Positions 1 through 64,000 of a stretch of DNA of 64,000 nt are shown in pieces. The notes under the pieces were generated by a model. That model was not told where the DNA came from and did no database searches. It saw only the letters and a list, made by a program, of their open reading frames with translations. The stretch comes from Ectocarpus siliculosus (lineage: Eukaryota; Sar; Phaeophyceae; Ectocarpales; Ectocarpaceae): NCBI GenBank assembly GCA_000310025.1, contig FN649758.1, forward strand, positions 1,956,526 through 2,020,525. Direction: 5' to 3'. How positions within the stretch are numbered: position 1 is the stretch's first letter; each line of letters begins with the position of its first letter. Position numbers and translations under genes: made by a program.

Positions 1-784
1 GAGATCGACGATACCACGACCCTCTCCTTCGAAGCCCCCATTGCCGTGGCCGCGACCAATGGGTACACAATCAGCATGGCGATGATGAGGCCGGCCTACA
101 CGCCGGAACCACGGCTATCGGTGTCACCTTTTGCGTGGCTGCTCCGCGCCATCAGCAAAACTGACAACGACAACACCAGCACCATCGCCACCACCAGCAC
201 CAGCACCAGCAACCCCGAAGACCACAGCAGCAACACCATCAAGAGTATGTAGCACAACCACCGGCAGTAACAGCGGAGGCAGCAGCAGCAGTAACAACAT
301 CAGCAATGGCACCATCACCAACATCAGCACCAGCACCAGCAAAGACACCAACAACAACCGCAACGCACGAACGGCACGAACGGCAACGGCAACAACAGCA
401 GCGGCAGCGAAGGCCCACACGAGCGGGACAAGACTTTTGGACCGAGGGGAGGCCTTTCTGCGAGCGATGGTGGCCACCATCTCCCGGAGCGTTCTTCGAA
501 AACGCTATGAGGTGATGGGTGTCGCCGCGGTGGTTGTCGGTGTGAGCGGTCTTTGCTGCTTTCATAGGCCGTTCGCGTTCCCGGAGATCACCTACATCCG
601 CGGTATTGCTCATCCCACCCGCCCATCCTCCCAGCGTTCCTGTTCCGTTATCAACGGAAGGTTTATGTTTTGCAGAGGCGTATCGTCAAACCAGATCTTC
701 TCGCGATTTGATACGATTCAGGTACAAGCCGGTTGGTCAGAACTTTGTAGCCGTATAAACCATCTGACCCTCCGTATCGTATGA
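1..784 (+). pseudogene. FYVE-family gene copy A, 3' exon only, frame broken
   Basis: This corresponds to the last exon of the intact copy B (41370-40630, minus strand). The first frame keeps the motif FAWLLRAIS seen in B as LAWLLRAIG, then stops at 250-252. The C-terminal part reappears in another frame from 131 onward: it has a Thr/Asn/Ala-rich stretch, a block like B's EEFLRQ..LRKRYGVMG (here EAFLRAM..LRKRYEVMG) and a hydrophobic segment, ending at 784. The change of frame between 200 and 250 is shared with copy C, so it predates their separation or reflects an intron I do not see. The zinc-finger exons would lie upstream of the window. Probably a pseudogene. Confidence 0.6.
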
Positions 785-2530
785 AGTATCAATGGTTCAC
801 AAGGAGTACCATGTAGCTTAGAAATGGACAATTGTTTTCCGTAGGACACTTGGTAGACTCGAATGTTGGAACGATGGGAATAGCTGGGTGCTCCATTTCT
901 CACGAGTGATGTAGGGTAGAGCGGAGGTAACGTGAGGACTCCATTCGTGAACCAATTGCTTTGAAACTGTTCCGCGTTCGTGACGATGATGATATTCCCG
1001 CTCCCTCGAGGAACTATGAACATCACCCCTCCCTCTGGTTTCGTTCGTTGGATCGAGTGCAAACATGAGTATATGGACATCGTAGAGACATAGAAAATGC
1101 CCTCACCAAGATAGTGTCAACTGCAAACCTTGGCGTGCCACGCGCACCATACCTCGTCTCGCTGATCTCTATCTTCGACGGTTCTCTCCAAATCGTTTGC
1201 TTTTCTCGTTGCTTCGTGCTACGGAGGGCGGAAAACGGTAGTACCCCGGAGAAAATCTCACCCAAAGAACGACGCATCAGGGAGAGCCCTCTTCTACACC
1301 CGTAGTTTTCCAGGGTAGAGCACACGCGTACGTACATAGGACCAAGAGTTCACGCCGGGGCGTGGCCGTGATGTTGTCAATGAAGTGCTGCTATGTGTAA
1401 TCAAATGTCCTGCACGCGTGGAAAGCTGCGCGAAGCACAGGGGAGACGAAATGCCCTACCCATCAGGCCCAAATACTTCCTCAACAGGAGTCTAGGCTGC
1501 TAGGCTACCCATACATCATGCGTTGCACATTCCATCTCTCTCAGTGCCCCTCTCGCTCACAAAAGTCAATGCGACGACCAAACTTGTAGCATACATCCCC
1601 ACCCGAATGTTGCCGAGGGGGGGCGCCGGACACTGGGCTTAGCGAGGGCTGTATTTAAGTAATGAAAACGAAAGCACTGGCTGTACGAGAGAGCAACTCA
1701 GCCGAAGAGAAAGAACGCGACAGAATACGCGTGTTGCAGGTAGCCGCCGTGATGAGTTCATCAGCGCACACACAACTCATTCTCCGCGGAAGGGCCACTG
1801 TGCAACCAAAATGGTGCCTCGTAACACCTCTCACGAGAAAAGCCAACAGAAAAGCCAACGGGATTCCGTCAAGCATTTCATGTGTCAGCAAGATAGGGCG
1901 CGGACCCATCCTCCAATAATCGGGCACGCTTGAGGCACATCTTTTGTCGACGCATTGGCGCCAACGGAGACAGCGAGTCATTTAACGGGAATACACATCG
2001 TCATCCCCGGGAGTAAATGCATCGTCCAACTCTCTCCGAACTTCCCCGGGGGTCAGCAGGGCTTTCCCATGCGGAACCAACCAGTTGTTGCTCGTCCTGC
2101 GGGAAACCAACCGTGGGGGCACTGATGGAAAGTCTAGGTACGTACTGTAGGATTGTCAGAGGGGCCAACTCTCCGCTCGTTTTCTGATTCCGACCCTGGC
2201 TCGCCACCGGCAACATTTCTCTTCCGAACCACTTCATTTAAACGGAAAGGGCAGACCTGCGGCACGTTGTCAGTTTGTGCTCTCGATGACACGCCTCTTG
2301 TGTAACAGTGAAATGGTATACGCCACCCTCGTGCTCCTGACATCGTCAGGTGAACTACACCATCTCCTCGAGCCACCACATCATGATGTGGCGCATACAT
2401 ACCGAGGTGCTGCTGGCACAAGGCCAGCGGCGGCGCCAAACCTGGAGACCAACCACAGCTTCAGTGAAGCACACCAACAAAAAGCAACACCTGTAGCCGG
2501 TTTCACGCCCATCGTCCACAAACAAAGCTA
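1..2530 (+). repeat. FYVE-gene repeat unit, copy A (3' part)
   Basis: By eye, this stretch aligns along its length with the reverse complement of about 45118-42780 (copy C). Landmarks shared in order are the low-complexity coding region, the segment near 600-1060, the segment near 1320-1560, the segment near 1640-1760 and a well-conserved block near 2000-2540. A stretch near 1080-1320 looks extra in this copy. The unit ends about 130 bp from the stop codon of the HMG-CoA synthase-ketoacyl synthase gene, so the two face each other tail to tail. The start of the unit lies outside the window. The repeated unit is much larger than the coding region, so it is a segmental duplication or a mobile unit rather than a simple gene duplication. 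Confidence 0.8.
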
Positions 2531-2662
2531 AGGTACGCAGTAAAAAATATTTCCTCAGTGCACCTTCCCGAGTTTGCTTGTGAGCGAGACCAAAAACGAT
2601 CAAACCCCCCCTGAATTCGACCTGCTATTTGGAGGGGGTCGGGCAAACATCTCATCCCCGCA

Positions 2663-5600
2663 TCAGCTCTGCGCGACGTCGTCAACGGAATCGACGGCGG
2701 CGTACAGCGCGAAAGCCACCTGGCTACCGAAGCCGGCCGCGAACCGCATCGCGTACTTGGCGGCATAGGCTCCCCCTTGACTTAGCCGAAGCTTCCCCTG
2801 CGGGAGAAAGGGGAGAGAAAACACGAGGGAGCGGGCGGGGGGGTTGGCGCGAGTGGTCGTTGGAAGGCGTCTCTCTCTCTCCTTTTCGGTGCAGTTGCCG
2901 TGCGAATCGATTCACAGCCCCTCTGATCCCCATGCCGCCAGCTTCCTCTTGGTGGACGTCCCCCGGCAAGTTTTTCCAATACACAAGTCGCCCAACGGGG
3001 ACATCAAAACCATCGATGGTCGGGCAAATGACGATGCTCACACTACGCTACCCTTGTATCTCCCTCTCTCTCACCAACGAGGGATCGACCGCAGGGTTGT
3101 TGGCTGTCGGCGGGATGATACCGCGATGAAGGACCTCAACTGCTGCCACGTCCTCGAAAGACACGCCCATAGGATGACCAGTGAACCCCTGCACCGTCAA
3201 AACAGAAAGGTGGGGGTTAAGGAACTGGTCAGTCAGTGAATGCAATGACAGGGCGGGTGACGCAGTAGGCTACAGCACGCTGAAAACGGGGGAATGAGTG
3301 GACGAATGACATGCATTGTGGTCATAGGGCCTGGTACTTCAGCCATCGAGTTGTAACCTCATGGAAGGTCTGTCGTGTAGGATAAAATCCGTAAGTTTCG
3401 AGAAGCAATCGTTCGTGATAGACACCGTCCCGCTTCAAGGGCGTCATCGTTTCCAGAAGCATGATACCCCGCAGAATCAACAAAAGATAACGGGTGTGAA
3501 AATCACAAAGATAAATTTCTCCGCTGTAGGGACAACCTTGTCTTTCGGGGCCTCAGGGCGTAGGCGTCTCTGCCCAGTACCATTTAGAAGCCGTACGGGT
3601 CCAATTGGCACGCAGTCCTTCTGTGGTGACAGGCTAGCTACCGAAACAAGGCGCCTGGTATGGTGGTACGCGCTACCAAAAATGAAGAGGAAAGCGTGCA
3701 CAGCCAAGTATGTTAACGTGCCACGACATGCGTGTGTGTAACGTTAAGTGTGCGTAAAGTTAGACAAGACATGCTGATAATGGTTGTTTTTTGGGAAAGA
3801 AAGACGTTCCAAAACACCTCGACACTAAAAGCGCCGAGATCGCGACAAGTTCGCGATCACCGCCACCCAACTCACAGAAATAACAACAGCACGCGCACAC
3901 GCTTCCATGACCAACTCAACACCTAATACCTTGGTGTTGATGATGACGAGTCGAGAAAGGAGCTCTTCCCCGAAGCACTGCCGCAAGGCCCACACCTCGT
4001 TGAAGGCGCAGGAGGCGGTGGGGGTGGCGTGTGTGCAGGTCTCGTGGGAGAAGTACACCCCCGACTCGGCTATTGCGTCCCGGCTGATGCCCCAGTTCCG
4101 CTCCATGGCCACGAGGAACCGCTGTTTGTTATTGCAGGTGTTAAGGACGGTCAATTGTAGTCTGTTTGTTACACGGCAAGCGTTTATTCGTCGAAAAAAT
4201 CGTTTGCCTATCATTGTTGGCTTTTTTGTTGGTCTCGTAGTTTCTTCGTCAGGAAAAATGCACGTGCAAGGGACCATGATCATGAAAACATTTCGCCATA
4301 AGCCAACAGCTGCCCCCCCCTACTGCCAGTAGTGCAGCATCGACTCTACCCAACGCTCTTTTCGACGGGCCTGCAACATCGCATGCACCATCGCCAACAA
4401 GCTATCTGTATCCCAAGATCACTTCAATACAAACCCGTTGGCGCTAAAGCAACTAAAACGGAGCACGAGGTCCACGTGACCGTCACAGGAGCATAGACAC
4501 GGGTGCAAAAAAACTCACACAACAACGGAAAAAAAAATGAGAGCCTTCCTCTGCATCCGAAAGAGAGGCTAGAGGTGGGGTGGGTCGGGCTTGTTAAACT
4601 AACCGAAACAGAAAGGGCGACGACAAGTACGGACATATAGAGGGCGCTGGGAAGGCTTGACGCACCTCTAGCTCGATGGCGATGTGGTGCTTGTCCATGG
4701 AGGCCCCGTGGTAGGCCGAGTTGGAGATCTGGGTCTCAAGCAACCTCGCCTGCTCCAAACAAGCAAAAAAATAAACAGCAGCAAGTCGCAACCAAAAAGA
4801 TTTACGTAAATGTATGCAGATGGCACCAACACAAAAACGCATACGCGTGGCATATATTTGCACATGATAACGAGTCCATCAAAGATAAGATGTGATCAGA
4901 CAGCTACATCGGCGCGGCGAACAGACACCAACGATCAGAGCCAACCCCGCCGCTAGCTCTTGGCAATGGTATGGTAGACGCGATGGCTATTGAACACGCC
5001 AAGGCATGCAATGACTATGATGACGCAGTGAGCCATGCTTATGCAAAGCGCCACGTCGCACGACCCCAACCGAGTTGGCTTCAACGATGTGTGCGTTAAT
5101 TTACCCGCCGCGCCCCCACTCCACCACCGTGTTGCCAGTCGTTGCGAACACTCCGCGACCCAAGCGCGGCAACAGCAGCTCCGATTCGTTCGATTGGCTG
5201 ACAGATTCCCAAGCCCTCCACACCTCACACCTCACTGGCGAACAAACCGGTTCCCAACTCCAGACATTTACCCAGAGCACACTACACAACCAAACAAGAA
5301 AGAACATGCATGCAGTCCTGCGTTGTTCGCGTGAGACCCCTTCCTCGGGTCGCCGCCCCAACGCACCTTCATCACCCCGTTGGTGGACGGCGGCGGCGGC
5401 GGCGGAGGTTGCGAAGCTCGGATTCCGACGGCTTCGCAGTGTCTCCGAGCGGCGGCCCCCTAAGTTTTTTTTGTTTTTTGCGTGTTGCCACATGGTTCCG
5501 AGACGGGAAAGATCCGAACGGCGAAAGCAAAAGTAGCGCGTGGGGAACAGACAGGTTCAATGGGGGAGAGAGAATGATAGGGTCTTCCGTGATTTCGACA

Positions 5601-8600
5601 TGCGCACGGGGGGGCAGGCAACATAAGGCGCGCGCGGGGCGAGAGCTACAGCACAAGACACCGTTTTGTGGGACGACGAAAAAGAGCGAGTGTTGCCGTC
5701 CTACAGTTGAGATCTGTTGCCTCAAGGAAGACAACACTTCGGGGATAGATCTACGGACGGTAAAAAGTGAAACTCCCGACTTCTATCCTGAGAACATTCG
5801 AGGGCCTTTACTTTACACGAGCCTTGTGCTTTCTATGCATACAACGTCGGTGGTGCGTACAAGTATACACCCGCGTCACAGACGGAACCATCGAAATCTT
5901 TCAGTGCCTTGAAAAAGCGGCGGCGGTTCTTAGGGCAGCGCCGTTTCGCTGGTCGGGCACGACGAACGGGCACCGGCGAGGTCCCTCGCGCGTAGCTGAA
6001 ACTATTAAAATTATTTCAATCAGCACAGCGATGACGAAAAAAACGCACTTTGGATGGACGTAAGCTACGGATCAGCTAGGGAAATATTTCCGAACTCCTC
6101 AATGCCGCCGGCCCTCAAGGCCAGGCTTCCTTTCTCCCCGACAAGTCGACAAATCTTGCACAACATTTTGTTTTGGGGGTGTCCAGACAGTGTGCCGCCC
6201 CCCACCCTCAGAAGAAAAGCGCAGCGCCGAAAAGTACCACCTTGCCGTCTAGTATATTAGTGCAACTAGGGTTAAGCATCGCCCCCCCCCCGCTCCCCTT
6301 GGGCGGGCGGGGGAGGCATATGCGGTGATGGAGGCGGGAGGGGAAGGTGATATCCGGAAGAGAAGAAAGATACAGGGGTGATGATGAAGTGTGTGTGATG
6401 GGAATGGTGACACGAAAATGCAAAAACGTCGCTGCTATAGGGGTACGCGCGAGCAACGAAGGCTGTGTACACGCTACCCTCCCCTGCGGTAGGCCTGCAA
6501 AATACGGTTGACGTGTGCTGCGCGTCTATGTTCGATGCTGTGAATCATTTTCAAAAACGTGTCGGGCTTTTCACCGCGATGGCGGCGGTTGCGCGTGACT
6601 AAAACCCGTGTGTTTCAAAGCAGGAAAAAAAAAAAACATGAGGGGAACAAACGAGATTTTTCCTTCGTGATGTATTGTTGTTGTGGAAAATCGGGCTTTG
6701 TCTCGTTGTGGACCTGCAAGGGCCCACTCATGACCGGGTGTATGACTGATGCGTACGTCCTTCCTCTTGTGACATGTTGTGTGCATGACCTAACCCACAG
6801 TTCTCGTCCCACAGCAGTGGGTACTGCTGTATGCTCTGCCAGAGCAAATAAAAGCACCCCCGATGGGGCGGCGGAGGAGGATATTTACCCCGATGGATGC
6901 ACTCGCAGTACTCCTTCATGAGCTCTTGATTTCTAGTTCCGAACCGTAGACCTGATGTACAATTTTGTTCGCACCGTTCCAAACCTAGGATATGACCCTA
7001 CCTCGAACCCAACCCGCACCAGGTCTGAAGCATGCCTTACCCCCGACACTCGTGCCAGCAGCATTGGTGAAGCGTGCGAATGCCTCCTTCTTCGACGTCG
7101 GGTCGACCTTCCCCAGGGAAATGCACTCGTCCGCAAACAGGTGGATGCCATCCATCCATCCACCTGTTTGCGGACGGGTGTATCTCCCTGGGGGAAGGCC
7201 GACCCGATCTCCAATAAGGAGGCCTTCGAACGCTGCACGAACGCTGCCGGCACTTTCGTCGGGGGACAAGGCGTGCTTCAAACCTGGTATAGATTTGTTG
7301 TATGGCGGATGGATCGGCATGGTTTGGGTCCGGGAATTCGTTGGGGGTGATGAAGGTCACCAACACCAACTATTTCCGGTTGGACTAGACACGCACATGG
7401 ATGGGACATACGGCGATCAACCCCACCCAAACCGTGCAAGCACGCCTCGGCAACCCGCGGCGGTAAAAGGTAGGTTGCTGTGTGCGGCTGGCGGTGAAAA
7501 GCTAGGTTGCTGTACAGGTAAGGCGGGACAGGTGAAACGCTAGGTTGCTCTACGTGTAAGCCTAAGCCACGACGCGACAGGGGCTACGGGCTCGGTTGAC
7601 GTGCACCGTTACAGGGGTAGTGCTATGCAAAGGTTGCTGTACGGTGGAAGCTGGGTTGCTGTGCACGGGTTGCGCCTGCCCAAGAGGAATATTCCGAGAA
7701 ATAGTAGTCCGACATGGAGGCCACCACTTTCGACCAAGCAGTGACGTGCTCGACTTGAGGCACAGTTTGCAGACTGTTGTGCACACGACACCGGCCGCAA
7801 TTCCCCCCGCTTTTCGTCGGGAACGAAAGAGAGACGCACTGCAGCAGTAGGGTGTTTTGTCTCGTGGCATGCGGAGACTTGGTTGCTCGGTTGTCGTGTG
7901 TGGCGAGGGTGTGCAGATGTACCTAAAAGGACTAGCCTCTTCGCCGAGTGTATGTGAATGGCCTGCACTGTCAACAAACCGGGCTCTGATTGGTGCAGCC
8001 GTGGTAGATCTCGGAGACGCGACTGTCTTCCCTCGCTAGCGCTGCGCTACGTCCGCCCCAAGAGCGCGCGGCACGGCGGGAGGGGCCTCGCAACTCAGGG
8101 CCATCGGTAGATGCAAGTCTCGCCGCGAGGCGAGGTCTATGGGCGGAGAAATGACAAAAAAAGGGCTTTAGACGCACGAGCGGCCCAGGATTGGAATCCC
8201 TGAAAGCTCGGCAGCCCTCAGCCCGCAGGAAGTTCGCCTATTGGTCAAATTAACATGATCCTCTATTTAATGCGTTTCAAATTGTTTTCGCGTATTACTG
8301 ACAACTTTTTCTCAAGTTTTCGGTGGTGTAGCACATACTTCAGAAGGTTTTCAGCCTCGGTGCTCGCCTCCGACTCATGACCCCCCAGCTCGCTGTATTG
8401 CCTTCCCCATTGTGACGACGCCCAGGACAAACACGCCTTCATCACGAGAAACCCGTCGGGCCTGCTTCCCTCCCAAGACCCCCAGTGATGACACAGGTCG
8501 GTCTTGTTGAGCGTCGCTAGGTACATGCCCGTGGTGTCCTATCCAATGCCTTGAATCATAGACAAATCATAAAAAAAAAACTCGAGTATCGCACATACCT

Positions 8601-10368
8601 CCGTCTCTAACACCATTCCGATACCGCCGGCCCCGAGTAGCATCCCGTTTCGCCTCGCGTCGAAGGGCAACGCGGCGTCGGAGGGGTCGGCGGCGATGCT
8701 AGAGGCTCCGAGGGCGCGGAAGCCGTTCCCGATCCACGGCAGGAGGACCTCCCCAGAGGCATCGTCGCCCGCGATCACCACCATGCGCTCGCACCGCCCG
8801 ATCTGGATCATGTCCTATTCATAACGTACACAAGGGGGGGGGGGGGGGGGGTACTCATGTGTTGCATGCCTTTTAGCGGTTAGACCGTTGACCACGCGAC
8901 CTCGAGAGGACGGACCATTGTTCCCACAGGACCGATCACCGATGGCCGATCGTTCCTTCCTACGTTTGCCAAAGGTGGCTCAAAATGCGTTCCCTGGTCT
9001 ACAGTATCTATCGGGGGGGGGTGTTCTTGCCTAGTGGTTGACCGTTACACATGGGGGGAGGGGGCAGCGATGTTGAAACGCAACATCACCGAAAGCGAAA
9101 TACGTAGGCCACAGCAAAAAACAACTTACAGAGCAAACGAAATCACAATCATCAGTGTCACAACAAGAGAATGAATACACGCGCGCGATAGGCGCGGCTT
9201 GCCGAAGCCAGGACCAGCACGAGAGCTAACAACGAACGAGTTTCGTGCTACAACAATACCGTACAAACCTGGGCCATGGCGACGGCGAGGGTGGAGCCAG
9301 CGCACGCCGCGTTCGTCTGCATGTTGGGCCCACGGGCCCCGACCATCTGAGCCAGCTGAGCGTTGCCCAGGACCAGCACTCTTATTTTGGCGGCGGTAGC
9401 GGCGGAATAGAACGACGGGTCGGTTGGTTCGGAGGTTGCGTCCGGGTTTCCAGTTGGCGTCGCGAGAGGCGCATGGAGGCAAGAGGACGGGCGGAGCAGA
9501 ATCCTCAGAGGGCAAACAACACCGACCTAAGGATAGCGATCACTGGCCTCAAGAACAAACTCAAGGGTCAGTGCAGCCCTCGATGACGCACCGCGTGAGC
9601 ACGTGGGGCGACTGATTGTGTGCTATTTTTCGTCAAGCGCAAATTGATTCCTGTCCTTTTGCTGATGCACACCTACCATGAATCAGGCGGCGGATCTAAG
9701 TGCAACGGTGATTTGTGCCATCGTGAATCACGCGGTGTATCTGACTGCGATGGGGACAGCTACCACGTTCTTAACCGAAATCTCTCCATATCCTGGCGTA
9801 ACAAACACTGGATAGCTTCTCGTTCTGGCGGGTTACGACTCCCCGGCGATTTACGCAGAAGACAGGAGTGTTATTCTTATCTCGAAGATGGGTTGTTTGC
9901 GGTTTCACCTGAAGAGGAACTTGCGGTCGAACTCGTAGTGGATGGGTTCCTCTTCGCGTGCGGTTGCGAGGGAGCGAAGATCGACCGTGCTCTTGGTGAG
10001 CATCGCCTGAAGACGACAGCACCCAACATCAAGGGGGTCCACATAAAATGAACGGGCACGTGGCACGTCAGCTTCGTGGGACCTACCCTTCCAGCTGCCG
10101 GAAAACGAAACATGACCAATAGAAGTGGCAACAAGAGAAGAAAGCAAGCCCACCAAAGCCGCAACACCAACGAAAACACCAACAAGAAGAACGACGACAA
10201 CGACCAAAGCAGCACGAACAACGACGATAACATCACCATCCAACAAACCCAACCACAACGACAATCCAATCATCAACAACAACCCACACCAGCAATGGCA
10301 ACAACAACGACAGTACCATTCCCATATTCATCGTCATCAACAACAACGACCACAACGACCAAAGCATC

Positions 10369-10444
<76 letters not shown>

Positions 10445-13400
10445 GCAACAACCTACTGAGAGCGCACGTACATTCTCAAGCCCCTTGAGGGCTTCCTCGT
10501 CCTCGTCGGAAACCTTTCCGTTCGGCGATACGGCCGACAGCCTCTCCCTCAGGGCCGCCACCAGCTGCCCCTTCTTAGCCCGGGTGATGCATCGACTGCG
10601 CAGGAACCTCATCACCTGTGCGCGGGGGAGGGAGGATAAAAAGGCGTCGAGTGTACGTGAACAACCTGAGTCGAGTTGCACCACCGCCCATATCGGGGCA
10701 ACCCTTGATGAGTAGTCAAGTCCCAGAAAGACTGTCGGCTTAAACGCAACCCGCAAAGTCGAAAGGAACACACGCTGTTTTTGAAACAGAAAACAGGAGT
10801 TGACTTGCGGCTGGGTCTTGACTGTCTCCATGCGATGACGCTGCTTGCTGCGGCGGTATCAGTGTCGTCGCATCAACAGTCGGTTTGATTGACATCGTTT
10901 TGGTTGTATCCCCACGCTCCCTAACTTCCTTCTGCAGGCCCCCCTTTCTCCTCTGCTGCGCTTGACCTCGCATGATTGGCAAGACTGCCATCGTCACAGT
11001 CAGCCTTCCGAGTGACCTGTAATGCCATCGTCGCCTCAAGGCACGACCCAAGATACCACCAACGCAAATCATCATAACAAGGCAATCGACAGCATCGATG
11101 ACACGCAGAAAAAAAAAAAACGCGACCACCCATGACACTACCTAGCACTTGGTGTGATCGACACAAATGTCAAACCAACCACCAACCAACCACAACCACA
11201 ACAACAACGACAACAGAAACAACAAGACGGTTCCTGACCTCTCCGATGGCGGCATCCAGGGCGGGGAAGCTGGAGGCGTACATGACGCCGGTGGTGTCAC
11301 GCATGTGCCCCGGGAGCATCCAGCCCCCCTCCCCCTCCCCCGTAACAATGCCCGCGTCTTTCAGAGCCTCCAGCCCGGCCACCACAGCCACCTTAGCCAA
11401 CCCGGAGCAGAAAAAAGGTAGCAAATAGTTGGGGTGAATCATGCCACGGGCGTCAGGTACCCGGTGGGCGAAAGAGATCTTCGAGAGAATACTCGGCGGA
11501 TGACATGGTTGCGAACAGAGGGCTCGGCGACTGGAAACCCGCTGGTTGTTTGAACATGCAAACACACCAGCCGCACCGACTCCCGAAACGGACACAATCT
11601 ACGTCTGGGGGAGGCTTCCTGTTTCGCGCGGGGATGACGGCACCAATGCTCTCTTCGGCGTCCGCGAAATGATTTGGCAAACGATTGGGGGGAACCTGTA
11701 CACGTTTTATTTATTAGCAGCAGCAGCAGCAGCAAGCAGCACCTTAACGGCCTTGTCCATGGTGGCGGCGATGCTGGGAGACACGCCATAGAGGGCCATG
11801 TCGAGGTTACCCATCGTGGCGGCGAGCTTGATCGTCTGGCTCGGCTTGGAGATCGGGATGCGCAGGGGGGGCTGGCCGTCCGGCTGCCTCTTGACCTGAC
11901 GAACCGGAACCAATCGCAAGCGCGCGCGACAGCGAGCACACTATGCGGGTAAGAACCTACGAAAGAATGGTCCACGAGGATTATTCGTTGCAAAATATTC
12001 CAGGAGCACACACCACCACAACAACAAGGACTCCAACACACACCCTTCGACTGTGGATGTATCTCCAAATGGTAGTCGGTCCCATGGTTGGAAGTACATG
12101 AAAAAAAAAAAAACGATGGAAAAAACATCATCAACAGAGAAGAGGCCGAGGGCAAGTTGGAACGCTTGGCGCCAAGCAAATCCCGGACCTGTCGAGGGGG
12201 CGCATCAGCTGAAAAGCGGCAGAGTCGAACCCAAAACCTCTTGCACAACACACACCCGCATCCGAGCGGTTGGAAACGAGGAAAGCGCTTCGCCTGGACA
12301 ACAAGTTTTCTAACGTGCTTCGCGCTCCGGGCGCACTTAGGGATCTACCGAGCGACGACTATTCAACCACAACCCGAGCAAAAAGAGGAGTATTGCGGTG
12401 GTAAGACGATGAAAAATTCCTCGAAATTAAATGCCCCAAACGAAATACAACACGCGAAATGAAACGGGACGGCTGTGCCCGGAAGCAGTGCGCAGCGGTG
12501 ACAAAAAGCTTGTCTCCTATAGCACCAGCCTCTCTCCAGCGATGACGTCTGCTCGACGTACATAACATGTACATGTGGTAGCATTCACATGTAGCAATAT
12601 TACAACATGGCTAAGTCGAACGAAACAAGGGGTCAGGCTACGCTCTGCAGGTTATGCTCAGCTCTCCGCCGCGTTCTCTCTCTTTTCATCTACTCTTTCT
12701 CTCTCTCTCGCTTATCTGCTAGACGAATATACACATGTAGTAGCACACAGTAGTTTTCACATGTGATCGTCAATGTACAATGTTGGCGACACAGAAGAAA
12801 GCAAGGGTTTAGGCTAGGCTCTCGAGGTTATGCTCAGCCTCTACTTCTTGGTATTCTCTGTCTGACTGTCTCTGTCTCTGCCTCTGTCTCTGTCTCTCTC
12901 GGTTTGTCTGTCTCTCTCTCCCTCTATCTTCACCTGCACGACGTTCTTCTCCACCAAGGCGGTGGTGCTACCGGGGCTCAGCTTCTTCACGCAACCCTGC
13001 CCTGCCAGCAGCCTCGCCAGGTTGTCCCGCTCGAACACCTCCTCCTGCCCGGGGAGCCCGCACGCCACGCCGGTCACGACCACCCTCGGCAGTAGCAGCG
13101 CGCCCAGCTTGCCGCCAGCAGCCGGGGACGTGGCCGCCGCCGCCGCCGCTGCCGCCGCCGCCTCCTTCGCGGCGAGAACGGTCTTCTTCTCGCTACTGCC
13201 CGCCGCCGCCGCCGCCGTCGGAGGAGCAACTTTGGCGGCCCTATTCGCGAGGCTGCTGTCCGAAGAAGGGGCTTCTGAGGGCACGGCCCCGTTTGCCACC
13301 GGTCGCGCCTTCTCTTCCTCCTCGTCGTCCTCGCCGCTGTTGCTCGTCTCCGTCCTGCTCCCCATTGTCGCAGTCGTCGCAACCTCTTCCTCCCTATCCC

Positions 13401-16400
13401 CAGCCCCCAACGCCTCCTCCTTCTTAACAAGGGACGGAGCGAGAGCCCGCCCGCCCCGCGCCCGCGGCGCCTCCTTATCCCGCCTACCGTACCCTCTCAC
13501 CCCATCGCCACCGATCCCTCTCAAGTAGAACACCCCCGGGAAAAGCCTATCTAACGGAAACCCGGGGACAAATACAAAACCACCCCCCCCTGCTCCTCCT
13601 CCCGCGGAAGGCGAAGAAGAGGACGCGAGGGCGTGGGCGTGGGAGCGCGCCGCGAGCGCGGCGTCAAGCTCCGCCGGCGGCAAGCGCTCGCGATCGGCCA
13701 GTCGCTCCGACAGGCCCACCGCTTCCGCTATCTTGGCGACGCTGAAGGTAGGCGTGGCTGCTGCTGCGGCGGCCGCCGTCACAGCGGTAGTGTCTCGGAA
13801 GTGCAGCTCGTACATGGTGGCCACCGCGCTGAGGGTTTGGGCAGCAACGGCGTTGCGGGAAGAGGGTTCATAAAAGACAAGTGGCCAACAAACCGCAGGG
13901 CTACGTGTTTGCTTCGGGTTGGGTTTCTGAGTGTGCTTTTCCACAAACCTGAGAACCGGCACGACATGCTCGTTCGTGAGATTCCTTGCTCTTCGTGGGC
14001 GACTCCGGTCGCGTTTCAAAACACCTTGATACTCCCATAGAATACTGCCGGGGCGAGTAAGCTTCATACTGGTAGGAACAAACCGGCCGCACTCGCTGTT
14101 GACAGTAATCTTCCCTTCCGAACCGAATCAACTCTTGACCTCCTCCCAGGCGCGCGACGCGAAAAGAGCTCTCTCGTCGCACCTACAGCCCGCGTACAGC
14201 TGTAACCTGACCTTCCTCTAGACGTTGGTCTGTTCCTGCCCCACCCCGTTGGCCTTCCAACTCTTTCCAACACTGCTTGCTCAACAACAACGACGAAAGA
14301 GACGATGAACACAAGCACTCATACAACGACACGTTGGTAGTATGCCCATACACGGTAACACTCTCTTCAAGGGCCACTCGGGAACCAGCGCGCGAGTACC
14401 CCCATCGTCCCTATACTTCCACAAACAAGAGTGGCAATACCAGATAAGCATTTACCATGTATCACCAGACACCAAACATGTTTCAACGGCCTTGAAATAG
14501 CATTTTCAGGAAAATTGTGACAATAACAGAGTTTCAACCGTTATTTTCTCACCCGCTGCCGTACGAGAACACGAGCGCGGTCTCCCCCTCCAGCGCCGCC
14601 CCGCGGGCGCACACCAGGCAAACGATGTTGGCGAACACCGAGGCGGTGTAGGTGTTGCCGATCTGCTTGCTGAGGCGGCACCCCGGCTCGACCTTGTTCC
14701 GGTAAGCCCCCGAGGACACCCCGGCGAACGCCTTGAGGGCCTTCTCGAGATCGCGGTCGTCGTACGTCTCCTGCGTGGGCGTACAAGACCACAACGGGGG
14801 GGGGGGGGGGCGGGGCGGGGCGGGGGCGTTCGCTCGACAAAAAAGGATGATCACTTGGATGGATTCGTGTAGATCAGAAAGGGACCGAAGCAAGGGACGG
14901 GAAGGACGGAAGGCAAGGTGTGTGCCATCTTCTTCCGGACCTCCCCCTTCGGTGTTTCTAGCGCAACTCGGATATCTTCTAGTGAGTGAGCATTAAGCAG
15001 CAGCAGCAGAGGAAGAGGATTGTCTGTCACCCTAGACCCCCCCGGGACCGCCGATTGGCCGGACGGGACAAATCGCATCCCCTTTTGAAAGAAAACTTGA
15101 TCGTTACAACTCGCTCAACAGTTGTCGCGACACGGACGGGTGCGTGCGCGCCCCTTCGTGGGCAAGCACGCGCAAGCACCTCCTAGTTGAGGAGAACGGC
15201 TGACAAACTTGCTGCGGCAACCCCCCCTCCCAGCCCTTTGCACCCGGTCTCCTGAGTAACTCCCTGCTACATCATCACAACATCACAACAGGACCGCACA
15301 CGCCCACACACCCGCGCTGTTCCAAGCAGCAATTGCGCGTTGTGCACGGGAGGGGTCAGGCACTTCCCGGTTCCTCTCAGGTTTTTACACCGTTCTCGTT
15401 CATCAGCTTGGTTTGTCAGCACGGTGGTCTCACTCAGAAAACTAGAGGGATGCTACACAACGCTCTTTAGTGGCCCCTCCACCCGCCGGCGTGGCAGCGC
15501 ATTTTCTTACCGTTGTCTCGCCAAAAAAAAACTACTGCCGTACAAGCGATTGCTCAGCCGCAGTGAGCGGCCTCCTCGCAACTGCAGAAGGAAACACTCA
15601 CGGGCAACCCGCCCCCCGCACGACGGTACGCACGCACCTCTGCGGGCACGTCGAGCCACTTCCCCAACGCCTCCTCCTGCCCCTCCCCCAGGGGTTTCCC
15701 TGTCCCCTTGAGGCGTCTCGCGTCGGAGAACGCCATCCTCGCGAACGATTTCTGCACCAGCTTGTTGTAAGGGGAGTGGCAAAGCACGTGCTCGACGTCG
15801 CCTAGCACGAACGGTGCCCGCTTGTCTCCGCCTCCCTCCTCCGCCTCCCCGTCCCCGGCAGAGGCAGCGGCAGCGGCGGCAGCAGCGGCGGCGGCCGTCT
15901 TTTTCGCCGCAAGGCGGTTGTAGCAGCTGTCGAGGGCGCGCAGGTAGCACGTCTGCGACAGCTGTCCATTCACCTTCACGTGCACGAGGAAACCGAGGGG
16001 GGGGTGGGGGGGGGGGGGCCCCCTTGTTTGGGGGTGATGCCGGGGGGGGGGAAAGNNNNNNNNNNNNNNNNNNNNNNNNNNNNNNNNNNNNNNNNNNNNN
16101 NNNNNNNNNNNNNNNNNNNNNNNNNNNNNNNNNNNNNNNNNNNNNNNNNNNNNNNAGGGGGTGATGCGGGGGGGGGCGATAGGGTGTCCATCCGGTGGGT
16201 ACACTGACAAGTTCACCAGGCATACTGCCGAGTTTCGGGCACAACAGCGTGTTAGAGGCGAATACTCGCGCCACGACACCCACGGCATACCAAACTTTCA
16301 CAAACGCAGTCCTTGCAGCTTTTATCGATATGTATGCATCGTTCTTGGACGTCCTTCACGAAACAGCCGTGGACTTTGCATGGCACCAGGGGCACGATCC

Positions 16401-19188
16401 AAGAGCAGGCGCTATAAAAAAAAAAAACAGTCCGTTAAGTCACCCCTATAGCTCCAGTCCCCTGTAGACTGACACCACCCCTATAGCCCCAGGCCGCTAC
16501 TACCAGCCGCACGCACATGCGCGTCACAACCTCGCTCTTCGCCCGGCTCACCCGCGGGTACTCCGAAGACATGTCGGGCTTGAAGAAGTCCCACACGTCG
16601 CAAGCGTATGATGCCCGGGTCTTCATGTTGATCACCAGCGGGGCGTCTGGCCCTACCAGGACAGCCACCGCGCCGCAGCCCCCCGTAGGGCGTGCCGGCC
16701 CCTGTCGCAGCACGAGATAAAAAAGGCGGCAAAGACAAGGTAGCGATACGGTGATCGATGGTGTGAGTGCCGGAAGCATGTGTACGTCTCTCGCTCTTCC
16801 TTCCCGATCCACAGGCAAGGACAGACGGAAGACGGGGAGGGGAGTTAAAGAAAAGCGCCAGATGTTCAGAACAGAGGGAGAGCAACACATCAAGCACGGT
16901 ATGCTCAGAAGAGGGATAGTGGCATATCAAGTAACACACGCTACACACTGTACAGCAGGACGCTCGAGTCACAAGTTTCACACAGGCCAAGCATGAAACC
17001 TGGTTTCACATGACACCATAGGGCTGGCGCTGCGCGGCTTGCAAAGCGACACATTTCTCCTACACACCTCTGCGTAGACCGCGATATCCGCTGCCACCAC
17101 GATGGCGTAGCGTCCGTCCCAGCCGCTGCTCTCGACCCAGGCGACGGCGTTCAGGAGCGCGGCCGTGCCTCCGTAGCAGGCGTTCACCGTAGTCACCCCC
17201 TCGATGTCGTCGTTGCCGCTGTCTTCGAAGAGAGACATGAGGACGGTCTTGGTTGACTTGGACTTGTCGATCAGGGTCTCGGTTCCCACCTTTGAGGGGG
17301 GTGTTGATGCGGCAGGAACACGAGGGTGCGATGCACAGACATAGTGGGAGAAGATGGTGGGGGGAGAGAGATGCCAAGACAGAGGGGAGGCAAGGAGAAA
17401 GAGAGGGCGGGAGAGAGAGGGAGGTGGAGAGGGAGGGAGGGAGAGGAGGAGGGAGAGAGAGAGTCAGGCCGAAAATAGCGGAGATCTCGTTAATGGTGGT
17501 GGTGACTACGTACACATCTTCCGCGAGGGCGGCTCCGGTCGAAGGCATCTGGGACAGGATGGCGAAGGATACAAAAGAGACAGGCAGAGAGAAGACAAGA
17601 CGACGCGTGCGCTCTCGCGAGCAAAACCACCGAACGTTCACACGAAAGGACACAACCTCACGCAACTCTCGGGTACAAAACAAGATAGAGGAAACACGAC
17701 GAGTCTGTGTCGAGTGGTCATCTACGGTTGCATGAAAAATCGACAAAACATGACGACTTCCTACCCGACAACGCCACGTATGGGTCTCCGTAGAAGAGAA
17801 AACTCAAAATCAGCCAGCCAATCACACCTCGATGCGGCCGATGCGGTCCTTGGGGACGTCGTACTTCTCCAGCAGCTGGGCCACCACGGTCAAGCACATC
17901 GAGTTGATGTCCTCTCGGTCCCTGTCGTCATTGTTTCCCACGAGCACGGCAGGGCGGGAAAATTCGGCATGGCTTGACAAGATAACATCGAACGGCAACG
18001 GCTTCTGCGAGTGTACCTTCAACTGGTGGCGTGTGTGCCTGACCAGGATGTAGCTTGACCACTGTCTTGACCTTGACTAGTGTTGGTCGTGTCTACATCA
18101 CGTTGTTCTGCTACGTCAAACAGCTGGTCAGCGTTGAAGGATGCATCCACCACAAACAACAAACGAGAACATCGCTCTGCACAACCTCCACCACACTCTC
18201 TCCCGAAGGCTAGAGAGTGCCGTGGAGGGTTAGAGAGACATACAGGTAGGCAAACAAAGACAGACGAATCCAAAATATTGCTCGCCCTGGTCTTGGCATT
18301 CACGTGTAGCACGCATGCCAGAAGACGCCCCCTACCAACCAAACGCATGGCGCCTCCAACCCCATGAAAGTAGGAAGTTCGAAAAAGACTAGACAACACT
18401 TTCACGTCCGCCCCAGCATGAGTACTTCATCCCAATCGCGCCCATCTCCATCCCCCCACCACACCCCTACCGACGAAACCAACCCTCCACGGTACAGCAG
18501 CACGCACGAACGGCATCGCCTCAGAGTGTTTCGTCTTCTGGGTTCACATATATTTTCTTTTGTGCTCACCCGGTGAAGGCCATCGCCTCCTGGCCCAGGC
18601 CGATCGTGTACTTCCCGGCCGACACACCGTTCGCCACCTCCAGGTCTTCCTGCTCGGGAAGGGCCGCGCGGCGCAAGCCCGCGTGTGTGTCGCCGACAAC
18701 AAGCGAGGGTCCGTCATACATAATCAACGACACTGCTGTTGACGACGCGCATTGATCCGTCGAGAGCTTAACTTGCTACCTAGGAGGGGCGTGACGCGGA
18801 ATGCTGTTTGTACTCCCGCAGCTTGCAGAGACGTGTGACTAGTTTTCGCCAAGCGCTTTTCCGGAAATCAGACAGCGGAAAGGGTGGTCTGTCACCGTGA
18901 TCCCACCACTGCCACATGATCGTGCATACAGAGGCTGTAGAGTAGCGCCCGGCTGCAGAGCTCTACAACATGCGACATGCCTCCGTGCACGGCGACGGAA
19001 AGACACCGCCCCACCTGCTCCGCACGGGCCGCGTTCGCATGCTCTTCTTGTTGTTGTTGGTGGTGGTGCGCATGTTTGCTTACCTGAGAGACAAAGGTGC
19101 TGGGAAAGTAGACATCGGCCGCCAGGATGCCGACATTGTCAGGCCTGCCCTCGCCGCCCCCTCCCCCCGCCGGCGCCGACACGCTCAT
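2663..19188 (-). CDS. HMG-CoA synthase fused to beta-ketoacyl synthase
   Basis: Nineteen exons: 19188-19084, 18649-18570, 17921-17828, 17289-17068, 16701-16552, 15973-15638, 14770-14553, 13828-12934, 11895-11743, 11391-11239, 10615-10457, 10006-9909, 9380-9269, 8814-8599, 5459-5367, 4749-4666, 4121-3930, 3188-3075, 2797-2663. All junctions are GT-AG and in phase, giving about 1202 residues. Residues 1-518 are HMG-CoA synthase, which condenses acetyl-CoA with acetoacetyl-CoA in the mevalonate pathway. Residues 519-646 are an Ala/Ser/Glu-rich linker. Residues 647-1202 are a thiolase-fold ketoacyl synthase. The start ATG was chosen because the next residues ([12 protein letters not shown]) match the usual N terminus of HMG-CoA synthases; no targeting peptide is obvious. 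Least certain are exon 15 (a 31-codon Pro-rich exon after a weak acceptor) and the donor of exon 11. An intron gap (16056-16155) lies between exons 5 and 6. No acyl carrier or acyltransferase domain is seen. Confidence 0.9.
7019..7288. repeat. Large imperfect palindrome (MITE-like) in an intron
   Basis: The left arm (about 7019-7150) and the reverse complement of the right arm (about 7156-7288) match with scattered mismatches. For example, ccaggtctgaagcatgcc pairs with ggcgtgcttcaaacctgg, and tccgcaaacaggtggatg pairs with catccacctgtttgcgga across a short centre. Read outward, both arms encode similar peptides with a shared KEAF.R.TNAAG pattern. The palindrome lies in the 3.1 kb intron between exons 14 and 15 of the fusion gene. 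A foldback or miniature inverted-repeat element is likely. Confidence 0.75.
7470..7672 (+). repeat. Degenerate GGTTGCTGT repeats
   Basis: The core (a/t)GGTTGCT(g/c)T recurs at irregular spacing, near 7471, 7503, 7542, 7631 and 7661. The copies differ in the following bases. It sits in the same intron as the 7.0-7.3 kb palindrome. Confidence 0.5.
8263..8538 (-). other. Unexplained ORF inside a ketoacyl synthase intron
   Basis: An open stretch of about 87 codons follows an ATAG at 8543-8540, on the same strand as the fusion gene and just downstream of exon 14. The peptide is not low-complexity (Trp-rich, with [13 protein letters not shown]). I do not recognise it. It cannot be read straight into exon 15 without a further donor site. 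It may be a fragment of a transposon, an alternative terminal exon, or chance. Confidence 0.3.
10368..10450 (+). repeat. (CAA)n microsatellite
   Basis: An almost uninterrupted CAA tract of about 27 units lies in the intron between exons 11 and 12 of the fusion gene, starting a few bases from the exon 11 donor (GTAGGT at 10456-10451). It reads as Gln or Leu runs in other frames, but these are not coding here. Its closeness to the donor could affect splicing if the length varies. Confidence 0.9.
12850..12932. repeat. CTGTCT/CTCT-rich simple repeat
   Basis: Interrupted TCTGTCTC repeats sit immediately downstream of the exon 8 donor of the fusion gene (GTGAAG from 12933, minus strand). On the minus strand they read as a run of Arg, Asp, Glu and Gln codons beyond the conserved sequence; the in-phase donor after VEKNVVQ shows this stretch is intronic. 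Confidence 0.7.
13480..19188 (-). other. HMG-CoA synthase module of the fusion
   Basis: The module spans residues 1-518 and has the full length of the eukaryotic enzyme. The catalytic Cys is at residue 131 in NACYGGTAA, the general base Glu is at 97 in VGTETLID, and the catalytic His is at 283 in [12 protein letters not shown]. Other family blocks are [83 protein letters not shown] and the C-terminal [11 protein letters not shown]. An Ala run at about residues 243-254 is an insertion in a surface loop before the His block. All three catalytic residues are present, so the module should be active. Confidence 0.95.
16003..16180. repeat. Poly-G minisatellite with assembly gap
   Basis: Runs of eight to twelve G flank a 100-base N gap (16056-16155). 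A short motif, gggggtgatgc followed by a G run, occurs on both sides. The gap is inside the intron between exons 5 and 6 of the fusion gene, and exon 6 ends about 30 bases away. The true length is unknown. Confidence 0.8.
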
Positions 19189-21218
19189 GTTCTCCCTGAT
19201 GTATCTCCTCCACGCGCCCTCACACTTGACACACCCAACTGCCGACAAAGAGCCAGCGGAACTAGGTAGATGGCTCGCCCGCTCTCCCCGGCTAACCACA
19301 CACACCAGAGGACAGCAACACCAGCACCGGCAGCGAGCGACATGATTAATCTCGGGGGGTGGTCGGTACAGGATAGCTTTTGGGTATCAGGTACCACATG
19401 AAGCTATCTATGGCTGCCCGACTAGGTTCCGAGGCGAACCTGCCTGGACTCTTAGGGCAGCTGGGGCCTCGTACTGCTGGTTGTAGCGTACGCCAACAAC
19501 CCTCAGTTCGAAACCAGCGTTGTAGGAACTGTTTGCGCGTAGGTTGTCAAGCTGATTGCGTGCATATGTACTGTTTGCTTGTTATGGCTCCTCTTGCCGC
19601 TGAACCTACAAGGCAATACTGCTGTTGCTGTAACACCCATCAGGCTGTCCACGTTTCAACAAGACTCCTGAAACGGCATCCCGCAGCAATGAAAGAGAGC
19701 AGGGCAGAGCTGGAACTTTGCACGGCGAAAGAGCAAAAACAGAGTGTACGGGCCGGCTCTTGTGTATAGGTAGGGCAGAGCAAACCTTTGCGTGTAAAAA
19801 CAGGCAGAGCAAGAGTGGTCTCACTGAGTTCCGCCTGAGGGGTCAGGCTGCCGCACACCCGTCGAAGGTCGAAGGCAGAGCCAGCCAGCAGAGGTAATAT
19901 GAATAACATGAACACAAATAGAAGTAAAATGAAGAAGACAGTTTTTGGCCAGAGGTTTACAATCCCCACGACTGTAACACAGGCCGTTGCAGCAGGATAC
20001 ACGGGGCGAAAATAAAAGGAGCGGATCACGCGTATGCTGTGGGCTGGGCGAGATCCTTGGAATACGTGAACGGCGGCGTCGGGACGCGAGAGCACACACC
20101 TCAGATCCAAACAAACGATTTGAAAATAGAAAGTAGAACCAGAACTGCTGTGTTCCCCGCCGTCCGAAGAACAATTTGAAAAGGGGAATTTCCTTCCCTC
20201 CACTGACACCGGCGGTGAATAAAATGTTGCTGCCTCCGCTCCAACACAGAACGCCATCTTCTGCTCCACCCTTCTCTTTCTCTCGTGCTCTCACTACTCC
20301 CGTGCTGTGCGCGAAAGAGTACTAAGTCTACTGCTGCTACCTCGGTGCTGGCGGCTAGCTATCAGGTACCTACGTAGCTTCCGCAGCTGGAGCTCCTGTC
20401 CTCACCCTATGCTCTCGTCACGGAAAGCCTCAGCACGAAAGTGGAAGGCCTCCAACATACACAGAAGCTTGCCGACCAAGGGTCGGGCACCCTCCTGCCT
20501 CTCACCTGCCCACGCTCTTCCAGAAGACACTGCTGCTGTACACTGCTACATAGCTGCGGCTGTGGGCGCGTAGCAGAATGCAGACACGGTGCCACCATAC
20601 CCCCCTCTCTCTCAACTGTTTTCTTCCTCTGTCGTGCCCCCTGTGAGGACTCCTCGTCTCGCTACTTTACTCTCCGAACTGGCATGAACTTAGGCCCACC
20701 AACAACGCTACGGATCGCCAACACCACGTACTCAGCTACCGCTGCCGCCGCCGGAGCTTCTCAGGAGCTCCATATTCTTACCGCACGTTCCCAAACAGTC
20801 GCAACCACGGATCACTCGAGCATACATCGCGACACATCCGATTCCGTGCCTTTCCGAAATCGTGGGCCCAACCTGCTTTGCTCATCTTTAAACGAGGAGG
20901 AGTAAGCCTACCAGGTGAGAGCCCGCACAGAGGGGGCGGGGAGAGGGCCCTTCGCGTGTGTGTAGCTAGGCAGCACCAGAGAGAGAGCGGATAATATAAG
21001 GCATCCGCATTTTAGAAGCGCTCTGGAGTAGACGTAGGAACGGTCATATGCATACAGCAACTTCGACCCACGTGCCGGCTTCCGGAGGGATCCATCCGAG
21101 GGGAAACAAGTCAACAACTGCTGCTTCCCGCTGTTGCTATTGTTTTTAAATCCCCCGCAAATAGATATACCCCCGGATCAGAGGCTGCGAGGAAGGCAAG
21201 AAGGAAGAGAGGAGCGCG
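19189..21218. other. Divergent intergenic region, fusion gene and Maf1
   Basis: About 2.0 kb separates the start codon of the minus-strand fusion gene from the start codon of plus-strand Maf1. It must hold both promoters and 5' leaders. I see no TATA box I would defend and no conserved protein. CT/CTGCTG-rich patches occur around 20300-20560. Open frames here look like chance. Confidence 0.5.
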
Positions 21219-24200
21219 ATGAAGTATCTGGACGAGCCTAGACTTGCCTACTGGAGCAACTTCCTGCGGAGCGTGGAGCTTGGGGACAGGCTGCTGTCCG
21301 TCCGCACGGACGCCTTTTCGTGTGAGTGTTGTAGGAGAAACACAACGGTGTAGCATCAGGACGTCGTGTGTGGTCTTACTGCTGTACATCTATGCGCCCC
21401 CAAAACTGAACATTACAAACATACCCAAAGCAAAACATGCCCAGCACTAAATATATTTTGTTTATGGTATCCCCGACGAGAATTTAGTTCGCGCAGTTTT
21501 TTTCAAAATGACGTATACTACACGTCGGTACGTTTGTACAGGACCTCGCCCTCAAGCCGTTAGTGATGCCGAATCTAATGTTCCAGGCGGACAGACATTC
21601 AGTCGTCTTGTGGCGACACCCACCGAGCCAGTGGATAAATGGTTGACACACAGCAACCATGGGCTCTCCTTCTTTTGTGCTTTTTCGTTCCTACGTGTGT
21701 GTGTTTGGGCGATTCTCAGCGTGGGCTAACTATCCTCTTTGCGCCCGCCTCCCCGCACTTGTCTTGAGAGTACGTACCACACAACTGCCTCTTCCAAAAT
21801 GGTTCACTTTTTTGTAGGCATGCCAGTGAAGTGTCTCCGCTATTTAGCGTTTCCTCAAGGCGTTTTTTGAGGGCGTCTCCGCATCAGCCAATGATGGCAC
21901 CGATACTCAGTGAGGGCGGTGGGTTTGAAAGCGTTTCGTTCAGAGATTTCCTCACGCGAATCGGTCCGTCTAGCGCAACCTCTTGCTTGGTACCACAGCA
22001 GTGGGGTATAAGTCGAGCTTTGAGAAATGGTTTGTTTGAGGGGTGTGCGATGAACACCAGTCTCGCGGTGGTACCCAGCGTTTCCATTTCGCGGGGCCTC
22101 GTGGCCTTATCGTGCACGGCAAAAGTTCCTTTCGAAACATCTCGCCGTGGTCTGCTGCTTCCCACTTGCTCCACGCCGCATCACGACTCCCTCCCATAGG
22201 GCTAATCTCGAAGCAAAGCGGGGGGAGTCTCCCACTTCTATCGCCTCCTCTACTTGAAACCCTTGGTTGTGTTGAATGCTGTACAGTCAGTATAGTTTTA
22301 CTATAGTGCGTACGAATTGTTCGACGCAGCAGTACACGAAGCGCGATCCCGCAGGATCATGATCACCGACAACACAAACCATGGTTGGGTGATCTGTTCT
22401 TCTCTGTGCTGCGCGGGGGTCGCTGACCCGTGGCCAATGTCCTCTGCCAGACCTACCTCGTTCACCACAGAGTAACGGGGCGAGGGATGGCGCATGAACG
22501 TACGTTACGAGAGATATGCTCTTTTCTACCACAGCAGTTGGAACGGTTTGTCGCGAAGTTCATCGGAAAACGTTGGCGAGAACTCTCGGCACAGGCACAC
22601 CTTCGGCCGTCTGTTTGAACGGGGGCCACCGTATTAGCAGATAATGCCGCACAGGGTATGTGTGTCTATAAGGTAGCTTTTAATCTCTTCTCGGTATTTA
22701 CAGACACAACCAGAGTTTTTACACCACTGCTTGATGGCAACCCCATGAGAAGTTTCTGGTGCCCAGTACATCCGTCCAAGAACAGAACCGTACCCCTGCC
22801 GTCGAACCGTCAAGTGTACCGCACTTGGCATGCCTTTACACAAGCTGTTTGAAGTGCTTTCGATCAGGAAGCTAGGGGGCGCGTTGCCTGACGCTGACTT
22901 TTTTTATCTGTTCCAACGACTAGACTCAAAAAGGCGGTTTGGTTGTTGCTGTACACGTTTGCATACGCATGATGCAGCCGCCTTGCACCAACGTTGCGCA
23001 CGAATGTTGATTCAAGCCTTTTTGGGGTGGTTTTGTGCTTTGTGTTGCCAACCCATACATCAGTATTCCAGAAGCTATCCGCCGACGACGAAACGAGTTG
23101 TGATTTTTGTTTTTTGAACGGCATTCGCCTGCGCGTGCGTGTTCCGGGTGGATGGATGGGAGTTGGTTTCGTTTGCCCAACTTCGTCCCCATTTATGGCA
23201 GTTGTTTGTGCTTTGTGCTCTGTGGGATGTATGCATGACATCAACGAAAAGGTAACTTGTAGGATATGGCAATACTTGTGGGAGACCTCGCCAACTTGGA
23301 AACCACGACTCTCAAAACATTCCCCGTGATTTCGTGAGGATGCAAGGGTGCGCCTCTTCATGTTGGCTGTCGTGGTGGACCGGCCAGCTTTTGGTTATCA
23401 AACCCCGCATTGAAGGTCTATGTCTACCCTAGTAGCTTGCCGATGCAGTAAAAACTGAATTTGAGTCGAGCTCCGAATTCGAGCCACGGGCTTTCTGCTT
23501 GCTTCACGGGGATCGTGTGTCTTCCTCAACTTGTTTTTTCTGCCAGCAACCTTGACGCTTTGAGATGTTTGATTTACGCGTACCCTGTTTTGGCCCCCCC
23601 GCCACGGCGGAAGCTTGTCTCATCAAACCAAGGGTGCGGAAGAGGGGGAACTGGGACCGACAACACCTTTCAGCCATCTCACCACGCAACAGCCCCCCTC
23701 TCTTTTTTTTGACAACAACGAACACCGCCACCACCACTCGCAGGCAAAAAAGCCGGCGACGACAAGCGACTGTCCAAGGAACTCGAGCGCCAGCTCAGCG
23801 CCTCCCTACCGACCCCGTCCCGGTCATCATCAGCGCCCTCCGCGGCCTCCGCCGCCGCCGTTACTCCGACGACCACCACCCCCGCAGCGGGCGGGTTTAC
23901 TGCGGGTGGCGGCGGCGGCGGCGCGGCGGCGGGGGCGGCCTTTGGCACGTCCCCTAGCTTCGGGGTGTTGACCGATGTCGGGGTGCGTCGGACGCTGGTG
24001 GACCTTATCTGCACCATGAACGCCTCCTTCCCGGACTACGACTTCAGCGGTGTTAGGCCGGACAGCTTCGACAAGGAGGCCAGCGTCAGCCTCGTGAGAA
24101 ATAAGGTGCGCAGGCGGCGAGCAGCTTGGCGTTCTTGCGACGACGGGGACGCCTCGAACATTTGGGGGCCTTATTCTCTCGCCCGCCCCTTCCCAGATGT

Positions 24201-24993
24201 TTTTGCAAGTTATTTACTATTCAGACAGCACGTCCACGTGCTTCTTGTCCTCGAACAGCATTGCAACGGTCGTGGACCTAATCGAGTACAGTTTGTTGTT
24301 TGTTTTTCTCACGAAAAACCGTTCTCCCCGTGTCCAAATGACGGCACCAAAATGCCCTATTCTCTACAATGGCCCTAATAACCCTTGATTTTGTCGTTTT
24401 CTGCGTCGTGTTGGTGTTTTTTGTCCGTCTGCCGTGCATGCGTCTTTCTCGATCAGGTCAACGCCGCCCTTGCGGAGGTGTCCGTGATACACAACAAGAT
24501 ATTCCTGGAGAGCTTCTGGGCCGACTTGGACGAGGTGATGACGCTCAAGGACTGCGAGGTGAGCGTGCGTCTATAAATCGGGACTATTCTACACAATCTC
24601 CTATTGATAGGTTGCTCTTGTGCGTTTGCGTGTGATAAGATTTAGGTGCTTTGCTTCTTTTTTTCGCCATCGTCTGGGAACCATAGCTAGTTCTAACAAC
24701 AAGAAGACGGAACGCATCCGACTGAGCTACGCTTCGGCTAGTCGGTATTTTTTTTCTTTTTTGGTCCTCTGTGGAAAGGAGGTGATGACACTCACGGTTC
24801 GCCGTGTGGTTGATGTTGCCGCCGCTGCTTTGTTTTTCGAATGAATGAGCTTCTTCTTCCCGCGGAAATCACGTGGTAAATTATTTGATGAATTGGACCT
24901 GATTCTTCGTTGCTATCGCCGCCGCTGTTTCCTCTTTTGTGGAATGGATGAGGTCTGCGAATACTGTTGGGTCCGGTTCTTACTTGTTGCTGC

Positions 24994-25030
<37 letters not shown>

Positions 25031-25860
25031 GCCGCCGCTGTGTTGTTGTTTGTTTGTTTGGATGAAACAAGGTTTACTCCTACTCGCCGGACATGGAGGG
25101 AGACCCCTTCACCGAGGGGTGCCTGTGGTCCTTCAACCACTTCTTCCTGAACAAGAACCTCAAGAGAGTGCTCTTCCTGCACTGCACCACGAAGAGGTTT
25201 GTGTCGTGTTCGCTAGCATAATAGACCGCGCTCACCGGCTGCCAAATGTGATGGGTGCGTGTGTTTTGCACCATTGTTATTATTTTGTGGGGTATTTATG
25301 CGCGTGTCTACCGCGCCAGCCGGCTAGCAGTCGAGGAGAAATTCGATTTTTGGCAGCCTTGAGCGAGGAAAGGGACGCTGCTTAGCACGTCGATTTGGAT
25401 AGGGGATCGCATGGCAGAAGTGTCTCTCCAATGAGCATGAGTAAGCTGAACCAAGCGAACAATGGAAACGCACGAGTCTCGGCACCGTGCTGTCATTTTA
25501 TGGTTGAGGTGTGGCCAAATCCATCCGATCTATGCCGTCGCGGTATTGCGGGGTTCGCTGCCAGCACAACTGCCAGCAGTAGTGTGGAGGAAATGCCGCG
25601 AGTACATTATGTGTTTGTCCATGACCATCTTATTCTCCTTCTTGCGTTATCCTGCCTGTTGTCTTTTCATCTGTTCTTCCTCCCACTCGTTCTGCCGCTG
25701 TGACTGACCCGACAGCAAGCTTCACGTGATGGAGGACATGCTGGGGTCGGACAGCGATGCTGATGATGATGATGAGGAGGAGGAGCAGGACGATGCGGAC
25801 ATGGACCAAGAGAACGACAACGACACCTGCCCGGGGTATATCATGGGCGGTGAGCGATGA
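21219..25860 (+). CDS. MAF1: Maf1, repressor of RNA polymerase III
   Basis: Five exons: 21219-21321, 23744-24105, 24457-24558, 25072-25196 and 25716-25860, with phases matching at every junction, giving about 278 residues. Maf1 binds RNA polymerase III and shuts off tRNA and 5S transcription under stress. The N terminus ([16 protein letters not shown]) matches the family start, and [15 protein letters not shown] follows at about residues 34-48. A Ser/Ala/Gly-rich mobile insert covers residues 50-110. The second conserved box, [15 protein letters not shown], is at 122-136, and the third, [16 protein letters not shown], is at 206-221, after [13 protein letters not shown]. The tail from about 240 is Asp/Glu-rich, as in other Maf1 proteins. 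The first intron is 2.4 kb. The stop is close to a possible GGTGAG donor at 25849-25854, so an extra short last exon cannot be excluded. Confidence 0.93.
24993..25030 (+). repeat. (TTG)n microsatellite
   Basis: About 12 TTG units lie in the last 80 bases of Maf1 intron 3, acting as part of a T-rich tract before the acceptor at 25070-25071. Confidence 0.9.
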
Positions 25861-28800
25861 GGGGGGGGGGTGGGGGTGATAGAGACGTCGGGAACGGGAG
25901 GATGGGAGAGGGATTCACTTTAGCGGCCCTGGAGACCGATGCACAGAGGCGGACAGAGGGAGAGAGTGAGATACAGAGAGATAGGGCAAGCTAACATGTA
26001 CACAGAGGCAGACAGCAGGACGAAAAGGGTTGGGTCATGAAGTTCACGCGAGGCATGGGCCGGCGGCGGCACCGTTCCCCGACCGCACTCTCGACTTCCC
26101 TTGAGTGCTGTTCGATTGAATGGAAAATGCTCGAGAGCGTACGGTAAGAATTGGTATCGTGTGAGGATCCCTGGCCCCGAGAGGCTATCGCTATCCTCCC
26201 CCCCCCTCCCCTTTCGATGCTTGTCAAACATTTTAACATTTAGATGGCCGTCCCACCCCCGGTCCCCCGTGTGCATCTAATGAAGATATGGACATGGAGC
26301 CGGCGGGAGGAGACGACGATTCTCTGGGATAAGCGAAGAAAGGAGCAGAGCCCAGCGGAACTGGCTGCTTTTCCGCGGTTCTTACGCTACGTGTCCGAAA
26401 CGCCGATGTGCTGCAGCAGAACCCAACGGAACTGTTTGTTTGTTTTTTTCTCGTTCTTGCGTTGCGTGTCGAAACGGCGACATATGTCCCGTCGCTGGTG
26501 GATATGGCCATCGAGCGCTGTTCAGGGTGTTTGGGGGGGTGCGCACGCGTGGGGTTTCACATGGGCGTACCCTGGTGACTAGGCTGTGTCTTGTTGTCTT
26601 GTTACTGGCCATGTAACCGCCGTGTGGCCAGTGGGCAGCTGTACGTTATTGTTTTGGGCAGGGGGGGACGGGCTATCTCTTCAAGGCGATGAGAATGTTG
26701 TCACCCCGACAACCCTACCGTTCCGCTCCGCGTGAGCAGGCATTCATGCGCCGGCGACGGCTTGTATACATGAGAGAATGCGCCTCTGGGAACTGCTGTA
26801 TCTATCATGTCGAAGGCCTCCACCTCGGGGGAGGGGCCTAAGAACAGAACCGGCACGCGTTTGTAGAAAGCGTCATCAAGCACAAGATCAAAGCAGAGGC
26901 CGCCTGAGGTAGCAGTCAGTCTGCCCCAGGGGTTTGATTGTTGCGGCTTTTTTTGTAGAAACGCAGTCCCGGGCAGTTTGTGTGTACTGGTGGATGAAAG
27001 TGGCCAGAGTGAGAGAGAGAGAGACTTCGCGAAGCTTTTTTTTTGTGTGTGTTTCTACTCATCTCCCTCCCCCGACCTAGGTCGTCAGCCCACGGTAGTG
27101 TCTACCACGTTGGTAGGGTAATTAGTACATACATGTAGAGACACAACGATTTCCGACGGCATGAGCTCTTTTCGCTCTTCTTTTTTTTGTATTTGGGATC
27201 GACGTTGTATCTGGTTTTAGGGTAGTAGTTGACTGCTTTGTGCTGACGATCGAGAGTCCATATGTTGCTTAGGCTGTACGTAGTGTATGAATTTCCGTGG
27301 TTTGGCAACCGCTTACAGTAGTCTTAGAACTAGACCTTAACATGGCTGCATACAAAGGGTGAAACGAAGTGGGCAAAAACGCGAAAGCTGGGTTTCCACG
27401 GCCTACTTTAGTTCATTTTGCGGGCATGGAAGTAGGGGGATGTTGCCTGCCGTCAGATACCGTGTTGTCTCACCTCATCACCCCGTGTACATGCATTCTC
27501 ATTGTTGGCGATCTGACCGTGTCCACCTGGGCGTGAAATGCCGCCTCTACATTTGTGTTGAGTGTAGTCAAGCTGAGTCGATGAAATCGGGCCTGACAGA
27601 CCCGGGTATTCGGAAGGTGTTGTATCATATTCACTTCCACGTCTTCTTGCTACAGGGTTTCTCAAGGGCTTGTTGATGCCGTCCTGTTATTCCTCCGATA
27701 AGAGCATTAATTGTTTTAGCATTCTTTTACGTACATTGCTTCTTTTGGTCGGGGGACGGCGGGTTACAGCGGTGCTTGGCGTGCGGAAATATTCTCTCTC
27801 TCGGTAGATGGAGGGGTGGGGTCTCTCACTATATTGTACACAACGATTGCTCTCGGATTTCACTGTAGATTGACGGGCCTCTTACCCTTACTATTAAAAC
27901 TTACTTGTGTGCAGGGTTGTTTCTTTGGGGGGCTCAGGCATAGTTTGGCGAGAGGTCACCCTACGTGCTGTATAGCATTACGTACCGGCACGCGACTCGA
28001 AGCGTTGGAGGGAGTTTTTTTGGGGAGCCGGTACACACATGCTAGGTTCTTCGTATACCTTCCTCATCAGGCTGTGCTTGAAATTTGAAATGAATGCTTC
28101 TTCTTTGNNNNNNNNNNNNNNNNNNNNNNNNNNNNNNNNNNNNNNNNNNNNNNNNNNNNNNNNNNNNNNNNNNNNNNNNNNNNNNNNNNNNNNNNNNNNN
28201 NNNNNNNGGGGGGGGGGGGGGTCACCGAAAACCTGATCAATCCACACACGTTCTCGATGGAGCCTCTATTCTCGTCGCTACAGCCGTTGGCGTCTGGCAG
28301 CTAACTAGCTTATCGTAGTAGCCTTGCCTCCTCGCGACTGCTGTTGGTGCATTGGACGGATCACTGTCTTCTTCTTGCCCGTCTTGACGCCCGGTCTGCG
28401 AAAAACGAGGGATTCGATAAATGTGGTGTACCGTAGTGGGCCCTCCTCAACGCCGGTTGAAAATTTCCACGTTTCAACCCGGTGGAAACGGGATACTTGA
28501 AAAAAAAAAAAAAATCGTAGAGGACGAGCACGATTGCCCCGAGGCAAGCTGCGATACCATTCTGGTGTACCGTGGTGGGCCCTTAACAACGCCGGTCGAA
28601 TAACGCGGGTGGGCCCTGTGTAGCGCTGGTGGAATTGCCGGGCACAAGAGTGAAATTGCTTTGGATACCGCCGGTCCCTCTGAATATCTCCGGTCGATTC
28701 GCCGCGCACATATTGAGGACCAATGACTGCACTACTAGGTTTCGGGCTAGCTGGCATGATGCTCGAGTAGATCAACGTGTGGGATCAGAGTACATCGAAA

Positions 28801-30785
28801 ACATCAGCACCTCGATTTCTTACATTTTTCTGTTCGACACGACAGAGGAAGCATCCAACCCCCCCCAGAGAGAGGCCCGGTCGGATGTTGAATGAATGTG
28901 CTTTGGCGCGAAAAAGGCCTCTGAGTGAGATGAGTTGGGTTCTTGGCGTGAAGCACGCGCCTGAAAAGGGCGGCTTCAGAAATCTCACAGAAGTACTATT
29001 ATACTAAGGAGGCGAAGAAGAGCGGAATATATACCCGCAATTAGAGAAAAGGGTAGACCTGCGTCCTCGTCCACAGTTAGTTCTTGTCTGCACATAAGCT
29101 GAAGACGAACATAGATGAATCCCGCGTCCGGCATTAGTCTAATCCACGGACCGATCGATCCGCCACCGAGCGAAGTTGCGGCGTGTTTTTTGGGAATGAG
29201 AGAGTAACGTCGTCCCTGTAGGCTGCGATCGGCCGTGTTGCCAAACCACATATATTCCCAGCTGCCCAAACCCTCTGCGTGGGGAGTGAGTACTCCAACG
29301 CGATCGTGGTCAACAGCCGTCTCTTAATCGTCCACTGTTGACCGAAAGCAAGCGCTCAGCGGTCGGTGTAGACTAATAGACTAAAGTGTACGATGTTCAC
29401 TCAGTCAATCAAGCGAAGAAAACTAAATGAAGCCATCTTTCGAAACCTGACAACGAACACTGACGTGAAGAGAGTGTCACCCCTCTTTCGTTACACGGGA
29501 TGCCAACGGAACCGCCTTTTGTCGTGCCAAAATGTCATCGACTAAGAACGAACACACGCGTCTTGAACGGTGAGCGCACAACGACAACGACGACTAGACT
29601 ACACCCACAACAACAACGCACGGCAAAAAGAGACAAAACACAAGAAATAGATACCAGCCAGGGTTGCGCGGAGCACGACTCATGGCACCATTCACGGTCC
29701 ATCACATCAACCAACATTCGATACAGTGTGAAGAAACGCATGAATATGCGCAGAGCAGCGCCAACATGCAAAGGAGTCCAACCTACGACAAAGAGATGTA
29801 TGTACTCATGCCCCCCACACGACAAGCAGCCAACAACAAAACAAAACTTCACATTGTTCGAAGAAATTGGGCTGGTCTCATCCCGGAGTACTTATATTTG
29901 ACTATATCGTCATGCAAGAAGCAAAATCATGCACCGCCCTCGTCCCCCTTCTCGACAAAAAAGAGTCCTTAAAAAATGATCTATGCACGTGTCAGAACCG
30001 GCCCTCACTCAAGAACCGGCTTTTTTCTGGCACGCAACACATACATACGTGGGGAAGCCAGCAGGGAACATATAGGTCCAGCACATGTGAAAATCGCGCG
30101 CCCTCAAGTTTACACAACTACTGTACCAAGGTCTCGAGTGAAAGGGCGCATCTGTACGTAATACACTAGCGCGACTCTGAAAGAAGACGGAGTCCACTCC
30201 CCAGAGATTACGGAATCACAATCCACACGGTTTCTCTGTCTGCCTTTCTGTCTCTTTCCCTCCCTCTCTCTCCCTGTTATAAACACCATAAAACCACGAA
30301 CACGAAAATCAACGTCTCCCAAACGCCGGACGCCCGATACCAACACACTCGTCTCTCATCACGAAACCTTCAACGCAAGCTTTGCTAGGTGTGTTCATTC
30401 CTCTATACTTGCGCGAAAAAAAAAACCAAGGGGGACTGGCCACAATACAGCTGCGCCACAAGGACAGAAACGCTTCTCGACCGTCAGACTCAGCAGCTAA
30501 ACGATACAACAACCGGTAGAACGAGGTGCCAACTCTTGGCCATATTCCTGCCTCCCGCTGGCCACCGTCAACACCATGGTTTTGGGCTGCGTGCCAACCA
30601 GAAAAACAGGAGAACGCTCAGAGGGAAAAACAAACAATGCCGCCACAACAACACAGAGCGGCAGAGCGCCGCCCGGCTATTCCGCGGCCATTTCGTCGTG
30701 TGCGGAATGCGTGCGCACATCGACGGACCCAGGTTCACCCAATCGTAAAAATAATACCACAACTTCCGTTCGACAAAAACACGGC
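25861..30785. other. Intergenic region with assembly gap
   Basis: Maf1 (plus) and the propeller gene (minus) converge on this 4.9 kb stretch. I recognise no gene in it. It holds a 100-base N gap at 28108-28207 followed by a run of 14 G, and a pair of short direct repeats near 28.4-28.6 kb. The open frames present are short, of mixed composition and show no conserved motif. Confidence 0.5.
28425..28599 (+). repeat. Pair of 36-bp direct repeats
   Basis: Positions 28425-28460 and 28564-28599 are near-identical; both start ggtgtaccgt and end in an acgccggt(t/c)ga motif. A third partial match, gtgggccctgt, follows at about 28610. Between them is a 14-base A run and a short inverted repeat (tttccac...gtggaaa) at about 28468-28492. 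This may be a remnant of a mobile element. Confidence 0.55.
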
Positions 30786-33700
30786 TTAGAAAAACAGAGA
30801 CGCTGACACCCGGCGCGCCAGATGCACCGCCACTGCCACCGCCAAACCGAAGAAGAGGGGGGCTCCGTGACTGCCCCCAGCCCCACCCCCCAGGGCCGGA
30901 GAAGAGAACGGCAAAGGCATCGCCATCACGGACGAGCCCCCGCTCGTCAAGCCGGCGACATTGTCGGGAGAGGTGGGGGGTAGGGCGGGGACAGGTGCAC
31001 GGGTGGCATCGACGTCGGCCTCGGCCACTGGTGACGCCGCAATCCAGAACGGAGCGTTCGAGGGCGGCAACGGGGACGGGGACGGCGCTACCGTCACCGG
31101 GGCGGGGGTGGTGGCCGTGGCTCCCGAGTCGTCGGTGGTAATCTCGCGGTCGGCGGCGGTGTCGGAGCCGCTGCTCCCCCCAGAGGAAGAAGAATCTCCG
31201 ACATACGGCACGGTTGATCCGTCCGCCGGTGAGGACGAGGATCCCTTGCTCCCACCCTCGTTGCTATTGACACTGAGGGAACTCGTGACGCCACCGCCAC
31301 CGTCGCCGCCCCCGCCGCCGCTGCTGCTGCCGCTGCCTGCGCCGGACACCCCGCTAAAGCTGGCGCTGCCGCTGGCGCTGCCGCTGGCGCTGCTGCTGGC
31401 GCTGCTGCTGGCACTGCCGCCGCCGCCGTCCGCCGCCTCTCCCCCCGCCGCTGCCGCTCGAGATGCGGTAGGCAATGCTGGTGGGGGCCGGGGTGGGGGC
31501 CGGGGTGGGGGCCGGGGTGGGGGCGCTACCCCCACCGTCCAGCGAGATCGCGACGAAGTCTTCCGTCGTCAGCCCGGTCGTGTCGTCCCCTGTTGTTGTT
31601 GTTGTTGCCGAGTCCTGCCACGTCGCTTCGGAGGTGCCGGCGAGGACGATCGAACCGCCGCTACCGGTCGAGGCGGCCGCCGTGACCCAGTCGCTGCCGG
31701 CGTTGCCGTCCTGCAGTAATGCGAGTAGCGGGGCGACGGTCGATTTTCAGTGGCGGTTCGAAACGTCGTGAGCTACAATAAAATAGTACCTCGGGAAAAG
31801 CATAGCAAGTAACCGAGCTGGCGAGCGAGCAAGCAACGTAGCAGTGCCAACAACATATCCCCTGAACGGTATCATAAATACATGGCCGGCCAGCATCATA
31901 AAAGGAAGAATTGTCAAGAAGTCAGCCTCTTCCTGTGCGCAGTCACATAGTGAATCTCCATGTTTTCGCCTCGTCAGACAACCAAAATTGTTTCATTTTG
32001 TTATTTGTAGCTGTAGCTAACCTGCCATCTCCATAGGACTTCCCCTTCCGGGGAAAGCTTGACGGCGATCAGGTCGGAGCCGCCGGCGCCGGCATCGGCG
32101 GCCGCCCAGTCTCCCTCGGAGTAGCCCGCCAGCACGAAGCCCCCGTCTTCGCAAAGGGCCGCGGCGAAGAGCCTGTCCTTGAGAGGAGTCCCCTCCTGTG
32201 TGGCGTTTCCGGGCGTGAATTTGAGGCGGTCGGTCGGCCTTCCACGAAACCACGTGCATGTATGTGAGTCGTGAATGTTGAAGTGAAACATGAAAAGCAT
32301 GGGTGCACAGCCACCTCTCGGAAAGATCCTCCTTTCGTGTCCGTCCTCGAACAGTAACTGCTCCCATTTCTATAACTCCCTCCCTTGAGTGTTGAAGTCG
32401 TCGAACACTCGCCGCGGGTACAACGCATGCGATCAAGAGAGCTAGAAGTGGGTACCATGGAGCAGCCGCGGTGCGGCACGCGGGAGCGTGCAGAGGGCGC
32501 CGAGTGCCACGGTGCGCGTCAGGCAGGCACAGACAATGGCCCAGACAAATAAAAGTGACGTATCGCATAACAAAAGAAAAAGAAACAGCCGCGGTAACTC
32601 CACTTGTAGTTTCTGGATTAATAACCACATTTTCCTTCCTGCTAAAAGTGTGTCGACCCAAACCTCCCCGGTACTGTAGCATCCCCGGCGGGGGCGGTGC
32701 ATCCAAAATGGTGGAACTCCCAGCAATCACCTGCCAGTGCCAGAGCTCGTTTCCGTCCTTGTCGAGCTTAACCACGACCAAGTCGTCCTCCCCGGCGTTG
32801 GCCTCGCTCCCGCCCCAGCTCCCCACGGTATATCCCGCGACGACGATGGACCCGTCCTCTGCCACCGCCGCCGCGGAACAGACGTCGGACTCGGCCGTGC
32901 CTCCCTGTTGTGCACGAAGGAAGGGGTTCGGGTTTTCGTATTCAGCGGTCGGCTTTGGGGGGGTGGGAGTACGCGGTCCAAATGGGTTCCCATGCCGGTT
33001 GATACGGAAACTCTTGTTGGGGCTGGCGACGGTTCCGGAAGATTTCACGCCACACGGAGTGCAAGGGCATACCCAACGTGGCGGGTGTTGTCCGGGCGGG
33101 AGGGGACGCACGGCAAACAATGAATGGGGGCGGGCGTGCATGCCGCGGTGGTGGGTCAGGCAGGGAAGGATCGAGGGCCAAGCAGCAGCAGCAGCAGCAG
33201 CAGCAGCAAGTCGCAGGGTCGAAGCAGGCGTTCAACGGGTCCGCCGGCCGGCCGGCCTCCGCTCTCGGCGATCGGTCCCAACCCCAAGCGGACTGTACCT
33301 GCCATCTCCAAAGCACCCCTCCGTCGGCGTCGAGCTTGACGACGGCGCAGTCCGTTTCGCCGGCGTTATCGCCGCCCAGGCTCCCCTCCGTGTACCCCGC
33401 CAGCACGACCGTGTCGTCCTCCGCCGCAGCGACGCTCTTGAGGGTGTCGTCTCCGCTCGACCCGTCCTGTTGGGGTGATATTCAGGTGTGGACGAGGGGT
33501 GCGAGAAAGCGCGGATGGACATCCGCCAAGCAACGACGTTCGCGTTTCGCCTTCAAGGTATGACCATCGAAGGGAAAAAAAAAAATCGGTTTATTGTTTC
33601 GGGGGTATTTGGTGCTTTGACGGCCGACAGCCTGCATATCTCGAGTCTGGTTTACGAGCGCGGCCTTGGGTGTAGCTTGCGGCTTGGGCGACGGCTCGAG

Positions 33701-36526
33701 TAAATTCTCTGGGGTGGCGCTCGACGTGTACCGGCTTACCGTGCCTGGAAACATCCGAGTCAAGTGGAAACCCGCTACCAGATGGAGGAGTGCGCACTCT
33801 TTCTTCAGGGAGCACACGTCACGCGCAAAAAAAAAAGAACGACATATATGCATACATATATATTTATATATACTGCACATACCTGAAACCGCCAAATCTC
33901 GCTCCCGTCACCGGCTTCGAGCTTCACCGCGGCGAAGTCGGTGCCTTCGCCTGCGTTCGCATCCGCCCAGTCCCCCCCCGTGCGTCCCGCCAGCACAACG
34001 GCGGAGCCCCCTCCGCGCTCCACGACGCCCATCAGGACGTCGTCCTCTTCGGTCCCGTCCTGTCCGGAGGAACCAAGCACGCGGGGGGCACCGTGTATGC
34101 ATGTTGTGCGCACACCGTTAAAGGTTACGCCGTGTTACTTGCCGCACTCAGCCGCACGCCGCGCCATGCATCGCGACCACGTGGGGGGCGCTCATCGCGT
34201 ACGTATATATGGTTTGTTGCTTGTTGAAAGAAACGTTTTTTGGCTTTGTTCGCGTGCTCAACACGCCCCGTTGTCGACGCTAGAATACCCACGCTTTTTT
34301 CACGCATCAAGTCAGCCGGCACTTGCACACAAGCCCTGAAGACGTACCAGCCAGTCGTAAAAACGAGCATATCGTTCTCCCGACGCTATCCTTCTAGAAC
34401 CCAGAGTGGCAGGCTCTCGCGGGGGGGGGGGGGGTACCTTCCTTGATCTACCAACGCGATCTACCAAAGCACTTGACGCTCGCCACGGGCAGAGAGAGAG
34501 ACGCTTTTAGGGTTGGATCGAAGCTGTTTTCCAACGTGAAGGCAACAGCAACAACATACAAAAATGGGACGTTCGCCTGCGGATAGAGATGGATGGATTC
34601 CTTGTGCTTCACCAAGAACACTAAGAACAGTAAGAAACATTCTGAACGTTCCACTCAACCGTTGCCGCTAACGCGTCGTACCTGCCAGCTCCACAACTGG
34701 CTCCCGTCGCCAGACGCCACGCTGACCGCCACGAAGTCGCTGCCGCCGGCGCTCGCTGCCCCGTCCCAGCCGCCCTTCGTGAATCCCGCGAGGATGATCG
34801 CAGTCGACTCGTCGCCGGCCGCCGACGTGCCTGTCGCCGCCATGTTGGCAACCGTGCTCGGAGAGCTCGTGACGGCCGCGGCATCATGAAACGTGTCCGT
34901 CTCGGGCGTCCCCGCCTGTCGTCGAGCAAACACAAAAAAATTAATGCGTGGGGTTGTTGTAAGGGGCGGCGGCCACGCAGTTGCGACGATGGCCTGTGCA
35001 GAAAGAAGAAGCGACAAGCGAAGGGTCGGGGCTCGAGATGTCTTGGTTCGTTTCGGACTTGAAGCCACCCATCCCGTTTTCGAAATACGAAAAAAAAAAC
35101 GTTTCTACGTACCCCCCACCCATTGATGACCGTGGTAGGTTTGTAACAAGGATTTCCTGACAGGCAGCAAACAACCCACCTACCCCCACCCTGCTTGCGA
35201 ACGACACATGCCACGCGGTACAAAAATCAACAACAAAATATCCCCTTCGACTGCTCTAGAACATTTTCTCAACCGGGTAGACAGTCTCTCAGCGATGGTC
35301 GAATATATATATTGAAAATGACGCAATGCACCTGTAGCCTCCACTGCTCCGTGCCGTCTTGGGCAAACTTGACCGCCATGAAGTCGAAGTCGCCCTCGTT
35401 TGTCTCGGCCCAGTCGCCCTGCGTCCGTCCCGCGAGGACGAAGGAGTCATCTCCGCCCACTGCCGCGACGCCGTACAAGTTGTCCGTTCCGCTCGTACCG
35501 TCCTGATGTGTGTGTTTTGTCACACACACACACACAACACACACATACACAGAGAGAGAGAGACACAGAGAGAGAGAGACACAGAGAGAGAGAGAGATGA
35601 AGATGAAGACAGGTAGGTCAGATATTTGTTAGGAAAAACAAATACACACACAGAAAGGCTACAGACCCATTCGAGATATTCCCACAGTCGAACAGAAAAT
35701 ATTTGAAAATATCCCTAAGGCGAAACAAGCTAAGGAGGCACACAGTCCAGGGTTTTCACGGGTACAGCAGATTCGCATCGAGCATCTTTCGTTTTACGTT
35801 GATCCTCGGCCACCACCACAGCAGGAGTACTCTACCCCTATTTCCAGCCATGCGTGGACAAAAAAAGGTATTGGCCGCCCATCAAATGACGCCCTACAAA
35901 TTGTACTATTGTTACAAATTGTATTATTGTTTTATTTCGACGAGCAGGTGGCGCGATTATAGACAGTCGGTGGACAAAATTTTCCTTTGTTGGCCGTGCG
36001 GTCCACTGCAGACGGCGGGGGGGGGGGGGCTGCAGGCTTTTGTTCCAGGTTTGTGTGTGTGACAAAAAAAACGGGGAGTGTGCGCGTGTGTGTGAAAAAA
36101 AAATGTACCGATTCGTGCGGCGGGCTAACAAATTCTCAATTTTCTCCTGGGTTGTGAAAAATAGTTGTACCAGGCCGAGTCTCGGCAAAAAACATGCGGC
36201 TGGCTGCTTTGGTTCTCTGCATACTACATGACGCACACACTATTTCTCCGTACCTGCCAACTCCAGAGCAGCGTGGGCTCGGTCGCCATGGTGAGCACGT
36301 GTGTTGCCTGTTGATGTATTCGTGTCCTCGTCCCCCCTCACTGGTAAATCCGGGGGAGGAAGCGAAAACTGATTCCTTCCGCGGCCGTGTGTAGCAGCAC
36401 TTACCCCTGTTTGACAAGGATAGACGCCCTAACCTTCACCGCGTTCGCTGTTGGGGGAAACAGGGAGGCCGGTCGGCGTGATTCTTGCGTGATGTTCGTG
36501 GGGACTTGCACTTCGTCGACGAGCAA
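30786..36526 (-). CDS. Seven-bladed beta-propeller surface protein (5' end open)
   Basis: Exons: 36526-36434, 36307-36254, 35502-35332, 34915-34682, 34059-33883, 33466-33299, 32904-32731, 32195-32022, 31710-31536 and 31477-30786. All but the last intron are phase 0. Seven exons each encode one unit of 56-78 residues with the pattern DGT..D....A.........LAG...GDW....AG..D...VKL...G...W.WQ. This looks like the SBBP/delta-60 type of beta-propeller repeat. The unit from 31710 lacks the closing W.WQ strand, and the small exon 36307-36254 supplies exactly that strand (LLWSWQ) at the N-terminal side. The C-terminal exon is Gly/Ser/Thr/Pro-rich and ends in a hydrophobic stretch (APLFFGLAVAVAVHL), as in GPI- or membrane-anchored wall proteins. 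No signal peptide exon was found; it should lie upstream of 36526. An ATG at 36289 is an alternative start. Function and ligand are unknown. Confidence 0.8.
31484..31530 (-). repeat. 12-bp CCCCCACCCCGG minisatellite
   Basis: Three and a half copies lie at the end of the last blade exon. I read it as part of a 58-bp intron (31535-31478), because splicing GTGGGG to CCACCAG restores the long C-terminal frame. Unspliced, it reads as Ala-Pro-Thr-Pro repeats and reaches a stop at 31356-31354. Confidence 0.65.
33182..33210 (+). repeat. (CAG)n microsatellite
   Basis: About nine AGC/CAG units lie in an intron of the propeller gene, between the blade exons at 33466-33299 and 32904-32731. Confidence 0.85.
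35519..35597 (+). repeat. (CA)n and (GA)n simple repeats
   Basis: A CA-rich tract followed by an AGAGAC/GA tract lies just upstream of the acceptor of the blade exon at 35502 (minus strand), in its intron. On the minus strand it gives TG- and CT-rich sequence close to the acceptor. Confidence 0.85.
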
Positions 36527-38759
36527 CTGCGGAAACGAAAGGAGAGCGCGTGTGCCTGAGAGCAGTGAACACGCCGATAGGGTATGCCGTACTTACTTGT
36601 GTGCATATCTTGCGATCTAAAACCAGTTTTTCGTCGTGTGAATCCGGATTTGAGACGGTGCCTCTCGGGCCGATCAAAATGGGAATTTTAAATTTGGCTC
36701 CGTGGTGGGTGACTACTGTAAGTTCAGCAAGGGGGTTTTCCTGGGTCTCGTTGGCTGTAGTCTACTAAAGCTTGGAGAATGCCAGAGACGTTGTGGTGGA
36801 TAGAGGCCATGGCGCGTCATGGTTCAGCAGCAACGACCACGTGAAACAACAGCAATGCAATCAACAAAAACAGCAACAGCAAGATCTCCAGCAGTATGCA
36901 CACAGGACTGTAAAATTACGTCCACACCAGATGAGAGAAGCGAGAGGTGGGTTTGGAAACAGGCAAGCTTCCAAACAGCCAAGCAGAGGCCACGGAGATT
37001 GACTACGCAGCATTTCTGTCACGTAGCACAAGGTGCTCGGCGACAAAGCGGTAGAGCCCGAACTTAGGTTGAAGGAGAGGCCTGCGCGCTGCGCGGGGCA
37101 CGTCACAGAGTGGTAAATCTTTCGGCCGACATGAAAAAAGTTCTCTCTGAGCCACTTGGATAAGCTGTTGGTGCAGGCAAATATTTTGAGAAGTTCCTCC
37201 CATCTATTTGTGTGCAACACTCCGTCTTAGCGGTGTGGAGCACGACGCTCTAGCAACGAGGACTCCCCCGTCCGCGGGCGAAGTTCTTGATCTGTCTCTC
37301 TGTGTGCTTGTTGCAACAACAACCCCTCTGCTGTTCTTGCAGAAGAGGTACAGAACAGGATCTGTGTACGTACTGCTGTAGCTAAATCTGCCGCCACGGT
37401 GCTGCAGCTGTGCCTGTGAACATTGCGTATGTGTCATGTCGTTTCGGACATACATCACTGCCGCACCTGAACCTTTACCTGGAGCTAAGCGTGGGGTGTA
37501 ATGTGCTTGAGGTATCTTGAGGACCTGGTGCCCGGGTGGCAGCGTACGCAGTTGGGCCAGGGTAGAGAACGGGAGTCAGAGGGGAATGTGCAAGCCTTCG
37601 CGGCAGCGGCCAAATTTATGCTGCTTCGGGCAGTATTCCGAGAGAGGGAGACTGTCAGAGAGAGAGAATTCTCGGAGATTCGGGAGATTTCGAGTTTTTG
37701 GCAGGTGCGGACTTTCTTTCCGCCGGGCACCGGTGCCTCTGTTGCCGCAAGCCGCAAAGCTGCTTGCGTTAAACATAACCCCAAGCTACAGCCTGTCGGG
37801 ACAGGAAGGGTGCAGTACCTGACAGCGTGGCCGTCACTCTTGCGAAAAAAGTTGGTCGCTGCCAATTACATGATCAGTTTCTACTTTATTATAGTCGATT
37901 GGGGATACATTTATACAGCATCCGACGGCTGGTGGCCTGCTGATTTGTGTGGTTTTGTGTGTGCTTGTACAGGGCAGTAGGTCAGCTGTGACGTAGACCG
38001 CACCGTTTTGCGGCAGTCTTGAGCTTTCGCGCATGGATGCTGCCTTATCTACACGCCCGTCTTCCCACTCTATTTGTGAACGCGACAGGCTATATCGGAG
38101 AGAGCCATCACGCGCAAGGAAGCAGATGCAACACTTGATTTATTTGTGCAGATCGTCTACATTTAGACTAAACGTACTCCACACATATCATATTCACATT
38201 ACAAAGAAGTACTGCTGTAGTACAGGTGTAGACCGCTACACTTGTGCTCCGCGCAGCTTTTGCTGACGTGTGAAGACCCTACGTAATATACCACAGCCCC
38301 TGGACTGATTTTCAAAGCTCGATTTCGCCGCAGCAGAAAGAGTGGGTGGTGCCAACACCAGAGGTGTCGCAACCGTCTTATCTTGTAGAGCTTTCCGAAA
38401 ACTTATCGTTTGAGTGATGCATCCTCATGGCTGCGGAGAATGCAATATTGGCCGGCGGGGGTGGTATCTTATGTTACCTAAGGCATTATATCTGTAATCT
38501 TGTGTGTGTAGGGCTCTCTCTCCATGTGTCTTTTTCGCGATGGCACCCTTCACTTCTCTGGAGTGCTCCTTTCTATACCGCCCTGCCGTACGGAGTGATG
38601 AGGACAGACAAACTATTCGAGAAAATCAGAGAACAGCGAAAGGTGGTGTGGGTGGTACCCCCACGCCTGCAAGGAAATGATTGATACTACTACACACCGT
38701 GACGCTCCTTCACCACGAAAGCTGCCACATCTGGGCGCATTCTCCGCCTACTTCCCATG
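36527..38759. other. Region upstream of the propeller gene
   Basis: This stretch should contain the missing 5' exon(s) and promoter of the propeller gene. I could not find an ATG with a signal peptide and an in-phase donor. Several open frames are present on both strands, but none shows a conserved motif. A small CAA/CAG-rich patch is at about 36845-36895. Confidence 0.4.
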
Positions 38760-41700
38760 TGCACATGGTGAGGGCATTCTTCCACGTGCATGTTTTCACC
38801 TTTCGATCAAACCAAGGTATTCAGGGACTTCTTGTAGTTCCTCGAGAGCGGGAAAAAAACATCATACACAATGTAACGAAAGCGAACCTGGTGGTAGTTT
38901 TACATCGCGCCAACAATTGGTTCAATAATGTAGTCCCCAATTTACCGCCCCTCGAGTATACATCACTCGTGAGAACGGAGCACTACAATTCTCCCATGGA
39001 TCCAGGAAAACAAAGTTGTCCATATTTGAAGCAACAATATTTTAGTCATCCCCACTGTAAAGACACTCGCCTATTAGACACCCCCCGCGTACGAGACATA
39101 TTTTTCTCGGAAACGAGGTGCCCCGTGGATGGGAAGCACGGCACAGTAGTATTATTAATACTCCATGGACCCGCGAAAAAAATCAACACGCGCCGGAACG
39201 CGGCAACAAAATAGTGCTCCGCGAGGTCTGCCTGTCTGTGCAGCTGTGTGTGTGTGTGGTTAGCGAGATTCCTTTCGAGCGAAGAAGACAACGGTGGTGA
39301 CTGCGTGGTGCATTACGTCGTCATTCACAGAGACTGAGGCGCACTCTATTCTCCCTTCTTGAGCAGCTTCGGTCGGTTCTATTTGTACAAGGGAAGCGAA
39401 GGGAAAAGATGGAAAATACGCGAAACTTCGGGTACAGAACCCGCACTGAACATAGTCCGCACTTGACACAACAAAAATCTATGAACAAAACGGGGTATGT
39501 TAACAAAAATGGGGACTAGACCGTTTTCTGGGCCAGAATCAGAGATTGAAGCTTGACCAGACCTTGACCTTTCTTAACTGCCGGCTCGTTCCTTCCTACC
39601 TTCTTTCGATCGCTGAAACTGTGAATTCGTTCACTTCTGAATCTCAGTCAAGCGCAGAGGGGCGAGGGGAGATAGATGCAAGCCACAATTCGCGATTTCT
39701 TGCGGAAGGTATGATGCCGTGTCTTTGTTGCGCACGACTGGAATAGCACCCAGAGGAACCAGTGGTGGGTTGATAGCGCACCGCCGTGAACCGGGATGTT
39801 GATATTTCATTCTAGTTTAAGCCTGTTGTCAAAATTGAACGACTTAAGTGAAATAAGTATGGGGACAATTTTCGTCCTGCTCCCACGACTTTGCCCACCG
39901 ATTTTCATATTGAATATGAAGAGGTCATGCTTGTCAAGGGCCATATATTGACGCATGTCACGCCTCAAAAAAACCCGGGGATCTTGTGGATGTTGTTGTT
40001 GTCTCCACACACACAGTACCTTCCTCTGTCGGTACTGATCAAACTCTTGAGGAGTGATTCCCACGGTCACCGGCAAATTTACAAAAAATGAATAAAAACG
40101 CAATGAACCCGAAGGGTCCGTAAGAAAATAAAAATAAACAGAAACCAGTTTGGGACCCTCCACTCCCCTCTACACACACGCCACATGAGGCAGAAATGAA
40201 CTGGAACTCCATCACAGGCCAGAAAGAGAGGTACATCCCCTGGTTCAATATTGGTACTGCACAGAGAAAGAGAGAAGGCCATCCGGGGGAGAAAAGAAAA
40301 CACACAAAGAAAGGAGATAGAAAATGAAAAAATGTATATATGACAAAAAGCAAGAATATAAAGAAAAAGAAATACAGTAAAAAATCTACTGAAAAAATCG
40401 TCCATTTCTATAAATGCTACGCCGCTCATTCTCAACAACTTAAGGTACTACATCAAGCAAAATATCGTTCCCATCAACAAGAAAACTCTGAACAACTGGC
40501 TGCAACTGAATCGTACCAAATCGCGAGAAGATCTGATTTGATGATACGTCTGTAAACTAAAGCTCCCGTGACAAAGGAGCAGGAACGCTGGGCGGGTGGG
40601 TGGGTGGCGGAGGGATATCCGAATGTGGGTTACCTCCGGGAACGCGAGCGGCCTACGAAAGCAGCAAGGCCGGTCACACCGACCATCACCGCTGCCAGAC
40701 CCATCACTCCATATCGCTTTCGCAGAATACCCTTGGTGATGCCGGCCGCCTTCTGTCGCAGAAATTCCTCCCCTTGGCCCATTCGGGATGCGAGCGTTTC
40801 GTCCTGGTGGCGTGCGCGGTTGTTGCTCCCGCTGTTGCTACTGGTATTGCTGCTGATGCTGCCGATGCTGACGTTGCTGCTGCTATTGCTCCTGATGTTG
40901 TTGGCGATGTTGTTGTTGCCGTTGTCGGTGTTGCGGTTGGTGCTGCTCGTGTTGCTGTTGTTGTTGCTAGGGCTACCGATAGCTCGGAGCAGCCACGCAA
41001 GAGGTGAGGCCGACGGCCGCGGTTCCGTTGTGCTGGGCGGCATTATCGTCATGGTGACGGTGTACCCACCGGTCCCAATCACAGAGGCCGGGGCTGCGAA
41101 GGAAGGGGACGGTGTGATCACAAGGCACGGCGAAGTCTGCGTCGCAATGCTGGAGAAAACCAGAGATGGCGGAGAAGAAGTAGAAGACGAGGAAACCGCG
41201 GAGGAGGACGGTGAAGAGGGAGATGTCTGCGAAGAAGCTGACGTCACCGTGTTGCAGACGCCCTCTCCATGCTCCCGCCTTTCGTTCATGTGGTCTACGA
41301 AATTCGGGTACGCCGTAAGTCTCGCATCACACCCGGGGCACACGCGGAGTGGCCGGTTGCCCCGAGTTGCCTGTTGTTGCAAACGTTGACAGAGTGCGGG
41401 CAACAGGGACGAGGGGCACGTGGCAAATGCAAGCGCATGGTCCGACGGGAGAAATTGACAGTAATAGGGTTGTTGATTACTGTCTCAATCATCGAAGGTA
41501 GAGGAGGGTGGAAGGCAAACATACTATTGGTACAGGAATTCCATGTTTGCATACCAGGAGATACAACTGCCTTCGCTCGTCGCGCCTCACCTGTATCTCA
41601 ATTGAGCATGCGCCACATATTGTCCCGCCGCACCCAGCACAGGCGCGCTTGGGCCTAAAGACGGCGCAGAACCGGTTGCCTGTAAGGCACGGGCGGAGAG

Positions 41701-42780
41701 GGACATATTGATTGTTGGATTCCGCCGTTGTTCATCACTGACGCTATGCCAATATACCTCATCGTGCGGACAATCCAGACAGTTGCATCATGCGAAACAA
41801 GCAGTACCAGTTCCCGCAAGGGTGTGTGTGGTCGTTGTGGTGCATGGCCTCAGCATGTCAGAAGCCTGCATGCACATTGGAGAGTTAGTCAAAACCGCTG
41901 TGTGATTTTTCGACAAGATGGAGAGGGTGCCGACGGTACACATAAAACGGCATCGATATTTTCCCTCCGCCTCATTTTGAGACGATTCGAACGCCAACCG
42001 GCACAGCTTCTCCTTCTGAAGAATCGAGCTTCGTTTCTCGGCCCTAGGGGAGGTCTGACATATGCGGTCGACCAAAGTCACCTCGCCCATGGTCGGAGGG
42101 TCTTCTTTTCTTCGCGAACGATGCCTTTCCTACATGTGAAGACCGCAAGAGTTGGCAAGAGTTCAGCCCGTTCCCCACTCTATGCCGTCAACTGTTATGT
42201 CGCTTACCACAGAAATGGCAAAATCTGGTCTTCGATTCGACCAAGCGGGTCAGGCGGGTCGCGAACGGCGCGGGTGTGGTCGGCATGGGCATCGGCAGTG
42301 CGGGCGTATCGTTCCTTCGTGGTTGGGCCGCAGCAGAAGCCACGATGGCATTGGACGAGGACGCCATTGTTGATTGTGGAGTGTAGAGTGGGTGGTGACT
42401 GAATCTGTGTTCCACGGCTGACTTTGTGCAGCACAAGACTGGACAGTGGGTGAGAGTGAAAGTGAGCAGCTGGGGGAGAGTCAGGCGATCCAACAAGCCT
42501 GTCAATGGTGGATCTTTAACAGAGGATCGGAACTTGAACCGAAGCGAACTTGTTGCACCGAATCGAACGTGTTGAAGCGAACTTGATAAAGAAGAACGTT
42601 AAACCGCCAACGTACCTTTCTGACTGTGAAGGTGGCGAGTGACATTGCTGAATCGTTGGAGAGTCGTTGGTCGAACGCGGTCGAAGCACTACATGGACTA
42701 TGTACGTGCAATCACAAAACGACTTTCTGCGCGAAGTATTACCACACTAGTCTAGTATAGTCGAGGGGGTGTGTTGATAT
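38760..42780 (-). repeat. FYVE-gene repeat unit, copy B
   Basis: The unit contains the intact gene at 42367-40630. Downstream of it, similarity to copy C continues to about 40380, then resumes at about 39020-38760, where it matches 44260-44010 of copy C (for example cgccaacaattggttc against cgcaccaacaattggttc). About 1.35 kb (39.02-40.38 kb), relatively A/T-rich and without a recognised gene, is therefore extra in this copy. Copy B follows copy C head to tail on the minus strand. Confidence 0.7.
40630..42367 (-). CDS. FYVE-type zinc-finger protein with C-terminal membrane segment
   Basis: Three exons: 42367-42208, 41679-41591 and 41370-40630, with matching phases, giving about 329 residues. 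Residues 50-97 hold four CX2C pairs spaced as in FYVE fingers: C50/C53, C67/C70, C75/C78 (CX4C between pairs) and C94/C97, with the usual RVCP at the last pair. The basic RHHCR motif that binds phosphatidylinositol 3-phosphate is replaced by KRACAGCG, so lipid binding is doubtful. The rest is Ser/Thr/Asn-rich with an LAWLLRAIG block at about residues 190-198 and ends with a hydrophobic segment (YGVMGLAAVMVGVTGLAAF) and a basic tail. That suggests a tail-anchored membrane protein on an internal compartment. It is the only one of the three copies here with all exons open. Confidence 0.75.
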
Positions 42781-45045
42781 CTGAGTGGGGAGCAAGTAGT
42801 AGTGGGTGGAGCTACGGTGTTGGTGGGCTTCACTGAAGCTGTGGTTGATATTGGTGGTGGTGTTGTCAGGCGCCACTGCATGGCGGGGTCAAGGTGTCGC
42901 GCCGCCAATGGGATTACGCGGGTACCTCGGTATGTATGCGCCACATCATGTGGTGGTGACTCGAGGAGATGGCATGGTTCACCTGGCGATTTCAGGACCA
43001 CGGGTGGCGTCCACGTTTTCACTCTAGCGCAAGACGCGTGTTATCGAGAGCACGAACTGGCCACGTGCCGCAGGTCTGTCCTTCCCGATTTGTCAAATGA
43101 AGTGGTTCGACAGAGAAATGTTGCCGGTGACGAGCCAAGGGCGGAATCAGAAACCGAGCGGAAAGTTGGCCCCTTCGACAATCCTACGGACCAAAACTTT
43201 CCATTCAGTTCCCCTACCGGTTGTCTCCGGCAGCACGAGCAACAACCCGTTGGTTCCACGTGGGCATGCTCTACTCACAGCCTGGTTTGGAAAGCTGGGA
43301 AGTTCCGAGGATGACGACATTGTGCAAACCCGTACATAATTGACTCCCTGTCTCCGTTGGCGCCAACCTATCGACATTGCAATTCCGTGCCTCAGTGTGC
43401 CCCACGCACTGTACGAGAGTCCGCACCCTATCTTGCTCGCGCACGAAATGCTTGTCGGAAACACTGTCGCCTTTTCCCTTGGGAGGGTGTATTTAGGCGC
43501 CATTTGGGTTCCCTGAGGCCCTTCCGCGAAGAATGAAATGCCTGTGTGTTGACGAACTCGCTACGGCGGCTATTTGTTTTCTGTCTAGTTTGTTTTCTCT
43601 TCTGTCGAGTTGCTCACACGCACAGTGCAGACCTTCAGCAAGCGATTATAAAATCATGGGTTGAATACAGCCACCGCAAAGTTCAACGTCCGGCGTTTCT
43701 GCTCGACAACATCCGGAAAAGTGGTCTGTAGGCTACACGTTTGATCGTCCCATTTGTGTGTGAGCGAGGGGGGCACTGAGAGAGACTGAATGTGCGCAAG
43801 AAGACGCAACACATGATTTGCGGGTGGCCTACAGCGCGTAGTTCGGAAACTCCGGCATGTTGTTGGGGAGGAACAATTTGGGCTTGATGGCCGGACATAC
43901 ATGTCATCTCACGTGTGCTTCGCGCAGCTTTCCACGCGTGCAGGCCGTTCAATTGCACATAGACAGCATCAAGGCCACGCCCCGTGACGTGGACTCTTGG
44001 TCCAATGTACGCGCATGGTAAGGGCATTCTTTTACATGCATGCATTTCTTCACTCGATCAAACCAACATAGCCAGAGGGGGGTGATGTTCATACAGCGGT
44101 TCGCCGAGAGCGGGAAAATCATCATCATCACGACCGCGAAGCAACTGGTGGTACGTAGTTTTAAGTCGCACCAACAATTGGTTCACGAGTGGAGTCTTGA
44201 TGTTGCCGCGCCTGGACTCTACATCACGCGTGAGTAAACGGGGCACCCAGCTATTCCCATCGTTCAACATTCGGGTCTCCCATGTGTCCTACGGAAAACA
44301 GTAGTCCACTTCTAAAACTATTTGGCTACTCCTTGTGAAGCATTACTGTAGTTCAACACAGGAAAAAGTAGATTGTTTGCACCGCTACAAAGCTCCGACC
44401 AACCGGCTGCACCTGAATCGCACCAAATAGCGAGAAGATCTGGTTCAACGATACGCCCCTGAAAACACAAAGCTTCCGTTGACAACGGAACAGGAACGCT
44501 GGGAGGGTGGGCGGGTGGACGAGCAGTACCGCGGATGTAGGTGATCTCCAGGAACGCCAGCGGCCTACGAAAGCAGCAAAGACCGCCCACACCGACAACC
44601 ACCGCGGCGACACGTAGCGTTCGCGAAGAACACCCTGGGAGACGGTGGCCATCATCTTTCGCCGAAATGCCCCCCCTCGGTCCATTAAGGATGCAAAATT
44701 CTTGTCCTGCTCGTGTGGGCCTTTCCTGTCGCTGCTGTTGTTGCCGTTGCCGTTCGTGCCGTTGTTGTCGGTTTCGTTGCTGGTGCTGTGCTGATGTTGG
44801 TGCTGGTGCCGACGCTGATGTTGTTACTGCTGCTGCCTCCGCTGTTACTGCCGGTGGTTGTGCTATATACTGATGGTGTTGCTGCTGTGGTCTTCGGGGT
44901 TGCTGGTGCTGGTGCTGGTGGTGGCGATGGTGCTGGTGTTGTCGTTGTCAGTTTTGCTCATGGCGCGGAGCAGCCACGCAAAAGGTGACACCGGCGGGCG
45001 TGGTTCCGGCGTGTAGGCCGGCCTCATCATCGCCATGCTGATTGC

Positions 45046-45151
45046 GTACCCATTGGTCCTAGGCACGGAAGTGGGGGTTTCGAAGGAGACGGTCGTGGCA
45101 TCGTCGATCTCCTTCGAAGCCCCCACCTCCGTGCTTGGGACCAACGGGTAC
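45046..45151. repeat. 44-bp imperfect inverted repeat
   Basis: Arms 45046-45089 and 45108-45151 pair with few mismatches (for example tcgaaggaga against tctccttcga, and gtacccattggtcct against gggaccaacgggtac), with an 18-base spacer. It lies within pseudogene C, about 70 bases from the N gap. Copy A begins inside the corresponding sequence and has only one arm in the window. Confidence 0.85.
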
Positions 45152-46886
45152 ACCAGCACCATGCATGAGGATGAGGCCCCGCTACACACCAGAACACCGG
45201 CAAAGTCGGCGAGGCAATCCTNNNNNNNNNNNNNNNNNNNNNNNNNNNNNNNNNNNNNNNNNNNNNNNNNNNNNNNNNNNNNNNNNNNNNNNNNNNNNAC
45301 GAAGAAGACCTTAACCAATCCGTGACTACGGCTTCACGGCCGACGGAGGAGATGTTCGCGAGGAAGCTGTAGTCACCGTTCTGCAGAGGCGGTCTTCGCG
45401 CTTCTGCCTCGTGGCGATGTGGTCGACGAAATTGGGACACGCCTGTAGCCCGGCGTCACGGCCGGGGCACACGCGGAGTGCCCGGTATTGAAAACGCGGC
45501 GATAGTGTCCTGGTCGGGACGCGGGGCACGTGGAAGCGGTAACGCATGGTTGGTCGGACGCAACTTGCAAGCACATCCTCCCCAACGGAGGTAGAGGAAG
45601 TTGGATAGGCAACACCCAACCGCGTGAGAGCACATTTTGGTGCAAAGGCTGTCTTCTCTCACGATATCATACCGGTATGTGTGGCCCGGTATGTCATCAT
45701 CAGCTCATGCCCTTGTTACAGGAACACCAGGTACCAGGTGACGTCACTACCGTCGTTCGTGGCGTCTCACCTCCATCCTGAGTGGTCATTCAACGCACAT
45801 TTTGTCCAATTGCGCCCGGCACATGCTCTCGGGCCTAAACGACACCGCAAAACCGGTTGCCCGCAAGGCACGGCAGAGGGACGGATTGTTGACGTCGAGG
45901 CAGATCTCTGACATTGTAGTCTACTGCTCGATCTCATCATGCAGACAACCAGCCAATCATCAAACGAAACAGGCTCTACCGGCCCCTAGCGTGCGCACCC
46001 TCTTTCTAGCATGACCTCTCGGTAAGCCAGAGACTGTACTCGAAAGAGCGCGCGTTACTCAGCGCTCAAGTTGCGCCCAAGGTTGGGCCGCAATATACGC
46101 TCCCGTGAGACGTGCTGCGTGAGCATGCTACTTTGGCATTCCATTACTGTAGTCATGTCATGTGGTCCGGTGTCCACCTTGCGTTGACGACACCGACGAC
46201 GTGAAAGGGGCGATGGGTCTCCCCCTTGGACCAAGTTCCGAAACTGAGATTTTTCTCTACTATCCAAGAGGGTGTCAATGCCAAACGATACGTGTTCTTG
46301 TTCCGCCCCCAAAATATAGGTCCAACTCTGCCCTTTCCTGCACCGGCACCGCTTCTCCTGCGGAGAAGTCAAGCTCCATTTGCTGACGCCCAAGAGTGGG
46401 TCTGGCATGCACTGTCAAACACGGCACGCATTCCAATCAACATCACCTCACATCCGTCGAACGATTCTATTTTCCTCGCGAACGATGCTCCTTCCGACGG
46501 CTGGCACGCAAGTCAGGCCGTTCACCTCTCAAGTAGATCATCTTCTCGGGACTGTACCTCGGGCCTTGGTAGTACCCTCCGACAAACCTAGCCGAGATAC
46601 ATACTATAGCTCGATGCCACCAACGGAAGTAGGGCGAGAACAGGACGATCGACATGCTCAAGCCACCGTACGCCAACTTCTTCCGCTACATTCAGCGAGC
46701 AAGACCCGACGTACGCTCCAACGCACGAGTCCTTGCGTCTCGGTGGAGACGATGCTTGGGTGGCTGACTGTCCACTTTTCGTCTTTTCGTACTCTCAGTC
46801 ACAAAGCAGACCTTCCTTGTGCTCCACGAACTCTGCTGAGGAACACATCCAGGCACTCAATCCCACAAATCAACAACAACGTGTCG

Positions 46887-47342
46887 ATTGATCAATAATG
46901 GCCTCATCATGAGTGTCATCGTGGCATCCTCGGCGCACCGAAGAAGTGAGCCACACTCCCGATGACCACTACTCCTGCCCATCGCGTGACCCGCCTGGTC
47001 GAAGCGAAGACCAGGTTTTGCCAGTTCTGCGGTAAGCGAGACTCAAGTATAGGTGGAAGGAGGGGGGACCTTTCCCTCACTCGGGTTTCGATGTCAACCT
47101 ATTGCGCGCCCGTGCTATGAACTGACATCGCAACCGGAGTGAGCGAAAGCTCCACCCGCCCTCGACGTATATTTGGGTTCGTTTACCGCAGAGCTGGCCG
47201 AAGCTGGTCTTCGCTTCCACTAGGCGCGTCACGTGATGGGGAGGAGTATCGGTCATCGGAAGTTTGGCTCTTTTGTTCGTTGCGGCGAGGATGCCACGAT
47301 GATGCCAGGCACTTGATGGGGATGGGGCCGTTGTTGATCAAA
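46887..47342. repeat. Large imperfect palindrome carrying FYVE exon 1 twice
   Basis: The left arm (46887 to about 47105) and the reverse complement of the right arm (47342 to about 47109) align through exon 1, its donor and the start of the intron. Shared landmarks are ttgatcaataatggcc/ttgatcaacaacggcc, catcgtggcatcctcg, ctggtcgaagcgaagacc/ctagtggaagcgaagacc and ctcactcggg/ctcactccgg. The plus-strand arm keeps RFCQFCG and an intact GTAAGC donor with an ATG at 46961; the minus-strand arm is decayed. The centre is near 47107. Confidence 0.8.
46961..47030 (+). pseudogene. Orphan FYVE exon 1 in inverted orientation
   Basis: An ATG-initiated frame of 23 codons ends in TRLVEAKTRFCQFC, with the donor GTAAGC in the same phase as exon 1 of copy B. 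No exon 2 follows on the plus strand; the sequence runs into the palindrome centre. It is better preserved than the minus-strand exon 1 of copy C, so it was probably copied later or from another family member. Confidence 0.6.
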
Positions 47343-50300
47343 TGCTTTGATTTGTAGACTCTTGGGTGATCTCTTGTTAAGCAGAGAGCAAGGAAGGACT
47401 GCTTTGAAGGAGAGAGTGCACGAAGTGGGCAGCTGCGGGGCTACGAGCTACAAGACAAATGATCAAGCCGCATTTACGAAACGGAACCAGACGCCACCCG
47501 CAACCTGTGTTCAGTCGGTCGGTCGAACCACCCACAACGTTTTTTTTTCCCTTACAAAATCACAACAAGATGTTTCCATTCAATCGTTAGAACATTTCAT
47601 ATTTCATCAGAGAACGACTACATAGACTACTGCCAAGACACAAGGGAGCGTATTGATGAACGCATTACAGGGAGGCACTTGCCTTTGGCTGCCATGCCGT
47701 CTGAGAACCCAACAATTCACAGTTTCGGACTGGGGCTCCAAATTTGCTGAGATAAGGAAACAGATTTTGAGATAAGAAAGTTTCCTGGAAACTTCCTGCA
47801 GGCGAATATTTTTCGATTTAAGGCGGCTTCATGTGATTGGCTGTGGGACGACAGTCACCCAACCAACTTCCCCTGTTCGCAGGTACTGCTGTTTTTTGTG
47901 GTGCGCTGTGTGACAGCTGCACCCTGAACACAGCGCTCCCACTGCTGTTGAATGTGCGTGCATGCGTGTCTGTGTTGCCCCCTTAAGCCCAGCACACGAA
48001 CCCGCACCAGAACAGCGACAGGAAGTACACATAATGCCCGGCAGCCCAGTACGAAGTGCTGTGTATCGCATTTCAAGCGTTGGGGAGAGGGTGATTTTTT
48101 TGGGGCGGGGGCACATCGAAGTCAAACACGCTCTCTCAAGTAGAAGCAGAGAATACATACTCTTTCTTGCGGCGCGTCACCAGAAGGCAACAGCAGCGTG
48201 CTCTTCTTCCTCTCTGCCCTTTGCTGGCGGTGCTGCCACCTCCTCTACGTCGTCGCTTGCTGCGGTTCGTTCCGGCGCTCTTTCTCCCCCTTGCCTCAAC
48301 CTCTGTGTGTTACGGGCGCGTGTTGCTGACCTAAAGCCGCGCAACAACCAACCCCAACTTGGTTTTCTGACCGTGCAGCCTCCCCCTTTCTGTGTTGGTG
48401 GCGCGCCAACTCCAGCGCATTTGCGTTGGCGCTGGGTTTTATGTGGGCGGCCGCTGGACATGCTCTTGCAGACTGTGTGTGTGCGGGTGGCGCCTGATGA
48501 TGTGTTGTGTGTGGTGCCTGATGTGTTATTTCAAAGAAAGCTGCTAAATCGAAAAGTTGGCAAAATTTTCCACAAAACCAGCCTCCCTCCGCTGTTAAAT
48601 CTGATTATTTTTCCCTTATCTTGGGTTCTGGCGAGACTGTCAGGAACGATCCTCAGAACGATGGCTTAACTCAAAATATATTTCCTTATTTCAGTTTTTT
48701 TTTGGTTCCGAAACTGTCAAAAAAAAACGGTTTTGCAATGAATCAAAGGGGTGATGACAGCTAGTTACCACCAGCACAAAGCGGAGAAGACAATCGGGGC
48801 AGGAAACCATGACCAAAAGCACTTCTTGTAGAGTCGAAGGGAGGGTTTCATGAGGACTCAATCCTGGCGCCAGGCAGTGGTACGGTTTGAAATTTCACAC
48901 CAATGTTCATTTTGGCAGAATGGTGATTTTCACGCTCTCTGTCCAATCAGGAAGATCATCCCTCCGACTTGTATGATGTGTGAACGTGTCCGACTTTGCC
49001 ATCATTTGCAGATGGGCGGACGGAGAATGCCCCCAGAATGCTTGGTTGGATGGGATGCAAGTAGGTATAAGTGGTTGGGTGATGAGGATTACGTTCTGTA
49101 GCGATATGTATGGTTGTCTCCGGTGGGTACTCGAGTAAGGAAATAGTCGAGAATTGCTTACAGGACGGCGAGGTGGTCCCTGTACACGGAGCTCCCTGGC
49201 CACTTTTAGGTTGCGGTTAATTCCGATGACTTCCCCCCTACACGCAGGCTGCTTTCAAGAACAAAGAACATGGTCGTTGTCAGCCGTCCTTCGTTAATCA
49301 ACGCCACCCCGGTCGGCCCTTTTGTTGGGCCCAAACTGGCACAACTAACTACCGAAACATCGAACCAAACGCAGCTGTGGTTGATGACGATGTCCACGTC
49401 GGTTCATGCATAACCTGACCTCGACCGAGTAGCTTCCCGTGTCCTTACTCTCGGTGGCCAAGGAACAAACTTCTGCGGTCATAAGAGGTATCAAACTGGA
49501 GCCGTTTAGGTCGTGGAAGGTTCGCCGAGATCACTCACCATGTCATCCTATGAGCACTAAAGCACTAACCCAAGACTGCACGAAAGGGGGCTACCTGCGT
49601 ACGTGCCGTATTCCTTTCCCCATTGCGTTCATGTCTCAAAACATACCATGTATTTATTGTGAGGCACGTTGTTCGATTTTCAAAAAAAACAGGCTTTGAC
49701 GAAAACCCTCTGTCATACATTGTGTTTGGCCATGCTTTCAAAGACTGTGCGAAAACAAGCGTGATTTCATCTGCCCCTCCTCCCCCACGCCTCAAACCCC
49801 CTACAAGTACTTGACGAGGAAATGTAAGTGTCGCATCCACAGCCAGACAGAAAAAGACAGGCACAAATATAATTTTTGAGTCCGAAATACACCTGGTTCA
49901 AACATCCTACAAACGTTCCCTTTCGAGAAATACACAAGGAGGTGTTCTCAATAGAACCATTGAGGCAGAGTACGCTTCTGGCTAGAAGAAGGGCCGGGGA
50001 CTGGACTTTGATGAACTGGAGAAACTATGTAGCTGACTAGAAGGTCGACAGATTGATGGCAGATGGTTGCCGTACATAATTCTCACGCGCAGTGCCGCTG
50101 CTGTTTGGCCAGTCTTCTCTCTCCACGATATGATTATGTATTGGGTGTCCGCCGCCGAATAAACGCCTAGACGGCAGAGTGCCATAGTCCGCCTGGGTGA
50201 ACTGGGTCGTTGTCTACACTACGCCGGAAGGCCAAAAGGAGCAAGTCGGCCGTCAGCCCACGATTGGGGGCCTTCTGAACCAGGCTATCTGGTGCATGCG

Positions 50301-50557
50301 AACCACGTTTTGCCGACGAACGGTGTAGTGTCGCTTATTTTTGGTCTTGACTCTCCCCTTTGCAAAATGCTGTTCTACGAAATTTGGAGCGGAAATACTA
50401 TTCTACATCACTCCCGTTGTTTCGGAATCAAGTTTGCAAGTCCAATGGAGACACACAAAAAAACTAATTTTCCCTCTCTCGGGTATGCTTGGGGGCGGGC
50501 GCGATTAGGACCATATTGCTCGCTGAACAACAGTAGCAACTATGTATTTCTCTGATA
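47343..50557. other. Intergenic region, no gene recognised
   Basis: About 3.2 kb separates repeat unit C from the 3' end of the TTLL gene. The longest open frame (47962-48669, plus) is Ser/Val/Leu-rich without recognisable motifs and overlaps open frames on the other strand. A T-rich patch with complementary runs of T and A sits at 48695-48730. Confidence 0.5.
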
Positions 50558-53500
50558 CTAACGGAAGCCGACCTCACATTCCCCCGGCCGCCATCTACGA
50601 AACCCGTGCGAACGGGCCGATTTTTTTTCCACTCCAGCAGGTACTGCCTCTGCAGGCCGTATGCAATTACCACTCCCACTACTACCACCACCTCTGCCTC
50701 CACTGAAACCGCCGCCACCGCCGCCGTAACTACCACGGGAACGTGTGCTGAGAGGCCTGTCAGATAAACCTTGACATGCTAGTGCGGTGGGAACGGTGGC
50801 GGCGTCGGCCAGGAGGGAAGACGGCGAGGCCTGGCGCATGCGTGGAGAGTTTCTTGCGCTCCCACCGGTAAACGCGCGGTGGCCTTCCGAACTGGCGACA
50901 GCGGCAGCGACCCCGCATTCTTCGTCGTTGCTCCCAACGCACAGCGAAACCGTCGGCATGATCAGTTCCGTTGCAACCGCACCGCCGCCTCTACCTCTGC
51001 CGGTAGCCGGCCTTCGGGGGCTGCTAGTTGACCTTGTCCCACTCGCGGAAAGGAGTTTGCCGTTCACATCCGCAGTTTTCGCAGGCGATGCGGGCGGCAC
51101 CAGGTTTACGATGTTTTGGCACGCTTTTCTGCTGCCGGTCGAAGTCTGTGGGCGCTGCTGCGGTCGGTTGTCGCCTCCGCCACCGCCGTAGTCGAAGATC
51201 CTCCTCGTGTCAGCGTCGAACCCGTGTTCTCTTCCCCTCTCTCCTAGCAACGAAGCCAAGTCTGTCGGTCTACCACCCGCGATAATGGAACCGGCTCTCG
51301 CCACCGCCGCCGCCGACTCCGGCTGGCGCTGCGGCTGAAGCGGAGGCAACGCAGCGGCTGTCTCGGCAGCGGCCGGCGGCGGCATCCTTACCGGGTGGGC
51401 CGCCGGCACCTCGATCGCCCTTCGCTTTGCCCCCGTGTACTGCGCCGCGCTGTTCGGCCGCCTCGGCGCCCTCGCCGCGACGCTGCTCGTGCACCCGTTA
51501 ACGACGCGGTGACACCCACCAGCGCCGCCACAACCGCCGCCGTGACCGTCGACGCCGGCCGGAGCGCGAGCCACGGGACCCCCGATCTTGGACCTGGAGA
51601 ACCGGAACGGTGGAGGCTTTGCTGCCGCTGTCCCGCAGCCACCGTGGATCGACCCCGTGGTGGATGGGCGGAACGGGGCCCGAGTCGGCCAGCCGTCTCC
51701 CCGCAACGCAAGGGGAGGAGGAGAAGATGGGACGAGCTGGTAATGGACCGCGGCGTACGGGTGGTTCCCCGATGTTGGTTGGTTACCGGTTGGCCGGTGA
51801 TTGATGACCGGCTGTTGTTGTTCGGGTTGTTTATTTTTTTTAGTTGATTGGGCGGCGGATGGTCGACGGCACACAATCGACAGACAGGACGGAATACAGG
51901 AGCAAAGGCATGGTGAGGAGCATGGGGAACGCACGGGAAGAAAGAAATAAGTTCAAACTTGGCATGTATCGGTGTTGTTATCCGTTTGGCAGAGGTGATG
52001 TAATTAGGCCATCGTCCTTGCCCGCGGGTGCTGCTGCATCGACGTGGTTGAAACGCAACAACGACGAAGCGACTTCATATCGAAGAGCGAAAAGCAACGC
52101 GAGGACCGACAATAGTTGCCTTACGTACCCGCAGACCGCAGCCGACAGGAAACCCCCCCATTGTCCCCGCCGCGCCTCCGGTCCCTCTCCACGCCCCGGG
52201 CTCGTTGTTGGTCCGTACGATGCTACCCATTCCTCGATAGCCGGTCGTAGGCCACCCCGCAGACCGCGTGTAGACGCTGCTACTCGTATATGGGTGATTG
52301 GTAGAGGGAGGGGTATGCAAGAAACAGGGGGAGAAAGAGGCGTGTTGGAGGGGGGGAGTTGGAGCGGTTAATATTGAGGGCCCAACCCGTTCGTGTGAGA
52401 GCCCATCTGAGTCTCTGTTCTAGGGCTGCCGGGGCAGCGAATGAAAGTGGGGTGCAGGTCTTCACACTTGTTGTCGGCTCCTGCGTTGTGAGCAGCTAGA
52501 GTTGCCAAGATGGCATAAAGACCAAGTGAGGACGCCTCTTGATATGAAGCGCCGTTTGTATGGACCCTGTGTGTGTTTTAACGTGCTCATGTGGCGTCGC
52601 ACGGCCAAGGACGGAGTGAACCGAGCACAGCAATTCACTCGTTTCGCGGGGTTGTGTACCGCCAAGCCCTTCATGCGGGCATGTCTCCCGTCTCAAGCTG
52701 TAGAAACGTTTTTCTATCGTGTTGCTCCTTGCGATCACGGCGCAATAGGGATGCTCATTATTGTCCGCCTTTCTTTCCACGTTTACCTCTGCTGGAACTC
52801 GAGGTTCTCGGTGGCACTCCATTGCCGACTCTGCTGCATCTGCATCTGCATCTGCATGTGCTGGTGCAGGTCCTGATGCGGGCCTTCCAGATCCACCATG
52901 CTCTCCCGCCCGTCCTGATGACGACCGCCCCACCTCTCGTCACATCCCGCCGTGGGTGTCCCCGTTTCCTCCCCCCCAAGGTGCCCCCCGTTATTTTCTC
53001 TCCCTTCCCCACCAACACCGCTATTCATTATCGCCTTGCCCTCTATAGCCGCCGCCGCCGCCTCTGCAGCCAACCTTGCGGCCTTCTTGAAGAGCTTTTT
53101 TCGACGCTTGGCCTCCTTCTCCCAATCCCTGCAGCCGGCGCCGCGGCCCCTGCCCCTCCTTCTCGCCGGGCTCCGAGACGGCGATTTCTTATTCTTGTTG
53201 CCACTCTTCTTGCTTCGTTTCCCCCTCCCGCTGTTCCTTCTCCGGCGCGAGGTAGAGGACGGAGACGTTGCATCCCCCGACGCAAAACCGCCGCTACCGT
53301 GATCGGAGGTGTCGCCCTCTACAAACTCTACTCTGCGTTGTTTCCTGCCTTCAGGAAGATCGCCACCACCCCGGCTGCCTCCGTCACCGCCAGGGACAGA
53401 ATCCGTTCTCGGTGGCGGGGAAGAGTCTTCGCCGTCCCCGTCCTGGCTGCATGCCTCCTCGGCTGCGCCTGCCGCCGGAGCGGTGGAGCCAGCCTTTATC

Positions 53501-55896
53501 TCTGCTTCTCTCCCTGGGCCCGTCGTCGCGGTCGCGTCAATGACTACCGGCGGCGGAATCGCACCCGGGAGCGCACCGGAGGATTTACGCCCACTCCCAC
53601 TCTCGCCTCGTCCATCGCTGTGGTCGACGGTTGCACGGGAGACCGGCGGGGACTCAGTCGCAAGCGAAGCCCGGGGCGGCGCGGAATGTTGTGCGGACTG
53701 CTCTGGCGAGTTTTTTGCGCCGACCAGTGATGACCGGGGCTGCTCTGAGCCCGGCCGGTTCCCGCGGCTAGGACTTGGAGGCGGGCTCGCAGACCTGCGT
53801 GTTGTAACAGTTGCAAATGTTTTCGGAGATAGCAAAGAAACGTCGTTATTGTTGTTGTCCCCTGGTGGTGCGTGTTGTAAGCCAAACATACATATGCATG
53901 CACCTCGTCACAACTTGTCTACTTTGAAGCGCTTGCACCGACTATGCGTGAGGATGCAGAAGGGCCACGGCGTTGTCGCTTTCATATTTCTTCCCGCCTG
54001 AATTGTTTGTGTCGAGCTTGTGAGCGGGCGTACGATCCAAGCACGGACCAGATGTTCGCTGACATTTTCGTGTTGGGGGGTTGGCGCTGAATGCGTGTCG
54101 AGAATCAGGTCTCAGCCGTTGAAACCCAGCTCGACCCATCCATGAACATATGAATGACAACCTACCAGCGAGAGTCGGCCGGTTTCAGTGAAGGAGTTGA
54201 GGAGCAACACGGATGAGAAACGAATTTTGAGCCGAACTCGAGCACCAACAGCGTCGGTAGTGGTGGTGGTGTGGTCGGTTGGTCCCCTCACTCGCAGTCT
54301 CATGTTTGGTCGGGACAGTACAGGCACGGACAGTCATTCGAACATGTTATAATTCTCTCCTTCGTCTTCGTCGTCGTCGGTGCTTTTCCGATTTTTTGCT
54401 GTTGCTGTTGGCAATAGAAATATTTGCCGCGACGTACCGTGGAGAGTGAACTGGAGACTGGCTGTACTTGGACAGGCTTGAGAATACCTTTTCGGCCACA
54501 CGAAGAACCTGGAATCAGAATTGTTTCAATGAAAATAAGGCAGACGTAGGCGAGATGAGAGTACGGTGACGGAATGGTTCGTTGGAAGGGGGGGTAAGGC
54601 GAGACTCGTTGTTGTTGCTCTAGTATCTTCCCAGAGAGAGAAACGATGGGTTCAAAACCTCTTTGCGCAAATATGAAGTTGCGCTGATCGAATAATCCAT
54701 AACTACAAGTTGTTTCACACCTGCTTCCTTGTTGACAGCTGCGCACAAGAACGAATGAAAACCGAAAGCCTTTTCGAGGCCAACAACGGGTGTATTGATG
54801 ACGGAAAGGTGAAGAAGAAGCTATTGCGACGTCCCACCATCGCAAGAACTCTATCGTTGCGGGAATATCTCGACGACACTTGAGGATATAACAAATTCCC
54901 AGGGGTAATTTCACACTACGGGAAATGCTCGATTCCAAACAGAAACCAATTCCAAAAGTTGAAGTCGCAAAAACTGCGTTGCTACGGCATGAAGCAATAC
55001 CATGTTAGTACAGTGACCTGAAGACGGCTCCTCCATGAATTTCGTCCATTTGATGCATCCAGCCTGAAGCAGGCTGTGGTGAGAGAAACGAGTCCCGATG
55101 CTTGTTTGGGACAGAACATCTTTACAAACTGCAACACACGCGAACCACGTGATTTATCCATCCATGTATTTTTACCTTAGTATAGGATGCTCTGGGATCC
55201 GGTGACGTCTCCGAGGGCGGGAAAATGCGCTCAAAGCCCCCCTTAACGGCCTGCTCGAACTCTTCGCGGGCCCGTCCGACCGCTAGCCTGCAAAAATCGA
55301 GTGCGAGCGGGCATCGTCGTCGTCGTCGTCGTCGTCGTCATCGTCGTCGTGTTCATGAAGGGGTTAACGTCGCTTTCGTGCGGCAAGGTGATCGTGGGAA
55401 CGTTTGCAGTAGATCCTCGCAGCACCATACTTTTCAGGGTCGTCGTTAATTCACCTCGGTGTGGGGTATAGGCCAAAAGACAAGCACCCTATCTGAAATC
55501 CATCCACCGAAAGGAGTCGGGCAAGAGGATGGCAGTGACGACGGTGTTTGTACGGAAAATTGGAGTAATCTCAGTCAATATGCCGATGCCATGCCTGCTT
55601 CGATTCTTCTTCTTGGAGCTGTTTTTGGGGCTGATGCCCCCTCCCCCTCGCCCCGCCTCCCCACCGCCCCCCGGCCCGCTCACAGGGCTCTGGCCGCCGT
55701 CTTTCGGCGGCAAGCCGAACAGCCTTATCCTCTTGACCCTCTCCATCTCCGTTTGCCATTCCTCTCTCTCCCCGACCTATCTCATCAATCGTGTCGAGTA
55801 TATTCGTGGTCGACGATCCAGTTGGGGAAAAGAGTCACTCGTCACCATACAACACGAACCGAACATTTTACACTTATTTGTTGGTGGTTGTGTATT

Positions 55897-55966
<70 letters not shown>

Positions 55967-58900
55967 CCTTTCCCTCTCCCTCTCCATCTTCTGCCTTTCT
56001 ATTTCCCTCCCTCCCTCTCCCTAACGAGCACATAGGAATCCAAAGAACGTCGATGAAGTGTTTTACCCCCAACACTGTAGCAACGCCACGATTTCCATTC
56101 GTACACTACCAACATCTGTCGTGAGCGCGTCGTACGTTCTTCATAGTTGTAACCTTGCAAACTTCTGCAATTCTGGTATTTGAGCCAATACAATTGACGC
56201 TCGAGGGAATATGCTGAAAGGCCGGGGCTTCAAGAGCTGATTCAATCGGTCTCTTCATCGCCACTACAGCGACAGACTGTCTAGCTCAGTGTCTTCCGGT
56301 TCCTTGTTGTTGAGCTCGTAGCTGTTCGTAATTTTGAAACTTTCACTTACCCGAACGTCGAGTAGGCTGAGCGTGTTGAAGACCAGCTGCTTTTTGATCC
56401 TGTAGTCCATCCCCGTCTCAGTCCTGACCGAACATGCAACGTTTTTTTTTCGGGGAGTGAGTGGTGAATGTTAGTACACTCATTGTGGTGCGCGGTCGTC
56501 TTCTGCTAATCACGGGACGGGGGTGGGGACGCCCGTGTCAATGGACACCGAATATCCACCACCCAGCATCTCGTTGTTCCTATCCCCGAAACATTGCACC
56601 AACCATCACCTGAAAGAAGGCAAATGATTGATCTCGATTATCCATGGGTCAAGCTCGTCGTCCACCATCAGATCCACCCCGACGATGGTGAAGCAGGTCG
56701 ACCGCGGGGGCGGCGGGGTAGGGGTGGCAGCCTTTCCTTTCGACGCCGCCGCCGACGCGAAGCCTCCGGGGGGCGGGTTGGCGGCGTTGTACTCTCGACG
56801 CAGCATCGGGCCAACCGTCAGGAACGTTTTGACGCAGGCGTCGGCCAGCCGCGCCCACAGGGCCTGTTGTCATAGTTGTATTGGAAGTGTGCGCTGGAGG
56901 TTTACCTACGTTTCGATGAGACGACGGATGTTTTGAGACGCCCCGATCACTGCAGTCGGGTTTAAGACTTTGGGTCACCTCTTCTGTCACTCACGCTTGG
57001 CGACCCTCTGCCTCATTTTCACCTTCTCCCTCGAACTGATGTAGCCGAACCGCGGGGGGCAACTCAACACCATGCTCCTTCGTTGCATATATGTGCATAT
57101 GTGCGTGACATAGGGCCAACACACCTCGCCCATCTTCCACCGTGCCATTTTTCCAATCTTCTACGTGCACAATCATCTACTTCGCATGGCATACCACCAG
57201 TGAGAGCAAGGCACCACAAAGGCTCCCCGTCTTTTCTGTGGGACATCGGAACACGTGACATGCCAGTACGCACCGCGCTGTCGTGGCCCTGTTCATCAAG
57301 CCACTTCTTGAACCACTTGACAGACCGCTTGAACCCGCTCTCTCCCATGTCATCGCTCGTGAAGTTAGAGCTAGTCTGTTCGGTGCGGCAGACCGTTGAT
57401 TCGTGGCCGAGGGCATGGATTAGTTGGTTCGGTCGGCCATCGAGAGAGTGAGGTAGCGGTTTCGATGGAGAAAGCGTGATTGGTGACGGGTAGAGGGTGT
57501 CGCAACGTTTGAAGTCGAGAAGAAATCGCGTCACTTCCCGTTTTATTATGTCAATGCAGACCCGTATTGGGTTTCACGATTCAGTTTTTCTAGTGCTGCA
57601 GGCGCAGGCGACAGTGAGCCGCGGATTTGTAGAGCGAACTGCCTGGTGTGGATGGAAGCTTGCCTGCTCCCGCCGGTCTCCATCTTGGTCATACAGTGGT
57701 GCGCCGCCTATAAAACAGTGCACGATTAGCCTTACGGCACACCAAGGTTCAAAATATGCTTTCTACATTATTGCGACTTGATGGAGGTCTTTATTGTTTT
57801 GGGTCAGCCTACGGCGGCAACGAAGTGGGATCCTTCGCGCCGAAGACGAACGAAAAAGGAGTCCGGGTTTCAAGGCCAAACAAGACGATGAGAAATTCAC
57901 AACATCGCCCCTAGTGGCGAGAGACAAGGGTTCGCACCCACCTTGTTAACACTGTAGTTGGTGAGGTGCATGGTAGTCTTGTTGATGTTACTCTCCGCCG
58001 GGGCTTCGTATGCCTCGGTGCAGATGCGGACCTAAATATTATTACGTCGTCGGGGCCCCACCACGAGGTTACGAGCACCCAATAACGATACGGGTAGGAG
58101 CGGCGCATTTGTGACGAGTCGTCGTAGAGGTTAAATGGGTGACCCTACAGGCTTTGAAGGCTGGCGGAAGGCGTGTTCGGCAATGTTTGCTCGAAAACAT
58201 TTTGAGACTATAATAGGAGTCGTAGCACCTGCACGAGAAAATAAATAGTCAATTTCAACATGAAAAGCCATTCGTTTCCCGCCCTCACAAACCCCATCCT
58301 CCGTCTTCTTGCAACCGATGACGACGACGACAATCATGGTGACAACTACCAACGATAACTCACAAGCCCGTCCTCAAAGAGGAATATGCGCATCGGGTTG
58401 ACGCTCGTCACCAGCACGTACAGCCGCAGGTCGAACTTGTACCCGTCAATCAGCAATGGGTTCGTGAGGTAGCGCTGCGCGACAGACTTGCCCTGCAGCG
58501 CTGCAACCGAGCTCAGCTGCGGGAACGAAACGTACACAGCGATAGGTCAAGCAAATCATGTTTCTTTGTATTTGAGCAAGGTTTTGGACTAGTCACGCTT
58601 CAAGGATGACAAGCGACATGTGAACGCGCCCATGTGTTTTTTGTGTCCGGGACAATAGGAAGAAATGAGCGCAGCTAGGTTTGGGGGCAGGGATGCATAA
58701 CAATAGAGGTGATTGTTTTCATAAGTATCTGAGAGAGACTAACGGCTGGCACAACACATACACACGGTTGTTGCTCCTTCGTTCGATGATTATCTTTTCG
58801 TTTTCAGGTATCTTAATCTGCATCCTGCAGGAGTCTGTGACGTGTACGCGATGTCCGCCGCCACAAGCCGCTCAGCAGTACATACAAACGACTGGCCTCA

Positions 58901-61900
58901 ACCATGCCATTTTGACAGATGTTGAGTGTTTCGAGTTTTTTTTTTTTCTTCGCGTGATGTTGCTCTGACACCAACCTTGGCCATGGCCCTATCCCCATTC
59001 CTCGACCTACCGTTACCCCAACAATGATCCCCTCACGCTGCCACAACGCACACCTGTTTCGTGAGGAAGATCCCCTTTCCCTGACACCCGGCATCCGGCT
59101 TGATTATGAAAATCGACTTGCTGGTGCCCTTGGGGCCGAATTCCTCCCTGGCAATGCCGTACCGTGCAGGGGAGGGGGAGGGTTTGCAATCATCTTGCAA
59201 CGGTCATCTACTCAAATACGCCCCCAAGTCCTCCAACACCTACATTAGCGCCACAATGAACGGCAACGTGGATGATATTCTTCGATGTCGACGTCAGCGG
59301 CAACGACGCCAACAACACCACGAGCAAAATACCCTTCCAACGGCAAGCGAACGCGGGCGGGGCCGCTCTTTCACACCTGAACTCGTTCATTTCTGCCGGC
59401 AACACCCACGTCTCGGGGAAAAACTTGTATTCCTTCGGGGCCTCGTGGTACATTCGCGACATGAGCATCGCGAGGCCCGCCTGAGACACAAAACGTTGTA
59501 GCGCGACATTCCATCGAGTTCTATCATGTGGATCCCGTTTCATGTTGAACCTCATGAGGAAATTTCACAGCATTGACAAATGGTCACCGGTTCCATATTT
59601 TGTCTCTCAGCCGAGAGGAACATGGCACCCCTCCCTCTGTTCCTAATGAGCGAATCCGATAATATGAAAGTTTGTTGTCGAAGACCGAATTAACTGTATT
59701 TTATTGTGCACGGAAGAATTCGGAACATCTCCCAGATCTACGGTTGTATTTGGGTTCTTGTTGTACCGCCCCGGAGGCGTGTTGGTTGGGTTGTCTTGGT
59801 TTGGTTTTCTGGGGTCTTACAAAAAGAAAGGTCTCACGGAGTTCTCATTCTGCTGCCTCGCTGCTCCTGCATCAAGAGTTTGATAGACGCGTGTCTACTG
59901 GACCAAGGGCCACGTGTTGAGGAATGCACAGTGTGTAACACGCAGCCCGCGTCGGAGGGTCACGCGGGAAGGCGGGCAGCAGCTAGCTACATCGAAGTTT
60001 GGACCCGTAGCTAGCAGAAATTCGTAGCTTTTCTCCCGCCCACCCACCCCTTTTCTTTCGAAGGTGGGGGATAGGAGATGTTACGAGTGAGGACTCACCT
60101 ATAATAGGAGAGGCATCTTAATATTTCTGTGACTCGGAATAGGTGCAACCGTTTGCCACGTAGAAGTATGGCGTAGCATTGGGGCGTTTTCTGAATGGTA
60201 GTGCGTACCATTGGGAGGCTCAATCGTCCGAGACTGCTACTGTGCAACAGTTTCGTCCCGTCTGGTAGTATTCGGAGGGAGATTTTGTGTTTTAGAAGCA
60301 GAGACACGTTAGGATACCGCAGAGGTTTGTGCCGTGCGGAACGTGTGGTACGGGGGATTTCTCCCTCCGTAGGCCACAGAAATATTAATCAAGGCAATTC
60401 GAAAGAAAACAACAAAGGTTGAGGTGGGGTTCATGGTTTTGAGACTCCACCAGACATGGGGATCGACAAGGTCAGTAGAACAACCTTCTCGAAACTCCTC
60501 CACAGTCAACCCGCTAGATTCCAGGCGTTTGTTTTATACATACGTGCTTGGTTTTGTGTTAGTGGCGGGACGTCGAATGAGTGTCCAGACGCGAAACCGC
60601 TTTCTATCAAGCTGTATGCCGTCCTCACATATGCGGGGGGCACACCTTGCCGGGGGGAATTAGGCGGGGGGAACGAACGACTGTTCGTGCCCTCGCGTTG
60701 TCACGGACTACAGTAATGCCTAGTTGAGGAGACTAAACGTTTGTCTCGGCGAAAACAATATGAGTAGTAGAAACGATGACGGCAACAACAACAACCGCAG
60801 CAGCAACAGCAGTTCTACCACCAACAGCACCAACAGCACCACCACCACCACCAACAACAACAACAAATGCCAGCAAGTTCGCCGGCTCACTCACCTTACG
60901 GGCGAAGAAGGCGAGCCCCGGGAGGTGGCTGTAGTACTGGAATGACTGAAGGCCCTGTAGGTACTCCTCGAAGTTGCCGTGGTCGTGCCACATCACGTTC
61001 CAGAGCTTGTTACACATGCCTTTGTGGGTGCACGTGTAGGAAGCGTCCGCCGTCTTGTTAGGGTTTGCCTCATCCGTCCTGTTGGAGAAGGGATGGCGTC
61101 GAGGGAAGATGGGGGTTAGGAACGGGATCTAGCTTCATACACTTGTGCTTGCGGGGGTGCAGACGGTGTGTGTGTGTGTTTCTCGCGATGAACACCCTCG
61201 GGCCTTGCTAATTGCGAGATGCGCGTGGCACGTTCATGGTGTTTCCTCATCTAGCGTTCCACCCCTCGTCACCACAGAGCCACTCGTTTGTAACACACAA
61301 GGTGTAGATCTTGAGGTAATCCCGCTTTTTGGTGAATACAGTGGGGGGTTGCGGGGTCAGTTAGTTCAAAGCATCGTATCAGGCACACACAGGGAAGTTG
61401 TGTGCAATTTCAAGATATTGGTGCCGGTGTTTTGATGGTTCTGTCAATCGAGGAGATGTCGCTCGAGAGCCGTCATTTGAATGTCAAGCGTGCAGCACCG
61501 TCTGCCCCAAGCCTTGTTGGACTTACCGCGGCTTTTTGGTGAGAGGGTCGCTGTGGCGGCTAAACTTCGTCTCGCACAGGCTCCACCCGAGCTCTAGGGC
61601 GCACTCTCGCACGACGGCATATTCGCACTGCACGATGTCCATAGACCAGAACATTCGGGTGATACAAACGGAATACACGGACAGAGAGGTACGATGAAAC
61701 AGAAAAGAACAAATAAAACGTTGTTCGCTGTTGGGGGCGAACCAATAGTTTTGTTCCAACTTTTAGATGAAATTAGACGGCATAGTGACAGCAAAATTAG
61801 TTCTCTTCGCGGAAAAAATTATCGTCTCGTATTCGGCGGGGGTAAAGTCAGGTGAAAAGAACAATTGGGAGGGATCCAAGGACTGAATTGAGGTAGAGGA

Positions 61901-63817
61901 AGGGGGCGGGGAGGAGTGTTCTTTGTACAACATAGGCAAGAAAAAATACACACCACGCCCACCACATGAGCGTGTGAATACCGCACCCACAAAGACAAAC
62001 ACCTCACAAAACGAAGCAACCACGCCAGCGCCAGTCCTGATAGTACATTAGAAAAGATCGACACGATCAATGGCAAGTGGTTGGGGTTTCAGAAACCGAG
62101 CAGGGGACGGAGTGGGAGAGGCAAGGTGAGACCGGAGATTGGAACCAGGCCATGCGAGGGGGGGGCAGAATCAATGGTCTGGACGAGGAGGTAATGCATG
62201 CAATAAGAGACCAATTTACACGGCGGCACACAGGGTTGGCAGCATGATCACGGGAGGGAAATCGTGTGTGAGACGGGCATAGAACCATCGAAGGACCGCT
62301 CAAGCGAAGTTTAATGGCTGACAACAAGAGAGAGAGAGAGAGTTAACTGTCTGAAAACATACCCACGTTCCGCGACACCCCGGAAATTCACGTAGAAAGT
62401 GGGCCGCTCGATCACGACTCAAGCACACCACCCACTTCCCCGCGTCTTATCTGCCCTTGATCGTCGGCACAGTTCACTATTCTCTTTCATGGCCGCGGCC
62501 ATGGGTTTGAAGGTCTCAAGAAAATATCTCGACGCGGGCCGCGCCCCCATTCGTTGATGCCCACTGCCCCCACCAGGAGAAACGTTAAGCACAGCAGCAG
62601 CAACAACGACAACAACTCACGTGGCTCGCGTTCATGACGATCGGTCCAGGGCCCTTCGGTCGCCGGTTCAGGCCGCCCCCCGAGTCCCTCCTCTGCTCCC
62701 CGCCGGTCCCCTCCGCCTCTCCTACCGCGCCACTCTCTACCACCACTGTTCCTTCTCTTTCTCCGTCACCCGACCCTGCCGCTTTCTCGCCCCCGCCGTC
62801 GCCGTCTCTGTCTGATCGTGGGTCTTCGGGAGCGGCGGCGGCATCCCCCAAGGTGGTACCGCCGTTCCGCTGCTTCCCTCTCGAAAGGCGAGAAGCGGAG
62901 GACTTCCGCAGGCGAGACGACGGCTCGAGGTCACCTTTGTCACGGTCGTCGCTGCTGCGTCTAGGGTAAGGGTTCCTGGTCTCGGCTCGAAACGTGGCAG
63001 AGGGCTTCCTCTTCGGGGTCGGTGACACCTCGGTATTGGTGGAGTCGTCGTCGTTGTCGTCGTGAACGCCGTCGTTTCGTGTCGACTCGGTTGCGATGTC
63101 TGCTTCGTCTGATCTGCGTCTTCTCCGAGAGGAGGAAGGGGCTCGGCCCTCGCTGTGGGAGGAGAGAGAGCGGCGGTGGCGCTTGTTCACGCCGGCGTCC
63201 GTGCTACCAGCGTCACCACCATCGGTGGTACTAGGACGCGGTGGGTCTGAATTTCTTTGAAACCACTCGCCGTCGCCGTCGTCATCGTCGTCATCGAATA
63301 GGCTGGCGAGGACCCCCGGCGTCATGTTCAGCAGCGTTTGGCGGTGTTCTTCCTGCAAAGAGGGGACCCGCGTGCACGCGCGAGGGGGGAAGTCGAGCCA
63401 TTGAATCTTGTCAAGCCTATTTTCCTGCTAACCGGAAATATTTCGTCACCAATCGCCCGCGAGATATAACTGGTGGATTCTGTACACCTTTCCCAGGACG
63501 CATCAAAGAATTCATCCATTGTAATGACCCTGTGCGTTGGTCATTGCGGTACCCCCAACGGATTGGCAGGTGCACATATTGGGTAATACACGCCTGCGCT
63601 GTCTGAACGTTGGACCGCAGGTCTTCGCACACAAATTTTACCACAACCACGAAGTTCATAACGGAACAACTGACTTTCTTGATCTCGCGGCCGCCAGCTT
63701 TTCTGTTCGTACCTCTCGTTCGACCTCTTCCTCCCCTACGGATTTGTCCGCCGCCGCCCGACTCATCCCCATTAGTTCGTTGGCTAGAGTCCTCTGCAGC
63801 TCGGAGTCGCACTCCAT
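50558..63817 (-). CDS. Tubulin tyrosine ligase-like polyglutamylase (TTLL family)
   Basis: Exons with matching phases: 63817-63713, 63352-62621, 61627-61527, 61078-60895, 59480-59377, 59147-59054, 58516-58364, 58031-57942, 57375-57274, 56863-56610 and 56423-56351 (664 codons). Further exons are likely at 55776-55684, 55287-55176, 54508-54438, 53794-52787 and a last one ending at 50558; joins at 55.7-55.3 kb and into the last exon are unresolved. TTLL enzymes are ATP-grasp ligases that add glutamates to tubulin tails, mainly on axonemes. Motifs in order: CEYAVVRECALELGW, FFPETWVLPAE, FIIKPDAGCQGKGIFL (ATP site), LLIDGYKFDLRLYVLVTS, MHLTNYSVNK, FKRSVKWFKKWLDE, CFTIVGVDLMVDDEL and the metal-binding IIEINHLPSF. 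The N-terminal 280 residues are charged and disordered, with an Asp run. The C-terminal 800 or so are Ser/Pro/Gly/Arg-rich with basic clusters, perhaps for microtubule binding. Confidence 0.85.
55313..55348 (+). repeat. (GTC)n microsatellite
   Basis: About 11 CGT/GTC units lie in a TTLL intron just upstream (minus-strand sense) of the exon at 55287. Confidence 0.85.
55899..55964 (+). repeat. (CT)n microsatellite
   Basis: A perfect CT run of about 33 units is followed by CCCTTTCCCTCTCC. It lies in a TTLL intron between 56351 and 55776. Confidence 0.95.
60782..60866 (+). repeat. Interrupted CAA/CAG/ACC trinucleotide repeat
   Basis: AAC, AGC and ACC units alternate for about 85 bases in the TTLL intron immediately after the donor at 60894 (minus strand). 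It gives an Asn/Ser/Thr-rich frame on the plus strand that is not a gene. Confidence 0.7.
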
Positions 63818-64000
63818 TGAGAGACGGCGGGGACGCACGAACGCTGCCCCAGTCACGAGCAAAGGACAAGGATCGCAACCAATCATCTTTGAGCAGAGCC
63901 ACGCGGGTTTCATCACCAACAATCGATGAAGCCCAAGAAACAAGAAAGAAACGCCCGGCCTAGCCTACAAGAGAGCCGTATTGACAATGTTGTAAAGAGG

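Follow-up and report, generated by a model that had tools for sequence, protein, structure and literature searches.

In bacterial beta-branching cassettes, such as those with CurD and PksG, a ketoacyl synthase (KS) and an HMG-CoA synthase homologue work together as separate proteins, and a serine replaces the active-site cysteine of the KS. Proteins combining the two families in a single chain have been published for stramenopiles. Table 2 of PMC2705460 (PLoS One, 2009) lists a "Beta-ketoacyl synthase & hydroxymethylglutaryl-CoA synthase" for Phytophthora sojae, T. pseudonana and P. tricornutum (Ps128154, Tp260768 and P. tricornutum 16649), and that paper places it among 21 cases in which domain order is retained between the oomycete and the diatoms. 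PMC4052811 (Biotechnology for Biofuels, 2014) reports PF01154, PF08540 and PF00109 in the HMG-CoA synthases (HMGSs) of Nannochloropsis oceanica and Ectocarpus siliculosus. It also states that every other mevalonate enzyme is missing from N. oceanica, whose HMGS probably has a role outside the mevalonate pathway. In PMC6330534, Phatr3_J16649 is given as the HMG-CoA synthase of the mevalonate pathway (the same identifier is also printed there for HMGR); this is apparently the same gene model as the 16649 of Table 2 of PMC2705460. The accessible text of PMC2705460 and PMC4052811 gives no function for the fusion beyond the mevalonate-unrelated role suggested for N. oceanica, and that of PMC10174431 contains nothing about domain architecture. 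The HMG-CoA synthase-KS architecture is, therefore, already known. The original prediction for the E. siliculosus locus described below had suggested that it might be undescribed, and on this point is refuted by the reports of 2009 and 2014; its account of one gene with two condensing-enzyme domains, together with the introns, linker, motifs and mass, stands. The present analysis adds no more than the anatomy at residue level, the kin of the KS and the coexistence of the fusion with a separate HMG-CoA synthase gene.

The window analysed is a 64-kb stretch of E. siliculosus DNA. Its minus-strand interval 19188-2663 was confirmed, at the level of the sequence, as one genuine gene for a predicted bifunctional HMG-CoA synthase and KS protein (Table 1). 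The model rebuilt from the sequence comprises 19 exons and 18 introns (18/18 GT-AG) in a single frame with no internal stops, and its predicted product has 1,197 aa and a computed mass of 124.6 kDa. The start at 19188, the stop at 2663, the 18 introns and the unbroken, stop-free frame initially proposed were all reproduced, and the protein near 125 kDa expected at that time agrees with the computed mass. An earlier model with 18 exons (1,166 aa) lacked the 93-nt exon 5459-5367, which was added because alignment to prokaryotic KS relatives exposed a short missing stretch; once this exon had been recognised, the 18-exon model was superseded and dropped. A run of Ns (16155-16056) sits within intron 5, away from the HMG-CoA synthase/KS junction.

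Table 1. Features of the predicted HMG-CoA synthase-ketoacyl synthase gene, in window coordinates.
Feature	Position	Strand	Basis or remark
Whole HMG-CoA synthase-ketoacyl synthase gene	2663..19188; ATG 19188-19186, TGA 2665-2663	-	19 exons, 1,197 aa
Exon 1	19084..19188	-	gene model
Exon 2	18570..18649	-	gene model
Exon 3	17828..17921	-	gene model
Exon 4, contains HMG-CoA synthase E97 and C131	17068..17289	-	gene model, motif positions
Exon 5	16552..16701	-	gene model
Exon 6, contains HMG-CoA synthase H283	15638..15973	-	gene model, motif positions
Exon 7	14553..14770	-	gene model
Exon 8, junction exon: HMG-CoA synthase C terminus, linker and KS N terminus	12934..13828	-	gene model, shuffles
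Low-complexity linker, 130 residues (519-648), stop-free	13090..13479	-	translation, shuffles
Exon 9 (KS)	11743..11895	-	gene model
Exon 10 (KS)	11239..11391	-	gene model
Exon 11 (KS)	10472..10615	-	gene model
Exon 12 (KS)	9909..10006	-	gene model
Exon 13 (KS), contains C909	9269..9380	-	gene model, motif positions
Exon 14 (KS)	8599..8814	-	gene model
Exon 15 (KS), 93 nt: part closes the short gap relative to prokaryotic relatives, remainder a proline-rich insert	5367..5459	-	alignment
Exon 16 (KS)	4666..4749	-	gene model
Exon 17 (KS), contains H1077 and K1115	3930..4121	-	gene model, motif positions
Exon 18 (KS), contains H1120	3075..3188	-	gene model, motif positions
Exon 19 (KS), including the TGA stop	2663..2797	-	gene model

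The two halves meet in one unbroken exon of 895 bp (13828-12934). The translation bears out the earlier reading that the HMG-CoA synthase ends within this exon (C terminus at residue 518, codon 13482-13480) and is followed there by a 130-residue linker and the beginning of the KS (N terminus at residue 649, codon from 13089). The linker is encoded by a GC-rich stretch, and its 130 codons stayed open in 138 of 2,000 dinucleotide shuffles; it is also open in one further frame on the same strand and in one frame on the opposite strand, so that its openness alone is weak evidence. By contrast, the full junction exon (298 codons) was open in one of 2,000 such shuffles. The main argument for a single gene is that the ends of the two domains, each recognised by its match, share both an exon and a reading frame. 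An internal ATG at residue 557 (13365) lies within the linker, and a separate KS could start from it if misassembly or an error of the gene model had merged two adjacent genes. Even with the frequency of open shuffles for the linker, we consider such a merger highly improbable, because both domain ends share a frame and an exon that rarely stays open by chance, and because the combination has been published for other species (PMC2705460 and PMC4052811). The publication of the fusion in several lineages likewise argues against an assembly error at 19188-2663.

On the 18-exon model, three Pfam families matched one chain with scores above their cut-offs: PF01154 (280.6 bits), PF08540 (185.2 bits) and PF00109 (ketoacyl-synt; 60.7 bits, cut-off 20.8). 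The same set is found in one protein in the other stramenopile HMGS-KS fusions, according to PMC2705460 and PMC4052811. HMG_CoA_synt_N covers residues 15-188 and HMG_CoA_synt_C residues 190-473. The eukaryotic HMG-CoA synthase equivalog TIGR01833 (NCBIfam) was matched with 516.7 bits (cut-off 286.2), residues 16-473 being aligned with profile positions 2-428 of 457, and the synthase half scored 402.1 bits against the plant HMG-CoA synthase 2f82, compared with no more than 48.9 bits against the polyketide-type CurD and PksG (the best of these being CurD, with 48.9). The motifs E97, C131 and H283, which we take to be the catalytic Glu, Cys and His, are present and are held in common with eukaryotic HMG-CoA synthases (TIGR01833; 2f82). 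The synthase half is of the eukaryotic type and keeps the residues that catalysis would require. It differs from eukaryotic HMG-CoA synthases in that a KS follows its C terminus and in its alanine-rich inserts.

In the KS half, the PF00109 score comes from the better of two stretches covering profile positions 155-248, at residues 890-991 in the numbering of the 18-exon, 1,166-aa model. The C-terminal KS domain PF02801 was unlisted for that model at E values up to 0.001, and phmmer aligned the C-terminal region with FabF structures. The KS motifs C909, H1077, K1115 and H1120 are present and were conserved in four of four aligned relatives; C909, H1077 and H1120 presumably form the catalytic triad, with K1115 as a further catalytic residue. 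The active-site motifs are thus complete in both halves, as had been claimed, and the retention of the Cys, both His and the Lys would make decarboxylative condensation chemically possible. The best NCBIfam model for the KS was FabF (TIGR03150), with 107.4 bits, a score below the cut-off of 493.75, against 20.7 bits for FabH. FabF-type enzymes use acyl carrier protein (ACP) substrates, and the KS may do so too, since it is nearer to this type than to KAS III. NphT7 is of the KAS III type, and assignment of the FabF-like window KS to this type (the KAS III/FabH family) was rejected on the basis of these scores. A scan of viral contigs with the KS yielded one stretch and no relatives.

The relatives of the KS were sought by a pattern-based scan of a prokaryotic genome collection, which gave 314 confirmed stretches, the best 80 of which were used. 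At 76 of these 80 loci, the KS lies within a frame of at least 1,129 aa (2,943 codons at L028), many of the frames ending at contig ends; it is found in a broken ORF pair at two loci (L052 and L062) and as a standalone protein at two others (L023 and L034, both from Heimdallarchaeota). The three giant ORFs scanned (L018, L029 and L050) all have the order KS-AT-KS-ACP(3 to 6)-KR-DH, with a phosphopantetheinyl transferase in one, and L018, the only one tested on NCBIfam, scores above the cut-off of the PfaA model (1,131 against 1,010 bits). The L018 frame (4866-14594) is a Heimdallarchaeota PfaA-like megasynthase with a second KS. Within the phylum of L023, 45 of 227 genomes had a match to the KS at E values up to 0.001 (including 37 with E <1e-50); the strong match often lies in an open frame of more than 3,000 aa, but in four genomes in one of just 499-552 aa. 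The prokaryotic kin of the KS are mostly second KS domains of PfaA-like megasynthases, both bacterial and from Heimdallarchaeota; standalone copies, seen in Heimdallarchaeota, are rare. These enzymes (compared for L018 and L023) and the alga KS have about 38-40% identity over the KS length and the Cys, His and Lys motifs in common, but the prokaryotic KSs are either part of proteins with AT, ACP, KR and DH domains or standalone, whereas that of the alga is joined to an HMG-CoA synthase.

No HMG-CoA synthase was found near the KS at any of these loci, the best 80 of 314 (phmmer on the listed ORFs of at least 100 aa; tblastn, E up to 1e-3). A prokaryotic HMG-CoA synthase gene adjoining the KS was accordingly rejected (none at 80/80 loci), and gene neighbourhood lends the link between the two families no support. 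Six archaeal genomes were reached via the loci, and three of them had a match to the HMG-CoA synthase C domain (two over the cut-off), in no case adjacent to the KS; in G004, this match and the megasynthase share contig C7 and lie about 34 kb apart. A quick tree of 82 rows (L062 and L028 left out) placed the fused KS in an unresolved basal group. A more careful tree of 30 rows was built from the window KS, 20 of the 80 loci and nine of 12 further archaeal loci, the remaining three (L115, L118 and L119, two of them standalone copies) having no usable ORF. In this tree, the window KS falls on the archaeal side of a 100/100 branch, with an end branch of 1.99 at a place where long branches meet, and no claim of transfer is drawn from it for this reason.

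The search was extended to the 189-Mb genome assembly (492 contigs), in which a second HMG-CoA synthase gene, with the Glu, Cys and His motifs, lies on contig C11. The assembly also gave 87 matches to the light-harvesting family, as befits a photosynthetic eukaryote. Introns 1 and 3 of this gene are identical in place and phase to those of the fused gene (after residues 35 and 93); intron 2 has the same phase and lies two codons further on, and the later introns differ at least partly. Its last recognised exon reaches a stop beyond the C-terminal motif, where a possible splice donor overlaps, and no KS exon was found beside it by tblastn over 25 kb. HMGR matches were obtained on C9 and C461. 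Those at C461:145994-148113 are partly in long open frames (669 and 1,671 aa), compared with shorter frames on C9, and C461 is possibly a contig from another organism. Matches to the thiolase C domain were found at four loci. At C30:3496660-3497400 (L106), a pair of decayed KS fragments, of which one has an in-frame stop, resembles a degraded copy of the KS portion of the fusion; they were the only other KS trace found in the genome with a query of 279 residues from the C-terminal part.

Within the window, a dispersed repeat is present as two copies in opposite orientation (1-2408 and 42924-45111), with a longest gap-free piece of 323 nt at 85% complementarity; the copy at 1-2408 lies about 250 bases downstream of the stop of the fused gene. 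An ORF on the plus strand (23713-24375) carries a Maf1 regulator domain (70.9 bits, cut-off 28.9), and an inverted repeat with arms of 124 nt (85% complementary, spacing 139 nt) occupies 46916-47302. An Rfam scan of the 64-kb window gave no matches at gathering scores.

We infer that the KS and then the HMG-CoA synthase may act sequentially in one polypeptide, and regard this as a reasonable possibility, if somewhat short of an even chance. A malonyl thioester would be decarboxylated by the KS and condensed with an acetyl (or acyl) thioester, yielding a beta-ketoacyl thioester, and the HMG-CoA synthase, joined to it by a flexible linker, would add the methyl carbon of acetyl-CoA onto the beta-keto group, with HMG-CoA or a 3-alkyl analogue as the product. 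Decarboxylation of the malonyl group would drive a step that is unfavourable via thiolase. Acetoacetyl-CoA is the substrate of HMG-CoA synthase, and it is what the KS would yield on acetyl-CoA. The chemistry proposed for the KS would have an analogue in NphT7, which makes acetoacetyl-CoA from acetyl-CoA and malonyl-CoA and, with HMG-CoA synthase and reductase, gives a higher mevalonate output, according to PMC4857421. Given the thiolase C-domain matches at four loci, the KS is perhaps not needed for acetoacetyl-CoA. Sequential action is also disfavoured by the FabF/PfaA character of the KS, as opposed to KAS III, and by the missing link between the two families in the prokaryotic neighbourhoods seen.

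The destination of the product is a separate question. The fused protein could be an ordinary mevalonate-pathway HMG-CoA synthase, with a KS that merely boosts its supply of acetoacetyl-CoA. The HMGR matches on two contigs are in keeping with this, as is the apparent identity of the diatom 16649 with Phatr3_J16649, the naming of which as a mevalonate HMG-CoA synthase in PMC6330534 pulls against a non-mevalonate role. Nevertheless, we find it somewhat unlikely, because N. oceanica is described, in PMC4052811, as keeping the fusion without the remaining mevalonate enzymes, and because a second HMG-CoA synthase gene with intact catalytic motifs is present in the same genome here. On these two grounds, we lean away from mevalonate alone, and the product may feed a non-mevalonate route.

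The pairing of a KS with an HMG-CoA synthase, and the kinship of this KS with domains of PfaA-like megasynthases, are also what would be expected of a beta-branching enzyme, in which the KS would supply acetyl-ACP and the HMG-CoA synthase homologue would add it to a polyketide. The CurD and PksG cassettes have this pairing in common with the fused protein, but as separate proteins. Such a role is distinctly unlikely, given the intact active-site Cys at the position where the cassette KS has Ser, the far higher score of the synthase half to the plant enzyme than to CurD or PksG, and the scan of eight further window ORFs, in which no ACP or enoyl-CoA hydratase was seen nearby; membership of these cassettes was rejected on the first two counts, the synthase being far nearer to the mevalonate type. 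It is also unlikely, if less so, that the halves work independently and that their common polypeptide serves solely to co-express or co-locate them. The long, low-complexity linker would suit such an arrangement, as would the missing neighbourhood link between the two families at the 80 prokaryotic loci (best 80 of 314), but the published occurrence of the combination in Nannochloropsis and a brown alga as well as in two diatoms and an oomycete suggests a functional tie.

Returning to sequential action, its fullest version is a single polypeptide that would make HMG-CoA or a branched 3-alkyl homologue from malonyl-CoA and acetyl-CoA for a non-mevalonate pathway of stramenopiles, its KS having arisen from the second-KS family of PfaA-like megasynthases, which Heimdallarchaeota have as well; with all these parts taken together, it is tentative and rather unlikely. 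If the KS does feed the HMG-CoA synthase, the fused protein would provide an irreversible, malonyl-driven entry to HMG-CoA in these algae, and a natural design for isoprenoid engineering. The fusion is reportedly kept in Nannochloropsis without the other mevalonate enzymes (PMC4052811), which would make an alternative use of HMG-CoA directly testable.
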